A DNA stretch of 64,000 nt from Spirochaetota bacterium (GTDB taxonomy: Bacteria; Spirochaetota; Spirochaetia; Treponematales; UBA12059): NCBI GenBank assembly GCA_026398615.1, contig JAPLSN010000036.1:1-64000 (forward strand), written 5' to 3'. Made by a program: the position numbers and the translations under genes. This document shows positions 1 through 64,000 of the stretch, piece after piece. The notes beneath the pieces were generated by a model, which saw only the letters and a program-made list of their open reading frames with translations, did no database searches and was not told the DNA's origin. Every line of letters starts with the position of its first letter. Position 1 is the first letter of the stretch.

Positions 1-45
1 TGAAGATCCCGTTTGCCTTAGCAGTTTTCGTGCCAGAAGCAGTGC

Positions 46-75
46 TTTATACTTTCGTCCGTACGCCCTTGTCAA
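46..75 (-). promoter_or_regulatory. Leftward promoter P3, near-consensus
   Basis: Minus strand TTGACA (70-75), 18-bp spacer, TATAAA (46-51). This is one of the best promoter matches in the window. The predicted transcript starts near 38-40 and leaves the window within about 40 nt. Three strong promoters in series about 100-115 bp apart are typical of rRNA or other stable-RNA operons. The RNA itself is not visible here. Confidence 0.6.
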
Positions 76-159
76 GCATCCGAACGTTCCCTGCGTTCTT
101 TTCGCCCCCTGCCGTCGCGCCCCTTCCGGATACCGACGCAGGCGACATTGCGCTAGGAT

Positions 160-214
160 AGTCTACCGAACTTGCAGCTTTCGCGTCAAGCATAAGAACA
201 CCTTTTTATCTTTG
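160..214 (-). promoter_or_regulatory. Leftward promoter P2 with UP-like A-rich tract
   Basis: Minus strand TTGACG (184-189), 18-bp spacer, TAGACT (160-165). Upstream of the -35, at 202-214, the minus strand is A-rich (AAAGATAAAAAGG), in the place where an UP element binds the alpha subunit of RNA polymerase. It shares the TGCTTGAC context with P3. Confidence 0.5.
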
Positions 215-262
215 TCATCACACCCGGCAACCCTGAATTCGTCAGTCGCACACGGCTGGAGG

Positions 263-292
263 TATATACATTCCGAGGCGCCGGGATGTCAA
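263..292 (-). promoter_or_regulatory. Leftward sigma70-type promoter P1 of a tandem set
   Basis: On the minus strand a perfect TTGACA (287-292) is followed after 18 bp by TATATA (263-268). It lies just downstream of the HAD gene stop and points out of the left edge. It shares the GCTTGAC -35 context and the 18-bp spacer with two further promoters at 160-189 and 46-75. No ORF start follows before the edge, so the target lies outside the window. Confidence 0.6.
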
Positions 293-323
293 GCCACGGG
301 TGCTGAATTTTCCGTCAAATTCA

Positions 324-1118
324 TCATTGTGCAATCGAATTCAACAAAACCGAAACGCCTTCAGCGAAACCGGCACCGAATTCGGCCTCGGTAACATAGG
401 CAGGCAGGGTTTTCAGGATCCCCGCGTAGCGACGCACATTCGCAACCCCGACGCTGACCGGAAATCGTGCGAACATCGGTTCGTCGTTCGGGGAATCCCC
501 AAAGTACAAAACCGAGGCCAGGTCTTCGTCCCGGTGGTACCCGAAACGGCTGGACAGGAAGAACTCCGCCATCGATGGCTTGTCGTAGTCCCCGAACCAT
601 GCATTGACATGAATGGAGCTGATCTTGGCATGCGCACCCATGGACTCGCAGATCGACTTGACGCGGAGTGCGGTTTCCATCGGCAGGACGGGCGGCTCCT
701 CGGCGAAGTCGACGGCGAGGTCGCAGAGCCTGGCAAACTGGTCCTTGGCAACACGCGCGCCTGGCACCTCCGCGAGGACACGAAGCCTGACGCCCTCCAG
801 CCGCTCGCGGGCTTCCGCCGCATCGAGGGCCGCCGGGTGGCGCAAGGTGGACAAGCGTTCGCCGTCCATGAAAAAGGCGAAGGCGCCATTTTCGCCGACG
901 ACGCCGTCCACGGGCCATTGCCGGGCAATGCAATCGCACCAGCCCGCCGGTCGTCCGGTCACGGGAACCACGCGGTACCCGGCTTCCCTGAGCCGCCACA
1001 TGGCCGAGAAAGAGGCTTCCAGGAGGCGGCCGTCACGGGTAATGGTGTCATCTATATCGAAAAGCACAAAGCGGATGGCGGCAGCCGCGCCGTACGGCAG
1101 AGCCGAGACGGGCGTCAT
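324..1118 (-). CDS. HAD superfamily (type IIB) phosphatase
   Basis: Predicted cytoplasmic sugar-phosphate or phospholipid-head-group phosphatase of the haloacid dehalogenase superfamily, 264 aa. Motif I is DIDDT at residues 21-25 (nucleophile D21, acid/base D23), motif II is VTGR at 53-56, and the GDSPND metal motif is near residues 206-211. This resembles the sucrose/mannosyl-phosphoglycerate phosphatase branch. The start at 1118 is chosen because ATG overlaps the stop of the upstream CDP-alcohol phosphatidyltransferase gene as ATGA. A longer open frame upstream is only its shadow. The coupling suggests a phosphatase acting on a product of the neighbouring transferase, for example a phosphatidylglycerophosphate-type substrate; this is inference from position, not from motif. 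Confidence 0.85.
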   Translation of the reverse strand: MTPVSALPYGAAAAIRFVLFDIDDTITRDGRLLEASFSAMWRLREAGYRVVPVTGRPAGWCDCIARQWPVDGVVGENGAFAFFMDGERLSTLRHPAALDAAEARERLEGVRLRVLAEVPGARVAKDQFARLCDLAVDFAEEPPVLPMETALRVKSICESMGAHAKISSIHVNAWFGDYDKPSMAEFFLSSRFGYHRDEDLASVLYFGDSPNDEPMFARFPVSVGVANVRRYAGILKTLPAYVTEAEFGAGFAEGVSVLLNSIAQ

Positions 1119-1702
1119 GGCGCCGGGGAGCGCGACAGGGATCGGTAGTGAAGGAGGTAGTCGGCGAAGGATCCGACCGATAACGCGCCCGCGATGCAGT
1201 AAACGACGAACGAGCCCGTCGCGATGTATGCCGACGCGTTTCCGAGCCAGCCGAATGCGTTCAGGGTGAGCATGATCATCGATACCGAGCCGGCTACCAT
1301 GTAGACGACGGCCTTGAGCTTGCCGCCGGGCCGCGCGCCCATGGCCACGCCGCGGCGGGCCGCGAGCAGGCGTATGAAGAGGATTCCATATTCTCGGTAG
1401 ACGACCAGAAGGAAAACCCAGAGCGGCATGAGCCCGGTGAAGGCAAAGCACAGGAAATAGGTGAGGCGGGCGATAACGTCCGCAAAGGGATCGAACAGCT
1501 TGCCGAAATCGCTCGCCGAGTTGTTGCGGCGGGCAGCCATCCCGTCGAAAAGGTCCGTCAGTTCCATGACGATGAAAAACCCCCAGAGGACCGGAATGAC
1601 GAAGCGTGCATCGACGGAGAAATACGGGGGAATGAAATAGAACATGAAGAAGAACGGCGCCAGGACGAGCCGTGACGCGGTCAATTTATCCGCGGTTGTC
1701 AT
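1115..1702 (-). CDS. CDP-alcohol phosphatidyltransferase (PgsA-like)
   Basis: Integral membrane enzyme that transfers a phosphatidyl group from CDP-diacylglycerol to an alcohol, most likely glycerol-3-phosphate. The complete family signature DGxxARx8GxxxDxxxD lies at about residues 53-74 and is intact, including all catalytic Asp residues. Several hydrophobic segments follow, and length (195 aa) is normal. I start it at ATG 1702, right after a promoter whose -10 box is at 1710-1715, which would make the mRNA nearly leaderless. An ATG at 1732 would add 10 residues and has no ribosome binding site. The stop overlaps the start of the HAD phosphatase gene (ATGA). A second enzyme of the same superfamily is transcribed divergently. 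Confidence 0.88.
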   Translation of the reverse strand: MTTADKLTASRLVLAPFFFMFYFIPPYFSVDARFVIPVLWGFFIVMELTDLFDGMAARRNNSASDFGKLFDPFADVIARLTYFLCFAFTGLMPLWVFLLVVYREYGILFIRLLAARRGVAMGARPGGKLKAVVYMVAGSVSMIMLTLNAFGWLGNASAYIATGSFVVYCIAGALSVGSFADYLLHYRSLSRSPAP

Positions 1703-1709
1703 CGTCGGG

Positions 1710-1750
1710 AGTATGGGGGTTTGACACGGCATCTGTCAAGGTTGTATTAT
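1710..1750. promoter_or_regulatory. Divergent promoters on a shared -35 palindrome
   Basis: TTGACA at 1721-1726 and TGTCAA at 1734-1739 form an inverted repeat with a 7-bp centre. Rightward, TTGACA is followed after 18 bp by TATTAT (1745-1750). Leftward, TTGACA is followed after 18 bp by CATACT (1710-1715). The two CDP-alcohol phosphatidyltransferase genes are thus driven back to back from one 41-bp element. Polymerases on the two -35 boxes would clash, so the two directions probably compete. Confidence 0.65.
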
Positions 1751-1884
1751 TTTCCATCCGGCGGTGCAATTTCGCCGTTTCGTCTCGAGTATCGATCGGA
1801 CCAGGGCATGCGTTCATCCCGACGATCGTCTTGACGAGTGTACGTCGACAGGACGCCCGAGGACGTTCGCGCCTGGAGCATTCA

Positions 1885-2727
1885 ATGGATTTTTTCATTC
1901 TCCGAACACGCCTGACGCGCAGCATCCACCTGACCTTTGAATCTTTCCTGCTCGTGCAGTTCGCGATGTTCGGCGCGTTCTGCGCCCTCTTCGGCATGCC
2001 CCTCGAATATTTCCTGCTTTTTGCCGCATCAGCGGCGGGTTTTCACCTCTTCGTGCTCGTCGTCCTCATGCAGTTCCTCCCGGATTTCGTCATCCTCGAA
2101 ACCGGCGAGAAGCTCGAACGCGTCAACCTGGCGAACAGGATCACCCTGGCCCGGCTCTCTACGCTCCCTACGATTCTCTTCCTATTGATGGCATCGAGGG
2201 ATTACCCGGTGACCATCCCGGTGTTTGTCCTGATCGCCGCGGTCTTCCTCACTGATTTCATGGACGGATATATTTCCCGCACGACGCACCAGGTCACCAA
2301 GATCGGGAAGATCCTCGATTCCGTGAGCGACTACAGCCTCCTCTTCTTCCTGGCGATAGCGCTCTTCTACCTGGGCTTGATCCCGCCGTGGTTCTTTCTC
2401 CTCGTCGTCGTCCGGCTCGTCAGCCAGTCGATCCTCGCGACAATCCTCGTGTTCGTGCATCGAACAATCGATGCCAGGTCGACGCTTTTCGGCAAGGCCG
2501 CCGTGGCATCGACCATGACCGTTTTCGGTTTTGAAATCCTGAGGCTGCTCGTCGCTGACCCGAACAGCGTCTGCTGGAGCGCGCTCGAGTTCGCGGGAGG
2601 CTTCGTCATTTTCGTTTCCATATTCGACAAGATCATCCTGTTCGCCTGCAAGCTCAAGGAAGCGCCGGAGCGGCCGAAATCCGCAATCGCGCCCGACCTC
2701 ACCGATCGATCCGGAGGGACGAAATAA
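1885..2727 (+). CDS. CDP-alcohol phosphatidyltransferase, second family member
   Basis: Membrane phosphatidyltransferase of the CDP-alcohol family, 280 aa, longer than the usual ~190 because of an extra hydrophobic N-terminal section of about 85 residues. The catalytic signature is near residues 124-149 (DGYISR, then GKILDSVSD). It reads DGxxSR where most members have DGxxAR; the Asp residues are intact. Hydrophobic segments run through the rest. Start ATG 1885 has GGAG at 1875-1878. A frame extending upstream to 1672 lacks a binding site and crosses the promoter. The acceptor alcohol cannot be read from sequence; the length and the Ser variant suggest something other than glycerol-3-phosphate. 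The stop shares one base with the next start (TAATG). Confidence 0.82.
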   Translation: MDFFILRTRLTRSIHLTFESFLLVQFAMFGAFCALFGMPLEYFLLFAASAAGFHLFVLVVLMQFLPDFVILETGEKLERVNLANRITLARLSTLPTILFLLMASRDYPVTIPVFVLIAAVFLTDFMDGYISRTTHQVTKIGKILDSVSDYSLLFFLAIALFYLGLIPPWFFLLVVVRLVSQSILATILVFVHRTIDARSTLFGKAAVASTMTVFGFEILRLLVADPNSVCWSALEFAGGFVIFVSIFDKIILFACKLKEAPERPKSAIAPDLTDRSGGTK

Positions 2728-3350
2728 TGGCACAGATCAAGAGCGCCCTGGAACTCGCGCTGGAACGTACCAAGGATCTCAAGCCCAACCTGGCTTCCAT
2801 CGAGACCAACGAACTCCGTCAGGAAGGCAAGCGTTTGGCCGGAGAATTCCTGAGAAACCCGGAAACCGTCGATTTGGCCAAGGCCATCAGGACCTGCGCC
2901 AAGGACAGGGTCGGCCGGATCAGGGAAGGCGCCTTCGAGGTCCTCGCAACCCGTATCCAGCTGCCGCTCTCCAGGAACACGGATACGGAAGGGACGTTCC
3001 AGATACTGGCCAGGGGATTCTCGGCACTGAATACGGCCCTGCTCGGGGAAAAGCGCATCGAGGCGATGTTCCAGCAGATCGCGGAGTTCATGAAACGCTA
3101 CGCGGAGGATATCGCGACGATGGACGCGTCGATCCGCAAGCAGTACGAACCCAAATTGAAACGGAAAGAGCAGGAATACGCCGCCCGTACGGGCCAGGCC
3201 GTCCGCATCGATCCCATGTCCGATCCGGAATTCGTGGCCTTCTATCAACAGAACGCGGGGCAGGTGAAAACGCAGTACCAAGCCGCGCTTGACCGCGCCA
3301 AGGAAGAACTGGCCGCGACGCTCGGGATCAAGGGAAAGGGCGAGGACTGA
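2727..3350 (+). CDS. Conserved hypothetical protein, helical
   Basis: 207-aa soluble protein that I do not recognise. It is Lys/Glu/Ala-rich with long predicted helices and no signal peptide or membrane segment. The region around residues 125-155 is highly charged and could form a coiled coil. The start ATG overlaps the stop of the phosphatidyltransferase by one base (TAATG), with GGAGGG at 2713-2718 as ribosome binding site, so the two are certainly co-translated. No catalytic motif is visible. A structural or regulatory partner of the upstream membrane enzyme is possible but rests only on the coupling. Confidence 0.75.
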   Translation: MAQIKSALELALERTKDLKPNLASIETNELRQEGKRLAGEFLRNPETVDLAKAIRTCAKDRVGRIREGAFEVLATRIQLPLSRNTDTEGTFQILARGFSALNTALLGEKRIEAMFQQIAEFMKRYAEDIATMDASIRKQYEPKLKRKEQEYAARTGQAVRIDPMSDPEFVAFYQQNAGQVKTQYQAALDRAKEELAATLGIKGKGED

Positions 3351-3367
3351 CACACCCCGAACGAGCA

Positions 3368-3394
3368 CCCCGCTCCGGCTTGCCGATCGCGGGG
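3368..3394. terminator. Weak hairpin between convergent genes
   Basis: CCCCGC (3368-3373) pairs with GCGGGG (3389-3394), with a small inner CGG/CCG stem. It lies between the ends of two convergent genes. Only a short GCTTTG follows, so termination strength is doubtful. Confidence 0.35.
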
Positions 3395-3402
3395 GCTTTG
3401 CG

Positions 3403-4377
3403 TCAGGAAATGCCGGTGAGCGCTTTCATGTACTGCAGGCGGTCGTACGCGGCCGGATCGTCGGACATGAACCTGGACAGCCGTCCGCGTAGCCCGTCCA
3501 TGCCGGCCAGGCCGAGGCTTTTGGCCCGCCGTTCCATCCCTTCCATGATATCGGTGATGGCGCCGTACCCGCCCTTGTAGACGGCGGAACAGACCTGTAC
3601 CGCATGGGCGCCCGCCGCGACGAGCTTGAGAGCCTGTTCAGCGGTGGAAACGCCGCCTGACGCGGCGAACTCGCAGGGGACGCGACCGAAGAGGAGGGCG
3701 ATCCAGCGGAGCGATTCGTGATGATCGGAGTCGTCACCCGTGGCCGGTCCCGATGACAGGCGCATGGAGTCCAGGTCGATATCGAGCTTGTACCAGCGAT
3801 TGAAGAGCACGACGCCCGCCGCGCCTGCGCCCGCGACGCCCGCTACGACCCTGCCCAGGTTGGTGAACCAGGTTCCCAGCTTCACCGACAGGGGGAGTTT
3901 CGTCTTCGCGCGAACCCCGGCCACGATCTCGAGGAGGCGGCGCTCGATCGATTCCGAGGACTCGCCGGGTCCCGACGGCAGGACCGAGACGTTGAGCTCG
4001 ATCGCGTCGGCGCCAGCCGCTTCAAGCTGCCTCGAAAACTCGGCCCACCAGGGACCGCCTGCGCAGTTCACGCTGGCGATGACCGGTATCCCGGCCTCCC
4101 GCCTGGCCGTGCGCACGAGTTCGAGATACCCGGCGGCCCCGGTATGGAGGCCCATGTTTTCAAGGAAGGCGGCGGCCTCGGGATGGGCACCGGCATCGTC
4201 CATCGCGGGGAATTCCGCGCGGAGCTGTTCCTCGAACAGCGACTTGAGGACGACGGCTCCCGCGCCCGCCGCGGCTGCCTTTCTGACGCCATCGGCAGTC
4301 GAGCTGAGGCCGCACGAACCGAGGATGATGGGATTGCGGAGCGAAAGTCCCAGGTATGTAGTTTCGAGTATCGACAT
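3403..4377 (-). CDS. Dihydroorotate dehydrogenase-like flavoprotein
   Basis: 324-aa TIM-barrel protein of the PyrD superfamily; FMN binding is expected at the C-terminal phosphate loop (AASGGVS and AVQVCSAVY regions). Genuine class 1 enzymes carry a catalytic Cys in an NxSCPN-type loop. Here the corresponding stretch, residues 127-132, is ELNVSV followed by LPSG, with no Cys, so dihydroorotate oxidation is doubtful. A Cys at residue 105 sits in another loop. No pyrimidine gene is adjacent. The start at 4377 has a clear GGAGGT six bases upstream. It lies 197 bp downstream of the aminopeptidase gene on the same strand. Best described as a PyrD-like oxidoreductase of unknown substrate. Confidence 0.8.
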   Translation of the reverse strand: MSILETTYLGLSLRNPIILGSCGLSSTADGVRKAAAAGAGAVVLKSLFEEQLRAEFPAMDDAGAHPEAAAFLENMGLHTGAAGYLELVRTARREAGIPVIASVNCAGGPWWAEFSRQLEAAGADAIELNVSVLPSGPGESSESIERRLLEIVAGVRAKTKLPLSVKLGTWFTNLGRVVAGVAGAGAAGVVLFNRWYKLDIDLDSMRLSSGPATGDDSDHHESLRWIALLFGRVPCEFAASGGVSTAEQALKLVAAGAHAVQVCSAVYKGGYGAITDIMEGMERRAKSLGLAGMDGLRGRLSRFMSDDPAAYDRLQYMKALTGIS

Positions 4378-4574
4378 GAATCAACCTCCGTACGTATTCC
4401 GCAGACTGGAGGAATGCACTTCCCGTCTGCAGGGCAATGAGGGTGCCGGGAAACGAGTCGCTTCCCGTTCGCATCCAGCGGCGACACCCTGCCAGAAAGA
4501 CTACGAAGCCGGAAGCCGGGAATCAAGTGTAAAACGGGTCCGCGATCCCGAATTGCGCCGATCATGGCGATGCG
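4378..4574 (-). other. 197-bp leader/spacer with a small hairpin
   Basis: Non-coding gap between the aminopeptidase stop and the PyrD-like start. It holds a small inverted repeat CGGGAA (4447-4452) / TTCCCG (4462-4467) with a 9-nt loop. There is no T-run and no convincing promoter, so read-through from the upstream gene is possible. Confidence 0.35.
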
Positions 4575-5690
4575 TCAGCGAAGCTTGTCCGGGTTGAGCC
4601 CTTCCAGCTCGTGGACGACGAAGAGGCCGTCCTTCCGGACGAGCCGGTCGTCGAACCAGAGTTCGCCGCCGCCGTATTCCGGCGTCTGGATCAGGACGAG
4701 GTCCCAGTGCACCGACGAGCGATTGCCGTTGAAGCAGTCGTCGTAGGCATTTCCCGGCGTGAAATGGATGGATCCGGATATCTTCTCGTCGAAGAGGGTT
4801 TCCAGCATGGGTTTCGTGATGAAGGGATTCACGCCGATCGCGAATTCGCCCACGTAACGTGCGCCCTCGTCGGTATTCAGGATCGCGTCGATCCGCGCGG
4901 TATCGTTCGCCGTCGCCTTTACGATCCTGCCGTTCCGGAACTCCAGCCGGATGTCCTTGAACACGAAACCTTCGTATTCGCTCGGCGCATTGTACGAGAT
5001 GACACCGTCGACGGAAGTGCGCACGGGCGCCGTGTAGACTTCGCCGTCGGGAACGTTCATCGTGCCGTCGCACTTGATCGGGGGCAAACCCTTGATCGAG
5101 AAGGAGAGGTCGGTACCCGGCGCGACGATCCTGACGCGGTCGGTCCGCGACATGAAGCCGACGAGGGGGTCCATCGCTTTCGACATCCTCGCGTAGTCGA
5201 AGACGCAAACGTCGAAAAACCAGTCCTCGAAAGCTTCCTCGCTCAGGGAAGCCATCTGGGCCATGGCCGCACTCGGGTAGCGGAGCACGACCCAACGCTT
5301 CCCGAGCCGCGATTCCATGTGGACCTTCTTCCAGATCGTTGAATTGTAGATCTCCATCCGCTCCGCGGGTACGTCGGAGAGCGCTGAGAGGTTGCGCCAA
5401 CTCGTGAACCCTATGTAGCAGTCCATGGCGTCCATGCGCATTCGCTCGTATGCGGCCTGGATTTCAAGCTGGGCCCTGGTCGCCCGGCGGTAGACGGCCC
5501 GGTCGAGGGATTTGTCGCGGAGCGTGACGAAGGGCATGCCCCCCGCGTTGTAAACGGCTTCGACGATGGCCTTCACGAAAGCCAACTCGATGCCCGTGTC
5601 CTGGATGAGGACCTTCTCGCCCGGTTTGACCGCGACGGAATAGTTGACGAGAAGCTCCGCGAGCTTGCGGAGGCGCGGATCGATCATCAT
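4575..5690 (-). CDS. M29 family metallo-aminopeptidase
   Basis: Cytoplasmic aminopeptidase of the thermophilic aminopeptidase (AmpS/AmpT/PepS) family, which uses two metal ions to remove N-terminal residues. 371 aa, slightly shorter than the usual ~410. The expected metal ligands are visible: E217 (PDGEVYT), E282 (GEFAIG), H309 (HFTPGN), H328 and D330 (HWDLV). Start ATG 5690 is preceded by AAGGAAG (5697-5703) at 6-nt spacing; a second ATG follows directly. The gene stands between the hemolysin III-type gene and the PyrD-like gene on the same strand, with a strong hairpin separating it from the former. Confidence 0.9.
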   Translation of the reverse strand: MMIDPRLRKLAELLVNYSVAVKPGEKVLIQDTGIELAFVKAIVEAVYNAGGMPFVTLRDKSLDRAVYRRATRAQLEIQAAYERMRMDAMDCYIGFTSWRNLSALSDVPAERMEIYNSTIWKKVHMESRLGKRWVVLRYPSAAMAQMASLSEEAFEDWFFDVCVFDYARMSKAMDPLVGFMSRTDRVRIVAPGTDLSFSIKGLPPIKCDGTMNVPDGEVYTAPVRTSVDGVISYNAPSEYEGFVFKDIRLEFRNGRIVKATANDTARIDAILNTDEGARYVGEFAIGVNPFITKPMLETLFDEKISGSIHFTPGNAYDDCFNGNRSSVHWDLVLIQTPEYGGGELWFDDRLVRKDGLFVVHELEGLNPDKLR

Positions 5691-5809
5691 GGCGACTTCC
5701 TTGGATTTGCCGAACCCCGGGTTCTGCGGGATTCCCGCGGCATCCGAACGCAGGCGGGCGCGAGGCGGCTATCATAATACGGGAAGGCGCCGGAGTGAAG
5801 GGCGCGAAA

Positions 5810-5856
5810 GGAACGCCGACGGAAGCGGAATCGTGCTTCCCCTCCCCCGGCGTTCC
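5810..5856 (-). terminator. Strong nested hairpin after hemolysin III gene
   Basis: GGAACGCCG (5810-5818) pairs perfectly with CGGCGTTCC (5848-5856). Inside it GGAAGC (5821-5826) pairs with GCTTCC (5835-5840). It starts 9 nt beyond the minus-strand stop at 5865. The following T-run on the minus strand is short (CTTT), so it could be a terminator or an mRNA 3' end stabiliser. Confidence 0.5.
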
Positions 5857-5864
5857 CTCAGGTC

Positions 5865-6557
5865 CTATACGGGCAATGCATACAGCGCCGCGAAGAAGTG
5901 GCAGACCGATCCGGCGATCACGAAGAGGTGCCAGACCGTGTGCATCCACTTGACTCGCTTCATGGCGTAGAAGAGGGTGCCCGCGCTGTAGGCCACGCCG
6001 CCGATGAAGAGGAACGCGACTGCCAGGCGGGGAGTCCCGGCGACGAGGGGTTTCCAGGCGAAGACGATGAGCCAGCCCATGACGATGTAGATCGGAACGG
6101 TGAGTTTCTTCATCTTTTCGAGAAAGACCGCCTTGAGCGCGATGCCGACGGCGGCGATGGCCCACTCGAGGCTGAAGATGATCCAGCCCATCCTGCCTCC
6201 GACGACGCCGAGAGAAAACGCGGTGTAGCTGCCGGCGATGAGGAGGTAGATCGACGAATGGTCGATGATCTCCAGGATCTGTTTGGCGCCGCTGTCCTGG
6301 ATCGAATGGTAGACCGTGGACATCGTGTAGAGGACCACGAGCGACGCGCCGAAGATCGCGTACGAAACGACGGTGACCGGGGGGCCGCGCGTCGCCGCGG
6401 CGGCGGTCAGGATGACGAGCCCGGCGATGGACAGGAGCGCGCCCAGGCCATGTGTGATGCCGTTGGCTATTTCCTCCCCGATGGAACAACGCGGGGCTCC
6501 GGCAGGGGGGACAGATCCGGCATCGTCGTCAGATGCGGGAATTGATGCGGATTGCAC
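5865..6557 (-). CDS. Hemolysin III / PAQR-type membrane protein
   Basis: 230-aa seven-helix membrane protein of the HlyIII (YqfA/TrhA, PAQR) family. Family landmarks are all present: EEIANGITHGLG at the start of helix 1, the STVYHS motif, DHSSIYLLIAGSY, and the C-terminal WHLFVIAGSVCHF, with the conserved His/Asp/Ser set that binds a metal ion in PAQR proteins. The start is GTG 6557, supported by AAGGAAGG about 5 nt upstream. Members affect membrane energetics and lipid homeostasis; actual haemolysis is rarely shown. The gene is divergent from a large hybrid kinase, and its 5' side contains a 13-base G run. Confidence 0.9.
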   Translation of the reverse strand: MQSASIPASDDDAGSVPPAGAPRCSIGEEIANGITHGLGALLSIAGLVILTAAAATRGPPVTVVSYAIFGASLVVLYTMSTVYHSIQDSGAKQILEIIDHSSIYLLIAGSYTAFSLGVVGGRMGWIIFSLEWAIAAVGIALKAVFLEKMKKLTVPIYIVMGWLIVFAWKPLVAGTPRLAVAFLFIGGVAYSAGTLFYAMKRVKWMHTVWHLFVIAGSVCHFFAALYALPV

Positions 6558-6733
6558 GGGAACCTTCCTTGGTGCGGAGCGTCCTCAGGGGCACGATCCG
6601 TCGGGAAGTTCGACCCGGCTTCAGGAAAAAGGTTGCGGCCGGGCCAGCCGCTTGTGTGTTTGCGCATTCGGCGATCATGGGGTATCATCCATATATCTGC
6701 GTCAGGATGCACCGGGGATCCAGGCGAAAGGTC

Positions 6734-6746
6734 GGGGGGGGGGGGG
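6734..6746. repeat. 13-base poly-G tract
   Basis: Thirteen consecutive G in the divergent intergenic region, about 50 bp upstream of the TTG start of the hybrid kinase and about 175 bp upstream of the hemolysin III gene. Tracts of this length slip readily during replication, so length may vary between cells, or the count may be an assembly error. Confidence 0.8.
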
Positions 6747-6796
6747 CAAGACCGATCCGGACCCGGCGAGTCGATGGCGGCCAAACGAGGTCATTC

Positions 6797-9475
6797 TTGA
6801 ATCCATTATCATACCTGTCCGCCGTGGCGTGCACAATCTACATCTTCTGTGCTGCCTGGATGCTGCGCCTGGCCCCCGGCAAGACGGTAAACCGGATCGG
6901 CGCGCTGCTGAACGTCCTTTTCGCCCTCTGGGCTTTCGACGCCGTGTTCTCCTACGGCCTCGCCGATCCCGCGGTTTCACGGATGTTCTACCTCGGTTTT
7001 TCATTCTGCTGGTGTTTTTTCTCAGGCCTGGCCCTGCACTTCGCGCTGAGGGTGACCGGCGTGCCGCCGGCCCGAAGCAGGATCGGTCGAATCGCGGGGA
7101 TGCTCGGCCTGTACGGCCCGGGCGCAGCATTCACCCTCATCACCGACCTCTATCTTTTCCGCGGGCTCGTATGGCGGGGCGGCTACTACATGCCGGATCT
7201 GAGGACCGACTGGTCGCTCACGTCCTACATCGTCTATTACTTCGCGTACATCGTCGCGTCGGTCGTGCTATTGGCTCGCGGCATCGGGAGAAGCAGGGGG
7301 ACCGCCGCCAAGGCCCGGCTCCGCATCATCACCATATCGGTGGCTACCGCGCTCGTGCTCGCCTTCATCACCGATACCGTCTTCCCGCTCTTCGACGTCA
7401 ACTTCCCCCAGATGGCGATCCTCTGGATAACCATCTGGTCGCTGGGCGTGCTCCTGGCCATGAGCGGGTACGACTTCCTCGCGCCCTTCCCGGTCGAGGA
7501 CGCGTACCGCATCCTCGACGCGATGGCTGATGCCGTTATCCATCTGGACGACGGCGGTGCCGCGACCTGGCTCAACGCGAGCGCGCGCAAATTGCTGTCG
7601 GTCGAGCGGGGAGCCGAGTTCCAGAACCTCAACCTCGACACCATCGTGGATTTCCAGGAAGCCGACGCCACATACGCCCGCAATCTCTTTACGGGAAAGT
7701 CGAATTCCATGGCCGCGCTCGCCCGGGTGGGTCCGTCGGGAATTTCCGCAGCGGTCAAGCTGGTGTCACTCCGGGAGCGGAACACCCTCAGGGGTGTCGT
7801 GCTCGTTGCCAGCGACCTCTCGGACGCGACCGGCCGGGAACGCGCGGAACGGCTGTTGGCCGAAACGGGCCTCGTTCTCGACGAGTTCATCGAGCGTTCG
7901 CTGGACGGGATCATGCTCGTGGACTCCGAAGGCCGGATCGACCGGTGGAACCCGGCCATGGAGCGGATGACCGGGATTCCCTCCGCCGAGACGCGAGGCA
8001 AGCCGGTCTGGGACATCCTCGGCTCCCTGTCCCCCGCCGGCGGGGACGGGGAACTCGGCGTCGAGGGCACGAAGGAAACAGTCATGCGGGCGCTCAGGGG
8101 TGAAACCACCGACTGGAACCAGCGGTTCATCGAACTCAGGATCACTGACAGGAGCGGGAAATACAAGATCCTCCAGGTCACCAATTTCCTCATTCCCCTC
8201 AAGAGCGGGACGAGGAGCGCCGGCATCGCCAGGGACGTGACCGAGGAACGGAAGGCCGCCGAGGAGACCCTGGAACAGATCAGGAAGCTCGACCACGCGC
8301 AGAAGATGGAGGCGATCGGCACGCTCACCGGGGGCATCGCGCACGATTTCAACAATACTCTCGGCGGCATCGTCGGCGCCGTATCCCTCATGCGGCACGG
8401 CCTCGAAAACGGCGATTACGCTTCGCCCGGGGACATGATGAGCGAAGTCGAGACGATAGAGCGATCCGCCGTCCGGGCCGCCAAGACCGTCGGCCGCCTC
8501 CTTGCCATCACGAAAAAGCGCCCGGTCGAAACCAGGCCGGCGTCGCTCGCAGAAATCGCGCAACGCGTTATAGAATTTTCCCGCAAGGGCGTCGACCGCT
8601 CGGTCACGATCGAATTCGGGAGGACGGCCGCGGACGCCACCGTCATGGCGGACACGTCGCAGATGGAGCAACTCATCCTCAACCTCCTCATCAACGCCGC
8701 GCACGCGATGACGATCATGCGGCCCCCCGGGGACCACAGGGGCGGTGCGATCACGGTGTCGATCGATCCGTACGAACCCGACCTCCGATTCCTCTCGGTC
8801 AACCCCGACGCGCGCCCGGTCAGATACTGGCGGCTCTCCGTGCGGGACGAGGGCGTGGGGATACCCCGCGAGGTGATGCCCCGGATATTCGACCCGTTCT
8901 TCACGACCAAGGGCGGCGAGGCATCGTCGGGGCTGGGCCTGGCCATGGTCCACTCGATCGCCCGCCAGCACGGCGGGCTCGTGGAAGTCCTCTCGGAACG
9001 GGACAAGGGCTCCGACTTCCGGATCTATATCCCCGCCTGCGACGCCTCCGTGATGCGCACGCCTGAAGCCGTCCGAACCGTACGGAAGGGCTTCGGCGTC
9101 GTGCTCGTCGCCGAAGACGAAGATACCTTGCGGAAATCAGACGGTGCGCTCCTCAAGGCCCTGGGCTACGAGACCGAGCTCGTGGCCGACGGGGATTCCG
9201 CGGTGGACGCGTTCAGGAAATCGCCGGACAAGTATGCCGCCATACTCCTCGATCTCTCCATGCCGGTGATGAATGGCCGGGAAGCCTTCCAGCGGATCAG
9301 GGCGATCGATCCCTCCAGGCCGGTCATCCTCACATCCGGCTATGCCGATGACCGGATCCTCGAAGAGATCGAAAGGGATGCCGCTGGCCGGTTCCTCCAG
9401 AAACCTTTCACGATCGTCGAACTCTCGCGGACGCTCGCCGATGTCATCGAGTCGAAGCCGGCGACCGGGACCTGA
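6797..9475 (+). CDS. Membrane hybrid histidine kinase with C-terminal receiver
   Basis: 892-aa sensor kinase. The N-terminal ~230 residues form about seven hydrophobic segments, like the 7TM input domain of many kinases. Two PAS domains follow (about 240-340 and 365-490). The phospho-acceptor is H516 in AHDFNN, a HisKA variant typical of hybrid kinases, and the ATPase domain carries the DEGVGIP and GGEASSGLGL boxes. The receiver (about 770-890) has D819 in LLDLSMP, a Ser in place of the usual Thr (LTSGY) and K in LQKPF. Start TTG 6797 is preferred: GAGGT at 6786-6791 precedes it and the membrane domain begins right there. The longer upstream frame runs through the poly-G tract. Confidence 0.88.
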   Translation: MNPLSYLSAVACTIYIFCAAWMLRLAPGKTVNRIGALLNVLFALWAFDAVFSYGLADPAVSRMFYLGFSFCWCFFSGLALHFALRVTGVPPARSRIGRIAGMLGLYGPGAAFTLITDLYLFRGLVWRGGYYMPDLRTDWSLTSYIVYYFAYIVASVVLLARGIGRSRGTAAKARLRIITISVATALVLAFITDTVFPLFDVNFPQMAILWITIWSLGVLLAMSGYDFLAPFPVEDAYRILDAMADAVIHLDDGGAATWLNASARKLLSVERGAEFQNLNLDTIVDFQEADATYARNLFTGKSNSMAALARVGPSGISAAVKLVSLRERNTLRGVVLVASDLSDATGRERAERLLAETGLVLDEFIERSLDGIMLVDSEGRIDRWNPAMERMTGIPSAETRGKPVWDILGSLSPAGGDGELGVEGTKETVMRALRGETTDWNQRFIELRITDRSGKYKILQVTNFLIPLKSGTRSAGIARDVTEERKAAEETLEQIRKLDHAQKMEAIGTLTGGIAHDFNNTLGGIVGAVSLMRHGLENGDYASPGDMMSEVETIERSAVRAAKTVGRLLAITKKRPVETRPASLAEIAQRVIEFSRKGVDRSVTIEFGRTAADATVMADTSQMEQLILNLLINAAHAMTIMRPPGDHRGGAITVSIDPYEPDLRFLSVNPDARPVRYWRLSVRDEGVGIPREVMPRIFDPFFTTKGGEASSGLGLAMVHSIARQHGGLVEVLSERDKGSDFRIYIPACDASVMRTPEAVRTVRKGFGVVLVAEDEDTLRKSDGALLKALGYETELVADGDSAVDAFRKSPDKYAAILLDLSMPVMNGREAFQRIRAIDPSRPVILTSGYADDRILEEIERDAAGRFLQKPFTIVELSRTLADVIESKPATGT

Positions 9476-9806
9476 AACTGCTCCTGAGGGAAGCGATGCG
9501 CTTCCTCGACATGCCAATGCCCCCCCGTTCTCATCCGAAAGATCAACAGGACCGGGGTCACGGTGCGCCCGTGCGAGCAGAACGCCAAAACCGAGCAGTC
9601 ACTGCACGTAGTAACGCGATTGGGCCGTCCGAGAAAATCGGGGGAATACGATCATTCCATCCGTTTCTTCCTTGCCCCTTGCCCGGTGTCCCGGTGCCCC
9701 CGTGGTTCCTCCCGGGCAACCCCGTTTCAGACAAGACTCGCGGAGAAACGTCGTATAACTCGTTTATATAAAATCTCAGGAATACTTCTTCACAAAGCCG
9801 CAATTA
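9476..9806. other. 330-bp intergenic region
   Basis: No gene is visible between the kinase stop and the TetR operator. It contains one copy of a degenerate dispersed repeat (9674-9716). Just before the TetR gene is an AT-rich patch with TTTATATAAA (9763-9772), a perfect 10-bp palindrome that could hold the -10 box of the TetR promoter. Confidence 0.5.
9674..9716 (-). repeat. Dispersed intergenic repeat, copy 1
   Basis: On the plus strand CCGTGGTTCCTCCCGG (9700-9715) preceded by C/T-rich GTGTCCCGGTGCC. It is clearly related to 63241-63278 and loosely to 56963-56995 in the opposite orientation. The family resembles the ACCACGGAGACACGG-type intergenic boilerplate seen in many environmental genomes. 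Confidence 0.5.
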
Positions 9807-9826
9807 CATGGTATGCTCCCACCATG
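9807..9826. promoter_or_regulatory. Inverted repeat over the TetR start codon
   Basis: CATGGT (9807-9812) and ACCATG (9821-9826) are perfect inverted half-sites 8 bp apart. The right half includes the start codon of the TetR gene. Size and position fit an autoregulatory TetR operator. Confidence 0.4.
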
Positions 9827-10447
9827 AATACAGACACGACAATGCCGGAAGGCTGGCCGTATACCAAGGCCAAGACGACGCTCGTCAGGGCGGCAGCGCT
9901 CGTCATGCAGGAACGGGGCCCGAGGGCCGCCACCCTGAAGAACATCTCGCAGCACGCGGGTGTAACCGAACCGGCCGTATTCCGCCATTTCGACGGGGTG
10001 GACGGCGTGTTCGACGGGCTATGCACGGCCGTCGAGTTCTTCTTCGACAGGATCAACGAGACCTACACGGCTCCTGGCCTGAAAGGCTTGCCGAGATTCG
10101 AAAAAGCCTATTTCGGAATACTCGACATCCTGACCGAGTACGCCGATTTCGCGTACCTCATCGTCCATGCTTCGACCATATTCCTCGAATATGAAGAGCT
10201 GAGCGACAGGATCGTCGCCCTGAAGCAGCGGGACAAGATCCAGGTATTGGCCTGCATCAAGGAAGCCTCCAGGGCCGGCCAGATCCGCAACGACGTCGAC
10301 GCGGAAACCATCGCGGGCGCCATCGTGGGAAACACCTTGATACTGCTCGGATCGTGGCTTTCCTCGGGCGGCGGCTTCCCCCTGCGCGAACGCTGCGCAA
10401 AATCGTGGAAAGAAATGAAAAAACTCATCGAGAAGAAAAAGGCCTGA
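9824..10447 (+). CDS. TetR family transcriptional regulator
   Basis: 207-aa one-component regulator. The N-terminal helix-turn-helix is at about residues 30-55 (AATLKNISQHAGVTEPAVFRHF), matching the TetR DNA-recognition helices, followed by a helical ligand domain. The ligand is not predictable. The start ATG at 9824 lies in an inverted repeat that may be its own operator; the Shine-Dalgarno is weak. A second in-frame ATG at 9842 would lose six residues. A very strong terminator follows, so it is a single-gene unit. The frame upstream to 9563 is not coding. Confidence 0.88.
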   Translation: MNTDTTMPEGWPYTKAKTTLVRAAALVMQERGPRAATLKNISQHAGVTEPAVFRHFDGVDGVFDGLCTAVEFFFDRINETYTAPGLKGLPRFEKAYFGILDILTEYADFAYLIVHASTIFLEYEELSDRIVALKQRDKIQVLACIKEASRAGQIRNDVDAETIAGAIVGNTLILLGSWLSSGGGFPLRERCAKSWKEMKKLIEKKKA

Positions 10448-10459
10448 ACAACCTCGGCA

Positions 10460-10506
10460 CGAAAAGCGCCGGGCCGACGAATCCTTCGCCGGCCCGGCGC
10501 TTTTCG
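10460..10506 (+). terminator. Intrinsic terminator after tetR-like gene
   Basis: A 17-bp perfect stem (10460-10476 with 10490-10506), A-rich on the left arm and ending GCTTTTCG on the right, with a small inner CGAA/TTCG stem in the loop. It is the strongest terminator in the window and, since it ends in both A- and T-rich arms, could act in both directions. Confidence 0.88.
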
Positions 10507-10535
10507 TTGCATGACCGCGGGGACAAAGCTACAAT
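10507..10535 (+). promoter_or_regulatory. Promoter of the triple-GAF kinase gene
   Basis: TTGCAT (10507-10512), 17-bp spacer, TACAAT (10530-10535), starting directly after the terminator stem. The transcript would have a leader of about 55 nt before ATG 10595. Confidence 0.5.
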
Positions 10536-10594
10536 TAAGTACGTATTTCCATCCAGGACCCGCCATCGCCACGGGTCGCGGCGGAGCATTGAAC

Positions 10595-13500
10595 ATGGCA
10601 CCGGAAGAAAACAGCTCCTCCCCCGAGAGCCGCGACGCTGATTTCAACGAGCTTCTCGGCGAAACCCGGGAAGGCGCGAATTCCGAACTCGACGAGACGC
10701 TGGAAGCCATCCTCCTGTCCGTCGAACGCGTTATCCGCTACGATACCGCCTCCATCATGCTCCGGCGCGGCAACGCGCTCGAAATCAGGGCGGCCCGGGG
10801 GTTCGCGGACCCGGCTTCCGTCATCGGATTCAGGTTCAAACTCTCGGCCTACCCCATCCAGGCCGGGATACTCGAATCGAACTCACCCACCGTCCTGGCG
10901 GACGCGAACAGCGACGAGCGATGGCAAGGCGACAACACGGCGCCGGGCAGCGCCGACATCAGGGCATGGATAGGAATCCCGCTCCGCGGGAAAAAAGGCC
11001 CGATCGGCATCCTCACGCTCGACTCCCACAAGTACGGCGTTTTCGACAAAACCGACCTGGAACTGGCCCAGGCTTTCGCCGATGAGGCGAGCGTCGCCAT
11101 CCAGAACGCGCGATTGCTCGGCGAAACCCGGCGCAGGATGCTCGAGCTGTCCGCGGTGGGCAAGATCGGCGCCGCCGCGTCGTCCCGGCTCGACGTCGAC
11201 GGGCTGTGCGAAGTGGTCGGGGAGAACCTGGCGACCATCTTCGGGACGGGCGTCGTGTACATTTCGCTGTACGATTCCGCCACCGGCCTCATCAGTACTC
11301 CCTTCTTCAGGGCGGAAGGCCGGGACATCCCCGTAGAGCCGTACCCGGTCGGCGGCGGGCTTACGAGCCTCGTGCTCGACCGCAAGGAAGCCCTCCTCAT
11401 CCAGCGGCATACGGACAGACTGCTCCGCGACTACGGCGCCATCCAGCGCTTCGAGCGCCCTCCCAAGTCGTGGCTGGGCGTACCCATCCTGGCCAGGGGC
11501 GAAGCCATCGGCGTCCTCTCGGTACAGGACCTTTACAGGGAAAACGCGTTCACGACCGACGACGTGCGGCTCCTCGAAACCCTCTCGTCGACAGTCTCGG
11601 TGTCGATCCAGAACGCATTCCTCTACGAGGAGGCTAAAACCTTCGCGGCCGAGACCTCCACGCTGCTGGAGATCGGCCGCGAGATCTCGTCGACCCTCGT
11701 CATCGACGACGTCCTCGCCCTCATCGTCGACAAGGCCCGGAAGGTCATGTGCAAGGATACGGCCGCGGTCTACCTCGTGGACGAAGCCGATGCTTCGATC
11801 CTCAGGGCCGCTGCCGCGGCAGGAGTTTCCGCGCATGAAATCATGCCCGAAAGGATACGTATCGGCGATGGCATCATCGGATCGACGGCCGCCGCCGGAA
11901 GGCCTGAAATCATAAACAACACCTTCGTGGACCCCCGGAGCGTGCACATCGCCGGGACCGAGGAGGACGAGGACGGCGAAAAGCTCATGACCGCGCCGCT
12001 CGTATCCCCGGCCGGCGTCATCGGCGTCATGGCCATCTGGCGCAGCGCCGACGAACCCGCCTTCTCCCGGGCGGACAACGCGTTCCTGGAAGGGCTGGCG
12101 AGACAGGCGTCGGTGGCCATCCAGAACGCCCAATCGTACAGCCTGGCGAAAACAGCCCGCGCCGAGGCTGAAGAAGCCAACAAGACCAAGAGCCACTTTC
12201 TCGCCAACATGTCGCACGAACTGCGCACACCCCTCAACTCCATCATCAACTTCGCCTACCTCCTCGTCCGGGGAACGGAAGGCAGCCTGTCCGAAGGGCA
12301 GCGGGATCTCGTGGCGCGCATCGAGGACTCGGGCACGCACCTGCTTGGCCTCATCAACGACATCCTGGATCTCGCCAAGATCGAATCCGGCCGCATGGAA
12401 CTCTACGTCGAGGACACGGACCTGAAGCCGCTTATAGAGGGCGTCATCTCCACGGCCATCGGGCTCATCGGCGACAAACCCATATCCCTCGACCTGGAAT
12501 TGGCTCCCAAGCTGCCGGTCGTGGCCGCCGACCGAACTAGGATCAGGCAGGTGCTCCTGAACCTCATCTCCAACGCCGCCAAGTTCACGAACAAGGGGCG
12601 GATCCTCGTCCGCGCGCGGACCGACGAATTCGAGACGACCATCTCGGTCGAGGACAGCGGGATCGGGATAGAACCCGAGGACATCGAAAAGTCGTTCGCC
12701 GAGTTCGTCCAGATCGATTCCGGTCCCGACCGGCTTGCCGGCGGGACGGGTCTGGGGCTTCCCATCTCCAAGCACTTCGTCGAGATGCACGGGGGAAAAA
12801 TCTGGGCGACGAGCGAACCGGGCAAGGGCAGCATCTTCAGCTTCACCCTGCCGAACAGGCGGATTTCGGCGGGCAGGACGCCCGGCGCCCTTCCCGAGAT
12901 ACCGTTACCGCAGGATTCCGCCGCGACGCACGCCGATCCCCACGACATCCTCGTGATCGACGAGGATCCCTCGTCAGCGGACATCATCTCCGATTCGCTC
13001 TCGGACGACTACCGGGTGATCATGGTGCAGGATTCCCGCCAGGCGGTCGATGCCGTGAAACGCAAGAGACCGGCCGCCATCGTCCTGGACGTGATGATGC
13101 CGCGCTACGACGGCCGGGACATCCTCAAGGAACTCAAGAACGACCCCGAAACCAAGGACATCCCGGTGATCATCTGTTCGGTGGTCAACGAACGGCGCCT
13201 GGCTTATTCCCTCCACGCCGACGAATGCCTCCTCAAGCCCATCGATCGGGACAACCTGCTGCGAATCGTCGAGCGGCTCATCCCGAAAGGGGGTACGATC
13301 CTCGCGGTGGACGACGATGAAAACGCGCTCGAGATCGTCAGGCGGGTGCTCGATATTTGCCCGTGGAAGGTGAGGTCCGCCACCGACGGGTTTTCGGGGC
13401 TGGAACAAATGAGCGAAGACCGGCCGGACGCCGTCATCCTCGACCTCATGATGCCGGGCATGTCCGGGTTCGAAGTCCTCGAGCGCATGCGGACCGACCC

Positions 13501-13663
13501 CCGGCTCGCCGACATTCCCGTCGTGGTCCTCACCGCCAAGGACTTGAGTCCCGCCGAACGCGAAATCCTCGGGCACGACGCCAATGCATGGATCAACAAG
13601 GGCGGTTCCATCGGCGAGGAACTTGAGCGGGCGCTCGCGAAGATCCTGCCGCACAGGGCATGA
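10595..13663 (+). CDS. Soluble hybrid histidine kinase, three GAF and two receivers
   Basis: 1022-aa cytoplasmic kinase with no membrane segment. Three consecutive GAF domains (about 20-180, 185-350, 360-515) suggest sensing of small ligands or redox cofactors. H541 lies in MSHELRTPLN (HisKA), followed by an ATPase domain with DSGIGIEPED and GGTGLGLPISK. Two receivers follow: D832 in VLDVMMPRYDG and D950 in LDLMMPGMSG. The second receiver ends with NKGG where a conserved KP is expected (WINKGG), so its output face may differ. Start ATG 10595 has GGAG at 10583-10586. It has its own promoter after a strong terminator. It heads a row with a receiver and an HD-GYP protein, likely partners. Confidence 0.9.
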   Translation: MAPEENSSSPESRDADFNELLGETREGANSELDETLEAILLSVERVIRYDTASIMLRRGNALEIRAARGFADPASVIGFRFKLSAYPIQAGILESNSPTVLADANSDERWQGDNTAPGSADIRAWIGIPLRGKKGPIGILTLDSHKYGVFDKTDLELAQAFADEASVAIQNARLLGETRRRMLELSAVGKIGAAASSRLDVDGLCEVVGENLATIFGTGVVYISLYDSATGLISTPFFRAEGRDIPVEPYPVGGGLTSLVLDRKEALLIQRHTDRLLRDYGAIQRFERPPKSWLGVPILARGEAIGVLSVQDLYRENAFTTDDVRLLETLSSTVSVSIQNAFLYEEAKTFAAETSTLLEIGREISSTLVIDDVLALIVDKARKVMCKDTAAVYLVDEADASILRAAAAAGVSAHEIMPERIRIGDGIIGSTAAAGRPEIINNTFVDPRSVHIAGTEEDEDGEKLMTAPLVSPAGVIGVMAIWRSADEPAFSRADNAFLEGLARQASVAIQNAQSYSLAKTARAEAEEANKTKSHFLANMSHELRTPLNSIINFAYLLVRGTEGSLSEGQRDLVARIEDSGTHLLGLINDILDLAKIESGRMELYVEDTDLKPLIEGVISTAIGLIGDKPISLDLELAPKLPVVAADRTRIRQVLLNLISNAAKFTNKGRILVRARTDEFETTISVEDSGIGIEPEDIEKSFAEFVQIDSGPDRLAGGTGLGLPISKHFVEMHGGKIWATSEPGKGSIFSFTLPNRRISAGRTPGALPEIPLPQDSAATHADPHDILVIDEDPSSADIISDSLSDDYRVIMVQDSRQAVDAVKRKRPAAIVLDVMMPRYDGRDILKELKNDPETKDIPVIICSVVNERRLAYSLHADECLLKPIDRDNLLRIVERLIPKGGTILAVDDDENALEIVRRVLDICPWKVRSATDGFSGLEQMSEDRPDAVILDLMMPGMSGFEVLERMRTDPRLADIPVVVLTAKDLSPAEREILGHDANAWINKGGSIGEELERALAKILPHRA

Positions 13664-13789
13664 ACACCGGTCTTCCCCATAAAACAGTCAGATTCCCGAG
13701 CTGGACGATGCAAAATGGATTATACTGGTTTCGCACGCGCGGGTTGAACGATCCCGGAGGGACGCGCCAAGCGTCGAAATCACAGTCCT

Positions 13790-13798
13790 GGGGGGGGG
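13790..13798 (+). repeat. 9-base poly-G tract at a ribosome binding site
   Basis: Nine G immediately upstream of ATG 13803 (spacing four), where the Shine-Dalgarno should be. Slippage by one or two bases would change spacing and perhaps translation. A -10-like TATACT is at 13721-13726, with no good -35 box. Confidence 0.6.
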
Positions 13799-13802
13799 TC
13801 GC

Positions 13803-14225
13803 ATGATCCGAGAAACCGTGACTCCGAACGAAGCCTTGATCCTGGTGGTGGAAGACGACCCGAACAACCGTCTCGTCATCACGAGGCTCCTCAAGCTCTC
13901 GGGCGTACGCCCCGAGAATGTCGCCGAATGCGACAGCGATCCCACCGTCCTGATCCCGGACCGCTTGGGCGACTTCGATCTCATCTTCCTGGACCTCCAG
14001 CTCCCCCGCAAGGACGGATACGCCATCATCACCGAGCTGAAGGCCATGCCGGCCCTGGCCGGCACGAAGATCGTAGCCCTGACCGCCAACGTGATGCGGC
14101 AGGATATCGAGCGGGCCAAGACCGCAGGTTTCGACGGTTTCGTCGGCAAACCCATAGATGGCCGCAAATTCAGCGAAATCATCACCAAGATCCTGGCCGG
14201 CGAGTCCGTATGGACGGTACAATAG
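13803..14225 (+). CDS. Single-domain response regulator (CheY-like)
   Basis: 140-aa stand-alone receiver. The acidic pair is in VVEDD, the phospho-acceptor is D64 (FLDLQLPRKDG), the Thr is in ALTAN and the Lys in GKPIDG, so it should be phosphorylatable. No output domain. It overlaps the following HD-GYP gene by 16 nt, which suggests stoichiometric production. The likely donors are the hybrid kinases on either side, and the HD-GYP enzyme is a plausible target. Its start is preceded by a G9 tract instead of a normal binding site. Confidence 0.9.
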   Translation: MIRETVTPNEALILVVEDDPNNRLVITRLLKLSGVRPENVAECDSDPTVLIPDRLGDFDLIFLDLQLPRKDGYAIITELKAMPALAGTKIVALTANVMRQDIERAKTAGFDGFVGKPIDGRKFSEIITKILAGESVWTVQ

Positions 14226-15379
14226 CTCCGAACGGTGGGAAACGACCGAGCGCGGCCGCCCTTGCCGAAGCGCTCGAACTTCCCGTGCCCGATTCCGACA
14301 ATGACGAGGTTTTCGGCCAGCTCATCGATCAGACCAAGTCCCTCCTGAAATCCGAACGCCGCGCGCGCCAGGCCGCGGAGACCCTCAGGGTGGCGTTCCT
14401 CGAACTGACGAAAAACCTGGATCCCGACCTGCTCCTCGAAAGCCTCCTGGATTACCTGTGCTGGATCGTGCCCTACGACCGGGCCTCCATCCTCCTGCGC
14501 GAAAACGGTTCTGGCATCAGCGGACGGGCCAACCGGGACTACAGGGACGAACCGAGCCCCGAGGCTGCATCGCTCAACCCCGAGGAATTCTCGCGGGCGA
14601 TCGAAAAAGCCGAATCCTACATTTGCCGCAACGGCACCCGGCTCGTGGCGACGCTCATCGACGGCGAAGAAACCCTCGGCGCCGTCGTGGCCGACAATAC
14701 GGGCGGACAATACGAAGAGCGCCACATGAAGCTCGCCATTGCCTTTGCGGGCCAGGCCATGGTGGCGATCAGGAATGCCAAGCTCTTCGCGGAACGGGAA
14801 GCCGCCGTCCGCGCGCTCGTTTCCTCCTACGATGCCACGATCGAGGGTTGGTCCTGGGCACTGGAACTCCGGGACCACGACACGGAAGGCCACACGCGCC
14901 GCGTGCGCGACATCACGGTCAAGCTCGCCCGGGTCATGGGCGTCCCGGAACCGGACATCATCAACATCCGCAGGGGGGCCGTGCTCCACGACATCGGCAA
15001 GATGGGCATCCCGGACAGCATCCTCCTCAAGCCGACAGGGCTCGACGAGCACGAGCAGGGTGTCATGATGCGCCACCCCGACTACGCGCACGAACTCCTC
15101 GAAAAGATCCCATTCCTGAAACCCGCGCTCGAGATCCCCTACTGCCACCACGAAAAATGGGACGGCAGCGGGTACCCGCGGGGACTCAGTGGTGTGGAAA
15201 TCCCGATCGCGGCACGCATGTTCGCCGTGGTGGATGTTTACGACGCGCTCACCTACGACCGCCCCTATCACAAGGCATGGGAGCCGGCGGCGGCGCTGGA
15301 TCATATCGAAGCCCTGTCCGGGTCCCATTTCGATCCGGACATCGTCCAAGCCTTCCTCGCGATGATGCAGATTCGCTGA
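14210..15379 (+). CDS. GAF / HD-GYP c-di-GMP phosphodiesterase
   Basis: 389-aa protein: an N-terminal helical linker, a divergent GAF domain (about 55-195) and a C-terminal HD-GYP domain (about 205-385). The catalytic set is intact: H260-D261 in LHDIGKMG, HPDYAHELL, H313-H314 in CHHEKWDGSGYP, and G321-Y322-P323. Such enzymes hydrolyse cyclic di-GMP with a di- or tri-metal centre. Start ATG 14210 lies inside the receiver gene, giving a 16-nt overlap; upstream residues in the same frame are the shadow of the receiver. Receiver plus HD-GYP as separate coupled chains is the split version of the common REC-HD-GYP fusion. Confidence 0.9.
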   Translation: MDGTIAPNGGKRPSAAALAEALELPVPDSDNDEVFGQLIDQTKSLLKSERRARQAAETLRVAFLELTKNLDPDLLLESLLDYLCWIVPYDRASILLRENGSGISGRANRDYRDEPSPEAASLNPEEFSRAIEKAESYICRNGTRLVATLIDGEETLGAVVADNTGGQYEERHMKLAIAFAGQAMVAIRNAKLFAEREAAVRALVSSYDATIEGWSWALELRDHDTEGHTRRVRDITVKLARVMGVPEPDIINIRRGAVLHDIGKMGIPDSILLKPTGLDEHEQGVMMRHPDYAHELLEKIPFLKPALEIPYCHHEKWDGSGYPRGLSGVEIPIAARMFAVVDVYDALTYDRPYHKAWEPAAALDHIEALSGSHFDPDIVQAFLAMMQIR

Positions 15380-15688
15380 ATCCCCCGATTTCGTCTTCTC
15401 CAACAGCGATCAGGCGATCCGGATGGCCCCTGATTCGACCGACACCACCTTCACTTCGAGGGGCGCGGAGCTTTTCGACATACCCTTCCCGGTCATCCAG
15501 CATGGGGCAGGCGATGACGGGCTCCTTGCCCGGCAGCGGTTCACCCGATGCGGCTACCGGCAGCGCGGCAAGCGAGAGATCATTCCCGAACGGGAAAGCC
15601 GCTGCAGTCCAGCCCGGGACCGTCCGGGATCCACGTGCCGCCCGGCTTTCCGCAGGAAGGACGGTAGTTGATCGCCATGACGCACCCG
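15380..15688. other. 309-bp convergent intergenic region
   Basis: Lies between the HD-GYP stop and the stop of the leftward receiver gene. Short open frames on both strands have no ribosome binding site or recognisable sequence. No hairpin followed by a T-run was found, so how the two converging transcripts end is unclear. Confidence 0.5.
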
Positions 15689-16054
15689 CTATGTCGCGGA
15701 GCCGGGCGCATACTTGCGGACGAGGCCGGAGAGGTCGTCGAGCGTGAATGGCTTCCCGAGATAGCCGTCGAAACCCGCTTCGTAGTACTCGAGGCGTTCC
15801 TCGAAGCCGGTGAGGGCGATGCAGGCGGGAAGCAGCTTCCCCTCCGATCCTTCACGGATCATGCGGACGGCGGTAGCCCCGTCGATCCCCGGCATCTGGA
15901 GGTCCACGAGGATCAGGTCGTAGCTGTCGGCTAGCACCGCCTCGACAAGCTCGCTGCCACCCGGGACCAGGTCGATCTGGTGACCGAGCTTCCCGAACAT
16001 CCTTCCGAGCAGCTTTCGATTGGCCTCGTTGTCATCGGCAGCAATGATCTTCAT
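15689..16054 (-). CDS. Single-domain response regulator
   Basis: 121-aa CheY-like receiver starting MKIIAADDNEANRKLL. D51 is the phospho-acceptor (LVDLQMPGIDG), followed by ALTGF and GKPFT. No output domain. The start ATG overlaps the stop of the hybrid kinase upstream as ATGA (16051-16054), so the two are co-translated and are very likely a cognate pair. An in-frame extension of 21 residues upstream is a shadow of the kinase gene. It closes the leftward gene run that begins at 25.4 kb. Confidence 0.9.
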   Translation of the reverse strand: MKIIAADDNEANRKLLGRMFGKLGHQIDLVPGGSELVEAVLADSYDLILVDLQMPGIDGATAVRMIREGSEGKLLPACIALTGFEERLEYYEAGFDGYLGKPFTLDDLSGLVRKYAPGSAT

Positions 16055-18717
16055 CCCCGCGCTCCCTTTCCGGATTCGCCGGCGCCTTGTTCCAGGCTCC
16101 CGGCGATGGTCTTCCAAGCGGCCTCGACGCGGTCGAAACGTATGCGGAGCAGGTCCCTGTCCGCTATCGGGAAAGCGGCCGCGAATTGCCGCACGAGGGC
16201 GCCGAGACGGGGAACGCCGAGACGGTCCAGCATCGTCGCGAGCCGGGACGCCTCGTCACGGACATCCGTCCCGGGATTGCCGCGGTCTTCGAGCACGGAG
16301 CGCACGGCGGCGAACGCGTCATCGCCGGTCGCCCGGATCGACTCGCCCAGTTCGAGCCCCGCGGACGCGGCGCTCCGGAGGTCAGGCGTGAAGGTATCGT
16401 ACTCGGCGACGGCGGCCTTCGCTTCGCGCAGGAGGAGCTCGATATCCACCGGTTTCGCGAACACCGCCCTGAAGGAATTCTTCTCGCCGGAAAGATCCTG
16501 GAAATCGTAGGCCGTCAGGGCTATCAGGGGCAGGTCGGCCGAGTACCTCGATCCGCCGGATGCCCGGATCCTGTCCGCGAGCTCCAGGCCGCTCATCCCC
16601 GGCATCTGGATGTCGGCGACGAGCACGTCGACGGGGCATTCATCGAGGCGCTGCAGGGCTTCGACGCCGGTGCCGGCGACGACGACGGCGTGGCCATGGT
16701 TCCCGATGAGGGTTTTCATGTATTCGAGGTTGACGTCATTGTCGTCGACGACGAGGAAGGAAAGCCTCCGGCCGGGGACCAGGTCGCCCGCCTTCGGGGC
16801 GGCGACGGGTATTTGCGCGGGGATGAGGATGGAGAACCGGCTGCCCGAGCCGGGATCGCTCGCGATGCGGAGCTCGCCGCCGAGCGCGCGCGCCAGGTTG
16901 TAGGCAAGGGCCAGCCCGATCCCGAGGCCTCCGTGCTTCTTCGAGAACGGCGACCCCTCGTTCGTGAACGGTTCGAAAATGCCTTCTCCGCCGGAAACCT
17001 GCATACCGGGACCCGTGTCGCCGACGGCGATGACGACGTGCGGGACGTTCCCCTTCTTCCTTTCGACGGCAGCTTCCGCCGATACGCCGCCGCTCTCCGT
17101 GAACTTGACGGCATTGTCCAGCAGGATCGCGACGATGCGGCCAAGCTTGTCGGGATCGGTATCGATCTCGACCTCGGCAACGGAGAGATCGAAGGAGAGC
17201 CCCTTGGCCCGGGCGGCGGCGCGGTACGGTTCGCACGTCCTGCGCATGAAGGCGCCGAGCGGGAAGGTCATCGTGCGGATGTCGATGTCCCCCGTCTCCA
17301 CCCGGACGTAATCGAGGATGCCCCCGAGGGTGTCGAGGAGGACGTTGGACTGGTCGATGATCTTGCGCGCGTTGCGGTCGGCGGTTTCCGGGGCTTCTAT
17401 GATGAGGCGGGCGGCGGTGATCGCGGCGCTGATCGGGCTCTTCAGCTCGTGGCTCACGTTCGAGAGGAAAACGCTCTTCGCGCGGTCCGTCCTCTCGGCG
17501 TCGTCGCGGGCGCTCCGCAGGAGCGCGTCCATGGACTTCCGCCTCGTGATGTCCTCGAGGATGGCCACCGCGTGGGTGATGCCGATGGACGGGGACCGGA
17601 CCGGCGACATCAGGAACGACGCCCAGAACGAACCGCCGCCGGCCCTGGCCACCGTCGCCTCCTCCTTCACCTCGGAACCGTCGTGGATGGCGTCCCGGAT
17701 CGCTTCGGCGCGATCGGAGTCGAAGGAAACGAAACGGAAGATGCCGCGGCCGATTACTTCCTGGGGAGAGAATCCGGTCTGCTGGAAGAACGCGGGATTC
17801 ACGTATTCGACGTCGAAATCGTGGTTCACGATGAAGATGCTGGACGTGAGCTGGTCCACGGCCTGGTAGAGCTTGCGGAGCATCCCCTCGGATTTCCGCC
17901 TGAGGGTGATGTCGCGGATGATGCCGACCGAGCCTATGAATTCGGTTTCATCGCTGCCCCGGTCCCAGGTCCCTACCGATGACACTTCGCCATACGAAAT
18001 GACGGTCCCGAGCAGTTCGCCCGAGGTCCGGGAACCGGGTTTGGATTTGAACCTGATCTCGAGGTTTTCCGTCTTCCGTTCGGGCCCGCGCCGCTCGTTG
18101 AAGAGCTTGGGGCTCAGGGTCGTGCCCGTGTTGAGGCCGTGGTAGAAGGCCAGCACCTTCCCGCGATCCACGTTTCGGACGTCGTCGTCGAACATCATCA
18201 CCGAAAAATGCCTGCCGACGATTTCCCCAGGTTCGTACCCGAGGTTGGAAACGGCGGCGTTCACGAAGGTGACGACGCCCCGCCGGTCCAGTTCATACAC
18301 CACGTCGGGCAGCGCGTTCACGAGGTTTTCGTAGCGCCGGCCCTGGTCCACGGTGCTCCTTGGATCGGGCAGGAAACGCGCCGCAGCGGCGATGGCGCGG
18401 AACCAGGCTGTCAGGACGCACTTCGCCGTGCCGGCGGGGAGCACGTCGACCGCGCCGGGAACCTGTCGCCCGGGATCGGACGACAGGACGAGGAAGAGGC
18501 ACTCGGGGGCGAAGTCGGCGGGCAGGGCATCGGCGAAGCCGTCATCGCCGACGAGCAGGTCATGGGTCGCGGGGTTGAAACGGGCGGGGTCCGCGGCCTG
18601 CTGACTGCGCTCGATTGCGGCCCCGGGAATGGCAACGGACAGCGCGCGCATCGCCCGGTCGGCCGCTCCGTTCGAGGAGATGGATACAAACGCCGAGGAG
18701 ATGACTTTGCCGCGCAT
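16051..18717 (-). CDS. Soluble PAS hybrid histidine kinase with receiver
   Basis: 888-aa cytoplasmic sensor kinase. An N-terminal ~120-residue section has no recognised domain. PAS domains lie at about 130-280 and 285-400. H423 is in SNVSHELKSP (HisKA), then an ATPase domain with GDTGPGM and GGLGIGLALA. The receiver has D702 in VADIQMPGMSG and KPVD. The last ~110 residues are helical like an HPt module but lack a recognisable phospho-accepting His, so if it is one it is degenerate. The receiver gene after it is joined by ATGA, giving the cell a second output. A promoter-like TTGATT/TACAGT precedes the start, leaving almost no leader. Confidence 0.88.
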   Translation of the reverse strand: MRGKVISSAFVSISSNGAADRAMRALSVAIPGAAIERSQQAADPARFNPATHDLLVGDDGFADALPADFAPECLFLVLSSDPGRQVPGAVDVLPAGTAKCVLTAWFRAIAAAARFLPDPRSTVDQGRRYENLVNALPDVVYELDRRGVVTFVNAAVSNLGYEPGEIVGRHFSVMMFDDDVRNVDRGKVLAFYHGLNTGTTLSPKLFNERRGPERKTENLEIRFKSKPGSRTSGELLGTVISYGEVSSVGTWDRGSDETEFIGSVGIIRDITLRRKSEGMLRKLYQAVDQLTSSIFIVNHDFDVEYVNPAFFQQTGFSPQEVIGRGIFRFVSFDSDRAEAIRDAIHDGSEVKEEATVARAGGGSFWASFLMSPVRSPSIGITHAVAILEDITRRKSMDALLRSARDDAERTDRAKSVFLSNVSHELKSPISAAITAARLIIEAPETADRNARKIIDQSNVLLDTLGGILDYVRVETGDIDIRTMTFPLGAFMRRTCEPYRAAARAKGLSFDLSVAEVEIDTDPDKLGRIVAILLDNAVKFTESGGVSAEAAVERKKGNVPHVVIAVGDTGPGMQVSGGEGIFEPFTNEGSPFSKKHGGLGIGLALAYNLARALGGELRIASDPGSGSRFSILIPAQIPVAAPKAGDLVPGRRLSFLVVDDNDVNLEYMKTLIGNHGHAVVVAGTGVEALQRLDECPVDVLVADIQMPGMSGLELADRIRASGGSRYSADLPLIALTAYDFQDLSGEKNSFRAVFAKPVDIELLLREAKAAVAEYDTFTPDLRSAASAGLELGESIRATGDDAFAAVRSVLEDRGNPGTDVRDEASRLATMLDRLGVPRLGALVRQFAAAFPIADRDLLRIRFDRVEAAWKTIAGSLEQGAGESGKGARG

Positions 18718-18775
18718 CGACCTATAACTGTAAGGGATATCCGGGCGTAATCAAGTACACCGCCTGCGATCCCCC

Positions 18776-19699
18776 TCACGGGGCCAGCATGAAGGAGTTC
18801 CCTTCCCGCGCCACATCGATCTCGAGCATGGATTTCCCCGCGATCTTCGCCTTGTAGAACAGTTCGAGTTCCTGGAGCTCGGTATCCGTCCTGTTCGGGT
18901 CGTGGTGCGACAGGACCAGGCGCTTGACCGAAGCCTTGTTCGCCATGTTGATGGCGTATTCGAACGAGGAATGCCCCCAGCCCGTCTTGCCTGCCGCGTA
19001 TTCGCGCGCGGTGTACTGCGCGTCGTGGACCAGGAGGTCGGAGGCGGCGTAAAACCGGTAGACTTTCTCGTTCTCCTCGCGGGTCGCCTGGTCGCCTTCG
19101 CGGGCGATCGCCTCGTCGTACTGGGGGTCCCCGGGATCGGTCGGGAAGAGGTTGCGGTATGGCTCGTGGTCGTAGCAGGTCGAAAAGCTCTTTCCCTTGA
19201 ATTCGATCCGGTAGCCGAGGCAGAGGATGGGATGGTTGAGGTACTTGGTCTGCACGGTGATGCCGTCACCCATGTCGACGCGCGTCTCCCGCAGGTGCTC
19301 GTAGTCGATACGGGCGGCGAGCTCCTCCTGCCGCACCGGCCAGTACCGGTACGACAGCTGGGTGCCGATCACCTTGTCGAGCGAATCGTCCTCGAACGCC
19401 ATGGGACCCCGGATCGTGAGCCGGGTCCCGGGCACGTAGATCGGCGTGAACATCGGGAAGCCCATGATGTGGTCCCAATGGGTATGCGTCAGGAAGATGT
19501 CGGCGGTGATGGGACCCTTTTTCAGATCCGTCTTCATGAGCGAATCGCCCAGTCCCCTGATCCCGGAGCCCGCGTCGATGATGATGAGCCTGTCGTCGCA
19601 GCGGACTTCGATGCACGAGGTGTTGCCGCCGAAGACCACGCTGTCGGGACCCGGCGTCGGCATGGACCCGCGGGAACCCCAGAGCTTGACGCTGAACAT
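18776..19699 (-). CDS. Metallo-beta-lactamase-fold hydrolase
   Basis: 307-aa hydrolase of the beta-CASP-free MBL superfamily, similar in layout to RNase Z or phosphodiesterase-like members. Metal motif THTHWDH is near residues 72-78, followed by the later Asp (VHDAQYT), His (GWGHSS) and the LSHHDP motif. It begins KLWGSRGSMPTPGPDSVVFGGNTSC, a pattern common in this subfamily. No signal peptide. Start ATG 19699 has GGAGGGA five bases upstream. It sits between the HDOD gene and the hybrid kinase, 47 bp after the former. Substrate is unknown; cyclic nucleotides are a reasonable guess because its neighbours are signalling proteins. Confidence 0.88.
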   Translation of the reverse strand: MFSVKLWGSRGSMPTPGPDSVVFGGNTSCIEVRCDDRLIIIDAGSGIRGLGDSLMKTDLKKGPITADIFLTHTHWDHIMGFPMFTPIYVPGTRLTIRGPMAFEDDSLDKVIGTQLSYRYWPVRQEELAARIDYEHLRETRVDMGDGITVQTKYLNHPILCLGYRIEFKGKSFSTCYDHEPYRNLFPTDPGDPQYDEAIAREGDQATREENEKVYRFYAASDLLVHDAQYTAREYAAGKTGWGHSSFEYAINMANKASVKRLVLSHHDPNRTDTELQELELFYKAKIAGKSMLEIDVAREGNSFMLAP

Positions 19700-19746
19700 C
19701 TAGTCCCTCCGTCCGGTCGAAGCCGCTCGTCCGCGCATCGCGCCCG

Positions 19747-20619
19747 TCATGCCCGCGCACCCGCAAGGAATACCTTCGCCTTTTCGATCTCCGCGTTGAC
19801 ATTGTCCTCGATGTCATCGAGGACGGATTTGGCCATGCCGAGCTCCTCGAACACCTCGGGAGGGATGCGGTCCGGGTACAGGTTCCCGGAGAACCCGATG
19901 CCTTCCCGGTTGGCGAAGTAGTTGGCGACGGCCACCGTGAGCACGACGTCGCGGTGCCCCCCCGCGTAGGATTCCAGCGCGTGATGGAAAGTGATGGTGT
20001 CATTGATGGGTCCGTCGAGCTTCCAGGCTTCCGCCACCATCTTCCCGGCTTCGCAATGGTCCACGTCGATGGAGCGTTTCTCGGCGAGGAAGAGCGCGAT
20101 CCGCTCCCTGTCCGCCAGGGACATGGTCCGGATGTATTCTTCGGCAAGCGCGTTGTTGATGGGGATCTTGCCGATATCGTGCAGGAGCCCCGCGGCGAAG
20201 TATTCCTCGTGCATCCTGGGATCCGCCCCGCGCCGCTTCGCGATCATCTTGGCGGCGACGCCTACGCAGAGCGAGTGCCTCCAGAAGCCCTCGGGATTGA
20301 GCGCGCGGAAATCGCCCTTGTTCCCGAACTTGTCGATGACGGCGGTCGAAAGGGCGAGGTTCTTCACCGTGTTCACGCCGAGCATGATGATGGCCCTGGC
20401 GAGGCTCGTGACCTGGGTTGACAGGCCATAGTACGCCGAATTGATGAGCTTGAGAACCTTGCCCATGAGAACCGGGTCGAGCGAGATCACCTTGTCGAGG
20501 TCCAGCGGGCTCGTCCTGGGATTGTTGCAGACTTCGAGAACCTTGGAGACTGTCGTCGGCAGGCTCGGCATCGAGATGATGTAGTCCCTGATCCGCCGGA
20601 TGTTATCGCTTCCCGCCAT
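19747..20619 (-). CDS. HDOD domain protein
   Basis: 290-aa protein of the HDOD (HD-related output domain) family, helical, signalling-associated and usually without proven hydrolase activity. The motif LPTTVSKVLEVCNNP at the N-terminus and LLHDIGK near residue 145 are typical. Here the HD dyad is present, unlike many HDOD members. ATG 20619 lies inside the end of the TPR gene (17-nt overlap), with AGAAGGA as binding site. It belongs to the FN3-TPR-HDOD-MBL run. Confidence 0.88.
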   Translation of the reverse strand: MAGSDNIRRIRDYIISMPSLPTTVSKVLEVCNNPRTSPLDLDKVISLDPVLMGKVLKLINSAYYGLSTQVTSLARAIIMLGVNTVKNLALSTAVIDKFGNKGDFRALNPEGFWRHSLCVGVAAKMIAKRRGADPRMHEEYFAAGLLHDIGKIPINNALAEEYIRTMSLADRERIALFLAEKRSIDVDHCEAGKMVAEAWKLDGPINDTITFHHALESYAGGHRDVVLTVAVANYFANREGIGFSGNLYPDRIPPEVFEELGMAKSVLDDIEDNVNAEIEKAKVFLAGARA

Positions 20620-23600
20620 GTTCCTTCTCCCGTTTCATGATCTCTATCAGTTTCGCCACCTTGGGGGACACGAGGACACCCATGATATCCACCTTGCCGC
20701 CCGATTCGCCGGCGGCCGGCGAATCGGGTGCCGCCGTAGCGGCTCCCGGCACCCCGGTCGGCGGCGGGGCGGCAGTCGAAGACAGCGCTCCTGCCGAAGG
20801 CGCGCCGCCGGTCACGGGTTCCGTCCCCTGTCCGGCGGGCTTCGGGCGCGAACTGCCGGGTGCTGCTTTCGCTTCATTCCCCCGCCTGGATCCATTCCTG
20901 CGATCGTTCGGTTTCCTGCGTTCCGGTTTCAGCCGCCGATCCCGGACCCGTCGGCGGTCACGAGGCATGTCGAACACGCGTTTCCGCCCGACCGTGTCCG
21001 AACGAGCGGCACCCTCGAGGGTTTCCACGAAATCGGTGAATTCATCATCCTGGTAGTCCTCTTCGCCCGTAAGGCCCTTGATGATTCGATCCATCATGTC
21101 ATAGACACCGGAATCCTCGAGCTCCTTCCGCTTATCTTCGGGCAGTTCGCCCGTCAGGTCCTTGAGATACCTGAACAGATCGGCGGTCGAGCCGTCCAGG
21201 ATGCCGTCGCCGGCGCCGGGTGCTTCCCTCCCGGTGTTCCACTGTCCGGGTTCGTTCCCGTCTTTCCCCTCCGGCTGGCCATCAGGTGTCCCGGCCGGGA
21301 CCGGTTTTCCCGAATGGTCGTCGTCGGGAACTTCGTCCGCGAGCGGGATGTCTTCCGCAAACCCCCCGGGAGCCTCGCCGTAGACATCTTCCGGACCTTC
21401 CTCCACTTCGACCCCGTCCTCGTCTTCCGCCGGTCCGACGCCCTCGGGCACGGATTCGGGTTCGCCTTCAGCCTCAGGTTCTGGTTCAGGTTCGATTTCG
21501 ACCCCGGGTTCGGATTCAATTTCGGATTCCGATCCCGGTTTCTCTCCATCCAGGGGAAGGGCTTCGTCCGGTTCACCCGTTTCCGATCCTTCGTCACCTT
21601 CACTTGCTTCCATCGATTCCGGTGCGAAATTCGCACCCGGTTCATCGAGTTCGTCAGGCTGCGAAAGACCTATCGGATCGCTCGTCGGCGGCCTGGGAAT
21701 GCGTCTGGGCTGCCGCGCCGGAGCTTGGGGCATGGGCATTTGCATCGGCACGGGGATGAACTGGGGTTGCTGGATCTGGGGAGGCGGCGCCTGGTACTGC
21801 GGTGGTTGGTACTGTGGCTGCTGCTGGTACTGAGGCGGTGGCTGGTACTGTGGCTGCGGGGCCTGCCTCGGCTGTTCCTGTCTCTCGGGACCGGGTTCCG
21901 GGCGCCGCGGATGCGGTTCATCGAACGGAGCCTCGTCGTAGTCCGGCCCGTGATCGGATCCACGCGGAGGCCGCCGCCCGTCCGCTCCGCTTCCGCGATC
22001 GTCGTCGCCCCGTCCGCCAGGGGTTTCCGTATTGTGGTCCCTGGCTTCGACCAGGCCTCCGAAGCTGCGGAGCTCCTCCTCGTCCTCTTCTTCCCCTTCG
22101 GGCTCTTCGAGGGCATCGGGTTCGTCGAGCGGTTCTTCCCGCTCGTCGAGCATGAGGAGTTCTTCCGCCTCGTCGATCGGGATGGGTTCGGCGCTGGTCA
22201 TCGCGAGGAGCGCTTCGAGCTTCTCCTCCTCCGTGGGTTCCTCCGGGCCGGCTTCGGTTTTTTTCACCTCCGCCGCGAGGAGGTTCTTGAGCACCCTCAG
22301 GTTGCGGTCCCAGGAATCGCGCACATCCTGCGAATAGGAATTAACCGCCTTTTCGTACTCGGCCAGAGAGGCTTCGAGGTCGCCGATGTCTTCCGGCTTT
22401 CCTCGCTTCCCCTGGAGGTTGACCAGCTTGTCCGCCGCGTCGACCGCCTTTTCGCGCTCCCCGAGCATGCGATACACGGCGGAAAGTTCGAGCCAGGCTT
22501 CAGCGTTGTCGGGCCTGTCCCTCGTCTCCTCGAGCAGCACCTGTTTCGCGTGCTGCCAATCCTTGCGGCCCGAGAGCGCCCTCGCGAAGGCGAGCCGGCC
22601 GCGGGAATTCCCCGGCCTCATGCGGAGGTAGTCCTGGAGCCCGGCCACGGCATCGTCGAAGCGGCCTTCCGCGATGTAGATCTCGGCGAGATCGACGCGG
22701 AACTCGGCTTCCTTCGGGTACATTTCAACGATCTTTTCGAAGATGGAACGGGATTTCTCGGCCTGTCCCGACTGCTGGAGCAAGGCCGCGTACAGCTTGA
22801 GAGCCGCCAGATCGTTGGGTTTCCTCCGCAGGACCTCCACAGTCTCCCTGAGGGCCAGGTCGATGTCGCCCAGCTTGCGGTGGAGTTCCGCCAACTGGAG
22901 GCGGAGCCCGTCGTTGTCGGGCATGAGGTCGACGAGGGACCTGATCTCCTGGACGGCTTCGGCATAGCGCCCCGTCTGTTCGAGCAGGCGCTGGATGTTG
23001 ACGGACGCGTCGAGGAAATCGGGATTCGTCTCCAGGGCTTCGCGGAAGCATTTCACGGCATCGTCCACCCTGCCGAGCTCCGCGAACGCCATGCCCATGC
23101 CGTTGCGCGCCTGGGCGCTGTCCTTCTCGATGGCGATCACCTGCTCGAAGAGTTCGACGGCCTTCCGTCCCTGGCCGGCCTTCACGAGGGCGTGGCCGTA
23201 CCTCATCATGGCTTCGTTCCAGCCCGGCCTGGCTTTCACGGCCTTGTCGTACTCGACGAGCGCGTCGCCGTTCTTCCCGAGCGCCTCGTACGCGACGCCG
23301 AGGTTGTAATGGAACGAGGGGTAGTTGTGGTCGACGCCGAGGCCCTTCCAGAAAACCTGCACGGCCTTTTCGTTGTCTCCACGGTTCAGGTAGACGCTGC
23401 CGAGGTTGTTGTAGGCCAGGACGTTCCTGGGATCCAGTTCGATGGCCTTGAGATAGGACAGCTCCGCCGCGCGGAGGTTGTTCATGTGGCGGTAGACGTT
23501 CCCGAGCGAAAAATGCACGCCCGCGTCTCCGGGCGCCAGCTTCGCAGCCCGCTCGAGGGCGGTGAGGGCGTCGTTGGGGCGCCCGAGCCGCAGGTACACG

Positions 23601-23848
23601 GCGCCGATGTCGTCCAGGGCGCGCACGTCATCCGGCTTCCGCTCGAGGACGCTCGAAAAGGCCGAAAGGGCTTCGTTCGTGCGATTCGTCCTGAGGTAGA
23701 CGGTGCCGAGCGTCCTCCGGGCTTCGACGGACGCGGGGTCCCCGAAGAGGTACTGGCGCGCGAGCTTCTCGGCCGTCGCGAAATCCCTGAGCTTCAGCGC
23801 GTTAGCCGCCCGCCCGAGCGCTTCCTGCTTCTTCGGATTTTCGTTCAC
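20603..23848 (-). CDS. Large TPR protein with long disordered tail
   Basis: 1081 aa. Residues about 1-480 form some 13-14 tetratricopeptide repeats, with clear 34-residue periodicity (LGTVYLRTNRTNEALSAF-type units). A charged section follows, then a P/Q/Y-rich stretch (about 665-710), an E/P-rich acidic stretch (about 750-830), an R-rich basic stretch near 965-1000 and a short conserved C-terminal helix ending LIEIMKREKEHGGKR. No signal peptide, so probably cytoplasmic. Start GTG 23848 overlaps the upstream stop as GTGA and has GAGGA before it; the longer frame upstream is a shadow. A scaffold role is inferred from architecture; I do not recognise a named family for the tail. Confidence 0.85.
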   Translation of the reverse strand: MNENPKKQEALGRAANALKLRDFATAEKLARQYLFGDPASVEARRTLGTVYLRTNRTNEALSAFSSVLERKPDDVRALDDIGAVYLRLGRPNDALTALERAAKLAPGDAGVHFSLGNVYRHMNNLRAAELSYLKAIELDPRNVLAYNNLGSVYLNRGDNEKAVQVFWKGLGVDHNYPSFHYNLGVAYEALGKNGDALVEYDKAVKARPGWNEAMMRYGHALVKAGQGRKAVELFEQVIAIEKDSAQARNGMGMAFAELGRVDDAVKCFREALETNPDFLDASVNIQRLLEQTGRYAEAVQEIRSLVDLMPDNDGLRLQLAELHRKLGDIDLALRETVEVLRRKPNDLAALKLYAALLQQSGQAEKSRSIFEKIVEMYPKEAEFRVDLAEIYIAEGRFDDAVAGLQDYLRMRPGNSRGRLAFARALSGRKDWQHAKQVLLEETRDRPDNAEAWLELSAVYRMLGEREKAVDAADKLVNLQGKRGKPEDIGDLEASLAEYEKAVNSYSQDVRDSWDRNLRVLKNLLAAEVKKTEAGPEEPTEEEKLEALLAMTSAEPIPIDEAEELLMLDEREEPLDEPDALEEPEGEEEDEEELRSFGGLVEARDHNTETPGGRGDDDRGSGADGRRPPRGSDHGPDYDEAPFDEPHPRRPEPGPERQEQPRQAPQPQYQPPPQYQQQPQYQPPQYQAPPPQIQQPQFIPVPMQMPMPQAPARQPRRIPRPPTSDPIGLSQPDELDEPGANFAPESMEASEGDEGSETGEPDEALPLDGEKPGSESEIESEPGVEIEPEPEPEAEGEPESVPEGVGPAEDEDGVEVEEGPEDVYGEAPGGFAEDIPLADEVPDDDHSGKPVPAGTPDGQPEGKDGNEPGQWNTGREAPGAGDGILDGSTADLFRYLKDLTGELPEDKRKELEDSGVYDMMDRIIKGLTGEEDYQDDEFTDFVETLEGAARSDTVGRKRVFDMPRDRRRVRDRRLKPERRKPNDRRNGSRRGNEAKAAPGSSRPKPAGQGTEPVTGGAPSAGALSSTAAPPPTGVPGAATAAPDSPAAGESGGKVDIMGVLVSPKVAKLIEIMKREKEHGGKR
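21478..21540 (-). repeat. Low-complexity Glu/Pro-coding repeats
   Basis: Plus-strand reading shows GGTTCxG-type hexamers repeated, coding on the minus strand for alternating Glu-Pro/Ser/Gly residues of the TPR protein tail. Such tracts often vary in copy number. Confidence 0.6.
21792..21850 (-). repeat. Short tandem repeats coding a Gln-Tyr-Gln-Pro tract
   Basis: TGGTACTG occurs at 21792, 21807, 21825 and 21843, with 15-18 bp spacing. On the minus strand these encode repeated QYQPP-type units in the TPR protein. Confidence 0.75.
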
Positions 23849-25356
23849 CTGCCCGTCCTCGCCGGCCTCGCCGACGCCTCGACGGAGAATTCCCCTTCGT
23901 GGCGGGACGGAGCGGTATCGTACGCGACGATGACGAAATAATAACGCTTGCCGTTCGCCAGCCCGTTGACCGTCGCCGTCTGCACCCGGCCGACGTCGAG
24001 GGGGCTGGATCCGAGCGCGGCGTCGGTCCCGAAATACGAGCCCGGCGCGTCGCCGTAGTACACAAGGTAGCCTCCCAGATCGGACTCGTTGACTCGGGAC
24101 CAGGCGAGCGCGACGCTCCCGTCCGATGCCGCCGCGACGACCGAAGCGGGCGGGGGCGGGGCAAGGTCGGGGACGTAGCGGACCGTGAGGCCCGAGAACG
24201 CGGGACCGCTGGATCCGGAGCCGTCCGGGAAGAGCTCGATCCGCAGCTGGACGTAGCGGCCGCGGGGTTTGCCGGGCAGGGAAGCCCCGGGGGCGAAAGG
24301 TATCCAGGCCGGGGAGCCTTCGCGCCAGGCGGTGGTGTCGTCGGCGCAACGGAACGAGAATTCCACGTCGGCGCCGTTGGCCGCCCGGTACTCGGCTTCC
24401 ATGCCCCGCAGTTCGGTGTTGGCGTTCCCGAGGTCGATGATCGGGGAGATCGCCACGCCCGATTGCCGGCCGTACCTGGAGAGTTCCGGGTTTTCAAGGA
24501 AATCCGTCCTGAAAGCCAGATCGTCGACGATGCCCGTGAAGTCCGGCGCCAGCTCGAACGCGGACGCCGATCCGGTCCGGGGCCTGAAGACCGAAGCGTT
24601 TTCGCGCCCGGTTGGCGTCGCGTAGGCGATCGCTTCGGGGAGCCCGTTCATGAGGTACTCGACGAGACCCGTGGCGGAATCATAGCGGACGAGGTGATGG
24701 GACCAGGTCTTCGGAACGAGAAGGGAAGTTCCCTTCAGGGAAACCGTGGTCCTGGCCGGGGCTCCGCCCGAGGGCTGGAAGAAATTCTCGAACGTCCAGG
24801 AGAGCCGGCCGCGCTCCACGACGCAGGTAATTCTCTGGGTGAATGGCCCTTCCGGCAGGAGCATGGCGCCTTTCCAGAGGAGGAGTGTTTCGCCGTTGGC
24901 GGCCAGCGAGGGGTTGATGCGGAACTCCATGGAAAAATCGGCGGGATGGAGGCCGGAGCCGAACAGCTCGCTGCCCGAGGGTTTCATGACGATGCCGGAA
25001 CCGGGGCCGGCGAACCCTCCGGCGCCCTGGCCGGTGAACGCGCGGCTTGAGGACAGTCGACGGTAGGCTCCCGCCGCCGACAGGCTCCACCGCCCGGTCG
25101 CGTCGCGGGGGACGGCGTCGTCGAAATCGACGAGGAGATCGCAGGCGCTTTGGACCATGGGTGCTGCACGGCCGAGCACGATGTCCGGCCTGCCCCGGTA
25201 GCCGGGCGCCATGACGACCCCGTCCAGGAGCCACTGGTACGGCGAGGAGGGGACCACGGTGAGGGCGTCGACCCTGAGCGTCTTTTCTCCAGCCTGGCAG
25301 GGAGAAAGGAGCGCGGAACAGAAGATGATGATGCCTATATTCGTCCTGACGGTCAT
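23845..25356 (-). CDS. Exported LamG-like / fibronectin type III protein
   Basis: 503 aa. Residues 1-23 form a signal peptide (short basic start, hydrophobic IGIIIFCSALL core). The C at residue 20 is preceded by LSP, a poor lipobox, so signal peptidase I cleavage is more likely. A concanavalin/LamG-like beta-sandwich region (about 70-290) is followed by a second beta-rich domain (about 290-395) and an FN3 domain (about 400-490). It probably binds carbohydrate or another surface ligand in the periplasm or outside. No catalytic motif is seen. It is first in the leftward run, and its stop overlaps the TPR start (GTGA). It is divergent from uvrC with 97 bp between. Confidence 0.82.
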   Translation of the reverse strand: MTVRTNIGIIIFCSALLSPCQAGEKTLRVDALTVVPSSPYQWLLDGVVMAPGYRGRPDIVLGRAAPMVQSACDLLVDFDDAVPRDATGRWSLSAAGAYRRLSSSRAFTGQGAGGFAGPGSGIVMKPSGSELFGSGLHPADFSMEFRINPSLAANGETLLLWKGAMLLPEGPFTQRITCVVERGRLSWTFENFFQPSGGAPARTTVSLKGTSLLVPKTWSHHLVRYDSATGLVEYLMNGLPEAIAYATPTGRENASVFRPRTGSASAFELAPDFTGIVDDLAFRTDFLENPELSRYGRQSGVAISPIIDLGNANTELRGMEAEYRAANGADVEFSFRCADDTTAWREGSPAWIPFAPGASLPGKPRGRYVQLRIELFPDGSGSSGPAFSGLTVRYVPDLAPPPPASVVAAASDGSVALAWSRVNESDLGGYLVYYGDAPGSYFGTDAALGSSPLDVGRVQTATVNGLANGKRYYFVIVAYDTAPSRHEGEFSVEASARPARTGR

Positions 25357-25435
25357 TCGGCTGTACTCAATCCTTCCCCCGCGGGCGTTTTTCGGGACTT
25401 CGCCGCCGGAATGGGTCTTTTTTCAGGGAACTCTC

Positions 25436-25464
25436 ATTATATTATCGAGCGTTATGGGCGAGAA
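25436..25464 (-). promoter_or_regulatory. Promoter for the FN3-TPR-HDOD run
   Basis: Minus strand has a perfect TATAAT (25436-25441). A weak TTCTCG at the -35 position (25459-25464, 17-bp spacer) lies within the uvrC start. On the plus strand TATTAT (25440-25445) overlaps it and could serve uvrC, so the two genes probably share this 30-bp patch. Confidence 0.4.
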
Positions 25465-27322
25465 TAAAGCACAGCGTATCGTCGAATTCCGAAAGCTCGC
25501 GCGAACCGCCCCGGAAAGCCCCGGCGTCTACATCATGAAGGACGCCGACGGGTCCATCATCTACGTCGGCAAGGCAAAAGTGCTCCGGAACCGCCTTTCC
25601 TCGTACTTTTCGGGCCGGAAGGACGCCAAGACCAGGCTGCTCGTCTCCCGGATCGCATCCATCGAATGGATACTGACGCCCACGGACTACGAAGCCCTGC
25701 TCCTCGAAAACGAATTCATCAAGAAGCACGCTCCCAAGTACAACATAAACCTCAAGGACGGCAAGACCTACCCCGCCATCCGCGTCACGAACGAGGAATT
25801 CCCGCGGGTATTCCGGACCCGCCGCGTCATCGACGACGGCAGCCGGTACTACGGCCCCTTCCCGAGCGCGGAAACCATCGACGCCTATATCGACCTCATC
25901 CGCCGCCTCTTCCCCCTGCGGCGCTGTTTCCGCCTGCGGAAGCGCTCGAGCCCCTGCATGTACTATCACATCGGCCGCTGCCCCGCCCCTTGCTCCGGCC
26001 ACGTCGCCCGCGGGGAGTACATGGAAACCGTGGAGGCCGTCGAGGAGCTCCTCTCCGGCAAGACCGACGAACTCCTGACGCGGCTGCGCACGGAGATGGA
26101 CGGGGCGGCTGCCGGCCTGCGCTTCGAAAAAGCCGCGGAACTGCGCGACGCCGCGGCTGCCGTGGACACCTTCCGGGGCGCGAACAGCGTCATCGATTTC
26201 GATCCCGAGTCGCGCGACTACGCAGCGTGGGCGGTCGAGGGTTCGATGATCACCTTCGTGGTGTTCTCCATGCGGCAGGGGCGCCTTTCTGGACGGGACC
26301 TGTTCCGTTCGCGAGCCTTTGGCACCGAGGAGGAAGCGGTGCACCAGTTCCTCACTTCGTACTACGACGGGACGCGATTGCCTCCGCCCAGGGTGTTCGT
26401 CGCCGCGCCAATCGAGGCGAATGTGGTCGCCCGGTACTTCCTCCGTGAACTCGGGACGGAAACCGCCCTCCTCGTCCCCGACGAGCGCCGGCACGAGGCG
26501 GCCATGGCCATGGCGATCCAGAACGCGCGGGAAGACATACTGAAACGCCGACGCGAAACCGGCGACGCCGAAGCCCTCGAGGAACTGGGAAAGGTACTGG
26601 GACTGCCGGGTATACCGGTCCGCATCGAGGGATTCGACATCGCGCAGCTTTCGGGCAAGCATACGGTCGCGTCGCTCGTATCCTTCCTGAACGGCGTCCC
26701 CGACAGGAAGAACTACCGCTATTTCAAGATCAGGAGTCTCGATGGAGCCATCGACGATTTCGGATCCATCCGCGAAGCGGTCGGCCGCCGCTACCTGCGC
26801 CTCCTCAACGAGGAAGCCGAACTTCCCGATCTCGTCATGGTGGACGGCGGGATAGGGCAGGCCAATGCCGCGCGGGGGGTTCTCGACGACCTGGAGCTCG
26901 ACATCCCGGTCGTGGGCCTCGCCAAGGAAAACGAGGAGCTGTGGCTCCCGGGGCGGAAGGACCCCGTCGTCCTCCCGAAGGATTCCATCGGCCTGCGCGT
27001 CCTCGTGGCCCTGCGCGACGAAACCCACCGCGTGGCCACCGGCCTCAACCAGCGGCTCCGGGGGAAGGAGGTCGGGTTCGGCGTGCTGGAGTCGGTGAAG
27101 GGCATCGGTGCCGCGAAGGCTGCCCGGATCATGCAAACTTTCGGCTCGCTCGCCGCGGTGGCTGAAGCGGAGCCAGCCTACCTTGAGAAGGCGGCAGGCG
27201 TGAGTCGCGAGGCCGCCGACGCCCTGAAGGAAGCCGCGCTCGAAGCCGGCCTGAAGCCGGGCGCCGTCCGCGCGGGGGACGGCAACCCGGCTTCGGCGGG
27301 GGCGCGGGAGGAGTTGTCATGA
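25454..27322 (+). CDS. uvrC: Excinuclease ABC subunit C
   Basis: 622-aa nucleotide-excision repair endonuclease that makes the 3' and 5' incisions after UvrAB damage recognition. GIY-YIG nuclease domain at about 15-95 (SPGVYIMKD, YVGKAKVLRNRL), a cluster of Cys near 155-180 (CMYYHIGRCPAPC), UVR domain at about 200-235, the RNase H-like domain (GFDIAQLSG, PDLVMVDGG) and C-terminal helix-hairpin-helix repeats (LESVKGIGAAKA). Length is normal. Start ATG 25454 sits right after an AT-rich promoter patch and has little leader. The stop overlaps a 35-codon ORF as ATGA. No uvrA or uvrB is nearby. Confidence 0.96.
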   Translation: MGENKAQRIVEFRKLARTAPESPGVYIMKDADGSIIYVGKAKVLRNRLSSYFSGRKDAKTRLLVSRIASIEWILTPTDYEALLLENEFIKKHAPKYNINLKDGKTYPAIRVTNEEFPRVFRTRRVIDDGSRYYGPFPSAETIDAYIDLIRRLFPLRRCFRLRKRSSPCMYYHIGRCPAPCSGHVARGEYMETVEAVEELLSGKTDELLTRLRTEMDGAAAGLRFEKAAELRDAAAAVDTFRGANSVIDFDPESRDYAAWAVEGSMITFVVFSMRQGRLSGRDLFRSRAFGTEEEAVHQFLTSYYDGTRLPPPRVFVAAPIEANVVARYFLRELGTETALLVPDERRHEAAMAMAIQNAREDILKRRRETGDAEALEELGKVLGLPGIPVRIEGFDIAQLSGKHTVASLVSFLNGVPDRKNYRYFKIRSLDGAIDDFGSIREAVGRRYLRLLNEEAELPDLVMVDGGIGQANAARGVLDDLELDIPVVGLAKENEELWLPGRKDPVVLPKDSIGLRVLVALRDETHRVATGLNQRLRGKEVGFGVLESVKGIGAAKAARIMQTFGSLAAVAEAEPAYLEKAAGVSREAADALKEAALEAGLKPGAVRAGDGNPASAGAREELS

Positions 27323-27426
27323 AACAGGCGTTCACCGTGGCAGACATGAGCTGCGGCCATCATCACGGATGCGGGGTACACCCCGGTCTCCGCATGACGG
27401 GAAGAACCGGAAATCCGGGAGCATGA
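27319..27426 (+). CDS. 35-aa Cys/His mini-protein, CopZ-like start
   Basis: Small ORF coding MKQAFTVADMSCGHHHGCG and then a Gly/Arg-rich tail. It has the best binding site of the three-gene run, GGGAGGAG six bases upstream inside uvrC. Its start overlaps the uvrC stop (ATGA), and its stop overlaps the next start (ATGA). The first 14 residues look like a heavy-metal-associated (CopZ/HMA) domain, whose motif is FTVxxMxCxxC; here the second Cys of CxxC is displaced to residue 18 behind His-His-His-Gly. It may be a metal-binding micropeptide or a truncated HMA domain kept for translational coupling. Both are inference. Confidence 0.6.
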   Translation: MKQAFTVADMSCGHHHGCGVHPGLRMTGRTGNPGA

Positions 27427-28490
27427 AAAAACCTTCCCGGGCTACGGGCGACGCCGACCTTCCCGACCGCGACGCGGACGCCCTCTTCCGCCTCCAGCGG
27501 GGACTCACCGGAGACCGCGCCCTCATCGGCGCAGGCTACATGGACGATCCCGAACTTTCCCGCGCCTACCGGCTCTTCTACGGGCCCGTCTCCCGCGCCC
27601 AGGCGGAGCGGGCGTTTTCCGTCGCCGGCCTCAGCCCGCGGTCCGTGCTGGACCTGGGCGCGGGCTCGGGAGCCTTCGCCTCGGCCGCGGCCGACCGGGG
27701 CGCGGTTCGCGTGACGCTCGTCGACTCGAGCCGCCGGGCGCTCGACCTGGCGATGGAAGCCCTGTCCGGTCACGGCATCCCCGCGCCGACGACTGTCGTC
27801 GCCGATCTCTCGTCGGATTTCACGCTGCCAGAGGGCTCCTTCGGGTGCGCGGTCTTCGGGCATTCCCTCAACGAACTCTGGAAAGACGAAGCCGGGAGGA
27901 TCGAAAAACGCGCCGGCCTCGTCGACCGCATATCGAACAACCTGGAATCCGGCGGGACGGTCCTCGTCGTGGAGCCCGCCACCCTGGCCTGCGGCCGTGA
28001 CGCCCTCGCCCTCCGCGACGAGCTGGAACGGCGCGACTGGACCATCATCGCCCCGTGCACGAGGAGTGGCCCCTGCCCCGCCCTCGCCGCGGGCCCGGAA
28101 CAGACCTGCCGCGACGACGTCGAATGGACTCCCCCCGAAACCGTCCGCCTGCTCGCCGCCCGGGTCCGCCTCGACAAGGACATCCTCAAGATGACCTGGT
28201 TCGCCGCATGCAAGCCCGGGGCAGATACCACCCCCGCCGTGAATGCCGACCGGGGAAAAGCGGCATATCGCGTGGTGTCCGAGGGCATGCTCAACAAGGC
28301 CGGCCGCGTACGTTTCCTGATCTGCGGTCCCGGGGGACGCTTCGGCTTTTCGGCGAAACGCGGCGACCAGGCCGCGGGACGGGCGGGCTTCTTCGCGCTC
28401 CGCAGGGGGGATCTCCTGTCAGTGGCCGATCCGGAACCTCGGGAAAACGGATGGGGCTTCGGCCGGTCCACGGTCATCCACCGGCATTGA
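27423..28490 (+). CDS. Rsm22-like SAM-dependent methyltransferase
   Basis: 355 aa. A class I SAM-binding fold is clear: SVLDLGAGSGAFA (about residues 76-88), an acidic residue in VTLVDSS and the VFGHSLNELW stretch. After it comes APCTRSGPCPAL with further Cys, matching the Cys-rich signature of Rsm22 family proteins, which act near small-subunit rRNA and may bind an iron-sulfur cluster or zinc. A small C-terminal beta domain follows. Start ATG 27423 overlaps the mini-ORF stop; its own binding site is poor, so it depends on coupled translation. Target is presumably rRNA, by family knowledge only. Confidence 0.8.
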   Translation: MKKPSRATGDADLPDRDADALFRLQRGLTGDRALIGAGYMDDPELSRAYRLFYGPVSRAQAERAFSVAGLSPRSVLDLGAGSGAFASAAADRGAVRVTLVDSSRRALDLAMEALSGHGIPAPTTVVADLSSDFTLPEGSFGCAVFGHSLNELWKDEAGRIEKRAGLVDRISNNLESGGTVLVVEPATLACGRDALALRDELERRDWTIIAPCTRSGPCPALAAGPEQTCRDDVEWTPPETVRLLAARVRLDKDILKMTWFAACKPGADTTPAVNADRGKAAYRVVSEGMLNKAGRVRFLICGPGGRFGFSAKRGDQAAGRAGFFALRRGDLLSVADPEPRENGWGFGRSTVIHRH

Positions 28491-28501
28491 AACGAAGGCT
28501 C

Positions 28502-28527
28502 GCGCCCAGGTTGCGCAACCTTGGCGC
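28502..28527. other. 26-nt palindrome between methyltransferase and mobB
   Basis: GCGCC / GGCGC arms enclose AGGTT / AACCT with a GCGC loop and one mismatch. It could be a weak terminator (only TTGCG follows) or an operator. A promoter-like TTGCGC (28511-28516) with TAGAGT (28535-28540) overlaps it, which would favour an operator. Confidence 0.4.
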
Positions 28528-28549
28528 TTGCGACTAGAGTTGTGCCCGG

Positions 28550-29335
28550 ATGGACACGCAAACGGTGATCTCGGTGGTCGGCTGGTCCAACACCGGAAAG
28601 ACGACTTTCATAGAACGCGCGGTAAGCCTCCTCTCCCGGCGCGGTCGTGCGTGCGCGGTGATCAAGAACTCCCACAGGGCGCCTGACCGCTTCATGCCCT
28701 TCCCTGACCCTTCCGGGACCGTCAAGTCACCCAAGGATTCGGAACGGTTCTTCGCGGCGGGAGCGGATACCGCCTATCTTTACGACGGCGGCTTCGAGCT
28801 CCGGTATCGCGGTCCGGTACGCATGGATGCGGCTTTTCTGGAACGCTTCTTTCCGGAAGCCGAGTACCTGTTCTGCGAAGGCCCGCGCGTCGAAGGCGCC
28901 CTCGTCGTGGAAGCGGCCGGCGCCGCGACGAAATCCGGGGAAATGAAATTCCCGGGAGATTCCGTCGGCCTCGTCATCGCGGACTCGCCCGAGCTCGCCG
29001 CGGAGCTCGCGGCCGCCGGGCTCGCGACTTTCCCGTCGAACGAGGTCGAGGCGGCGCTCGCGAAACTGGAAGACCTGCGCGCGATACATGAACGGATCGA
29101 CAGGCCGGGCGGCGATCCGCCCGGCACGGCAATTCACGAGGAGGCAGACATGGAACGGGAACTCACAATCACCAGCGGCGGGAAGACTGTGCCGCTCAAC
29201 GATTTCGTGCGAAAGATCGTGCTCAACACGATCCTGGGGCTTTCAGGCTCGCTTTCGGGGATAGACCCGGACGAAGCCCTCGTCATACAGGTGGGCAAGG
29301 GTAAGCCGGGATCGGGAAAGACCGCCGTCTGCTGA
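28550..29335 (+). CDS. mobB: MobB-like P-loop GTPase with C-terminal extension
   Basis: 261 aa. Residues 1-165 match molybdopterin-guanine dinucleotide biosynthesis protein B: Walker A GWSNTGKTT at 11-19, then KNSHRAPD, the acidic FCEGPR region and VVEAAG. An extra module of about 60 residues follows, beginning MERELTITSGGKTVPLNDFVRKI, and ends with a glycine/lysine stretch. MobB helps attach the nucleotide to molybdopterin and is dispensable in many bacteria. No other molybdenum cofactor gene or molybdoenzyme is nearby. The Shine-Dalgarno is poor, and the start at 28550 directly follows a possible promoter. Confidence 0.8.
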   Translation: MDTQTVISVVGWSNTGKTTFIERAVSLLSRRGRACAVIKNSHRAPDRFMPFPDPSGTVKSPKDSERFFAAGADTAYLYDGGFELRYRGPVRMDAAFLERFFPEAEYLFCEGPRVEGALVVEAAGAATKSGEMKFPGDSVGLVIADSPELAAELAAAGLATFPSNEVEAALAKLEDLRAIHERIDRPGGDPPGTAIHEEADMERELTITSGGKTVPLNDFVRKIVLNTILGLSGSLSGIDPDEALVIQVGKGKPGSGKTAVC

Positions 29336-29344
29336 TTCACACGA

Positions 29345-29383
29345 AATCGCGGAGAGCCGCCGGCTTTCTCCACGGCCGCGATT
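29345..29383 (+). terminator. Hairpin after mobB
   Basis: AATCGCGG (29345-29352) pairs with CCGCGATT (29376-29383), with an inner AGAGCC/GGCTTT stem. No T-run follows. Its right arm runs into the -35 box of the next promoter. Confidence 0.45.
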
Positions 29384-29410
29384 GATCGCACAGCGTCGAT
29401 GCACTATGCT
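29382..29410 (+). promoter_or_regulatory. Promoter of the SH3-like lipoprotein gene
   Basis: TTGATC (29382-29387), 17-bp spacer, TATGCT (29405-29410), four of six matches in each box. The leader before ATG 29482 would be about 65 nt. Confidence 0.45.
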
Positions 29411-29481
29411 TTATCTGACACTGTCGGGTGTCCCGGATCGTCAATGGAACGTCATCCAACATCGTATCGGGAGGATCCAAA

Positions 29482-30465
29482 ATGCGTACTTCGTTCCGCC
29501 TTCTCGTCATCGGCTTCGCGCTCATCGCCGCCCTTGCGGCCTGCACCAAGCCCCAACCGGGCGTCCCCGGCACCGGCGAGGAGCCCAAGGTCGAGGCGAC
29601 CAAGCCCCAGGAACAGACCGCCATCGTCCTGCGCAACCTGCTTTCGGTCTGGAAGATGGAAAACGCCATCATCACGTCCAAGACCGACTGGATCGCCTAC
29701 CTCACCCTCGGCGACAAGGTCGTCCTCGCCAACGATAGCCAGGACGTGACCTTCGACGGCGGCAAGGACCCGATCAAGGTCATGAAGATCAAGCTCGAGG
29801 GCGACAAGACCGGCTGGGTCTTCGCCGACTACCTCGGCGCCAACGGGACCCTGTCCGTCGTCATCGACGAGACCTCCGTCCTGTACACCAAACCCGAGGC
29901 GATCAAGGTCACGAGCCAGTCCATACCCCGCGCGCTCGTGGTCATGACGGTGCCCGTCGAAGGATCGGACGAGTTCGCACAGATTCATGGCTATGACCCG
30001 GTCGGACGCATCGCCTTCACGGACGCATACAAGCGCTACATCAAGAAAACCACGGTATCCCCCGACTCGAGCGACGTCCAGGCGGCGATATTCCTCGCGG
30101 TGGCCAAGGCCGAGACCAACGCAGGCAAGAAGGAAAATCTCCTCATCGAGGCGGTCCGCCAGTTCTCGGGAAGCGCCTTCTCCCGCGAACTCACGGCCGC
30201 TCTCGCGGAGGCGAATCCCGACAAGGCGCCGCTCCCGCAGGTGGAATCGGTGGGTATAGCCCTGACCTGCAAGGACGCGGCCGCCAAGATCCACTCAAAA
30301 CCCTTCGTGACCGCCAAGACGGCCGGCGAGGTGCCCGCCGGAGAATCGGTCATCGCCCTCGAAGCCACCATCGACAGCTTCAAGGTCGGCGCCGTCACCG
30401 CCAAATGGTACCGCATCGACGCTCCGGCAGCCGGCTGGATATTCGGAGGCGATTTTACCGAGTAG
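29482..30465 (+). CDS. Lipoprotein with two SH3-like domains
   Basis: 327 aa. The signal peptide ends in the lipobox LAAC with lipidated C21, then a Pro/Glu linker. Two bacterial SH3-like segments are visible, one at about 45-120 (GDKVVL, GWVFADYLG) and one at the end (ESVIALE, KWYRIDAPAAGWIFGGDF), separated by a helical part of about 140 residues. SH3b domains commonly bind peptidoglycan or peptides. Start ATG 29482 has GGGAGGA at 29469-29475; the upstream in-frame ATG does not. It stands alone between its own promoter and a strong terminator. Confidence 0.85.
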   Translation: MRTSFRLLVIGFALIAALAACTKPQPGVPGTGEEPKVEATKPQEQTAIVLRNLLSVWKMENAIITSKTDWIAYLTLGDKVVLANDSQDVTFDGGKDPIKVMKIKLEGDKTGWVFADYLGANGTLSVVIDETSVLYTKPEAIKVTSQSIPRALVVMTVPVEGSDEFAQIHGYDPVGRIAFTDAYKRYIKKTTVSPDSSDVQAAIFLAVAKAETNAGKKENLLIEAVRQFSGSAFSRELTAALAEANPDKAPLPQVESVGIALTCKDAAAKIHSKPFVTAKTAGEVPAGESVIALEATIDSFKVGAVTAKWYRIDAPAAGWIFGGDFTE

Positions 30466-30490
30466 GAACGGGCTGATTCCAGCGTTGACG

Positions 30491-30527
30491 AACGGCGGCC
30501 TTCCCCGGGGATGGCCGCCGTTTCTTT
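30491..30527 (+). terminator. Intrinsic terminator after lipoprotein gene
   Basis: AACGGCGGCC (30491-30500) pairs perfectly with GGCCGCCGTT (30513-30522), followed by TCTTTC. Good stem and T-rich tail. Confidence 0.8.
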
Positions 30528-30677
30528 CGCAAGATGGGGATGCCGCCGTCGATGACTCCTGCATTTTCGCTGTACAATCAGGGCGAACGGTGCTTATGCT
30601 GTCAGGTAGTAACAGCGGCGATCGCAACGATATCGACCCTCGCGGCCGCATCGCTGGAAAGGGACCGAGGTTCCGGG

Positions 30678-32696
30678 ATGACGAACGCGACCCTGCTGTG
30701 GATGATCGCCTTTTCGGGTATGGTCACCTTCGCGCTCCTGTCGCTCTCCGTCGTGGACCAGCGGCGCTCCGGATACTCTTCCGACTGCGGGGATATGCTC
30801 TGGTCCCTCGGCATCCTTACCATCGCGCTCGGATTCGCCGCCCTCGCGACCCAGGGGAAGACTCCGGCATGGATCGGCATCGTGGCCGCGGATGGTTTCC
30901 TGGTCGGCGGCCAGATACTGTACGCCCTGGGCATGCGGCACTTCATAGGGCGACCGCCGCGGATCGCAGTCCATGTGGCTTTTTTCGGTCTCGTCATGGC
31001 GGCGGTCGTGTATTTCACCTTTTTCCGGCCGTCGCCGTCCGCCAGGAACGTCCTCGTCCCGCTCGCCGCGGCTTTCCTCTTCATCGAGACGGGCTGGTCC
31101 TGCATGTCGATCCGGAGCGGATTGCCGGGCATGATACCCGCGGTCGTCGCCTTCGTCTTCTTCGCGTCGGGAGCGGCGCACGCCGCGCGGGCGTTCATCG
31201 GCGTCCTGGCGCCGATCGAGTCGATACTGTCCTACGATCCCGTGAATACGGCTACCTACATGGGCTGGAGCTTCAGCATGATCGGCTGCTCACTCGGTCT
31301 CGTGCTTCTCTGGAACCTCAGGCTCCGCACCGCGGCGCACCGCAACGCCGACCGCTTTCGCTGCTACTTCGACATCCCGCTCGTGGGCATCGGCATCACC
31401 GCTCCCGACCACCGCTGGATCGAAGCCAACGGCAGGCTCTGCAAGATCCTCGGCTACGATCTCCAGGAGCTGTCGCTCACGACGCTGCCCGGACTGGTCC
31501 ACCCCGGCGACCGCGATGCCTGCCTCGCCTGCTACCGGAGCGCACTCGAGGGCAAAGCGGCCGCGACCGAGATACGCTTCATCCGAAAGGACGGGGAAAC
31601 CATCTGGGCCAGCGTCGCGGTGCGCGCCGAGCATAATGCCGACGGCTCAGTGAGTTACCTGGCCTCGGCGGTGCAGGATGTCACCGAGCGGATCAGGACC
31701 GAAAACAGGCTGCGGGAAAGCCACGAGAACATCATGGCCCTCATGGAGACATCGCTGGATGCCGTCCTCATCGTCGATCCGGACGGCGTCATCCTCGAAT
31801 CCAACCGGAAGTTCGCGTCGCGCTACGGCCTCAGCCCCAAGGAAATCGCGGGAACGTCCTATTGGTCCTGGCTGCCCCCAGAAGTCGCGGAATGCAGGGA
31901 AAAGCGCATCGCGAAAATCTTCGCATCGCGAGTCCCGGCCACTTTCGAGGATGCATCGGGCGAGCGCGTCATGGACATTACCGCCTACCCCGTCACCGAC
32001 GGAACGGGCGAGGTCTCCCGGCTGGTCGTCATGGCCAGGGACATCAACGACCGCAAGTTGGCGGGAAAAGCCCTCGAGAACGCCTGCGAGGAAAACGGGA
32101 TGCTCCTGCGGGAACTCCAGCACCGGGTCAAGAACAGCCTCGCCGTCATCGCGGGCTTGATCAGCCTGGAAAGCGGGCGCCAGAAAGACGCGAATACAAG
32201 GCAGACCCTCAATGATCTCGGCAACCGCATTTCCACGCTCGCGTCGCTGTACGACCTGATGTACCGGTCCGGGGAAATCAGGTCGATCAGCCTCGACGAA
32301 TACCTGGGGGAGATCGCCGACGGGCTCATGACCAGTTCGGGCGCCGACGAGAGGGGCATCCACCTGCGTCACGAGCTGGCGCCGCTCAGACTCGACGCGA
32401 AGCGCGCCATCCCGCTCGGGCTCATCGTCAACGAACTCATCACGGACGCGCTCAAGCACGCGTTTCCGGACGGGCGCTCGGGCTCGATCACCCTCACGCT
32501 TCGGAACGTCGACCACCGGGCCATACTCGAGATCGGGGACGACGGCGTGGGGCTGTCTCCCGGCTTCACGCTCGAAGCCGCCGAGGGCTTCGGGCTCAGG
32601 CTCGTCGACGCCCTGAGCGGGCAGATACAGGGTTCGTTCGAATTCGCCGTCGCCCCATCCATCCGCTTCAGGATCAGCCTGCCCCTCGAGGCGTGA
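30678..32696 (+). CDS. Membrane HisKA_2-type sensor histidine kinase
   Basis: 672 aa. The N-terminal ~215 residues form about six or seven membrane helices. Two PAS/PAC domains follow (about 230-355 and 360-480). The kinase core has LLRELQHRVKNSLAVIAGLISLES, the signature of the HisKA_2/HWE-like class, with the His in LQHRVKNSL, and an ATPase domain with NELITDALKHAFP and GDDGVGL. There is no receiver, so it needs a separate partner, which is not adjacent. Start ATG 30678 has GAGG at 30666-30669; a longer frame from 30534 lacks a site. TACAAT at 30573-30578 may be the -10 box. Confidence 0.87.
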   Translation: MTNATLLWMIAFSGMVTFALLSLSVVDQRRSGYSSDCGDMLWSLGILTIALGFAALATQGKTPAWIGIVAADGFLVGGQILYALGMRHFIGRPPRIAVHVAFFGLVMAAVVYFTFFRPSPSARNVLVPLAAAFLFIETGWSCMSIRSGLPGMIPAVVAFVFFASGAAHAARAFIGVLAPIESILSYDPVNTATYMGWSFSMIGCSLGLVLLWNLRLRTAAHRNADRFRCYFDIPLVGIGITAPDHRWIEANGRLCKILGYDLQELSLTTLPGLVHPGDRDACLACYRSALEGKAAATEIRFIRKDGETIWASVAVRAEHNADGSVSYLASAVQDVTERIRTENRLRESHENIMALMETSLDAVLIVDPDGVILESNRKFASRYGLSPKEIAGTSYWSWLPPEVAECREKRIAKIFASRVPATFEDASGERVMDITAYPVTDGTGEVSRLVVMARDINDRKLAGKALENACEENGMLLRELQHRVKNSLAVIAGLISLESGRQKDANTRQTLNDLGNRISTLASLYDLMYRSGEIRSISLDEYLGEIADGLMTSSGADERGIHLRHELAPLRLDAKRAIPLGLIVNELITDALKHAFPDGRSGSITLTLRNVDHRAILEIGDDGVGLSPGFTLEAAEGFGLRLVDALSGQIQGSFEFAVAPSIRFRISLPLEA

Positions 32697-32705
32697 AACG
32701 CCGGC

Positions 32706-32730
32706 GGGGCGACCGTCGTACCGCCCCTAT
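32706..32730. terminator. Bidirectional hairpin between convergent genes
   Basis: GGGGCG (32706-32711) pairs with CGCCCC (32722-32727). It overlaps the stop of the acyl-CoA ligase gene and follows the kinase gene by 10 nt. TATTTCC follows rightward. Confidence 0.45.
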
Positions 32731-34661
32731 TTCCCCCGACCTTTCTCCCCGAAGAACCGTTCCATGAGTTCCCGGTATTTCTCCTCGACGAAGGCGCGTT
32801 TCACCTTCAGGGTCTGGGTGAGTTCCTTCCCGATGGAGAAATCGTTCCGGACGGGAAGGATCTTCGAGATGAACTCGAAAGACTTGAAGCCCTGCTCGTG
32901 CGAGATGAGCGCCTTCACTTCCCCGAGGAGGATCTTGTAGATGACGTCGTTCTCGATGGTCGCGGTGAGGGAAGGGTCCGACGGCGACAGCTTGAGTTCC
33001 CCGGCGAGGCGCATGAGCTCGTCCTCGTTCACCGCGACGATGGCCGTCAGCTGCTTTGCGTCCTGGCCGATCACGACGGCGTGGTCGATGTAGATGCTTT
33101 CCTTGAGCTTTTCCTCGAGCGGCTCCGGTTCGACGTTCTCCCCGCCCATGAGGACGATAGTGTCCTTGAGCCGGCCCACGATGACGATCTCGCCGTTCTC
33201 GGTCCTGATCGCGAGGTCGCCGGTATTGAGCCAGCCGTCGGGCGACAGCACGGCGGAAGTCGCTTCCGGATTCCTGTAATATCCCTTCATGACCTGCGGA
33301 CCGCGCGCGAAGACGAGGCCCTTCTCGCCGACGGAAGTCTCGGTGCCGTCATCGCGGCGGACGCGTACCTCGGTATCGGCGAACGGTATTCCCGTGGAAC
33401 CGAAGGTGTTGCGCCCTATCGTGCGGGACAGGATTCCCGGCGCGCATTCGGTCATGCCGTAGGCGTTGACGAGCGTGATCCCGATGGCGTTGATCAGTTC
33501 GTCGAGGTACTTGGGGAGCGAACCGGCGGCGCAGGTCGCCACGCGGAGCCGCCCGCCGACCCTGTCGCGAAAGGGCTTGAAGAGCCGGTCCGCGAGGAGA
33601 TGGCCGGGGAAGAGCAGGACGGACCGCGCGAGGCGGCCGAGCCAGGCGAAGGCCTTCCGGACCGGCCCCCTCGGCTTCAACGACAGGTAGCATCCCTTCA
33701 GGTACTGGATCGACGAGAGATAGGCCTGGTTGAGCTTGATGAGCGACATCACGAGCGCTCGCTTTCCCGCCGGCATGTCGCTGATGGCCTTGACGAGTTT
33801 CTGGTGGATGGACTCCCACACGCGGGGCACCGAGATCAGCACCTGGGGACGCTCCGTCAGGAGGTCGGCGGAGAAGCGGCCGGCGGACGAATAGACGAGG
33901 GTGAGTCCCGTGAAGATGCCGCAGTACTCGAACGCCCGCTCGTAGACGTGCCATGACGGAAGCATGACGACCGTCGTTTCGCCGGCCTCGGGGTCGATTT
34001 CCAGCCGGGGCGTGTTCGCCCGGACGTTCTGGAGGAAATTTTCATGGGTGAGCATGACGCCCTTGGGATTTCCCGTCGTGCCGGAGGTATAGACGATGGT
34101 CAGCAAATCGTCCCTCGCTATCCCGGCCGTCACACGTTCGATCATGCCGGGATCCTGCCCGACCGCGCGCCCGCCGTTCCGGATCAGCTCGTCGTAGCCG
34201 ACCGTCATGCGACGGATGCCGGCCGGGATGCCCGCGAGATCGGCCTTTTCCACCAGGAAGACCGCCTTGCAGCGCGCCCAGTCCTCCGGCCCGAAGGTTT
34301 CGATCATGGCCTGGAGCTGTTCCGCGTTCTCGAGGATGAGCCAGACGGAATCGGAGTGCCTGAAGATGAAGGCGGTTTCCTTCGGGGGCGTATCGGAGCC
34401 CCGGGGCACTGAAACGGCGCCGAGCGACATGAGGGCAAAATCCGTGACGATCCATTCGTAGCGGTTGTTCACGAAGAACCCGACATGGTCGCCCTTGCCG
34501 ATTCCAGCCGCCGCGAAGCCGGCGGAAAGCCGGCGGATGGACGCGGCAAAATCGGCATACGTCCGAGTTTCTTCGCGGTTCCCTACCCTGAATTTATGGG
34601 AGACTCGGTCGGGCCATAGCGCCGCCGAGCGGAACGGGATTTCCAGGAGATTGGCAAACAT
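32727..34661 (-). CDS. Long-chain acyl-CoA synthetase (AMP-forming)
   Basis: 644-aa adenylate-forming enzyme that activates fatty acids with ATP and CoA. The P-loop TIVYTSGTTGNPKGVMLTH is at about 185-203, the A5 motif NAYGMTECAPG near 408, and GWLNTGDLA near 480, with KLKESIYIDHAVVIG further on. Length and insert pattern match the long-chain (FadD15/FAA) group. Start ATG 34661 has GGGAGGGTA just upstream; the frame beyond is not coding. It is divergent from an acyltransferase gene, so together they could feed exogenous or recycled fatty acids into phospholipid. Confidence 0.93.
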   Translation of the reverse strand: MFANLLEIPFRSAALWPDRVSHKFRVGNREETRTYADFAASIRRLSAGFAAAGIGKGDHVGFFVNNRYEWIVTDFALMSLGAVSVPRGSDTPPKETAFIFRHSDSVWLILENAEQLQAMIETFGPEDWARCKAVFLVEKADLAGIPAGIRRMTVGYDELIRNGGRAVGQDPGMIERVTAGIARDDLLTIVYTSGTTGNPKGVMLTHENFLQNVRANTPRLEIDPEAGETTVVMLPSWHVYERAFEYCGIFTGLTLVYSSAGRFSADLLTERPQVLISVPRVWESIHQKLVKAISDMPAGKRALVMSLIKLNQAYLSSIQYLKGCYLSLKPRGPVRKAFAWLGRLARSVLLFPGHLLADRLFKPFRDRVGGRLRVATCAAGSLPKYLDELINAIGITLVNAYGMTECAPGILSRTIGRNTFGSTGIPFADTEVRVRRDDGTETSVGEKGLVFARGPQVMKGYYRNPEATSAVLSPDGWLNTGDLAIRTENGEIVIVGRLKDTIVLMGGENVEPEPLEEKLKESIYIDHAVVIGQDAKQLTAIVAVNEDELMRLAGELKLSPSDPSLTATIENDVIYKILLGEVKALISHEQGFKSFEFISKILPVRNDFSIGKELTQTLKVKRAFVEEKYRELMERFFGEKGRGK

Positions 34662-34837
34662 GGTACCCTCCCGCAAAATAAACTTTCGCCGCGTCCGGAA
34701 CGACGGACCAGGATCCATTCTCCCCATCGTAAAGCGGCTGGTCAACGCCGTGCCGGAACGTTCCCTCCTGCAACGCATCCGGCTTCACGCGAACAAACGG
34801 CTTGCCAAAAACCGCGCAACGCGGGAAGATGGTTTCC

Positions 34838-35560
34838 ATGCTGCGAACGATCGTGTTTTTCACCTATTTCTGGCTGTCCCTGGTCCTGTCCACGCCGTTC
34901 TGCCTCGTCTTCCTCGCCCTGAGGCTCGCGGGACTGGGTCCCCTGACCGAGGGCGTGCTGCGCGTCCTGGCAAGCGCGTGGGCGCGGAGCGTGCTCTTCA
35001 TGTGCGGTTCGACGGTGAGCGTGGAGGGCCGTGAAAAGGTACCGGCCGGCGGCCGCGTCTGTTTCGTCGCCAACCACCAGGGCGACATGGACATCATCCT
35101 CATGCTCGCGTACCTTCCCCGCGTGGCCGGGTTCATCGCCAAGCGCGAAGCCCTCTTCATTCCCATCCTCAACGTCTGGATCGTCGTCCTCGGGAGCGTC
35201 TTCATCGACCGGAAGAGCATCCGCAAGGCACGCGATTCGATCGGACGGGGCATCGGCATCCTCGGGAAGGGCCACGCCATGATCGTCTTCCCGGAAGGCA
35301 CCCGCAGCCGAGGCAGGACCATGCTGCCGTTCCATAACGGCAGCTTCAAGCTCGCGACGCAGTCGGAAGCGACCATCGTCCCGGTCACGATCGACGGTAC
35401 CTGGCGGATTTGGGAGGAACGGAAACGGATAACGCCGAACAGGACGAAAATGGTTTTCCACGATCCGGTCGCGACGGCGGGCATCGACGCCGAAACCCGG
35501 AGACTGATCCCGGATCGGGTGCGCACCGCCATCGCATCGGGCCTGCCCGCCTCGACCTGA
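34838..35560 (+). CDS. 1-acylglycerol-3-phosphate acyltransferase (PlsC-like)
   Basis: 240-aa membrane-bound acyltransferase. The catalytic NHQGDMD (HX4D) is near residue 80 and the glycerol-3-phosphate-binding FPEGTRSRG near 152. Two N-terminal hydrophobic helices anchor it. It probably adds the second acyl chain to lysophosphatidic acid. Start choice: ATG 34838 follows GGAAG at workable spacing; ATG 34829 and ATG 34802 are in frame but have worse sites. It is divergent from the acyl-CoA ligase, 176 bp between starts. Confidence 0.9.
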   Translation: MLRTIVFFTYFWLSLVLSTPFCLVFLALRLAGLGPLTEGVLRVLASAWARSVLFMCGSTVSVEGREKVPAGGRVCFVANHQGDMDIILMLAYLPRVAGFIAKREALFIPILNVWIVVLGSVFIDRKSIRKARDSIGRGIGILGKGHAMIVFPEGTRSRGRTMLPFHNGSFKLATQSEATIVPVTIDGTWRIWEERKRITPNRTKMVFHDPVATAGIDAETRRLIPDRVRTAIASGLPAST

Positions 35561-35572
35561 GCCTTTCCCGGC

Positions 35573-35593
35573 GGGGCGGATGTCCGCCGCCCC
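35573..35593. terminator. Hairpin between convergent acyltransferase and helicase genes
   Basis: GGGGCGGA (35573-35580) pairs with TCCGCC plus CCC (35583-35592), with a single bulged G. It lies 12 nt after one stop and 15 nt after the other. The T-run is weak in both directions. Confidence 0.45.
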
Positions 35594-35608
35594 AGGCGAT
35601 CCTTTCCT

Positions 35609-37498
35609 TCAGTCCTTCTTCCCGCCGCCGAACAAGCCCTTGAGCCGATCGAGCAAACCCGGTTTTGGGGCCGCGACCCGCCGGACTGACGGAGCCACAT
35701 CCGGTCTGCCGGCAACCGGCGCCTGGGGCTTGATCCGGAGATCCGGGCGGGAACCCCGTCGCGAATCGGACTGGTTGGTACGCTGCGCGCGTCCCCGATC
35801 CCCGGTTTCCTGGCGCGTTCCGCCTCCCGCCACCGGGCGATGCTCGCCGCGGGGCCGGGACTGCGCACCGTCGCGATTCCGTCCCGGTTCATCCGGGCGG
35901 CGATCGCCGTGGGGCCGGGACTGCCCGCCGTCCCGGTTTCGCCCGGGTTCATCCGGCTGCCGCTCGCCGCCGCGCTCCGGCCCGGCATGGCGTCCGTCGG
36001 CGCCGTATTTCCGCCTGTAGAGCTTCATCCGTTCTTCGCTGGACATGGCGTAGGGATCCCTGCCCTGCGCATCGCGCGACGGCGGGGCGGCTTCCGCGGG
36101 TCGCCTGTCCGCCTGCTCCGGGCGCCGCTGGGCGACGGCCCGGTCCGGTCCGTCGCGCTGCCGCCGATCATCCGGCCTGTGGGCTCCCTCGGGCCGCCCG
36201 GCACCGGCTGCAGAAAGAGGGGATCGCTGCGGCGGACCGTCGCGGCGGAAACCGGCGCCATGCCGGGTCAGGCGCTCGTCGCGCCGCCCGTCATGGCGTC
36301 CGCGGACGTCCCCGGGTCGGGCCCGGTCGCGCGGACGGCCGAACCTCATGCCCGAGCTTTTATCTTCGACGAACAGCTCGTCGGTGACCGGCATCGTCGG
36401 GACCTTGTTGTCGAGATACTTTTCGATGGCGGGCAAGCCAAAGACGAATTTCTCGCAGGCGAGGGTCACCGCCTTGCCGGCTTTACCGGCGCGCGCGGTT
36501 CGCCCGATGCGGTGGACGTAGGACTCGGGGTCCATGGGAACGTCGTAGTTGATGACGAGGTCGAGGGAATCGATGTCGAGCCCGCGGGCGGCCACGTCCG
36601 TGGCGACGAGGATCTCGAGCTTGCCGGTCTTGAGCTTGTTGATGACTTCGAGCCGTTTGCTCTGGGGAAGGTCGCCCATGATGAATTCGCAGTCGACGCC
36701 GTTCATGGACAGGCGCCGTGAGACTTCCTCGGCCATGAACTTCTGGTTGCAGAAGATGAGGGCGCTTTTGGGTTTTTCACGAGCCAGGATGCCGAGAAGG
36801 ACGCGGAATTTCTCGTTGTTCCCGACGTGGTAGAGTTCCTGGGTCACGAGTTCGACGGTTACCAGCTCCGGCTCGATCACGATCTCGTGGGGCTCGTCCA
36901 TGTATTCCCAGGCCAGGTTCTTGATCCTGAAGCCGAGAGTGGCCGAAAAGAGGTAGGTCTGGCGATCCCTGGGAGCGGGCAGGTACCGGAGAAGCTTGCG
37001 CAAGTCGTCGATGAAGCCCATGTCGAACATGCGATCAGCCTCGTCGATCACGAGAAAGCCGACTTCGCGGAGCACCATCTTGCCCTGCTGGATGAGATCG
37101 ATGATCCGGCCCGGGGTCCCGATGATGAACTGGACGTCCGCCTTGAGCATGTCGAACTGGGGTCCGTAGCTCACGCCTCCGTAAAAGGCTCCCATGACCA
37201 GGGAAAGGTATTTCCCGAGCTTTTGGGCTTCCGCCTCGATCTGGACGGCCAGTTCGCGTGTCGGCGCCAGGATGAGAACCTTGCGGTTCCTCGATGCGTC
37301 GTCGGTCATGATGCGCTGGAAGATGGAAACGAGGAAGGCGGCCGTCTTGCCGGTGCCCGTCTGCGACTGCGCGTAGATGTCCTCGCCCTTGAATGCGTGG
37401 ACGAAAACGTTTTCCTGGACCGGCATGCAATCCACATAACCCGCGTCGTCGACGCCGCGCTGAAGGTCGGGATGAAGGCCGAGTTGTCTGAATTCCAC
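35609..37498 (-). CDS. DEAD-box RNA helicase with Arg-rich tail
   Basis: 629-aa ATP-dependent RNA helicase. Motifs in order: the Q-motif region, Walker A AQSQTGTGKT, PTRELA, VIDEADRMFD, SAT, and HRIGRTARAGK, all intact (core about 1-375). The remaining ~250 residues are Arg/Asp/Gly/Pro-rich and disordered, with two copies of a 20-residue repeat, as in RhlE-like cold or ribosome-assembly helicases; a short hydrophobic/basic end KPGLLDRLKGLFGGGKKD follows. I start it at GTG 37498 (VEFRQLGLHPDLQRG, the normal family start). The promoter at 37529-37557 places transcription start near 37522, ruling out the longer TTG frame. Confidence 0.92.
   Translation of the reverse strand: MEFRQLGLHPDLQRGVDDAGYVDCMPVQENVFVHAFKGEDIYAQSQTGTGKTAAFLVSIFQRIMTDDASRNRKVLILAPTRELAVQIEAEAQKLGKYLSLVMGAFYGGVSYGPQFDMLKADVQFIIGTPGRIIDLIQQGKMVLREVGFLVIDEADRMFDMGFIDDLRKLLRYLPAPRDRQTYLFSATLGFRIKNLAWEYMDEPHEIVIEPELVTVELVTQELYHVGNNEKFRVLLGILAREKPKSALIFCNQKFMAEEVSRRLSMNGVDCEFIMGDLPQSKRLEVINKLKTGKLEILVATDVAARGLDIDSLDLVINYDVPMDPESYVHRIGRTARAGKAGKAVTLACEKFVFGLPAIEKYLDNKVPTMPVTDELFVEDKSSGMRFGRPRDRARPGDVRGRHDGRRDERLTRHGAGFRRDGPPQRSPLSAAGAGRPEGAHRPDDRRQRDGPDRAVAQRRPEQADRRPAEAAPPSRDAQGRDPYAMSSEERMKLYRRKYGADGRHAGPERGGERQPDEPGRNRDGGQSRPHGDRRPDEPGRNRDGAQSRPRGEHRPVAGGGTRQETGDRGRAQRTNQSDSRRGSRPDLRIKPQAPVAGRPDVAPSVRRVAAPKPGLLDRLKGLFGGGKKD
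35845..35964 (-). repeat. Two tandem 60-bp repeats in helicase tail
   Basis: GGGGCCGGGACTG recurs at 35851 and 35911, exactly 60 bp apart, and the surrounding sequence matches with a few changes. Each unit codes for 20 residues of the RPDEPGRNRDGxQSRP type. A recent unit duplication is likely. Confidence 0.8.
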
Positions 37499-37528
37499 TG
37501 TGCTCTCGATATATCTAAGGATACCATA

Positions 37529-37557
37529 GGTATACCCCAAGCGGGCGCCAGTGTTAA
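37529..37557 (-). promoter_or_regulatory. Promoter of the DEAD-box helicase gene
   Basis: Minus strand TTAACA (37552-37557), 17-bp spacer, TATACC (37529-37534). It predicts a leader of about 24 nt before GTG 37498. The -10 region is embedded in a short AT-rich inverted repeat (ATACC/GGTAT). Confidence 0.55.
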
Positions 37558-37644
37558 GGGAGGGTCCGGGGCCGGTTTGGATCCCGTCGAAACGGCCGTG
37601 CGTCGATATCGGTCGACCGCGAGCGTTCGCACCTCCTTGAAACC

Positions 37645-40600
37645 TTACCTCCCGGCCCGCCGCCTGGCCAGGTCAAGGTAGGTGGCGAGCATGTCGTTCT
37701 TGGATTCGCCGGTGCCGTCGTAGGTGATGGGAACCACGGGCACGCCGGTGACGCGTTCCAGGGTCGAACGCATCGATTCCGTGATGATGGACGGACAACA
37801 GAAGGCGGGATTGGCCTGCACGAAGAGCGCGACGTCGGGATATTCCTCGACGATCCTCGCCACCTTGAAGAGGTTGTCGAAGCATTCCCCTTCGTGCTCC
37901 GGTTTCACGCCGAAAGCTTCCAGTTTCTTTTCGATGTCGCGGGTGCGCCACCCCGTCCGTTCCAGCCGCCGCTCGCCGGAGCTGAGGAAAAACGCCCGAT
38001 CGATCGCCCTCGCCGTGGCGACGGAGGCCTTGATGGCGGCGGCGTCGTAGTACCTGCTCTCCGCCCACAGGCGCTTGAAGTTCGTGTCGGCCGTCGCCTT
38101 CGCGTAGTCGACGTACGTGGCGGTGATCACCTCGCCGCCGCAGCGCTCGATCATGCGGATGAGCCCCTGGTTGAAGATCTCGTTGTCCCGCGAGTAAAAG
38201 TCGCCGAAGATCGCTACCCTGGGCCGCCGTTCACCCCCCGTGGGAATGGCTTCGAAACGATCGATCATGCGCCTGAGCGCCGGCCCGCGTTTCCCGCCGG
38301 ATTCGAAGGTGGCGACGAGGTCGGCCATGGTTTCCGCCGTCGCGCGGTCCGTCGCTCCCTCGACCTTTTCATAGGGCCTGACCCTGCACCCGAGCTGCCG
38401 CAGCGAGCCGCCCAGCGTGAACGAGAGGTAAGCCCCGACCATGGCGTTCGGCGAGATGTCAAGGCAGGTGAGCTCGCCCCGGTAGACGTTCAGGCGTTCC
38501 ATTCCGCCGCCCGCCGTGTCGAAAATGGCCTTGATGAAGCGCGGGTAGAGCGGGATGTTGCAGGGCCACTGCACGTCCATCATCCACAGCACGGTCGACG
38601 CGGGATCGAGCCCGTGACCGCGGACGTAGTCCATGGCCTCCTGCGCGATGATCGAGATCGGGATGCACTGCCCGGAGTTGTGCGTCATCGAACGCCTGAT
38701 GGCTTCGGGTGTCTCTTCGAGGACGCGCGCGTCGAGCCCGACCCGCCGGATGGCGGCGGCGAAGAGCGGCGCGACGAGGGGATCCCAGTTGGGGAAAAGG
38801 ACGGTCTTCCCCGCGAGGCCGGACGCGAGCGCGGGCGCCGTGCCGTCCGCTGCCTGGCCGGGAAACGCGTTGCGCGACTTTGCATAGTGGTTGCGGAACG
38901 CCCGTACGCCGGCCTCGATCCGGGTTTCGTAGCCCACGCCGGAGTCGTGTTCGTCGATCTGCAGGATGAGGTATGGCTTGCCGGCCGCGTCGAGGATCTT
39001 CTTGAACCATACCAGCGCGAAGGAATCCGGAGAGCACTTGAAGCAGGTTACGAACACCGGGTACGCCCGTGGATTCCGCGCGCACCACGCGGCGGCTTCC
39101 AGCACGCGTACCGCGTAGTCCCAGTGGAACTCGCCGCGGAGCCTGGTCAGGTCGTCCGAGGATTCGCCTCTGGACAGTATCGGCAGCATGTCCTGGAAAA
39201 AGGCGGGCAGCCCGAAGGCGGCGATCATGTCGGGAATCCCCTTGTTCATCTCGGGGGCGAGCACGTCGTAGGGACGGCCGACGAGGACGGCCACGGGTCC
39301 GTCCGTTCTTGCAAGCTCCTCGGCGAACGATTCGCGGAGCCCTTCCCGGAGCTTCGCCCGCCCGGCTTCGCGCCGCTTCCAGGCGGATGCCAGTTCGTTC
39401 ATGGCCGGCACCGGGAAGGGGATGACGCGGGACGCCCGGTCCAGCTCCCCCGCGATCGCGCGCAGGACGGCGGCAGCCGACCGCCTGTGTCCTTCGACGA
39501 GGGGCGTCAATATGCGGCGGCCCTCGGGCATGGCGTGAGGTATCGTCACGGTGGCGAACTGGGAGTAGTTGCAGAACATCCGCTTGCCGATGCCCTTGCG
39601 CTTCGTCTCGGGCATGCGGATCCTGGAGCGCGCGCGTTCGAGGTACACCGGCAGGAAGACGAAGTCGGAAGACTTCAGGAGCGACGCGACTTCGCCGTAG
39701 GCATAGGCCATGGGAGCGCAATACTCGGCGCCCGAAAGCCGCTTCCCTTCCTTCATGATGCCCGACGCCTCGCCGGGATCATCGCCCACCCGGACCACCG
39801 TGAAGCCGAGCGAACGGAAAAAACCCGACCAGCCTTCAGCCTCGTCGTGCAGGTACAGGGCCCGCGGCAAGCCTATTCGGATGCGGGTCCGCGCCTCCAC
39901 CGCTCCCGCCGGACCGTGCCGGGGCGCGATGCGCGAATTTTCCGCGACGGGAGAAGGCTTCGCCGGCCGCGGATGCCCGGCCTTGGCCGCCTGACCGGGA
40001 GCGCCGAACATCCGCTGCTCCAGTGCGCGCCGCGCCGGGAGGAGGTCCCACGCGAGCTTCGGCCTTGCGACGAAACGCTTCGTCCCCCAGTCACGGCCGC
40101 AGAGGAAACCGAACGCGATCTCTTCGTCCCGCACCGTCAGGATCCGGAGCCGGCAGCGGTTGGCGCAGAGAGCGCAATTCTCGCCCCGGGACGCGATGTC
40201 ATCGTCACAGATGCCGAAGCCCTTGAAGGCGGTCGCCGCGAACGGGGCGCCCGGCCGGACGCGGTCATCGCGCGCGACCAGGGCGGCGCCCACCGCTCCC
40301 GTCAGATGGCAGAACTTCGACACGCTCACCTTCCTGCCCAATCTCGAAGCGAATGCCGCGACGAGGGCCTTGTTCCGCGCGGTCGCGCCCTGGAAACAGA
40401 TCCGGTTCCCGACGAGGCCTTCCTGCGCGACCTTGCCGAGGTAGTTGTCGCAGACGGAGAACAGCGCCGCGGCGAGCAGTTCGTCGACCCCGTAACCCGA
40501 AGCCTGCAGGTGGTTGAGGTCGCGTTCCATGAAGACCGTGCAGCGGTCGGAGGTGAGGGGAGCCTTCGCGCGCAGGGCCCGCTCCGAGTATTCGGAGAGC

Positions 40601-42036
40601 GGTACGCCGAGACGGTCGGCCTGCTCCTCGATGAAGCTGCCGGTGCCTGCGGCGCAGACCGTGTTCATCTGCGCGTACACGACGATCCCGTTCCTCACCG
40701 TGGTGAACTTGGAGTCCTGGCCACCGATCTCGATGATGGTATCGACCCCGGGATCGAGCTCCACGGCCGCCCGCGCGTGCGCGCTGATCTCGTCGATGGC
40801 CGCGTCGGCGCCGACCACCGATTTGACGATCTTCCGCCCGGAACCGGTCGTCGCGGCGCCGCGCACGCCGAAACGGACGCCGTGCCTGCGCTCGACCTCG
40901 CGGGCCGCTTCGAGGACCGACTGCGCGGCTTCCACGGGGCGGCCCGCGGTCCGCGTGTAGAACCCGGCCAGCGGCGTCCCGTCCTCGGCCACGAGCGCGG
41001 CCTTCGTGCTCGTGCTCCCCACGTCGATCCCGAGCCAGGCCGCGATCACGCCGTCCGGGCCTTCCAGCCGCTCGTACACGTCCGTCTCGACGGGATTCGC
41101 CTTCCCGTTTTTCGCGGCGACGAACACGAAGGAGTCGATGCCGCCGAACTCCGGGTACTCGAGACCCGCAATCGACAGCGGCCCGTGTTCATAGGAAAGC
41201 GTGCGCTCTTCGGGTTCGATCAGTGTGTCCAGGCGGATACGGACCCCCGAAACGTCCTCGAGCGCGCGGCAGGCGGCGCCGAGCGCCCCGAACAAGTGCG
41301 AGTCGGGCGATACCGCCACCGGCGAACCGCAGAGCTCCGACAGCCTCCGTACGACGGCCGCGTTGCGCGACACGCCTCCCGCCATGAAGACGGGGCCCGG
41401 GAGAACCTCGCCGGGGAACAGCGTGTCGGCGATGTTCCGGGCGAGCCCCGCGCACAGGCCGTCGCAGATCTCCTCGCGCGTCCAGCCCTCGGCCTGCGCG
41501 TGGATGAGGTCGGTCTTGGCGAACACGGAGCAGCGCGAAGCGATGGCGGGAAAGGAGCCCGCGTTGGCGAGGGCCAGGGACGCGAGTTCCGCCGAACCGG
41601 CGAGCCCGAGGCGCTTGGCCTGCTGGTCGAGGAAGCTCCCCGTCCCCGCCGCGCACGACGAGTTGCCGCGGATGACGGGAGCGGTCCCGTCGGCGCCGAG
41701 GGTCATGCGGGTGAATTTCTCCGCCCCGACGACGAGGAGGGTCTTCACGCCGGGGACCTCCGCCCTCGCCGCCTCCAGGAAGGCGGTTCGCGAATCGACG
41801 CGCGTTCCCCGCACGCGGGGGCTGACCTGCGACGTGCAGCGCACCGCGTCCACGACGGGGATCCCGGCCGCTTCGGCATCGGCCAGCATCGCGCGTACGA
41901 GTTCAGCAGGCTTGCCGAGATGGAACGCGTAGCCGGACCTGAGCACCTTCAGGCCCAGGGGGCCTTTCGAGAGGATGACGACCGACACGGCGGCCGATCC
42001 CGTGTCGATTCCCAGCGCGATCTTGTCGTCAATCAT
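37645..42036 (-). CDS. Giant acyl-CoA dehydratase activase fusion
   Basis: 1463 aa. Two tandem actin-like activase domains of the BadF/BadG/HgdC family (about 1-290 and 330-590), with GIDTGSAAVS and GIDVGSTSTK phosphate loops and Cys in SCAAGTGSF and VCAAGTGSF, which hold the bridging [4Fe-4S] cluster. A Cys motif CALCANRCRL (near 645) follows, then a DUF2229-type domain and a C-terminal half resembling the HgdB-like dehydratase subunit, with conserved Cys (VTCFKCSPDSF, HNSGQCIPI, FCCPS). In 2-hydroxyacyl-CoA dehydratases the activase uses ATP to fire one electron into the dehydratase; large fusions like this are known in anaerobes but their substrate is unsettled. Start ATG 42036 has AGGAGG upstream. 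Confidence 0.9.
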   Translation of the reverse strand: MIDDKIALGIDTGSAAVSVVILSKGPLGLKVLRSGYAFHLGKPAELVRAMLADAEAAGIPVVDAVRCTSQVSPRVRGTRVDSRTAFLEAARAEVPGVKTLLVVGAEKFTRMTLGADGTAPVIRGNSSCAAGTGSFLDQQAKRLGLAGSAELASLALANAGSFPAIASRCSVFAKTDLIHAQAEGWTREEICDGLCAGLARNIADTLFPGEVLPGPVFMAGGVSRNAAVVRRLSELCGSPVAVSPDSHLFGALGAACRALEDVSGVRIRLDTLIEPEERTLSYEHGPLSIAGLEYPEFGGIDSFVFVAAKNGKANPVETDVYERLEGPDGVIAAWLGIDVGSTSTKAALVAEDGTPLAGFYTRTAGRPVEAAQSVLEAAREVERRHGVRFGVRGAATTGSGRKIVKSVVGADAAIDEISAHARAAVELDPGVDTIIEIGGQDSKFTTVRNGIVVYAQMNTVCAAGTGSFIEEQADRLGVPLSEYSERALRAKAPLTSDRCTVFMERDLNHLQASGYGVDELLAAALFSVCDNYLGKVAQEGLVGNRICFQGATARNKALVAAFASRLGRKVSVSKFCHLTGAVGAALVARDDRVRPGAPFAATAFKGFGICDDDIASRGENCALCANRCRLRILTVRDEEIAFGFLCGRDWGTKRFVARPKLAWDLLPARRALEQRMFGAPGQAAKAGHPRPAKPSPVAENSRIAPRHGPAGAVEARTRIRIGLPRALYLHDEAEGWSGFFRSLGFTVVRVGDDPGEASGIMKEGKRLSGAEYCAPMAYAYGEVASLLKSSDFVFLPVYLERARSRIRMPETKRKGIGKRMFCNYSQFATVTIPHAMPEGRRILTPLVEGHRRSAAAVLRAIAGELDRASRVIPFPVPAMNELASAWKRREAGRAKLREGLRESFAEELARTDGPVAVLVGRPYDVLAPEMNKGIPDMIAAFGLPAFFQDMLPILSRGESSDDLTRLRGEFHWDYAVRVLEAAAWCARNPRAYPVFVTCFKCSPDSFALVWFKKILDAAGKPYLILQIDEHDSGVGYETRIEAGVRAFRNHYAKSRNAFPGQAADGTAPALASGLAGKTVLFPNWDPLVAPLFAAAIRRVGLDARVLEETPEAIRRSMTHNSGQCIPISIIAQEAMDYVRGHGLDPASTVLWMMDVQWPCNIPLYPRFIKAIFDTAGGGMERLNVYRGELTCLDISPNAMVGAYLSFTLGGSLRQLGCRVRPYEKVEGATDRATAETMADLVATFESGGKRGPALRRMIDRFEAIPTGGERRPRVAIFGDFYSRDNEIFNQGLIRMIERCGGEVITATYVDYAKATADTNFKRLWAESRYYDAAAIKASVATARAIDRAFFLSSGERRLERTGWRTRDIEKKLEAFGVKPEHEGECFDNLFKVARIVEEYPDVALFVQANPAFCCPSIITESMRSTLERVTGVPVVPITYDGTGESKNDMLATYLDLARRRAGR

Positions 42037-42085
42037 GGTGCCTGTCCTCCTGCCGTCGAGGAAGGAGCCGGGAAATCGACGGGCT

Positions 42086-42967
42086 TCATCTGGCGGGGAG
42101 GAAACCGGCGTCGCGCATGACCGAGACGGCCTCGTCGCTTTTCATCCACGCCACGAAAGCCCGAACCCGGCCGTCCGGCTTTTCATCGCTCCTGAACAGC
42201 GCGACCAGCGGTCCCTGGAAAGGATAGCGGCCGGACGACAGCGTGTCGGCGTCCGGGTAGACGCTGTCGATGGCAAGCAGCTTGATGTCCTTGTTCGGGT
42301 ACATGAGGAGCTCGTAGGAGTAGATCGTGTAGCCGATGGCTCCGAAGTTGGGCTTGAACTCGGCGATCCGGTCTATCATCCCCCCCATGCCCATCTCCAC
42401 GTGTTCGACGGGGGCTTCCATGACCGGGACGCCGCGCATGACGAGATTGACGAGGAGGCTCTGGCTCCCCGAATCCGGGTTCCTCTGGTACGCCGTGATC
42501 GGGACGTTCGGTCCGCCCACCGGCTTCCAGTTCACGATCTCGCCCGAGTAGATCTTCCTCACCTGTTCCGAGGCGAGGTTCGTCACCGGGAAACTCTTCC
42601 TGACGATGAAGACGAGGGCGTCGACCGTGACGGGCACCTGGACGAGCTCGAAACCGCGTGCCCGGGCTTCGGCGAGAATCTCGGGCGGCGGCAGGGAGCT
42701 GAGGACGAGGTCGACCTCGCGGTCGAGGAGCCGCTTGTAGGCGCTGAAAGTCTTGGTGTGCTTCACCAGCTCCTTCGCCCCGGAGGCGTCGACCCCGAGG
42801 AGCGCGCGCGCGAAAGCCTGCGACAGCGGGATGGTCGCCGTGGACCCGTCCATCCTCTCCCAGAACGACTCGTCGAGGACGGGACGGTCCTGCGCGACCG
42901 AGGGACGCGAAAGCGAAACCAGGACCAGGGCGAGCGCACGCACACATCCCATCGTCGTCGTCCTCAT
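42086..42967 (-). CDS. Phosphate-type periplasmic binding protein
   Basis: 293 aa with a signal peptide (MRTTTMGCVRALALVLVSL, likely cut after VAQ) and a PBP-like fold as in PstS. Features such as VDALVFIVRKSFPV, YSGEIVNWKPVGG and PITAYQRNPDSGSQ match phosphate ABC transporter binding proteins. No permease or ATPase gene is adjacent. Start ATG 42967 gives six bases from AAGGAGG (42974-42980); ATG 42970 is also possible but too close. It lies 49 bp upstream of the activase gene on the same strand, so they may be co-transcribed. It may bind something other than phosphate. Confidence 0.85.
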   Translation of the reverse strand: MRTTTMGCVRALALVLVSLSRPSVAQDRPVLDESFWERMDGSTATIPLSQAFARALLGVDASGAKELVKHTKTFSAYKRLLDREVDLVLSSLPPPEILAEARARGFELVQVPVTVDALVFIVRKSFPVTNLASEQVRKIYSGEIVNWKPVGGPNVPITAYQRNPDSGSQSLLVNLVMRGVPVMEAPVEHVEMGMGGMIDRIAEFKPNFGAIGYTIYSYELLMYPNKDIKLLAIDSVYPDADTLSSGRYPFQGPLVALFRSDEKPDGRVRAFVAWMKSDEAVSVMRDAGFLPAR

Positions 42968-43199
42968 CATTCGCCTCCTTCGGAAAAACCGCGTCCGGGC
43001 CGACCGGCCGTACTGGACAAACCCCTCCGGTTCCTCGTCGCGCCCAAATTCGGCCTCGGGAGCGACGCGGGCGGCTCGCATGTCGCGGAAGCATATCCCG
43101 GAATGGGGCGAGGGTCAAACACGCGAGCGGCACCGGGTGGTTCGCGGGGAAAACAAGGAGCGCCCGCATGGACGCCCCCGTTCGGCTTCGCCGCGCTTG

Positions 43200-43511
43200 C
43201 CCGCTGCGGGGTTCCTTGATGCCGGAGATGCCGCGCACGCCGGTGAAGGCGGCTTCCTTCAGCTCTTCGCCGGTGTACGGATCCATCGGGCTGTCCGCTT
43301 CCTCGTCGGGGAACTCGAGGCGCTCGATGCCGGAAGGGCCCATGTACGCATCGGGGTCGCGCGCGATGTACTCGCCGATGTTCTCGGGATGGATCACGCC
43401 GCGGTCGCGCGGGACGATGCGGAACTGCTCCTGGTAGGAGTCGGTGTCCCAGACTCCGGCGGAGCTGCCCGCGTCCTTCCGGTTCGGGAGGCGATGGTGA
43501 TGGGAAAGCAT
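43200..43511 (-). pseudogene. Unrecognised ORF, 3' part lost or frameshifted
   Basis: The minus-strand frame from ATG 43511 starts MLSHHHRLPNRKDAG and reads protein-like for about 100 residues (acidic, with VIHPENIGEYIARDPDAYMG and SPMDPYTGEELKEAAFTG). It then continues without a stop into the binding-protein gene as an Arg/Pro-rich shadow down to 42183. A natural end is missing, so I treat it as a truncated or frameshifted gene. I do not recognise the family. It follows the decayed cyclase-like gene by 21 bp on the same strand. Confidence 0.35.
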
Positions 43512-43532
43512 CGGCAAGACGGAATATGTGTC

Positions 43533-44092
43533 TTAATGAATCAGCTTCCTTATGTACGCGAGCCGCCCGTGGGCTTTCAGGACGCGGAGCGCGCGCAGCG
43601 TGTTCCACCGCCCCGGAGCGCCGGGCTTTTCCCCGTCGACCCAGGTCTTCCCGGGGCGCGGAACCAGCTCGAGAAGTCGAGGATCATGCCGTTGACGCAG
43701 ACATCGGAAACCTCGACGGTCTTCGCGTAGTTGATGCCGCCATCGCGGCCTGAAGGTGCGTCGAGCACGAGGCCGACGCTCTCCCGGCAGGCTTCGTCGG
43801 CGGGGTCCAGGTCGAGGCCGCGCAGCTCGGCCAGCACGTAGTGCGTGCACTTCCACTTCGGGACGTAGAAGTCCCCGCACCAGAGCCCGTCGGAACCGCG
43901 GGCGTCGAGCAGCGTCCTGCCCCAGCCTTCGCGCGCGATGAGCGTGCGCCGACGTTCGAGGGCGGGTCCGGATTCCCCGAGCAGGTCGCGGGCAGCCTGG
44001 AACCGGATGGCGGGATCGCCGTCCATGAGCCAGGCGATCACCACGTCCACGGAAACACCGTTTTGTCGGTCATGCCTCCAAGTATAGTCCAT
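43533..44092 (-). pseudogene. Decayed prenyltransferase/cyclase-like gene
   Basis: The N-terminal ~140 residues, from ATG 44092, read VIAWLMDGDPAIRFQAARDLL, GWGRTLLDARGSDGLWCGDFYVPKW, HYVLAELRGLDLDP and DVCVNGMILDFSSWF, typical of small squalene-cyclase/prenyltransferase-like repeat proteins. The last ~38 residues of that family (KTWVDGEKPGAPGRWNTLRALRVL) appear in another frame ending at TAA 43533. The frames meet near 43655, and roughly 100 central residues expected in the family are absent. A Shine-Dalgarno plus ATG at 44073 leads only to an 11-codon frame, hinting at an N-terminal frameshift too. Confidence 0.7.
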
Positions 44093-44204
44093 CCCGGAGC
44101 ACTGCTTTCAGCTGATGTCGGCCGTGTGCCGTATTGACAACGCGAAACGGTACGGCGAGGATATCTCGACGCAGGCGGCATTGATGCCGGGCAGGAGGCA
44201 AACC

Positions 44205-44990
44205 ATGCCGAAAAAAAGTTTCGATGTACGTACGGCCAGGAGCGGACCCGAGGTGGCCGCATCGATCGAGTCCTGCCTGAAAGCGCAGGGTTTCGATCGT
44301 ACCGGTTCGAGGAACAAGTACATCTGGAGGAAGGGGCTGATCTGGCCCGTTTTCGCGAGCGCTCGCGTGACCGGGGGCGTCGCGCACCTCGAAGTCTGGA
44401 ATTACGTTCCCATTCCGGGGATGGGCAGCTTCCTGATGTATTTCCTCAACCGGGGCAGGCTGCCGGACATCCTCGAAAGCATCGAAAGGGCTTCCGCGGG
44501 TGGCGACGTCGCGGGAGAAGCCATCACGGAGCCCGAGGCGGCCACCGTGGAATTGCGATACGCTGGTTTCTGGATGCGTTTCGGGGCAACCCTGATAGAC
44601 GCATTTTTGATATACGTGGCGGTCGCCATCCCGTCGGCAATTCTTTTCGGCTTGACTTCCGCGGTCCTCGGCGTGTCATCGATCAGCGGCAGCGGCGTGC
44701 GGCTCATGGTGACGAACATCCTCACCTTGATCCTGGTTGTCGGCTCATGGCTCTACTTCGCCCTGCTGGAAAGTTCCTCCGGCCAGGCGACCCTGGGCAA
44801 GAAAGCGCTGGGGATGAAAGTGACCGATGATCGCGGCGAAAGGATCTCGTTCGGCAAGGCCTCGGTCCGATTCTGGTCGAAGTGGGTCTCGTTGCTCACC
44901 GTCGGGATCGGCTTCTTGCTCGCCGCATTCACCGGGAAAAAGCAGGCGTTGCACGATATGATGGCAAGGACTCTCGTCGTTCGCCGCTAG
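44205..44990 (+). CDS. RDD family membrane protein
   Basis: 261 aa. A soluble N-terminal part of about 100 residues (no recognised domain) precedes an RDD domain (about 125-260) with three predicted membrane helices; the family's Arg and Asp residues are seen in RYAGFWMRFGATLIDAF, and GQATLGKKALGMKVTD is the second signature. RDD proteins are poorly understood; some act in ion or compatible-solute exchange. Start ATG 44205 has AGGAGG at 44193-44198. It is divergent from the decayed gene. Confidence 0.85.
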   Translation: MPKKSFDVRTARSGPEVAASIESCLKAQGFDRTGSRNKYIWRKGLIWPVFASARVTGGVAHLEVWNYVPIPGMGSFLMYFLNRGRLPDILESIERASAGGDVAGEAITEPEAATVELRYAGFWMRFGATLIDAFLIYVAVAIPSAILFGLTSAVLGVSSISGSGVRLMVTNILTLILVVGSWLYFALLESSSGQATLGKKALGMKVTDDRGERISFGKASVRFWSKWVSLLTVGIGFLLAAFTGKKQALHDMMARTLVVRR

Positions 44991-45069
44991 CCAAGCTGGC
45001 AAGAGGGGATTTGCAGTAGACGGAAAACCATAGTTCGACAAGCGGCTGCAGATTATACCGTGCCGCCGG

Positions 45070-45091
45070 CGCTGAACCGCAACGTTCGGCG
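45070..45091 (+). other. Small hairpin before the 100-aa ORF
   Basis: CGCTGAAC (45070-45077) pairs with GTTCGGCG (45084-45091), one G-U pair and a 6-nt loop, 15 nt upstream of the Shine-Dalgarno GGAGGT. Function unknown; it may protect or delay the mRNA leader. Confidence 0.3.
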
Positions 45092-45118
45092 ACACAGCCA
45101 AGGAATGGAGGTAGTGCG

Positions 45119-45421
45119 ATGACAGAGCAGGGTGTTACGGGTGTAGAAATCACGACAGGATTCTTCCCGCTTTCCTTCTTCCTGTTTTTCTGCACTCCAC
45201 GAATCGAGATCAACGGCAACGTGCACGAAAAACGCTGGGGAACCCACTTCTTCGAAATCCCGCCCGGCACGTGCAAGATCACGGTGTACTTCAGATACTT
45301 GTTCATGTCCCGTTGCGGCGAGAACTCGATTTCGGTTGACGTCGCGCAGGGCACCATCAAGCGGGTACGATACAACATGCCGCTGCTGATGACCGCCAAG
45401 GGCTCCCTGAAGGTTTCCTGA
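45119..45421 (+). CDS. Small beta-rich hypothetical protein
   Basis: 100-aa protein, beginning MTEQGVTGVEITTGFFPLSFFLFFCTPRIEINGN. The pattern is a short beta-sandwich: a ligand strand (IEINGNVHEKRWGTHFFEIPPGTCKITVYF), then VDVAQGTIKRVRY, reminiscent of small PEGA-like or DUF2846-type domains. The hydrophobic stretch at 15-25 is too short and central for a certain signal peptide. Start ATG 45119 has GGAGGT at 45107-45112. The next gene starts 18 nt later, so they form a pair. No function can be assigned. Confidence 0.7.
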   Translation: MTEQGVTGVEITTGFFPLSFFLFFCTPRIEINGNVHEKRWGTHFFEIPPGTCKITVYFRYLFMSRCGENSISVDVAQGTIKRVRYNMPLLMTAKGSLKVS

Positions 45422-45438
45422 GCTTCGACAGGTTCAAG

Positions 45439-45816
45439 ATGCGCCCAACGCAGGAAGATACCGGCCTGTTCGATTCGCTTCTGGCATACGCCGCGTCGAA
45501 ATTGCGGAGCGGGCATTCACCCGATGACCTACGCGCCGATTTGATGGGGCGCGGGGTCGCGGAACAGCTCGCCGATCGGGTCATCGAAGAAGCACGCGCC
45601 GGGAATCGCCGAACGGGTCTGTTCGCCGGAGTGAAATACCTCCTGATCGGGCTGGTCTGCCTGGCTTTGGGTACGGGAATCACGGCCGCGACCTACACGA
45701 GAGCTTCACGGGCCGGTGGCAGCTACTGGATTACCATCGGCCTGTTTGGTTTCGGTGTCGGCTATACGGTGGGCGGAATCGTCCGCATGATTACCGCGGC
45801 AAACAGGGGGAAGTGA
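45439..45816 (+). CDS. Small two-helix membrane protein
   Basis: 125 aa. Residues 1-60 are soluble and helical, with LRADLMGRGVAEQLADRVIEEA resembling a helical hairpin (SHOCT-like in position). Two membrane helices follow (about 63-85 and 95-115). I recognise no named family. It is likely translated together with the preceding 100-aa ORF (18-nt gap; weak AGG site). The following 175 bp before the beta-galactosidase gene show no gene or terminator that I can support. Confidence 0.65.
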   Translation: MRPTQEDTGLFDSLLAYAASKLRSGHSPDDLRADLMGRGVAEQLADRVIEEARAGNRRTGLFAGVKYLLIGLVCLALGTGITAATYTRASRAGGSYWITIGLFGFGVGYTVGGIVRMITAANRGK

Positions 45817-45991
45817 AGGATAGGGCTTCCAGGACGGCGAGATGGAGGAATGCGCCTTCATCATCTTTTCCTTGTTGTTCACCTTCCGGCCGGGATCCAC
45901 CCGCTTGCGCATCACGCGCTTTTTGACCATCCTGTTCATGTAACCCGACAGATACAGGCGCACACACCTTCGCGCAGGAAAGGATCGAAGC

Positions 45992-47998
45992 ATGGCAAGC
46001 GGCTTGAGTTTCGGCGTGGACTGGTACCCCGAGCAGTGGGATGAAGGGATGTGGGAGCGCGACGCCGACCGCATGAAGGAATTCGGGGTGGACATCGTGC
46101 GGCTCATGGAATTCGCGTGGGCCGTCATCGAGCCCGAACCGGGGCGCTTCGACTTTTCCCTGTTCGACCGGGCGATCACCCTCCTCGCGTCGCGGGGCAT
46201 CCGCGTCATCGTCGGGACTCCTACCGCCGCAATCCCGGCCTGGCTCGTCGACATGGATCCTTCCGTGCTCACCGAGCACCCGACCCGGATCTCCGCCGAC
46301 TTCGGGCGCCGTCACGCGGCCTGCTACAGCAACCCGACCTACCGCGAGCGCTCGCTCGCCGTCACCCGCGCGATAGCCGATCGCTATGGCGCCCACCCCG
46401 CGGTGGCGGGGTTCCAGATCGACAACGAGATCGCCTTCGAAGGCACCGACCGCTGCGTCTGCCCCGCCTGCCGTTCCCTCTGGCACGGGTGGCTCGCCCG
46501 GAAGTACGGCGATATCGCATCGCTCAACGCGTCATGGGGAACCGTCTTCTGGAGCGAAACCTATTCGCGCTTCGACCAGGTTCCCGTCCCGCGAAGGCAG
46601 TCCGGGGCGTCCCAGAACCCGGCGCTCTGGCTGGACTACGACCGCTACATGTCCGATTCGGTGGTTTCGTTCTCCGACGCCCAGATCGGCATCCTGCGCG
46701 CCGTCGCGGGTTCCTCGAAGTGGATCACCACGAACTTCTACCCAGCCGTCCTTTCGAACGCCGTCGACGCGGAAGCCCTGACGGAAAAAATGGATTTCGC
46801 CAGCTGGGACAATTACCCGGTCTGGGGCGACATGACCGAACCCGATCCCTGGATGATTCCCGCTTTCCGCGAAACCCTCGTGCGCGGATTCGGGGGGACG
46901 GGGCTCTTCACGGTCATGGAACAGATGAGCGGCATCCAGGGCCACGTCTGCCTGGGCCACCTCCCGCCCGAACGGCGGGTGGCGCTGTGGACCAACCAGG
47001 CCATCGCGCGGGGCGGCGACCGCATCGTCTACTTCCGCTGGCGCACCGCCCCCTTCGCACAGGAGCAGCTCTGCTACGGCATCTTCGACACGGACGACCG
47101 CGAAACCGAGCGCGCCCGCGTCCTGCGCGGCAACATCAAGGTCGTGCGCGAAACCTTCGGCTCCTTCGCCGGGGTCCCGGTGAAAAGCCGCGCCTGCGTC
47201 CTGCACTCCAAGGACGACGCCCGCCTCCTGCGCGAGCAGCACCTGTCCAAGGCCCTCAAGCCGGCAGGCGCTCCGGACTGGATGAATCCCGGCTACGACA
47301 CTGAGCTGGCCAGGTGGTTCGCGCCGTACTGCGTCCTCAACGTCAACGCGGACGTGAAGAGCGTCGCGTCCGTGAAGCTGGAGGATTACTCGCTGGTCAG
47401 CCTGCCGCTCTACCAGATGGCGGACCCGGCCTTCGTGGAAAGGCTCGCGTCGTGGGTGGACTCCGGCGGCACCCTGGTCCTCGGGTACCGGGCCGGCGCC
47501 CGCGACCTTTCGAATCGCAATGTCGCCGAACCGCTGCCCGGCCTTTTCCGCGCGCTGGCGGGCATCACTGTTCCGCGCTTCGAAGCCCTCGGAGACACGA
47601 CGGCGCGGATCCGGGTCGGGCTGTTCCCCGCGAGGGGCGGCGTATGGGCGGACCTGATCGAACCGGAAACCGCCGCGCCGGTCGCGTACTGGGCGGACCG
47701 GAACAAGTTCTACTCCGGCCTCCCCTGCGCCACGGTCAACCGCCTGGGTTCCGGACGCGTCTACTACATCGGGACGAGCCCCGATCCGGCCGCGATATTC
47801 CTCCTGTACCGGCGAATCCTGAAGTCGGCCGGTATGAAACCGCGCTTCTTCGGCGAAGGCATCGAAATCGTGGATCGGACCACGGAAGATGGCCGGGAAG
47901 TCTCGGCGATCCTGAACCACACGGCCAGGCGGCGAAGGATACTGGGTGCGAAGGTAGGACCATACGGCATCGCCGTGGCGGAGAAACGGCCGATGTAA
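45992..47998 (+). CDS. GH42 beta-galactosidase
   Basis: 668-aa glycoside hydrolase of family 42, acting on beta-galactosides, usually oligosaccharides from plant polymers. Acid/base E146 is in QIDNEIAFE and nucleophile E310 in FTVMEQMSG. The zinc-binding Cys set of the family is complete: C111, C155, C157 and C160. Three domains are expected: TIM barrel (about 1-385), trimerisation domain (about 385-595) and small C-terminal beta domain. No signal peptide, so it works in the cytoplasm on imported sugar. Start ATG 45992 has AAGGAT upstream. No transporter or sugar regulator is adjacent. Confidence 0.95.
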   Translation: MASGLSFGVDWYPEQWDEGMWERDADRMKEFGVDIVRLMEFAWAVIEPEPGRFDFSLFDRAITLLASRGIRVIVGTPTAAIPAWLVDMDPSVLTEHPTRISADFGRRHAACYSNPTYRERSLAVTRAIADRYGAHPAVAGFQIDNEIAFEGTDRCVCPACRSLWHGWLARKYGDIASLNASWGTVFWSETYSRFDQVPVPRRQSGASQNPALWLDYDRYMSDSVVSFSDAQIGILRAVAGSSKWITTNFYPAVLSNAVDAEALTEKMDFASWDNYPVWGDMTEPDPWMIPAFRETLVRGFGGTGLFTVMEQMSGIQGHVCLGHLPPERRVALWTNQAIARGGDRIVYFRWRTAPFAQEQLCYGIFDTDDRETERARVLRGNIKVVRETFGSFAGVPVKSRACVLHSKDDARLLREQHLSKALKPAGAPDWMNPGYDTELARWFAPYCVLNVNADVKSVASVKLEDYSLVSLPLYQMADPAFVERLASWVDSGGTLVLGYRAGARDLSNRNVAEPLPGLFRALAGITVPRFEALGDTTARIRVGLFPARGGVWADLIEPETAAPVAYWADRNKFYSGLPCATVNRLGSGRVYYIGTSPDPAAIFLLYRRILKSAGMKPRFFGEGIEIVDRTTEDGREVSAILNHTARRRRILGAKVGPYGIAVAEKRPM

Positions 47999-48056
47999 GC
48001 GCTTTCTTGACGCCTTTGCCCGGGCATGATAGGTTTTCGCGAAGGATGGATAAACC

Positions 48057-49586
48057 ATGGAGAAGGTCAACGGCAAGTATTCCCTGTTCGGCAACGAGCT
48101 CAATCGCCCGGATTCGAGGAAGACGGACAAGTGGCAGAGGATGTTCGTCCGCAAGTTCAAGTACGATCCCGACGAGAAGTACGAACTGAGCGTTTCCGAC
48201 AACAAGTACCTCGGCCCGGTGTTCGGCCTCAAGGATATCCTGCGCAACGGCGAGGGCGAACCGATCCGGAAGGAAGGGAGCGTCGTCGTTTCCACCATCC
48301 GCATGGGTTATGGCCATTACCGCATCGCGATGGCGGGCGCATCGTGCGCCAGGGCCATGGGTTTCACGCCGCTCTGGCTCGACCTCCTCGCCATTCCCGG
48401 CATCACCACCGACGTCATCGACTGGTGCAATTCCTGGTACAGCCGCTGGTCGCGCATCTCGCAGCGCAGCCCCTTCTTCAACCGCCACGTCTGGGAACCG
48501 GTCACCACCGGGGAACCCTCGCTGCCGGGGCTCGACGCCATCCTCAATTCCTGGATCGTCGGCTGGCCATGGCGTTTCCTCAAGACCAACGTCAAGGACT
48601 ACAAGATGAGCGAGCTCTTCGGGAATCTCTACGGGACGCTGCCCCGCGACATCCCGACCCTGACCTCGCACATGTGGAACTGCATGGGAGCCGTGGCCGG
48701 CGGCATGACCAACGTCGTGGACATGATGTTCGACAACTGGCCCATGGCCTTCCAGCTCACCGAGGGCGCCAGGCACGGCGTCCAGACCCCGTCGGGCTAC
48801 TACGGTTTCAGGGCCATGCGCGGCTTCGACGAAAAGGGCAGGATCCTCAAGCCCGTGCCGACCGACGCCCTCCACTACGTCGGGCACCTCGTCGACCACG
48901 AGCTGGTGGAGAACATCGAGAACGATTGCGCCGCGCGGCTGCGCCGCATGAAGGCGAAAGAACCCCGCCGTTTCCTGGTCACGATGGGCGGGGCCGGGGC
49001 CCAGCGGGAGCTCTTCAAGGCCATCATCGAACACGCGGCTCCCATGGCTCAGGCGGGCAAGATCAGCCTTTTCGTCAACCTGGGCGATCACAGGAACAAC
49101 TGGGAATGGCTGCAAGGCGAGATCTCCGGGTACAAGAATCTCGTCACGACGCACTTCGACTGGGAGGACACCAGGGCGTTCGCGGACGGAATCCGGGACA
49201 ATCCCGTCCGGGGCATCCACGTCTTCCTCCACGACAACACATTCCACGGCGTCTATTCCACCAATTACCTCATGCGCGTCGTGGACGCGATGATCACCAA
49301 GCCGAGCGAACTGGCGTTCTACCCGGTTCCCAAGATCTTCAACGAACGCGTCGGCGGGCACGAGATGTGGGGCGCCGTCCGGGGCGCGGAAGTCGGCGAC
49401 GGCACCATCGAGTGCAGGACCATACCGCAGACCCTCCAGGCCATCGACCTCATGACCGAGGAAGACGACCTCCTGACGATGTTCTGCGACTGCATCGTGA
49501 AGAACAAGAGCATCGGCATCTACGACGGCGCCTACAAGTGCGTGGAATTGGCTACCGGGAAGAAGTTCGTCCGGGCGAAGAACTGA
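48057..49586 (+). CDS. Unassigned GT-B-like protein, possible glycolipid synthase
   Basis: 509 aa, cytoplasmic or peripheral. VVVSTIRMGYGHYRIAMAGASCARAMG (about 76-102) looks like the N-terminal acceptor loop of diacylglycerol glycosyltransferases, and RRFLVTMGGAGAQRELF (about 300-316) like the start of a nucleotide-sugar-binding domain. GGHEMWGAVRGAEVGDGT follows near the end. A GT28/MGDG-synthase-like fold is an inference; no sugar donor can be named. Start ATG 48057 has AAGGATGG upstream. A good terminator follows, then a GT4 glycosyltransferase, which supports a role in glycolipid assembly. Confidence 0.6.
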   Translation: MEKVNGKYSLFGNELNRPDSRKTDKWQRMFVRKFKYDPDEKYELSVSDNKYLGPVFGLKDILRNGEGEPIRKEGSVVVSTIRMGYGHYRIAMAGASCARAMGFTPLWLDLLAIPGITTDVIDWCNSWYSRWSRISQRSPFFNRHVWEPVTTGEPSLPGLDAILNSWIVGWPWRFLKTNVKDYKMSELFGNLYGTLPRDIPTLTSHMWNCMGAVAGGMTNVVDMMFDNWPMAFQLTEGARHGVQTPSGYYGFRAMRGFDEKGRILKPVPTDALHYVGHLVDHELVENIENDCAARLRRMKAKEPRRFLVTMGGAGAQRELFKAIIEHAAPMAQAGKISLFVNLGDHRNNWEWLQGEISGYKNLVTTHFDWEDTRAFADGIRDNPVRGIHVFLHDNTFHGVYSTNYLMRVVDAMITKPSELAFYPVPKIFNERVGGHEMWGAVRGAEVGDGTIECRTIPQTLQAIDLMTEEDDLLTMFCDCIVKNKSIGIYDGAYKCVELATGKKFVRAKN

Positions 49587-49615
49587 CCGCGCGGATTTCC
49601 CGACAACGGCATGGT

Positions 49616-49650
49616 GGAGCCCCCCTTGCGAAGGAGGGGCTCCGTTCTTT
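49616..49650 (+). terminator. Intrinsic terminator
   Basis: GGAGCCCC (49616-49623) pairs with GGGGCTCC (49636-49643), with an inner CCTT/AAGG stem, followed by GTTCTTTC. It separates the GT-B-like gene from the GT4 gene, which starts 20 nt later. Confidence 0.75.
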
Positions 49651-49662
49651 CGCGGACGGGCG

Positions 49663-50832
49663 ATGAACATAGGCATCTTTACCGACTGCTGGTCCCCCAC
49701 GCCGAACGGCGTCGCGTCGTCGGCCGCCGTGCTCGCGGCCGGCCTGGAGCGGCGTGGGCACCGGGTCACGGTCTTCGCGCCGGCCTTTCCCGGCCGCGCA
49801 GGAAGCGACGCCAACGTCATCCTCGTCCCCTCGGTCCCGGCACTGCCGTCGGTCGGCATTCGATGGGCCAGGCCGGACCTCCGGGAACTCGGACGCATCG
49901 CCGAGAATCGTGCGCTCGACCTGATCCACACCCATTCGGAATTCCCCATGGCGATGGCGGCGCGCCGGGTCGCCGCCGGTCTCGGCATTCCCCTGGTCCA
50001 TACGGCCCACACGATCTACGAGCATTACCGGCATTACGCCCCGCTCGGTTTCCTCATTCCCGAAGCGGCGATTCGCGCCTGCTGGCGCGGCTTCCTTCAT
50101 CCCTACTCGCTGGTCGTCTGTCCTTCCCGCACGACGCTCTCCTACTTCGCCGACCTGGTCCCTGGCCTGGCGTCAGCTGAAATCCCCAATGGCATCGACC
50201 TGGATCGTTTCGGCGTGGGCGCGGTCGCCTCCGGGGAAATCGGGGACTTCCGCCGCGGGCTCGGCGTGCCCGACGGAGCCAGGATCATCCTGTACGTCGG
50301 GAGGATAGCCCGGGAAAAGCGCGCGCACCAACTCATCGACGCGCTACTCCCGGTCCTGGCCGGTTTCCCCGATGCCAGGCTCCTCATGGTCGGCGGCGGG
50401 CCGGGGTTCGGGGCGACGCGGAAACGGGTGCGGAAGCTTGGCATGCGGGAAAAAGTGCTGCTGCCGGGCTACCTTTCGCACGGACGGATTCCCGTCGCCT
50501 GCGCAACCGCAGCCCTCTTCGCGACGGCGTCGCTCAGCGAAAATCACCCCATGACCGCCATCGAGGCGGCCGCTTCCGGCTTGCCTCTCGTCGCGAGGCG
50601 GGACGAAAGCCTGGACGGCCTCGTGGATGACGGGCGCTCGGGCCTGTTGGCCGATACGGACGGGGATCTCGCCATTCACGCCGCCCACCTGCTGTCCGAC
50701 GAAACGACCCGCACCGCCTTCGCCCTCGCCAGCCGCGCACTGGCGGCGCGCTTCTCCGCGGATCGCCATGCGGAAGCCATGGAAGGAGCGTACGCTCGGG
50801 CGGTACTGGCGCACCGGGCCGGTCGGCGCTAG
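49663..50832 (+). CDS. GT4 family glycosyltransferase
   Basis: 389-aa retaining glycosyltransferase of the GT-B fold. The N-terminal half starts MNIGIFTDCWSPTPNGVASS, a pattern of diacylglycerol glucosyl/mannosyltransferases. The donor half has ILYVGRIAREKR, GGGPGFG and the E-x7-E motif in SLSENHPMTAIEAAASGLP. It probably makes membrane glycolipid. The ribosome binding site is weak. The TPR gene starts 11 nt after its stop, so the two are likely one unit. Confidence 0.88.
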   Translation: MNIGIFTDCWSPTPNGVASSAAVLAAGLERRGHRVTVFAPAFPGRAGSDANVILVPSVPALPSVGIRWARPDLRELGRIAENRALDLIHTHSEFPMAMAARRVAAGLGIPLVHTAHTIYEHYRHYAPLGFLIPEAAIRACWRGFLHPYSLVVCPSRTTLSYFADLVPGLASAEIPNGIDLDRFGVGAVASGEIGDFRRGLGVPDGARIILYVGRIAREKRAHQLIDALLPVLAGFPDARLLMVGGGPGFGATRKRVRKLGMREKVLLPGYLSHGRIPVACATAALFATASLSENHPMTAIEAAASGLPLVARRDESLDGLVDDGRSGLLADTDGDLAIHAAHLLSDETTRTAFALASRALAARFSADRHAEAMEGAYARAVLAHRAGRR

Positions 50833-50843
50833 ACTTCCCTTTC

Positions 50844-51365
50844 ATGGAAGACCCGGCAACGCTCGATGCCTTCGGCAGGGAACTCGCGGACGCTGGACGG
50901 CACGCGGAAGCGGCGCTCGCATTCGAGCGTGCCCTCGCCTCCGATCCCGGTTCGGCCGACCTTCTCTACAACCTGGGACTCGAACTGCACGCCCTCGGAC
51001 GGACGTTCGAAGCCCAGGAGCGCCTGTCCGCGTCCCTGGCCGCCGCCCCGGACCGTGCGGACTGCCTGACGAGCCTCGGCCTCGTCTCATGGGAGTCAGG
51101 CGACGCCGGGGCCGCCGAGGCTTTGTACCGCCGCGCACTTGCGGTGAATCCCGGCTTCGCGCCGGCATGGAACGACCTGGGCGTCGTCATGTTCACGGGC
51201 GGGCATATCGCCGAAGCGCGGGACTGCTTCGAACGGGCCCTGGCCCTGGACCCTGATGACAACGACGCGTGGATCAATCTGCGCGACGCGTACGCCGAGC
51301 TGGGGGACGGGGAAGGCCGGGTTCGCGCCGCCGCACGAGTCCGCGACGGGCGCTCACCCGAATGA
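50844..51365 (+). CDS. TPR repeat protein
   Basis: 173 aa composed of four to five tetratricopeptide repeats (AALAFERALASDPGSADLLYNLGLELHALGR-type units of 34 residues) and little else. Cytoplasmic adaptor. It follows the GT4 gene by 11 nt and precedes the kinase gene by 46 nt, so it may link a glycosyltransferase with a kinase; this is positional inference. Confidence 0.85.
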   Translation: MEDPATLDAFGRELADAGRHAEAALAFERALASDPGSADLLYNLGLELHALGRTFEAQERLSASLAAAPDRADCLTSLGLVSWESGDAGAAEALYRRALAVNPGFAPAWNDLGVVMFTGGHIAEARDCFERALALDPDDNDAWINLRDAYAELGDGEGRVRAAARVRDGRSPE

Positions 51366-51411
51366 TGCGGCGACGGCAATGTCGGGCCGATTCGCCACGA
51401 CGGAGGAACGG

Positions 51412-52884
51412 ATGGAAAAAGGCGAGATACTGAACGGCGCATGGCGCCTCGACGACAAGCTCTCCGACGGCGCCACCTCCGTCACCTGGCGGGCGACCGC
51501 CACCGCGGCCAACCCGGCGGGAATCCCCGAGGGCAGCCCGGCGGTCGTCAAGGCCATGTCGTTCAACGCGATTGACGACTGGAAGGTCTTCGACCTCTTC
51601 AAGCGCGAGGTGAAGGTCCTTTCCGAGCTCAGCCATCCGGCCATCCCCCGGCTCTACGACAACTTCTCCTATTCCGAGGGCGGCGTGACGCGCTTCGCTC
51701 TGGCGATGGAGGCCGTGGACGGCGTCGACCTCCAGCGGCAGGTCGACCGCGGCCGGCGTTTCACGGAAGCCGAAGTCTCGGGCCTCCTCGCCGACCTCCT
51801 CGAAATCCTGCGCTACCTGCATTCGTTCAGGCCGCCCGTCGTCCACCGCGACGTCACCCCCAAGAACCTCATCATGAAACCGGACGGCACGCTCGCCCTC
51901 GTGGATTTCTCCGGCGTCCAGGATGCCATCACTGCCGCCTACAAGGGCACGTCGACCGTGGTGGGCACCCCGGGCTACGCGCCCCTCGAGCAGATGATGG
52001 GCAAGGCATCGGTCCGCTCGGATCTCTACGCGGCGGCGGCGAGCGCGGTCTTCCTCCTCACGCATACCCACCCGGCCGACCTGCCGACCGACGGCCTCAA
52101 GCTCGATCCCCGCGCCGTCGTCGAACTCTCGCCGGAGCTCGGGTACGTCCTCGACTCCTATCTCTGCCCCGACGAGCGCGACCGATCGCTCCGCGTCGAC
52201 GACGCCATCGCCGTGCTTCGCGGCACCATGCCGGTCCCGAAGAAGGCGGTGCATGCCGCCCAACCGGAGGGCATGGCGGCGGCCCGCGCGGTGCTCGGCA
52301 AGCTCGGCCTTTCCTTCGACGCCGGGGAAGGCGGCGGCGAGCTTGCCTTCGACGGAACCCGCAAACCTGCCAAGCTGCCCTCCGACTCCAGGGTGATCGT
52401 GGACGAACAGCCGGACGCGCTCACCGTAGTCATACCTCCGGGAGGATTCAGGAACCCGGCGACGATCGGCGTCGGGATTTTCAGCATCATGTGGTTCGGC
52501 ATCCTCTCGTTCCAGTCCGGCATCGCACTCGTCATGGGGGCCTGGCCCTTCCTGCTGTTTCAGATCCCGTTCTGGGGAGTCGGTATCTTCCTCCTCAAGA
52601 CCACGCTCGCGCCGGCGCTCTCGCGCAAGACCCTCGCGTTCGACCGGCAGGCGCTCCAGGTCGCGAGCGAACTGCTCGGCCGCAAGAGCCTTGTCTCGTG
52701 GCCGATCGAAGACCTGGGCCGCTGCGAAAGCGGTTCCGCGGCCATGAAGGTCAACGGGAGATCGATCGAGGAATGCACCCTGGAGACGGGGACGAGAAAG
52801 CTCAAGTTCGGGGCGGGTCTTTCGCGGCGCGAGCTGGACTACCTAGCGGAAAAGATCAACGCTTTCATCGGTAAAAACGCATAA
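51412..52884 (+). CDS. Membrane Ser/Thr protein kinase, DFSG variant
   Basis: 490 aa. N-terminal kinase domain (about 1-275): K47 in VVKAM, catalytic H145-R146-D147 (VHRDVTPKNL) and D165-F166-S167-G168 where Hanks kinases have DFG; the activation segment has GTPGYAPLEQ. Metal-binding D165 is present, so activity is plausible. After a linker, two membrane helices (about 345-365 and 370-395) and a C-terminal cytoplasmic tail of about 90 residues follow. Start ATG 51412 has GGAGG at 51402-51406; upstream residues in frame are shadows of the TPR gene. The last 46 bp overlap the convergent small membrane protein gene. Confidence 0.87.
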   Translation: MEKGEILNGAWRLDDKLSDGATSVTWRATATAANPAGIPEGSPAVVKAMSFNAIDDWKVFDLFKREVKVLSELSHPAIPRLYDNFSYSEGGVTRFALAMEAVDGVDLQRQVDRGRRFTEAEVSGLLADLLEILRYLHSFRPPVVHRDVTPKNLIMKPDGTLALVDFSGVQDAITAAYKGTSTVVGTPGYAPLEQMMGKASVRSDLYAAAASAVFLLTHTHPADLPTDGLKLDPRAVVELSPELGYVLDSYLCPDERDRSLRVDDAIAVLRGTMPVPKKAVHAAQPEGMAAARAVLGKLGLSFDAGEGGGELAFDGTRKPAKLPSDSRVIVDEQPDALTVVIPPGGFRNPATIGVGIFSIMWFGILSFQSGIALVMGAWPFLLFQIPFWGVGIFLLKTTLAPALSRKTLAFDRQALQVASELLGRKSLVSWPIEDLGRCESGSAAMKVNGRSIEECTLETGTRKLKFGAGLSRRELDYLAEKINAFIGKNA

Positions 52885-53087
52885 CGCGTCGCCGTGCCGC
52901 CGAGCCCGATGAGCAGGGCCGACAGCGCCCCGAGGAAAGCCGGGAGCGCCGCTTCCCGCCGCAAGGAGGCCAGCTGCCGCTCGCGGCGTTCGCGCCCCCG
53001 CGGGCAGGACGCCCGGGGTCGGACGCCCTCCCTTTCCAGCGCGTCCAGCTCCGACGAAAGCCACTCGATCCTGCGGCGTTCGCTCAT
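52839..53087 (-). CDS. 82-aa single-helix membrane protein, coupled to Hsp33
   Basis: Starts MSERRRIEWLSSELDALEREG, a charged helix, then one membrane helix (ALPAFLGALSALLIGLGG) and a short tail. The start ATG overlaps the Hsp33 stop (ATGA, 53084-53087), with GGGAGGTGA inside the Hsp33 gene as binding site. The final ~15 codons run antisense into the kinase gene, so the true convergent overlap is 46 bp unless a frame change shortens it. Function unknown. Confidence 0.55.
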   Translation of the reverse strand: MSERRRIEWLSSELDALEREGVRPRASCPRGRERRERQLASLRREAALPAFLGALSALLIGLGGTATRYAFLPMKALIFSAR

Positions 53088-54049
53088 CGCGTCACCTCCC
53101 GATGGTCCCCGCCGCGGCGATTCTCGGCCTCGTACAGCGTTTCGATATCTTCCTTCCCGTAGTGATAGGCCGAGCCGCAGTTGTGGCATATTACCTCCAC
53201 GGGGAAGGGTCCGTCAGTCGCGAGCCCGCGGAGTTCGTCCGCCCCCATGGACGATATGAAGACAGCCAGCCGTTCCCGGGTGCAGCCGCAGAAAAACTCG
53301 GCGTTCTTTTCCCCGAGGACGTTCACGTCGAAAAACGGGAAAGCCCGGTTCATGAAATCGCGGCGGCTCCCGCCGCCTGCGAGGAATTCGCCGATCGAGG
53401 GCAAGCCTTCCACGAGCCGTTCCACGCGGTCGGCGGCATCGTCCGGAGCTCCCGGCAGGAGCTGGAGATAGAGCCCACCGGCGCCGATCGCCCGACCCCG
53501 GGCATCGAACTTGACGCTCAGCGAAAAAGACGTCTTGACCTGTTCGGATTCCAGGTAGTATCGCGCGAGGGATCCCGCGATGCCGCGTTGCCGCACGGCG
53601 ACCCTGCCCGAAAACGGATCGGACTTGCCTTCCATGTACCTGGTGACGGTCAGTGAACCATCACCGAGCCAGGGAGCCGTATCGAAGCTTTCAAGCGGGC
53701 GGTCGACGGGTATCGGGGCGTTGAAAAGGCGGCCGCGAACCTCGCCGCGGGCGGACGCTTCCACGGAAAACCCATGGACCGGGCCATCCCCGTCGAAACG
53801 GACGGTCAGGCGGTCATCCCCCTTGATCGTCGTGGACAGGAGGGCCGCGGCCGTATACGCCTGGCCGAGGATAAGCGTTTCCAGGATGCCGAGGCAGTGG
53901 TTGGCGCGCATCCGGTTGACCATGTTCGTGCTGCCCGCGATCGCGCCGCGGACCGTATCGCCTTCGAGGGTGAACACGGTGGCGCCGTCCGGGGCGACTC
54001 GGCCGAGGAGGGCCATGAGATCGATGTCGTCGATGGGCCGTGAAATCAT
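53084..54049 (-). CDS. hslO: Redox-regulated chaperone Hsp33
   Basis: 321-aa holdase chaperone activated by oxidative unfolding. The C-terminal zinc switch is complete: C254 and C256 (FCGC), C288 and C291 (CHNC). The N-terminal substrate-binding domain has the family pattern (VRGAI, GDDRLTVRF, GPVHGF). Slightly longer than the E. coli form, with a charged end. Start ATG 54049; the Shine-Dalgarno is poor. A 282-bp divergent region separates it from the 5'-nucleotidase gene. It is coupled to a small membrane protein at its 3' end. Confidence 0.94.
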   Translation of the reverse strand: MISRPIDDIDLMALLGRVAPDGATVFTLEGDTVRGAIAGSTNMVNRMRANHCLGILETLILGQAYTAAALLSTTIKGDDRLTVRFDGDGPVHGFSVEASARGEVRGRLFNAPIPVDRPLESFDTAPWLGDGSLTVTRYMEGKSDPFSGRVAVRQRGIAGSLARYYLESEQVKTSFSLSVKFDARGRAIGAGGLYLQLLPGAPDDAADRVERLVEGLPSIGEFLAGGGSRRDFMNRAFPFFDVNVLGEKNAEFFCGCTRERLAVFISSMGADELRGLATDGPFPVEVICHNCGSAYHYGKEDIETLYEAENRRGGDHREVTR

Positions 54050-54272
54050 GCTTCACTTGTACACGTCCACGCCCGGCAGGATCAAGAGACAGGGGCGGAT
54101 GGGTATTCCCAAAGCATGTTTTCCCTACCCGAATCCCGGTTCTCCATGATATACTTTTTCCCCTTCCCGCAGGAGGATGATGGGACGGCCGGGGAAATGT
54201 CCGTCCGCCATCGACTCCGACGAGGCGTTCGCCACCGTTTCGACGAAAACGGGGCGACGACTGACACCGCAA

Positions 54273-54293
54273 CGGAAAACGCAGCGTTTTCCG
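54273..54293. promoter_or_regulatory. 21-bp palindrome upstream of the 5'-nucleotidase gene
   Basis: CGGAAAACGC (54273-54282) and GCGTTTTCCG (54284-54293) are perfect inverted repeats around a single A. This size and symmetry fit an operator, for example of a LacI- or TetR-type regulator. It lies 29 bp before the Shine-Dalgarno. CATAAT (54310-54315) may be a -10 box with the palindrome over its -35, and TATACT (54150-54155) is an alternative -10 further up. Confidence 0.6.
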
Positions 54294-54331
54294 CGCCCTG
54301 CCGGTGGATCATAATTTTCCCGGAGGAATGC

Positions 54332-56203
54332 ATGAGAAAGTACCATCGCCCCGTCATGGCGATCATCGCCGCACTGGCGATCCTCGCTCTTGGTGCCTGC
54401 GCCGGACCGTACGACAAGTACGCCGAGCAGCCCGTCAAGATCACCATTCTCGAAACGACCGACGTCCACGGCATGATCACGCCGATGGACTTCACGAAGA
54501 ACGCCGCGACCGAGTACTCGATCGCGCAGTTCGCGGGGCTGGTCACCGAGAAGCGCCGCTCGGGCGAGCTGCTCCTCGTGGACGGCGGCGACTCTCTCCA
54601 GGGCCAGCCGATCATCTACTACAACAACTTCCTCAAGACCGGCGGCACCCACATCTGGTCCGACGTCGTCAACTGGCTCAGGTACGACGTCGTCACGGTC
54701 GGCAACCACGACATCGAGACCGGTCACCCCGTCTACGACAAGGTCTTCACCCAGTGGCGCGCCACCGTCGTCTGCGCCAATATCCTCAAGAGCGGAACCC
54801 AGGAGCCCTACTTCACACCCTACACGGTCGTCAACAAGGGCGGGATCAAGATCGCCATCCTCGGCATGACCGAACCGGGGATCACCACCCAGCTGCCCGC
54901 GGCTTTCTGGAGCGGCATGGACATCATCGACATGGTGGAGTGCGCGAAGCGCTGGGTCCCCATCATCCAGAAGACGGAGAAACCCGACGTCATTATCGGG
55001 CTCTTCCACTCGGGCCTCGACTACACCTACGGCGGAGCCACCGCCGACACGCAGGGCAATGAGAGCGGCAGCCAGCTCGTCGCCCAGCAGGTCCCCGGCT
55101 TCGACCTCATCCTCGTCGGGCACGACCACAAGGGCTGGGACGGCAAGGGCTGGGATCCCGTGGCCAAGGCCAAGATCGACGTGAAGGACCCGAACGGCAA
55201 GATCGTCCCGATCTTCGGCGGCCTCGACTACGTCCGCTCCGTGCCCGTGATCGAGCTGACCATGGCCTGGGACAAGAAGGCCAGGACCTGGAACAAGACG
55301 ATCGTCGGCAGCCTCGTCGAGATGAAGGGCCTCCCGGTCAACGCCGATTTCATGACGGCCTTCAAGCCCGAGGTCGACGAGTTCGTCGCATGGAAGAACC
55401 AGGTGATCGGTTCCATGAACGGGAAGATCAGCTCGGATGACGCCCTCTTTGGCGACGCCGCCTTTACCGACCTCATCCACCGGCTCCAGATGGAGATCTG
55501 CGCCGATCCCGCCAACGGCCTCAAGCCGGTCCAGGTTTCCTTCGTGGCGCCCCTGTCCCCCACAGCAGTCCTGCCCATCGACCCGAGCGGCAAGGTGACG
55601 ATCGCCGACATGTTCGCCCTCTACAAGTACGAAAACTACCTGTACACGATGGACCTGACCGGCGAGCAGATCAGGAAATTCCTTGAATTCTCCTATGGCA
55701 TGTGGATGGACACGATGACCAAGGCAGGCGACCACATCATAGCCTTCCAGAAGGATCCGTCCGGCGCCCTCATCTTCGACACCCGCAACAACATGACCGC
55801 GACGAAAACCAACCCCTACAATTACGACAGCGCCGCGGGCATCAAGTACACGGTGGACATCACCAAGCCGGTCGGTTCCCGCATCAACATCACGAGCATG
55901 GCCGACGGCACCCCCTTCAGCCTCACGAAAACCTACTCGGTCGCCATCAACTCCTACCGCGGCTCCGGCGGCGGCGACCACCTGACCAAGGGCGTCGGAC
56001 TCGACCCGCTCGCGCTCAAGCAGCTCAAGCTCGTCACCTCGTCCACGACCAAGGACCTGCGCTACTACTTCATCAAGTGGTTCCAGAAACAGACCGGGCC
56101 GATCACCCCCACCAGGGACGACAACTGGAAGGTGATGCCCGAGGATCTCGCAGCCGCGGGCAAGGCCCTCGATTACCCGCTCGTTTATCCCCCGCAGAAA
56201 TAG
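54332..56203 (+). CDS. 5'-nucleotidase lipoprotein (UshA/CpdB-like)
   Basis: 623-aa surface or periplasmic lipoprotein. Lipobox LGAC with C23. Metallophosphoesterase domain with TTDVHG, DGGDS, GNHD, FHSG and GHDH motifs, all present, and a C-terminal 5'-nucleotidase domain (LSPTAVLPI, YRGSGGGDHL). It hydrolyses external nucleotides so that nucleoside and phosphate can be imported. Start ATG 54332 has GGAGG at 54322-54326; the in-frame extension to 54116 crosses the regulatory region. A tetraloop terminator follows. The upstream palindrome suggests specific regulation. Confidence 0.92.
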   Translation: MRKYHRPVMAIIAALAILALGACAGPYDKYAEQPVKITILETTDVHGMITPMDFTKNAATEYSIAQFAGLVTEKRRSGELLLVDGGDSLQGQPIIYYNNFLKTGGTHIWSDVVNWLRYDVVTVGNHDIETGHPVYDKVFTQWRATVVCANILKSGTQEPYFTPYTVVNKGGIKIAILGMTEPGITTQLPAAFWSGMDIIDMVECAKRWVPIIQKTEKPDVIIGLFHSGLDYTYGGATADTQGNESGSQLVAQQVPGFDLILVGHDHKGWDGKGWDPVAKAKIDVKDPNGKIVPIFGGLDYVRSVPVIELTMAWDKKARTWNKTIVGSLVEMKGLPVNADFMTAFKPEVDEFVAWKNQVIGSMNGKISSDDALFGDAAFTDLIHRLQMEICADPANGLKPVQVSFVAPLSPTAVLPIDPSGKVTIADMFALYKYENYLYTMDLTGEQIRKFLEFSYGMWMDTMTKAGDHIIAFQKDPSGALIFDTRNNMTATKTNPYNYDSAAGIKYTVDITKPVGSRINITSMADGTPFSLTKTYSVAINSYRGSGGGDHLTKGVGLDPLALKQLKLVTSSTTKDLRYYFIKWFQKQTGPITPTRDDNWKVMPEDLAAAGKALDYPLVYPPQK

Positions 56204-56225
56204 CCTTTCTCCCAGTTTGCTCGTC

Positions 56226-56253
56226 AAACGGCCGCCCGGAAGGGCGGCCGTTT
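56226..56253 (+). terminator. Terminator with GGAA tetraloop after 5'-nucleotidase gene
   Basis: AAACGGCCGCCC (56226-56237) pairs perfectly with GGGCGGCCGTTT (56242-56253) around GGAA. A 12-bp stem with A/T ends, followed by CCACTTGTC. It ends 5 bp before the hsp20 promoter. Confidence 0.8.
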
Positions 56254-56257
56254 CCAC

Positions 56258-56286
56258 TTGTCTCCGCCCCGGATCACGAGTATCCT
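56258..56286 (+). promoter_or_regulatory. Promoter of the hsp20 leader
   Basis: TTGTCT (56258-56263), 17-bp spacer, TATCCT (56281-56286), four of six matches each. Transcription would start near 56293, just before the first leader hairpin, giving a leader of about 100 nt. Confidence 0.5.
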
Positions 56287-56298
56287 TAACGAAAGACC

Positions 56299-56388
56299 GG
56301 TGCGCGCCCGACAGGGGCGCACCCGGACGCCGCTCCGTACGGAGGGCGATCATGACAGCCCGAAAGGGCATCCTCGCTTGTTGGAGGA
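56299..56388 (+). promoter_or_regulatory. Structured hsp20 leader, candidate RNA thermometer
   Basis: Four predicted hairpins in order. I: GGTGCGC (56299-56305) with GCGCACC (56317-56323), plus CCC/GGG inside. II: CGCC-g-CTCC (56328-56336) with GGAGGGCG (56341-56348), hiding the Shine-Dalgarno of an upstream ORF. III: GCCC-GAAA-GGGC (56358-56369). IV: TCCTC (56371-56375) with GAGGA (56384-56388), which pairs with the hsp20 Shine-Dalgarno. Weak pairing over the Shine-Dalgarno of a small heat-shock gene is the hallmark of RNA thermometers such as ROSE elements. The structures are read by eye, not folded. Confidence 0.55.
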
Positions 56389-56396
56389 CTCCATGA
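56352..56396 (+). CDS. 14-codon leader ORF coupled to hsp20
   Basis: Codes for MTARKGILACWRTP. GGAGGG at 56341-56346 lies five bases upstream, an ideal site. Its TGA overlaps the hsp20 ATG as ATGA (56393-56396). Ribosomes on it would pass through hairpins III and IV and open the hsp20 Shine-Dalgarno. It is too short for homology evidence, so translation is inferred from the site and the exact overlap. Confidence 0.5.
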   Translation: MTARKGILACWRTP

Positions 56397-56908
56397 AAGG
56401 CAACCGCATGTATGTCGACATCGGCTCTATGCTCGACGAAATCTTCGACGCCGCCAAGAACTTCAGCGAAACCTTCCGCGACAACTTCGACCCCACCAAG
56501 GGACCTTGCTCGACGTTCGACCACGACGAGAACGCCGACTGGTATCCTTCCTATTCGTATCCGCCGATGAATATCTACCTCACCGCGGACCGTTCCATCG
56601 TATTCGAGTTCGCCGTGGCCGGCTTCGACGAAAAGGACATTTCGCTTTCGTTCCAGGGCGACTACATGCTCTTCGCCGCCCGCATGGGCCTCGATCCCGT
56701 CCCCGAGGAGGGCGTCCGCTACTTCAAGCGCCGCCTCAAACTCAAGGACATCGAAAAGCAGAAATACTACGTCCCGGCCGACAAGTTCGACCAGGAAAAG
56801 GTGAAGGCAGTCTTCAGGAACGGCATCCTCAAGGTTTCGGTGCCCCCCAAGGACACGACCGAGACCACCGAAGGCGTCCGTATAGATATCGTCAAGGAAG
56901 GCGAATAG
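56393..56908 (+). CDS. Small heat-shock protein Hsp20
   Basis: 171-aa alpha-crystallin-family holdase. The N-terminal region of about 60 residues carries a phenylalanine-rich amphipathic part (LDEIFDAAKNFSETFRDNF). The alpha-crystallin domain runs about 62-155, with EFAVAGFDEKDISLSF, RYFKRRLKLKD and AVFRNGILKVSVP, the last holding the conserved A-x3-NGxL motif. The C-terminal IxI/V-type tail is seen as VRIDIV. Start ATG 56393 has GGAGG at 56383-56387, part of a predicted hairpin. A 14-codon ORF ends on its start. Confidence 0.92.
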   Translation: MKGNRMYVDIGSMLDEIFDAAKNFSETFRDNFDPTKGPCSTFDHDENADWYPSYSYPPMNIYLTADRSIVFEFAVAGFDEKDISLSFQGDYMLFAARMGLDPVPEEGVRYFKRRLKLKDIEKQKYYVPADKFDQEKVKAVFRNGILKVSVPPKDTTETTEGVRIDIVKEGE

Positions 56909-56916
56909 CCTCCCTG

Positions 56917-56962
56917 GGAAGGCGAATGCCTTCCTGACAAGCTCGCCACCGGGGCTTTTTTT
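56917..56962 (+). terminator. Terminator after hsp20
   Basis: A first hairpin GGAAGGC/GCCTTCC (56917-56923 with 56928-56934) is followed by AAGCTC/GGGCTT (56939-56944 with 56952-56957) and seven T (56956-56962). The first hairpin copies the last codons of hsp20 (GGAAGGCGAAT occurs in both). Confidence 0.7.
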
Positions 56963-56995
56963 ACCACGAAGGTAACGAAGAGCACGAAGGGTAGA
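56963..56995 (+). repeat. Dispersed intergenic repeat, copy 2
   Basis: ACCACGAAGGTAACGAAGAG followed by CACGAAGGGTA. Related in composition to the copies at 9674-9716 and 63241-63278, which are in the opposite orientation. Confidence 0.4.
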
Positions 56996-57007
56996 CAGAT
57001 GCAGGAT

Positions 57008-57036
57008 CCGCCGGGCAGCGATGTCCGGCGGTTTTT
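57008..57036 (+). terminator. Second rightward terminator
   Basis: CCGCCGG (57008-57014) pairs with CCGGCGG (57025-57031), followed by five T. It backs up the hsp20 terminator and shields the convergent desulfidase gene. Confidence 0.75.
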
Positions 57037-57087
57037 ATACCATACCCGTCCGCGCCTCAGCGTCTCCGAGCGAACTCCCTCCGGGAA

Positions 57088-58368
57088 TCAGGAAGGCCTC
57101 TTGTTCGTCATCATGTCGAGGATGATGCCGTCCATCAGCGGGGATCCCTCGTTGCCCAGGCGCGCGAGGTTGTCGATGGACTTGTCGGGATCGGCGTCCA
57201 CGATGCCCTCGATGGGACCGACGGTGATGCCGCGGATGGCCATGAGGGAGGCTTGGACCGCCGCCGCCGTGCAGGTCGAGATCTTGAGGGCGCAATCGCC
57301 CTTGGCGCCGTCGCAGAGCATGCCCGACACGTTGCCGATCATGTTCTGCACCGACGAGCGCACCTGTACCAGCCCGCCGCCGAGCAGGTAGGTAATCCCG
57401 CACGCGGCCCCGGTACCCGCGACGACCGCCCCGCAGAGCGCGGAAAGCCTGCCGAATTTCGACTTGATGTAGATCGTCATGAGGTTCGAGAGGGTGATCG
57501 CGCGCAGGATCCTGTCTTTCGGGACACCGAGCCGTTCGCCGACAGCCAGGACGGGGATGGTGGCCGCGATGCCCTGGTTGCCGGAACCGGAATTGGACAT
57601 GACCGGCAGAGAGGATCCCGCCATGCGGGCGTCGGAGCCGGCTGCCGCCTTCGACATCGCCGCGTTGAGCAGGTCGTCGGCGAGGATCCCCAGGTCCACG
57701 TTTTCCTTGATCATCTTTCCGATCCGCAGGCCGTAGTCGCCTGCGAGCCCCGCGCGGCTGATCTCGGAGTTGAGCTCGATGGCTTTCCGAACGATCCCGA
57801 GCCTGTCCAGGTCGACCGCTTCGGCGAACGCGAAGACGCCGTCGATGCCGAGAGCGGCGGCGGCGTTTTCTGCCGCATGGTCTCCTGATCCATGGGGAGC
57901 CGACATGACGACCGTACCGTCGGCTTCGACGAGGACCACGCGGTCGTGTTCGTCCTCGATGACGGCCCGCCCGGCGCCGCGATCGGTGACCACCGTCACG
58001 TCGATGAAAAGTCTTTTGGGCGAGTCGGATTTCGAGATTCTCACCCCGGAGCCTTCGACAAAGGCGCGCGCCGCATCGATGTCCGCTTCGGACAAGCCCG
58101 CGAGCACGGCAAGCTTGCGCGCCGGATTTCCCGCAATCGCGCCAAGGCACGCCGCGTAGGCCATGCCGGTGAACGGTGTCCCCGGGATGCCGACGGCCAT
58201 GGCGTTCTTGAGGACATTTCCGCTGGCGATCACCCGCACCGTGACGGTTTTTCCCCCGACGGCTTCGCGGGCGAGCGCGGCGGCGTAGGCCACCGCCGCC
58301 GGTTCGGTGCAGCCGAGCGCCACGACCATTTCTTTTTCCATGATCGCGATGATATCGTCATGAGTCAC
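57088..58368 (-). CDS. L-cysteine desulfidase / serine dehydratase-like enzyme
   Basis: 426-aa protein of the UPF0597/YhaM (CyuA, CdsB) family, related to the alpha chain of iron-sulfur L-serine dehydratase; it breaks down L-cysteine to pyruvate, ammonia and sulfide. C20 in ALGCTEP and the later Cys residues (ALCGAVVAGTGAACG, MLCDGAKGDC) are the cluster ligands expected from the family. NSGSGNQGI near residue 270 is the conserved Ser-rich motif. The start is GTG 58368 with GGAGGA upstream. No transporter or regulator is adjacent. Confidence 0.9.
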   Translation of the reverse strand: MTHDDIIAIMEKEMVVALGCTEPAAVAYAAALAREAVGGKTVTVRVIASGNVLKNAMAVGIPGTPFTGMAYAACLGAIAGNPARKLAVLAGLSEADIDAARAFVEGSGVRISKSDSPKRLFIDVTVVTDRGAGRAVIEDEHDRVVLVEADGTVVMSAPHGSGDHAAENAAAALGIDGVFAFAEAVDLDRLGIVRKAIELNSEISRAGLAGDYGLRIGKMIKENVDLGILADDLLNAAMSKAAAGSDARMAGSSLPVMSNSGSGNQGIAATIPVLAVGERLGVPKDRILRAITLSNLMTIYIKSKFGRLSALCGAVVAGTGAACGITYLLGGGLVQVRSSVQNMIGNVSGMLCDGAKGDCALKISTCTAAAVQASLMAIRGITVGPIEGIVDADPDKSIDNLARLGNEGSPLMDGIILDMMTNKRPS

Positions 58369-58513
58369 GGCGTTCCTCCGGGGTTTCGAGCCTGCGAGTA
58401 TACCCCGGTTCCAGCAAAGAATGAAGGGAGGATCGCCTGCGCCAACGGCTCTGCGGGCCGGTTCACATCATGCGGATATTCCCCGGGGACTCCGCTGGGC
58501 GGCCTGATTTCCC

Positions 58514-58942
58514 CTACCCTGCCTCGCGTTCGTTCACGACGGCGCCGTGCCTGCGGGTGTGGATCCGGTTCGCCAATTCGCGGATGTGGCTCGATACGAA
58601 GAGCGCACAGTAGGCGGTGATGATGAGCGCCGAGACGAGGGCCATCGGCAGGCTGTAGCCCGCGCCGAAGAAGGCGCGGAATACCCGGTATTCGGCGCCG
58701 AAGGGTACGAGCACGATTGAAAATCCCAGGATCAAGCCCGTTCCGACCCAGTTCCTCGTCGCAACGATCTTCCCGGGCCGGGGAAGGTAGGGCAACACCG
58801 CCGCAACGCGCTCGACGAAATCCCTGTCTGTCACGGCGAGCGGCCGCCGGTAGGATTCGAGGGCGCGCTCGAGGATCTCTGTTTCGCGCATGAGACGCGG
58901 GGATGCAGGACCGTACGGGGTGCCGGGAACTGCGTTGGTCAT
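58514..58942 (-). CDS. Two-helix membrane protein, possible anti-sigma factor
   Basis: 142 aa. A charged N-terminal region of about 60 residues precedes two membrane helices (about 68-85 and 98-118) and a short basic tail. There is no zinc-binding HxxxCxxC motif, so it is not a classic ZAS anti-sigma. The start ATG overlaps the sigma factor stop (ATGA, 58939-58942), the usual position of an anti-sigma gene. The role is inferred from position. Confidence 0.65.
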   Translation of the reverse strand: MTNAVPGTPYGPASPRLMRETEILERALESYRRPLAVTDRDFVERVAAVLPYLPRPGKIVATRNWVGTGLILGFSIVLVPFGAEYRVFRAFFGAGYSLPMALVSALIITAYCALFVSSHIRELANRIHTRRHGAVVNEREAG

Positions 58943-59484
58943 GCTTTCTCCTTATCGAGCGAGATCCTGAGTTCCTTTTTCGCCCGGAACACGTGCGACT
59001 TGATGGTATTCACGGGAAATCCCGTGACCTCCGCGATCTCGCCGTATCCCATCCCGTAGTAGAAATGCAGGTCGAGGCAGACAGCCTGCCGTTCGGGCAA
59101 GGCTCCCATCGCGCATTTAAGCGCGGCGATGGTTTCCTTGCGCAGATGCTCGTCCTCGGTCGAAAGCCCGTTCCCGGCAGTCTCATCGTCCAGGGGTTCG
59201 TAGCGCCGTTTCCGCCTGGAGGAATTGATCGCGGTGTTGTACGCCACCCTGAACAGCCAGGTCGAGAATTTCGACCGTCCCCGGAAGCTTCCGAGATTCA
59301 CGTATGCCTTCAGGAAGACGTCTTGCGTGAAATCGGCGGCGTCGTCGCCGTTCCGGAAAAACGACAGGCCGAGGCGGTACAACGCGCGCTGGTGCCGCCG
59401 GACGAGTTCGGAGAAAGCGCCCGGATTCCCGTCGAGGACATCTCCGACGAGAAATTCATCGGAAAGACCGGATCCACCGGTCAT
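58939..59484 (-). CDS. ECF (RpoE-like) RNA polymerase sigma factor
   Basis: 181 aa. Region 2 (about 20-90) has NPGAFSELVRRHQRALYRLGLSFF, DDAADFTQDVFLKAY and FSTWLFRVAYNTAIN; region 4 (about 125-175) has LPERQAVCLDLHFYYGMGYGEIAEVTGFPVNTIKSHVFRAKKEL, the -35-binding helix-turn-helix. Regions 1 and 3 are absent, as expected for extracytoplasmic-function factors. The gene is embedded between two membrane-protein genes with ATGA overlaps on both sides. A GCAACC/GTCC promoter of ECF type lies in front of the cassette. Confidence 0.93.
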   Translation of the reverse strand: MTGGSGLSDEFLVGDVLDGNPGAFSELVRRHQRALYRLGLSFFRNGDDAADFTQDVFLKAYVNLGSFRGRSKFSTWLFRVAYNTAINSSRRKRRYEPLDDETAGNGLSTEDEHLRKETIAALKCAMGALPERQAVCLDLHFYYGMGYGEIAEVTGFPVNTIKSHVFRAKKELRISLDKEKA

Positions 59485-59816
59485 GCGTCCGGGCCGTTCC
59501 TCGACCGGATTCGGTAGAAGGCGAGCAGGCTGAGCCCGACGGCGAGTGGAATAGCACCGCCAACTATCGAATAGCGCAAGCCATCCAGCACGGCGAACAC
59601 GATGGTCAGGACGAACCCGACTCCGGAGAGCAGCAGTCCCGCGAACAGGCTGAAGGCCACGAGATCGAGACGGACGGGAACGTAAATCCCCCGCTCCATC
59701 ATCGCCATCTTTTCCTTGTGGGACCAGAGGAAGCTGAAGAACAGGACGAAGCAGCCCATGACGATCCCCACGATGGGGATGACTGCGATGATGACCTGCG
59801 CTGCTTGTGTCGGCAT
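59481..59816 (-). CDS. Small membrane protein ahead of the ECF sigma gene
   Basis: 111 aa with three predicted membrane helices (about 8-30, 50-72, 80-100) and a cytoplasmic loop KEKMAMMERGIY between the first two. It resembles the DUF6249-type proteins often found before ECF sigma genes. The stop overlaps the sigma start (ATGA, 59481-59484). Start ATG 59816 has GAGGG upstream. It may help sense an envelope signal. Confidence 0.75.
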   Translation of the reverse strand: MPTQAAQVIIAVIPIVGIVMGCFVLFFSFLWSHKEKMAMMERGIYVPVRLDLVAFSLFAGLLLSGVGFVLTIVFAVLDGLRYSIVGGAIPLAVGLSLLAFYRIRSRNGPDA

Positions 59817-59865
59817 GGCATACCCTCGATGAACCCGTCAGGCCGGAACCGCCGGCTCGTCATTT

Positions 59866-59891
59866 GGACAGGCCGCCGGTAAAAAGGTTGC
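59866..59891 (-). promoter_or_regulatory. Candidate ECF autoregulatory promoter
   Basis: Minus strand GCAACC (59886-59891), followed by TTTTT, and after 16 bp GTCC (59866-59869). The GCAACCTTTT-N-GTC pattern is common before ECF sigma operons. It sits in the 93-bp gap upstream of the membrane-sigma-membrane cassette. Confidence 0.5.
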
Positions 59892-59909
59892 ACCCGGCGG
59901 ACCGGGAAA

Positions 59910-60266
59910 TCATCCGAGCGAACGCGTGGCGATGACGTCGATGCCCGTGCCCAGCGCGTCGGCGAGAATGACGGTCCCGCGGCGGACGGGAAGCCGGATC
60001 CGGACGGCGTAGATCGCCGCCAGCAGTTCAGGCACGCGCTCCCGGGGGAAGGCCGCCGTCGTCCGCACCGGAAGCCGGGGAGCATCTGCGGATGATACGC
60101 CGCAGGTGGCCGTCACGGTGCGTCTCGGATCGAGAAGCTCGGCTTCCGCGTAGGCGACGCCCCTGGGGCAGCGGTTGCCGGAGACTGAGAGGCCGCCGTC
60201 GTCCAGCTTCCCGACGGTGAGCCTGCAGCCCATGGGGCAGGTGATGCAGACCAATTCCTGGCTCAT
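59910..60266 (-). CDS. DUF1667 Cys-rich protein of the glycerol-3-phosphate operon
   Basis: 118 aa. The N-terminal CITCPMGC and a later Cys in GNRCPRG form a likely [4Fe-4S] or zinc site. It is the standard third component beside GlpA-like and GlpB-like flavoproteins in anaerobes. Start ATG 60266 has GAGGAG about 8 bases upstream. It follows the flavoprotein gene by 11 nt. It probably passes electrons between the dehydrogenase and an unknown acceptor. Confidence 0.88.
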   Translation of the reverse strand: MSQELVCITCPMGCRLTVGKLDDGGLSVSGNRCPRGVAYAEAELLDPRRTVTATCGVSSADAPRLPVRTTAAFPRERVPELLAAIYAVRIRLPVRRGTVILADALGTGIDVIATRSLG

Positions 60267-60277
60267 TGAGCTTCTCC

Positions 60278-61534
60278 TCAGCTTATCGCTATCTCGACGA
60301 CCGGGTCGGGGGAACCGGCGGCGGCCGCGAGGTCCTTGGCGCCCAGCGAAACGGTGATCATCTCGGACGGCTGGATGTGCGTCTTCTTGACGGACTTGAT
60401 GACGCGGTTGTTGACGCGCACCTCGAGGGTGGCGTCGTTCTTGACGATCAGGGTCCGGAGGTAGATCTTGTTGTCGGCCTCGGCGTCCACCCGGCCGGGC
60501 GCGACGTAGCGGACGTTGGATCCCGCCTTGACGCGCACTTCCAGCTTCGCCCGCTCGCCCTTGAGCCAGAGCGCGGCGAAAGCCCCGGCCCTCCTGGCTT
60601 CCTCGACGACGTAATCCACGAGATCGTGCACGTGGAGGACGTTCCCGCAGGCGAAGACGCCGGAAACGTTCGTCATCAGGCGAGAGTCCACCGACGGCCC
60701 GTTCGTCATCGGGTTCATTTCCACGCCCACCTGCTTCGACAGCTCGTTTTCCGGCACGAGGCCCACGGAGAGGAGGACGGTGTCGCAGGCGATGGTGAAG
60801 GCTTTTTCCGTCATGAGCGCGCCGTTCTCGAGCGGGGTGATCTCCACGCCTTCCACCCTGTCCTTGCCCACGATGTTCGTGGTGAGGTGCGAAAGGTAGA
60901 GCGGGATGCTGAAATCGTGCAGGCACTGGACGATGTTCCGGGTGAGTCCCGACGGGTAGGGGAGGATTTCCACGACCGCGTGTACCTTGCATCCCACCCA
61001 GCTCATGCGCCGCGCCATGATGAGCCCGATGTCGCCCGATCCGACGATGACGATGTCCTTGCCGGGTATGTAGCCTTCGATGTTGACGAGGCGCTGCGCC
61101 AGGCCGGCGGTGTAGACGCCTGCGGGACGTGAGCCGGGGATGCGGATGTTGCCGCGGTTGCGTTCGCGGCAGCCCATGGCCAGCACGATGGCCCTGCAAC
61201 TCATCCTGAGGATGCCGTACTCGGCCGAGTAGCAGTAGAGCAGCTTGTCGCCGCCGGAAACGTCGATGTCCATGACGGTGGTTCCGACGTAGGGCTTGAT
61301 CCCCGTGCCTCGGACCCGGTCCTCGAAGCGCTCCGCGAATTCCGGCCCGGAAAGCTCCTCGTTGAATTCGATCAAGCCGAAGCCGTTGTGGATGCACTGG
61401 ACGAGGATGCCGCCGAGATTCTCTTCCCGCTCGACGATGGCGCAGGAAAGCCCGGCCCCGTCCAGCTCGAGGGCGGCAGCCATGCCCGCCGCGCCGCCGC
61501 CGATCACGACTGCGTCATACCGCAATTCTTTCAT
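60278..61534 (-). CDS. NAD(P)/FAD-dependent oxidoreductase (glycerol-3-P operon)
   Basis: 418-aa flavoprotein. FAD-binding VVIGGGAAGMAAALEL at residues 8-23, a second Rossmann segment IVIVGSGDIGLIMARRMS near 165, and GVFACGNVLHVHDLVDYV near 318. C47 (VQCIHNG) and C115 (GCRERN) are conserved in this subfamily. It pairs with the upstream GlpA-like dehydrogenase (ATGA overlap, 61531-61534) and with the DUF1667 protein. The likely role is reoxidation of the dehydrogenase by an unidentified acceptor, possibly NAD or a quinone-independent route. Confidence 0.9.
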   Translation of the reverse strand: MKELRYDAVVIGGGAAGMAAALELDGAGLSCAIVEREENLGGILVQCIHNGFGLIEFNEELSGPEFAERFEDRVRGTGIKPYVGTTVMDIDVSGGDKLLYCYSAEYGILRMSCRAIVLAMGCRERNRGNIRIPGSRPAGVYTAGLAQRLVNIEGYIPGKDIVIVGSGDIGLIMARRMSWVGCKVHAVVEILPYPSGLTRNIVQCLHDFSIPLYLSHLTTNIVGKDRVEGVEITPLENGALMTEKAFTIACDTVLLSVGLVPENELSKQVGVEMNPMTNGPSVDSRLMTNVSGVFACGNVLHVHDLVDYVVEEARRAGAFAALWLKGERAKLEVRVKAGSNVRYVAPGRVDAEADNKIYLRTLIVKNDATLEVRVNNRVIKSVKKTHIQPSEMITVSLGAKDLAAAAGSPDPVVEIAIS

Positions 61535-62985
61535 AACGTGTCCTTGAGGATGCGGCTGGCGTCGCCGCGCTTCGTGATCTCGTCCCATCCAAGACCGGTT
61601 TCCCGCATGACGATCTTGATGATCTTGTAGGTGCAGAACCCGCCCTGGCATCGGCCCATCTGGGCCCGCGTGAAGTACTTGATGCCGTCGAGCGTCGTGT
61701 GCCCGGCGCGCACCGCGGCGACGATCTCCGCCTCGCTGACCCGCTCGCAGCGGCAGACCATGTTGCCGTAGGCAGGGTCCTTCTTGACGAGTCCATCGGC
61801 CGCGAAGTGGTCCACGTCCTTCATGTGGGGCCGCTTTTCCACGTAGGGGTCGTAATCCCCCTTCTCGACGAGGCGCAGCCCCGCCTTCTTCAGGAGGTCC
61901 TTCACGTATTCGCCGATGGCAGGGCTCGCGGTGAGCCCGGGGGACTGGATGCCCGCCACCTGGATGAAACCAGGCGCTTTCGCCGAGATGTCGATGTAGA
62001 AATCCTCGCCAAGGGTCGGCCGCAGTCCGGCGAAGCTCGTGATGACGTCGGTCTCGGAAATCGAGGGGATCATCGTTCGCGCGCTCCCGAGTATCTTCTC
62101 GAGCTCGGACCGCGTCGTGGAAAGGTCGGTCTTGTCCTCGATGGATTCGGCGGTCGGGCCGAGGAGAACGGTGCCCTCGACGGTCGGGATGACGAGCATG
62201 CCCTTCGACACGCTCGTGGGGACGGGGAAGACCACGCGGTCCGGCCGCGCCTTCGTGAGACGGTCGAGAAGGTAGTACTCGCCCTTGCGGGCGCGGATGC
62301 GGTACTCCTCGGCGCCGAATATCCGCGAAACCTCGTCCGCGAAGAGGCCGGCCGCGTTGACGACGTAGCTCGCGGAAACCGCGCGGCCGTCGGATGCCCC
62401 GACCGTCCAGCGCTCGCCGGAGCGCTCGGCGCGTTCGACCGCGAAACCCGTGAGGACGCGGGCGCCGTTCTTGACCGCCGACTCGACGAGGGAAAAGGCG
62501 AAGCGGTACGGCTCCACGATCCCGCCGCCGGGCGCCCAGAGCCCGCCTACCGTGTCGGGGCTCAGCTTGGGCTCGAGTCCGAGCATCCTTTCCCGCGAGC
62601 ACATCTCGATCCCGATGACGCCGTTCTCGACACCCTGCCGGTAGAGCTGGTCGATGGCCAGCATTTCGTCGTCGTGGAGGGCCGCGACCACGATGCCGCA
62701 GCGCCTGAACGGGAAGTCCAGTTCGAGGGCGAGCCGGTCGAACATCATGGCGCCCTGGATCTCGAGCCTCGATTTCAGGTATTTCCTGTTATGGTGGAAT
62801 CCGCCGTGCACGATACCCGAGTTCGCCTTCGAGGTGCCGAAGGAGACATCCGCTTCCTTGTCCAGGAGGACGACGTCGAGTTCGTAGGCCGACAGCCGGC
62901 GCGCGATGTTCGCCCCGCTGACGCCCGCGCCGATTATGGCGACATCGTAGCCGTCGCAGCTTCCCTTGCCGCTGGTTTCGCCCAT
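61531..62985 (-). CDS. Anaerobic glycerol-3-phosphate dehydrogenase (GlpA-like)
   Basis: 484-aa FAD enzyme of the DAO family that oxidises glycerol-3-phosphate to dihydroxyacetone phosphate. FAD motif VAIIGAGVSGANIARRL near 15-31; the C-terminal BFD-like [2Fe-2S] domain has VCRCERV and GRCQGGFC. I start at ATG 62985, with GGGAAAGG directly upstream. ATG 63006 has no site and overlaps a TACAAT -10-like box (63005-63010). No glycerol kinase or facilitator gene is in the window. Confidence 0.92.
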   Translation of the reverse strand: MGETSGKGSCDGYDVAIIGAGVSGANIARRLSAYELDVVLLDKEADVSFGTSKANSGIVHGGFHHNRKYLKSRLEIQGAMMFDRLALELDFPFRRCGIVVAALHDDEMLAIDQLYRQGVENGVIGIEMCSRERMLGLEPKLSPDTVGGLWAPGGGIVEPYRFAFSLVESAVKNGARVLTGFAVERAERSGERWTVGASDGRAVSASYVVNAAGLFADEVSRIFGAEEYRIRARKGEYYLLDRLTKARPDRVVFPVPTSVSKGMLVIPTVEGTVLLGPTAESIEDKTDLSTTRSELEKILGSARTMIPSISETDVITSFAGLRPTLGEDFYIDISAKAPGFIQVAGIQSPGLTASPAIGEYVKDLLKKAGLRLVEKGDYDPYVEKRPHMKDVDHFAADGLVKKDPAYGNMVCRCERVSEAEIVAAVRAGHTTLDGIKYFTRAQMGRCQGGFCTYKIIKIVMRETGLGWDEITKRGDASRILKDTL

Positions 62986-63006
62986 GGCCTTTCCCTTGTG
63001 AGTCAT

Positions 63007-63308
63007 TGTATGCCGACAGTGTACTCCCGGCTTCCCCGCAAGGCAAGCGCATCTCCCGATGGCAAAATGACGCTGGCAAGGTCAACCTCGTCCTCATGGA
63101 TATCGATCTCGGGAAGAAGATGAAAGCCGGAAAAAGCCAAGTGGTCCGGGGAATACATCGGAAACCGGGCAGAATCGCGTCGTCCCCCTCCGGCTTCTTC
63201 CCGGTTACATTCGCTCTCCCTCCATTATCCCCCTCCCGCATTGCCTCCTTGTCCCCGTGTCTCCGTGGTTCTTCCTGGATGGCATCAAGGTGCTGACTGC
63301 GTCCCGGT
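63007..63308. other. 302-bp intergenic region
   Basis: Holds the presumed promoter of the GlpA-like operon near 63005-63035 and a dispersed repeat (63241-63278) near the end of the phosphorylase gene. Small open frames (for example 63006-63296) have no binding site or recognisable product. Confidence 0.5.
63241..63278 (-). repeat. Dispersed intergenic repeat, copy 3
   Basis: Plus strand TTGCCTCCTTGTCCCCGTG followed by TCTCCGTGGTTCTTCCTGG. Its 16-bp core at 63263-63278 matches 9700-9715 at 14 of 16 positions. Confidence 0.55.
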
Positions 63309-64000
63309 TCACGCCCACTTCACGAGGCCGGGGATGAACCCCTGCGCGAGCCCTTCGTGCTTCGGGAGCACGCGGACCGAATAGCCCTGCCGGCCGGTTC
63401 GCGAGCAGGTGACCTTGATGGAATACTCCCACTCGTCACCATGCCGTTTCACGGCGCTCATGATCTCGCGGTCCGGCCGTTCGATCTGGTCCTTCATCGA
63501 GACGTCGCCGTGGAAAATCTCGACGGCGACGGCGTCGGGATCGAGCGCGCCGAGCCGCACGAAGGCCGTCACGGTCACCGGGTCGCCCCGTTCCATCACC
63601 GGCTTGGCGTCGGTCTTGAAATCGGTCACCTCGATCTGCCCCCACGCCGCCTTGGCCCGCGTCAGGTAGTCGGCGGCGGCCTTGGCCTGGACGGCGCCGT
63701 CGGCCGCGAGACGGGCGGCGTTACCCAGGGCGGGGTAATAGAATTTTTCCGAGTACTCCATGAGCATGCGGTGGGACGAGAAGCGCTTGCCGGTCATCTT
63801 CATGCTCGCCTTCATCTTCTTGATCCACTCCCGTGGCAGACCGTCACGCCCCCTGGCGTAGAACATGGGCACGATCTCGCGCTCGAGGAGGTCGTAGAGC
63901 GCCTTGCTCTCGATCTCGTCCTGGAGCGCTTCATCCGAGTATTCTTCGCCGCGGCCGATGGCCCAGCCGACGGCCTGTTCGTAGGCTTCCGCCCACCACC
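63309..64000 (-). CDS. Alpha-glucan phosphorylase, C-terminal part
   Basis: Partial gene: the 5' end lies beyond the right edge, and 229 codons plus the stop are visible. It begins WWAEAYEQAVGWAIGRGEEY and contains DEIESKALYDLLEREIVPMFYARG, typical of the GT35 alpha-glucan phosphorylase group with an N-terminal DUF3417 domain. The enzyme releases glucose-1-phosphate from storage glucan with phosphate. A C-terminal beta-rich section (DPDAVAVEIFHGDVSM) follows, as in this subfamily. The active-site and pyridoxal-phosphate residues are outside the window. Confidence 0.88.
   Translation of the reverse strand, partial: WWAEAYEQAVGWAIGRGEEYSDEALQDEIESKALYDLLEREIVPMFYARGRDGLPREWIKKMKASMKMTGKRFSSHRMLMEYSEKFYYPALGNAARLAADGAVQAKAAADYLTRAKAAWGQIEVTDFKTDAKPVMERGDPVTVTAFVRLGALDPDAVAVEIFHGDVSMKDQIERPDREIMSAVKRHGDEWEYSIKVTCSRTGRQGYSVRVLPKHEGLAQGFIPGLVKWA

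Follow-up and report, generated by a model that had tools for sequence, protein, structure and literature searches.

The window analysed here, a stretch of 64,000 nucleotides on contig C9 of a 3.38 Mb spirochaete genome (G000), carries an hsp20 gene encoding a small heat-shock protein (sHSP). The gene upstream of hsp20 stops at 56203 and is followed by a strong hairpin; hence, the hsp20 leader is probably a separate transcript of its own. The promoter-like pair pointed out in the initial annotation is present, although it is weak and was missed by a promoter scan with a 9-of-12 threshold, which reported none for this leader. Judging from this pair, transcription is expected to start near 56291-56293, and from this start, on which the length depends, about 100 nt containing four hairpins lead to the hsp20 ATG. 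The features of the locus are the following:

56258..56286, + strand: weak sigma-70-like promoter (TTGTCT, 17 nt, TATCCT), read by eye, 8/12 consensus positions.
56299..56323, + strand: H0, a 5' hairpin in which one G (56306) is bulged, GGTGCGC-G-CCC(GACA)GGG-GCGCACC; bulged-G hairpin search and RNAfold.
56328..56348, + strand: H1, the conserved bulged-G hairpin, CGCC-G(56332)-CTCC(GTAC)GGAG-GGCG; covariation, unbiased hairpin scan, model R2 and RNAfold.
56352..56396, + strand: 14-codon ORF MTARKGILACWRTP, the upstream ORF (uORF) of the initial annotation; read from the sequence, unconserved and judged incidental.
56358..56369, + strand: H2, GCCC-GAAA-GGGC, without a bulge and variable among relatives; RNAfold.
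56371..56388, + strand: Shine-Dalgarno (SD) hairpin, TCCTC(GCTTGTTG)GAGGA, which covers the hsp20 SD; RNAfold.
56383..56387, + strand: hsp20 SD, GGAGG; read from the sequence, computed unpaired probability 0.17 at 37 C.
56393..56908, + strand: hsp20, small heat-shock protein of 171 aa; Pfam HSP20, E 7.6e-9.

Near hsp20, on the opposite strand (53084-54049, -), a gene for an Hsp33-like redox chaperone (C-terminal CGC...CHNC) was recognised by eye.

All four hairpins (H0, H1, H2 and the SD hairpin) are predicted by RNAfold, in agreement with the initial annotation. It had also correctly described the pairing of TCCTC with the hsp20 GGAGG region, which is the SD hairpin at 56371-56388, and the pairing of the uORF SD (CTCC-GTAC-GGAG), which is H1, the 3' arm of H1 being that SD. 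The SD hairpin has an alternative pairing, TC-G-CTT(GTTG)GAGGA, where UCGCU (56374-56378) faces AGGA (56385-56388). The window contains two bulged-G hairpins, H0 and H1, and the SD hairpin is able to form a third one.

Concerning the comparison with other spirochaetes, Hsp20 matches at E<=1e-3 were obtained in 84 of 99 relatives, a count that takes in distant sHSPs, and 80 Hsp20 loci with organism names were retrieved. The counts given below are based either on 86 leaders or on 112 distinct hsp20-family leaders; the relatives are mostly metagenome-assembled genomes, and related sequences in these counts are not independent. After alignment of the leaders by their start codons, a recurrent hairpin was found in which a small loop tops a C-Y-C(C) inner stem, and a single bulged G separates this stem from at least four outer pairs. 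The evidence for it comes from three non-circular tests, and earlier hairpin lists, which had been chosen by pairing, were left out as evidence. An unbiased scan, in which any hairpin with one bulged base on either side was compared with shuffled leaders, returned a 5'-side bulged-G hairpin in 92/112 leaders against 10.7 expected. The other bases bulged on the 5' side were counted 15 (A), 10 (U) and 6 (C) times and those on the 3' side 6 to 14 times per base, 10-12 being expected for each. Furthermore, the H1 core was found from sequence alone in 63 of the 86 leaders. In the set chosen by sequence, the outer four H1 pairs are 88% complementary, versus 59 +/- 2% when the 3' flanks are exchanged and 27-31% when they are slid.

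Compensatory changes were scored on two ungapped alignments, one of which included the window and diverged paralogues. The scores were 0.451 (shuffled 0.222) and 0.456 (shuffled 0.140), and none of 500 shuffles was as high in either. The initial annotation had held that a lack of covariation would speak against its proposal, and such a lack is strongly contradicted by these values. In four leaders (L004, L026, L087 and L183), U-A replaces C-G directly below the bulge, with the bulged G kept. As far as the sequence comparison goes, what was taken for a hairpin of the uORF SD, H1, belongs to a strongly conserved type of bulged-G hairpin, of which it is one copy. The alternative that the 5' arm of H1 pairs with the hsp20 SD was rejected by eye, as the U/C change in H1 does not track the SD.

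By comparison, the element is made up of one to three short hairpins between the promoter and the start codon, each with a single bulged G on the 5' strand that lies 2-5 pairs below the small loop. At least two non-overlapping bulged-G hairpins occur in 57/112 leaders (2.5 expected in shuffles) and three in 13/112 (0 expected), the other bulge bases being near chance; many hsp20 leaders have one clear bulged-G hairpin only.

A model of the hairpin (R2), trained on 27 H1 hairpins, was applied to 59 whole genomes. Its 28 matches with E<=0.0033 all precede hsp20-family genes, diverged paralogues included, in a check against the positions of the Hsp20 matches and the retrieved loci. Many of these matches are training-set hairpins, and the informative point is that equally high scores are reached by paralogues outside the set (in G021 and G020) and by no gene of another kind. 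In the genome of the window, the hsp20 leader reached 36 bits at H1 and the next match 22. The next tier of matches (G008, G014, G004, G018, G015 and G020) precedes one second gene family, characterized by a signal peptide and GVFNIA-type repeats, for which no Pfam family was found. It is present in 27 of the 59 relatives and in the genome of the window (G000:C9:109883, L268). In the leaders of this family (L255-L276), two bulged-G hairpins form a compact unit directly after a TATA-like -10. H1 (GUGC-G-CUCC-GUAC-GGAG-GCAC), which covaries in this family too, is followed by an SD hairpin such as CACUC-G-CC..GG-GAGUG, and this second bulged-G hairpin masks the SD. H1 together with a CUCGC anti-SD strand was recognised, by detection or by eye, in 18 of 21 leaders inspected, and in L265 UCGCU lies opposite AGGA, i.e. 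the ROSE motif. The bulged-G element sits almost only before hsp20 genes and this second gene family.

Across the phylum (120 genomes), R2 gave only two further matches that reached E 0.01, both in other families outside the order; both lie inside stretches with long overlapping open frames and were judged to be chance. In the genomes searched of the third family of the order (f3), there was neither an R2 match nor a close Hsp20 orthologue. Two other search strategies were discarded: the plain pattern CCGCTC-N3-6-GAGGG gave about as many matches in 197 genomes as its reversed control and is too unspecific, and the matches of a model with a 4-nt loop (R1) beyond hsp20 leaders were mostly intragenic or terminator-like.

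Regarding the masking of the SD, its computed unpaired probability in the window is 0.16-0.17 at 15-37 C and goes from 0.16 at 15 C to 0.26 at 65 C, a slight melting calculated with folding energies that do not include the non-canonical pairs known from ROSE. Shuffled sequences hide the SD as much as the 112 leaders do (0.54 in leaders vs 0.46 in shuffles and 0.40 vs 0.38). Hence, the role for which the element is conserved is not masking, and as a shared function masking is unsupported over the whole leader set. In the clade of the window and in several others, a hairpin with CUCGC as its anti-SD strand covers the SD. The layout of the window is found in L018, L200 and L201, and with variations in L005, L006, L008, L016, L020, L021, L024 and L186. 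A bulged-G hairpin over the SD was counted in 11/54 leaders in one part of the order and in 2/58 in the other. In the Breznakiella-like group, which was assigned by locus names and handles, the SD is mostly open and the bulged-G hairpins are kept. Masking is thus limited to some members, whereas the part that is conserved is the bulged-G hairpin. The initial annotation had suggested a thermometer that hides the SD; the leader is indeed a conserved structured RNA with a predicted masked SD in the window, but this masking is not general in relatives. In the Breznakiella-like leaders L028, L031, L061 and L067-L112, AGGC of codons 2-3 (ATGAAAGGC) is able to pair with a GCCU that follows the SD, which puts the hsp20 start codon in a small loop.

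The initial annotation had gone further, proposing a two-stage thermometer in which warming opens the SD of the uORF and the ribosomes on this uORF then open the hsp20 SD. The ORF itself, its GGAGGG at 5-nt spacing and its ATGA on the hsp20 ATG (56393) are genuine. Nevertheless, this overlap is expected by chance, since hsp20 starts with ATGAAA and supplies TGA to any ORF open in that frame. An ORF of at least five codons ending at or adjoining the hsp20 start is present in 42/86 leaders, and an ATG with an SD for an ORF ending at hsp20 in only 3/86, at three unrelated places. The start site reads GATCATGA in the window versus GATCAGCG (L005), GATCAACG (L006) and GATCCACG (L008) in its nearest relatives, so the start is absent from these three leaders, and a lack of the uORF in relatives was what the annotation itself had named as speaking against it. 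Moreover, the uORF SD is the 3' arm of H1, a hairpin conserved for its structure, and its computed unpaired probability rises only from 0.00 (15 C) to 0.02 (65 C). Compared by calculation with the hsp20 SD, this arm is the most heat-stable part, and for this reason warming would not free the uORF first. In the window, RNAfold also pairs the start region of the uORF with that of hsp20 (UCAUG with CAUGA), which was seen in no relative inspected. The two-stage mechanism is scarcely credible with these data, and the 14-codon uORF is almost certainly accidental and without a conserved role, to judge from the relatives and the predicted folding.

The leader was also compared with known RNA classes. 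In Rfam 15, no family was at or above its gathering threshold in the window, and lax thresholds gave weak matches far below the cut-off; a Guanidine-III riboswitch match (E 1.2, 12.6 bits vs a cut-off of 36) was considered chance. ROSE (RF00435) and ROSE_2 (RF01832) gave no match in the hsp20 leader up to E 10, and the anti-SD strand, UCCUCGCUU, does not have the four U paired with the SD that are typical of FourU. The bulged-G hsp20 element was not found in Rfam or in the open-access papers searched. The window leader matches the layout of ROSE-like elements (Bradyrhizobium hspA, Escherichia coli and Pseudomonas ibpA), which lie in sHSP 5' UTRs, measure from 60 to more than 100 nt and contain two to four hairpins, and by calculation its SD is masked at low temperature (unpaired 0.16 at 25 C). 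ROSE-like elements pair the SD with a strand of the UYGCU type that has a bulged G, and the window leader may do so too. The Pseudomonas elements combine a stable conserved first hairpin, whose role is unclear, with a weak SD hairpin that contains U(U/C)GCU (PMC3669281), and a bulged G opposite the SD has been reported for ROSE (PMC9450479). In the window UCGCU faces AGGA, yet RNAfold prefers UCCUC/GAGGA with the same SD, and the exact motif is present in only 11/112 leaders. On the other hand, ROSE-like elements belong to Proteobacteria and the element described here to spirochaetes, the Rfam ROSE models miss the spirochaete leader, and its bulged-G core recurs away from the SD and is kept even where the SD is open. 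ROSE-G of ABC transporter genes, reported from Pseudomonadota, has CUGCU with a second G bulged opposite it, and sits on the SD (PMC12857270). It shares with the present element a bulged G on the anti-SD strand with C-G pairs on both sides, whereas H1 has a single bulge and does not lie on an SD.

Regarding all these data, it is rather likely that this spirochaete order has, in the hsp20 leader, a conserved and clade-specific cis-regulatory RNA of ROSE-related design for translational heat control. Translational control is suggested by the location of the element between the promoter and the SD, and heat as the signal by the genes being sHSP genes and by the resemblance of the SD hairpin to ROSE. 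The translation of hsp20 would be controlled in response to heat, the SD hairpin being the weak part that opens. H0 and H1 would be the stable parts that stay folded, which could hold the shape of the leader and protect its 5' end or act as a docking site, and the uORF would have no conserved part in it.

A simpler view would be that of a plain ROSE-class thermometer in which the SD hairpin alone matters and H0 and H1 are folding aids or 5'-end stabilisers, a role suggested for hairpin I of Pseudomonas ibpA (PMC3669281). UCGCU lies opposite AGGA in the window and near the SD in ten other leaders, and there is precedent for two to four hairpins before an sHSP gene in that same study. However, this is unlikely, given that the conservation of H1 extends to many more leaders than that of the SD hairpin and includes a single unpaired base, and that the Breznakiella-like group keeps H1 without a covered SD; besides, a mere stabiliser needs no bulged G, and the Rfam ROSE models fail. 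A DNA operator, with a repressor on an inverted repeat close to the start site, would agree with the position of H1 soon after a -10-like box in many relatives. This is very improbable: one half-site would have an extra G, the loop length is 3-7 and the distance from the hairpin to the hsp20 start codon 31-116 in the leaders compared. Moreover, G-U pairs exceed C-A pairs in the outer stem (21 vs 5; 19 vs 4 in the sequence-chosen set), as would be expected if the hsp20 sense strand acts as RNA, but not for an operator in the DNA.

The bulged-G hairpins could also be repeated protein-binding sites, most simply for Hsp20, so that free Hsp20 would block its own translation and heat-denatured clients would remove it. 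What is conserved is the bulged G and not the masking of the SD, the hairpins stand in tandem, and the motif precedes hsp20 paralogues and a second gene family, all of which points in this direction and makes it a possibility worth keeping, though a doubtful one, as many leaders have a single clear bulged-G hairpin. IbpA of gamma-proteobacteria represses its own translation via the ibpA 5' UTR (PMC10474464) and would be a possible analogue, an sHSP controlling its own message. It is also conceivable, if speculative, that the tandem hairpins are a protein-read signal with which an oligomeric chaperone such as Hsp20 would bind its own leader and that of a second, surface-type protein, the unfolded-protein load and not temperature as such setting translation. 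An arginine of the window Hsp20 presumably aligns with R93 of IbpA and was counted for the docking of Hsp20, but this position is probably common in sHSPs and is not diagnostic.

Being a strongly covarying regulatory RNA of one bacterial order and linked almost exclusively to small heat-shock genes, the element would extend the ROSE-like design to spirochaetes. Since the bulged G and the masked SD, usually seen together, are separated here, the role of the bulged G becomes testable, as does that of the stable 5' hairpins, a puzzling part of ROSE elements. The presence of H1 in Breznakiella homolactica RmG30 (L082, complete genome) makes such tests possible in a named strain.

Finally, H1-like hairpins were observed before other genes. 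In genus g8, an H1-type hairpin with compensated outer stems lies shortly before the start of an MFS transporter gene (L145, L146, L154 and L254), and in these leaders the 5' arm of H1 might find a pairing partner in a GGTCGGGCGGGAG stretch ahead of the ATG. Another H1-like hairpin is located near a promoter-like stretch before a radical-SAM-like gene (L246, G041:C80).
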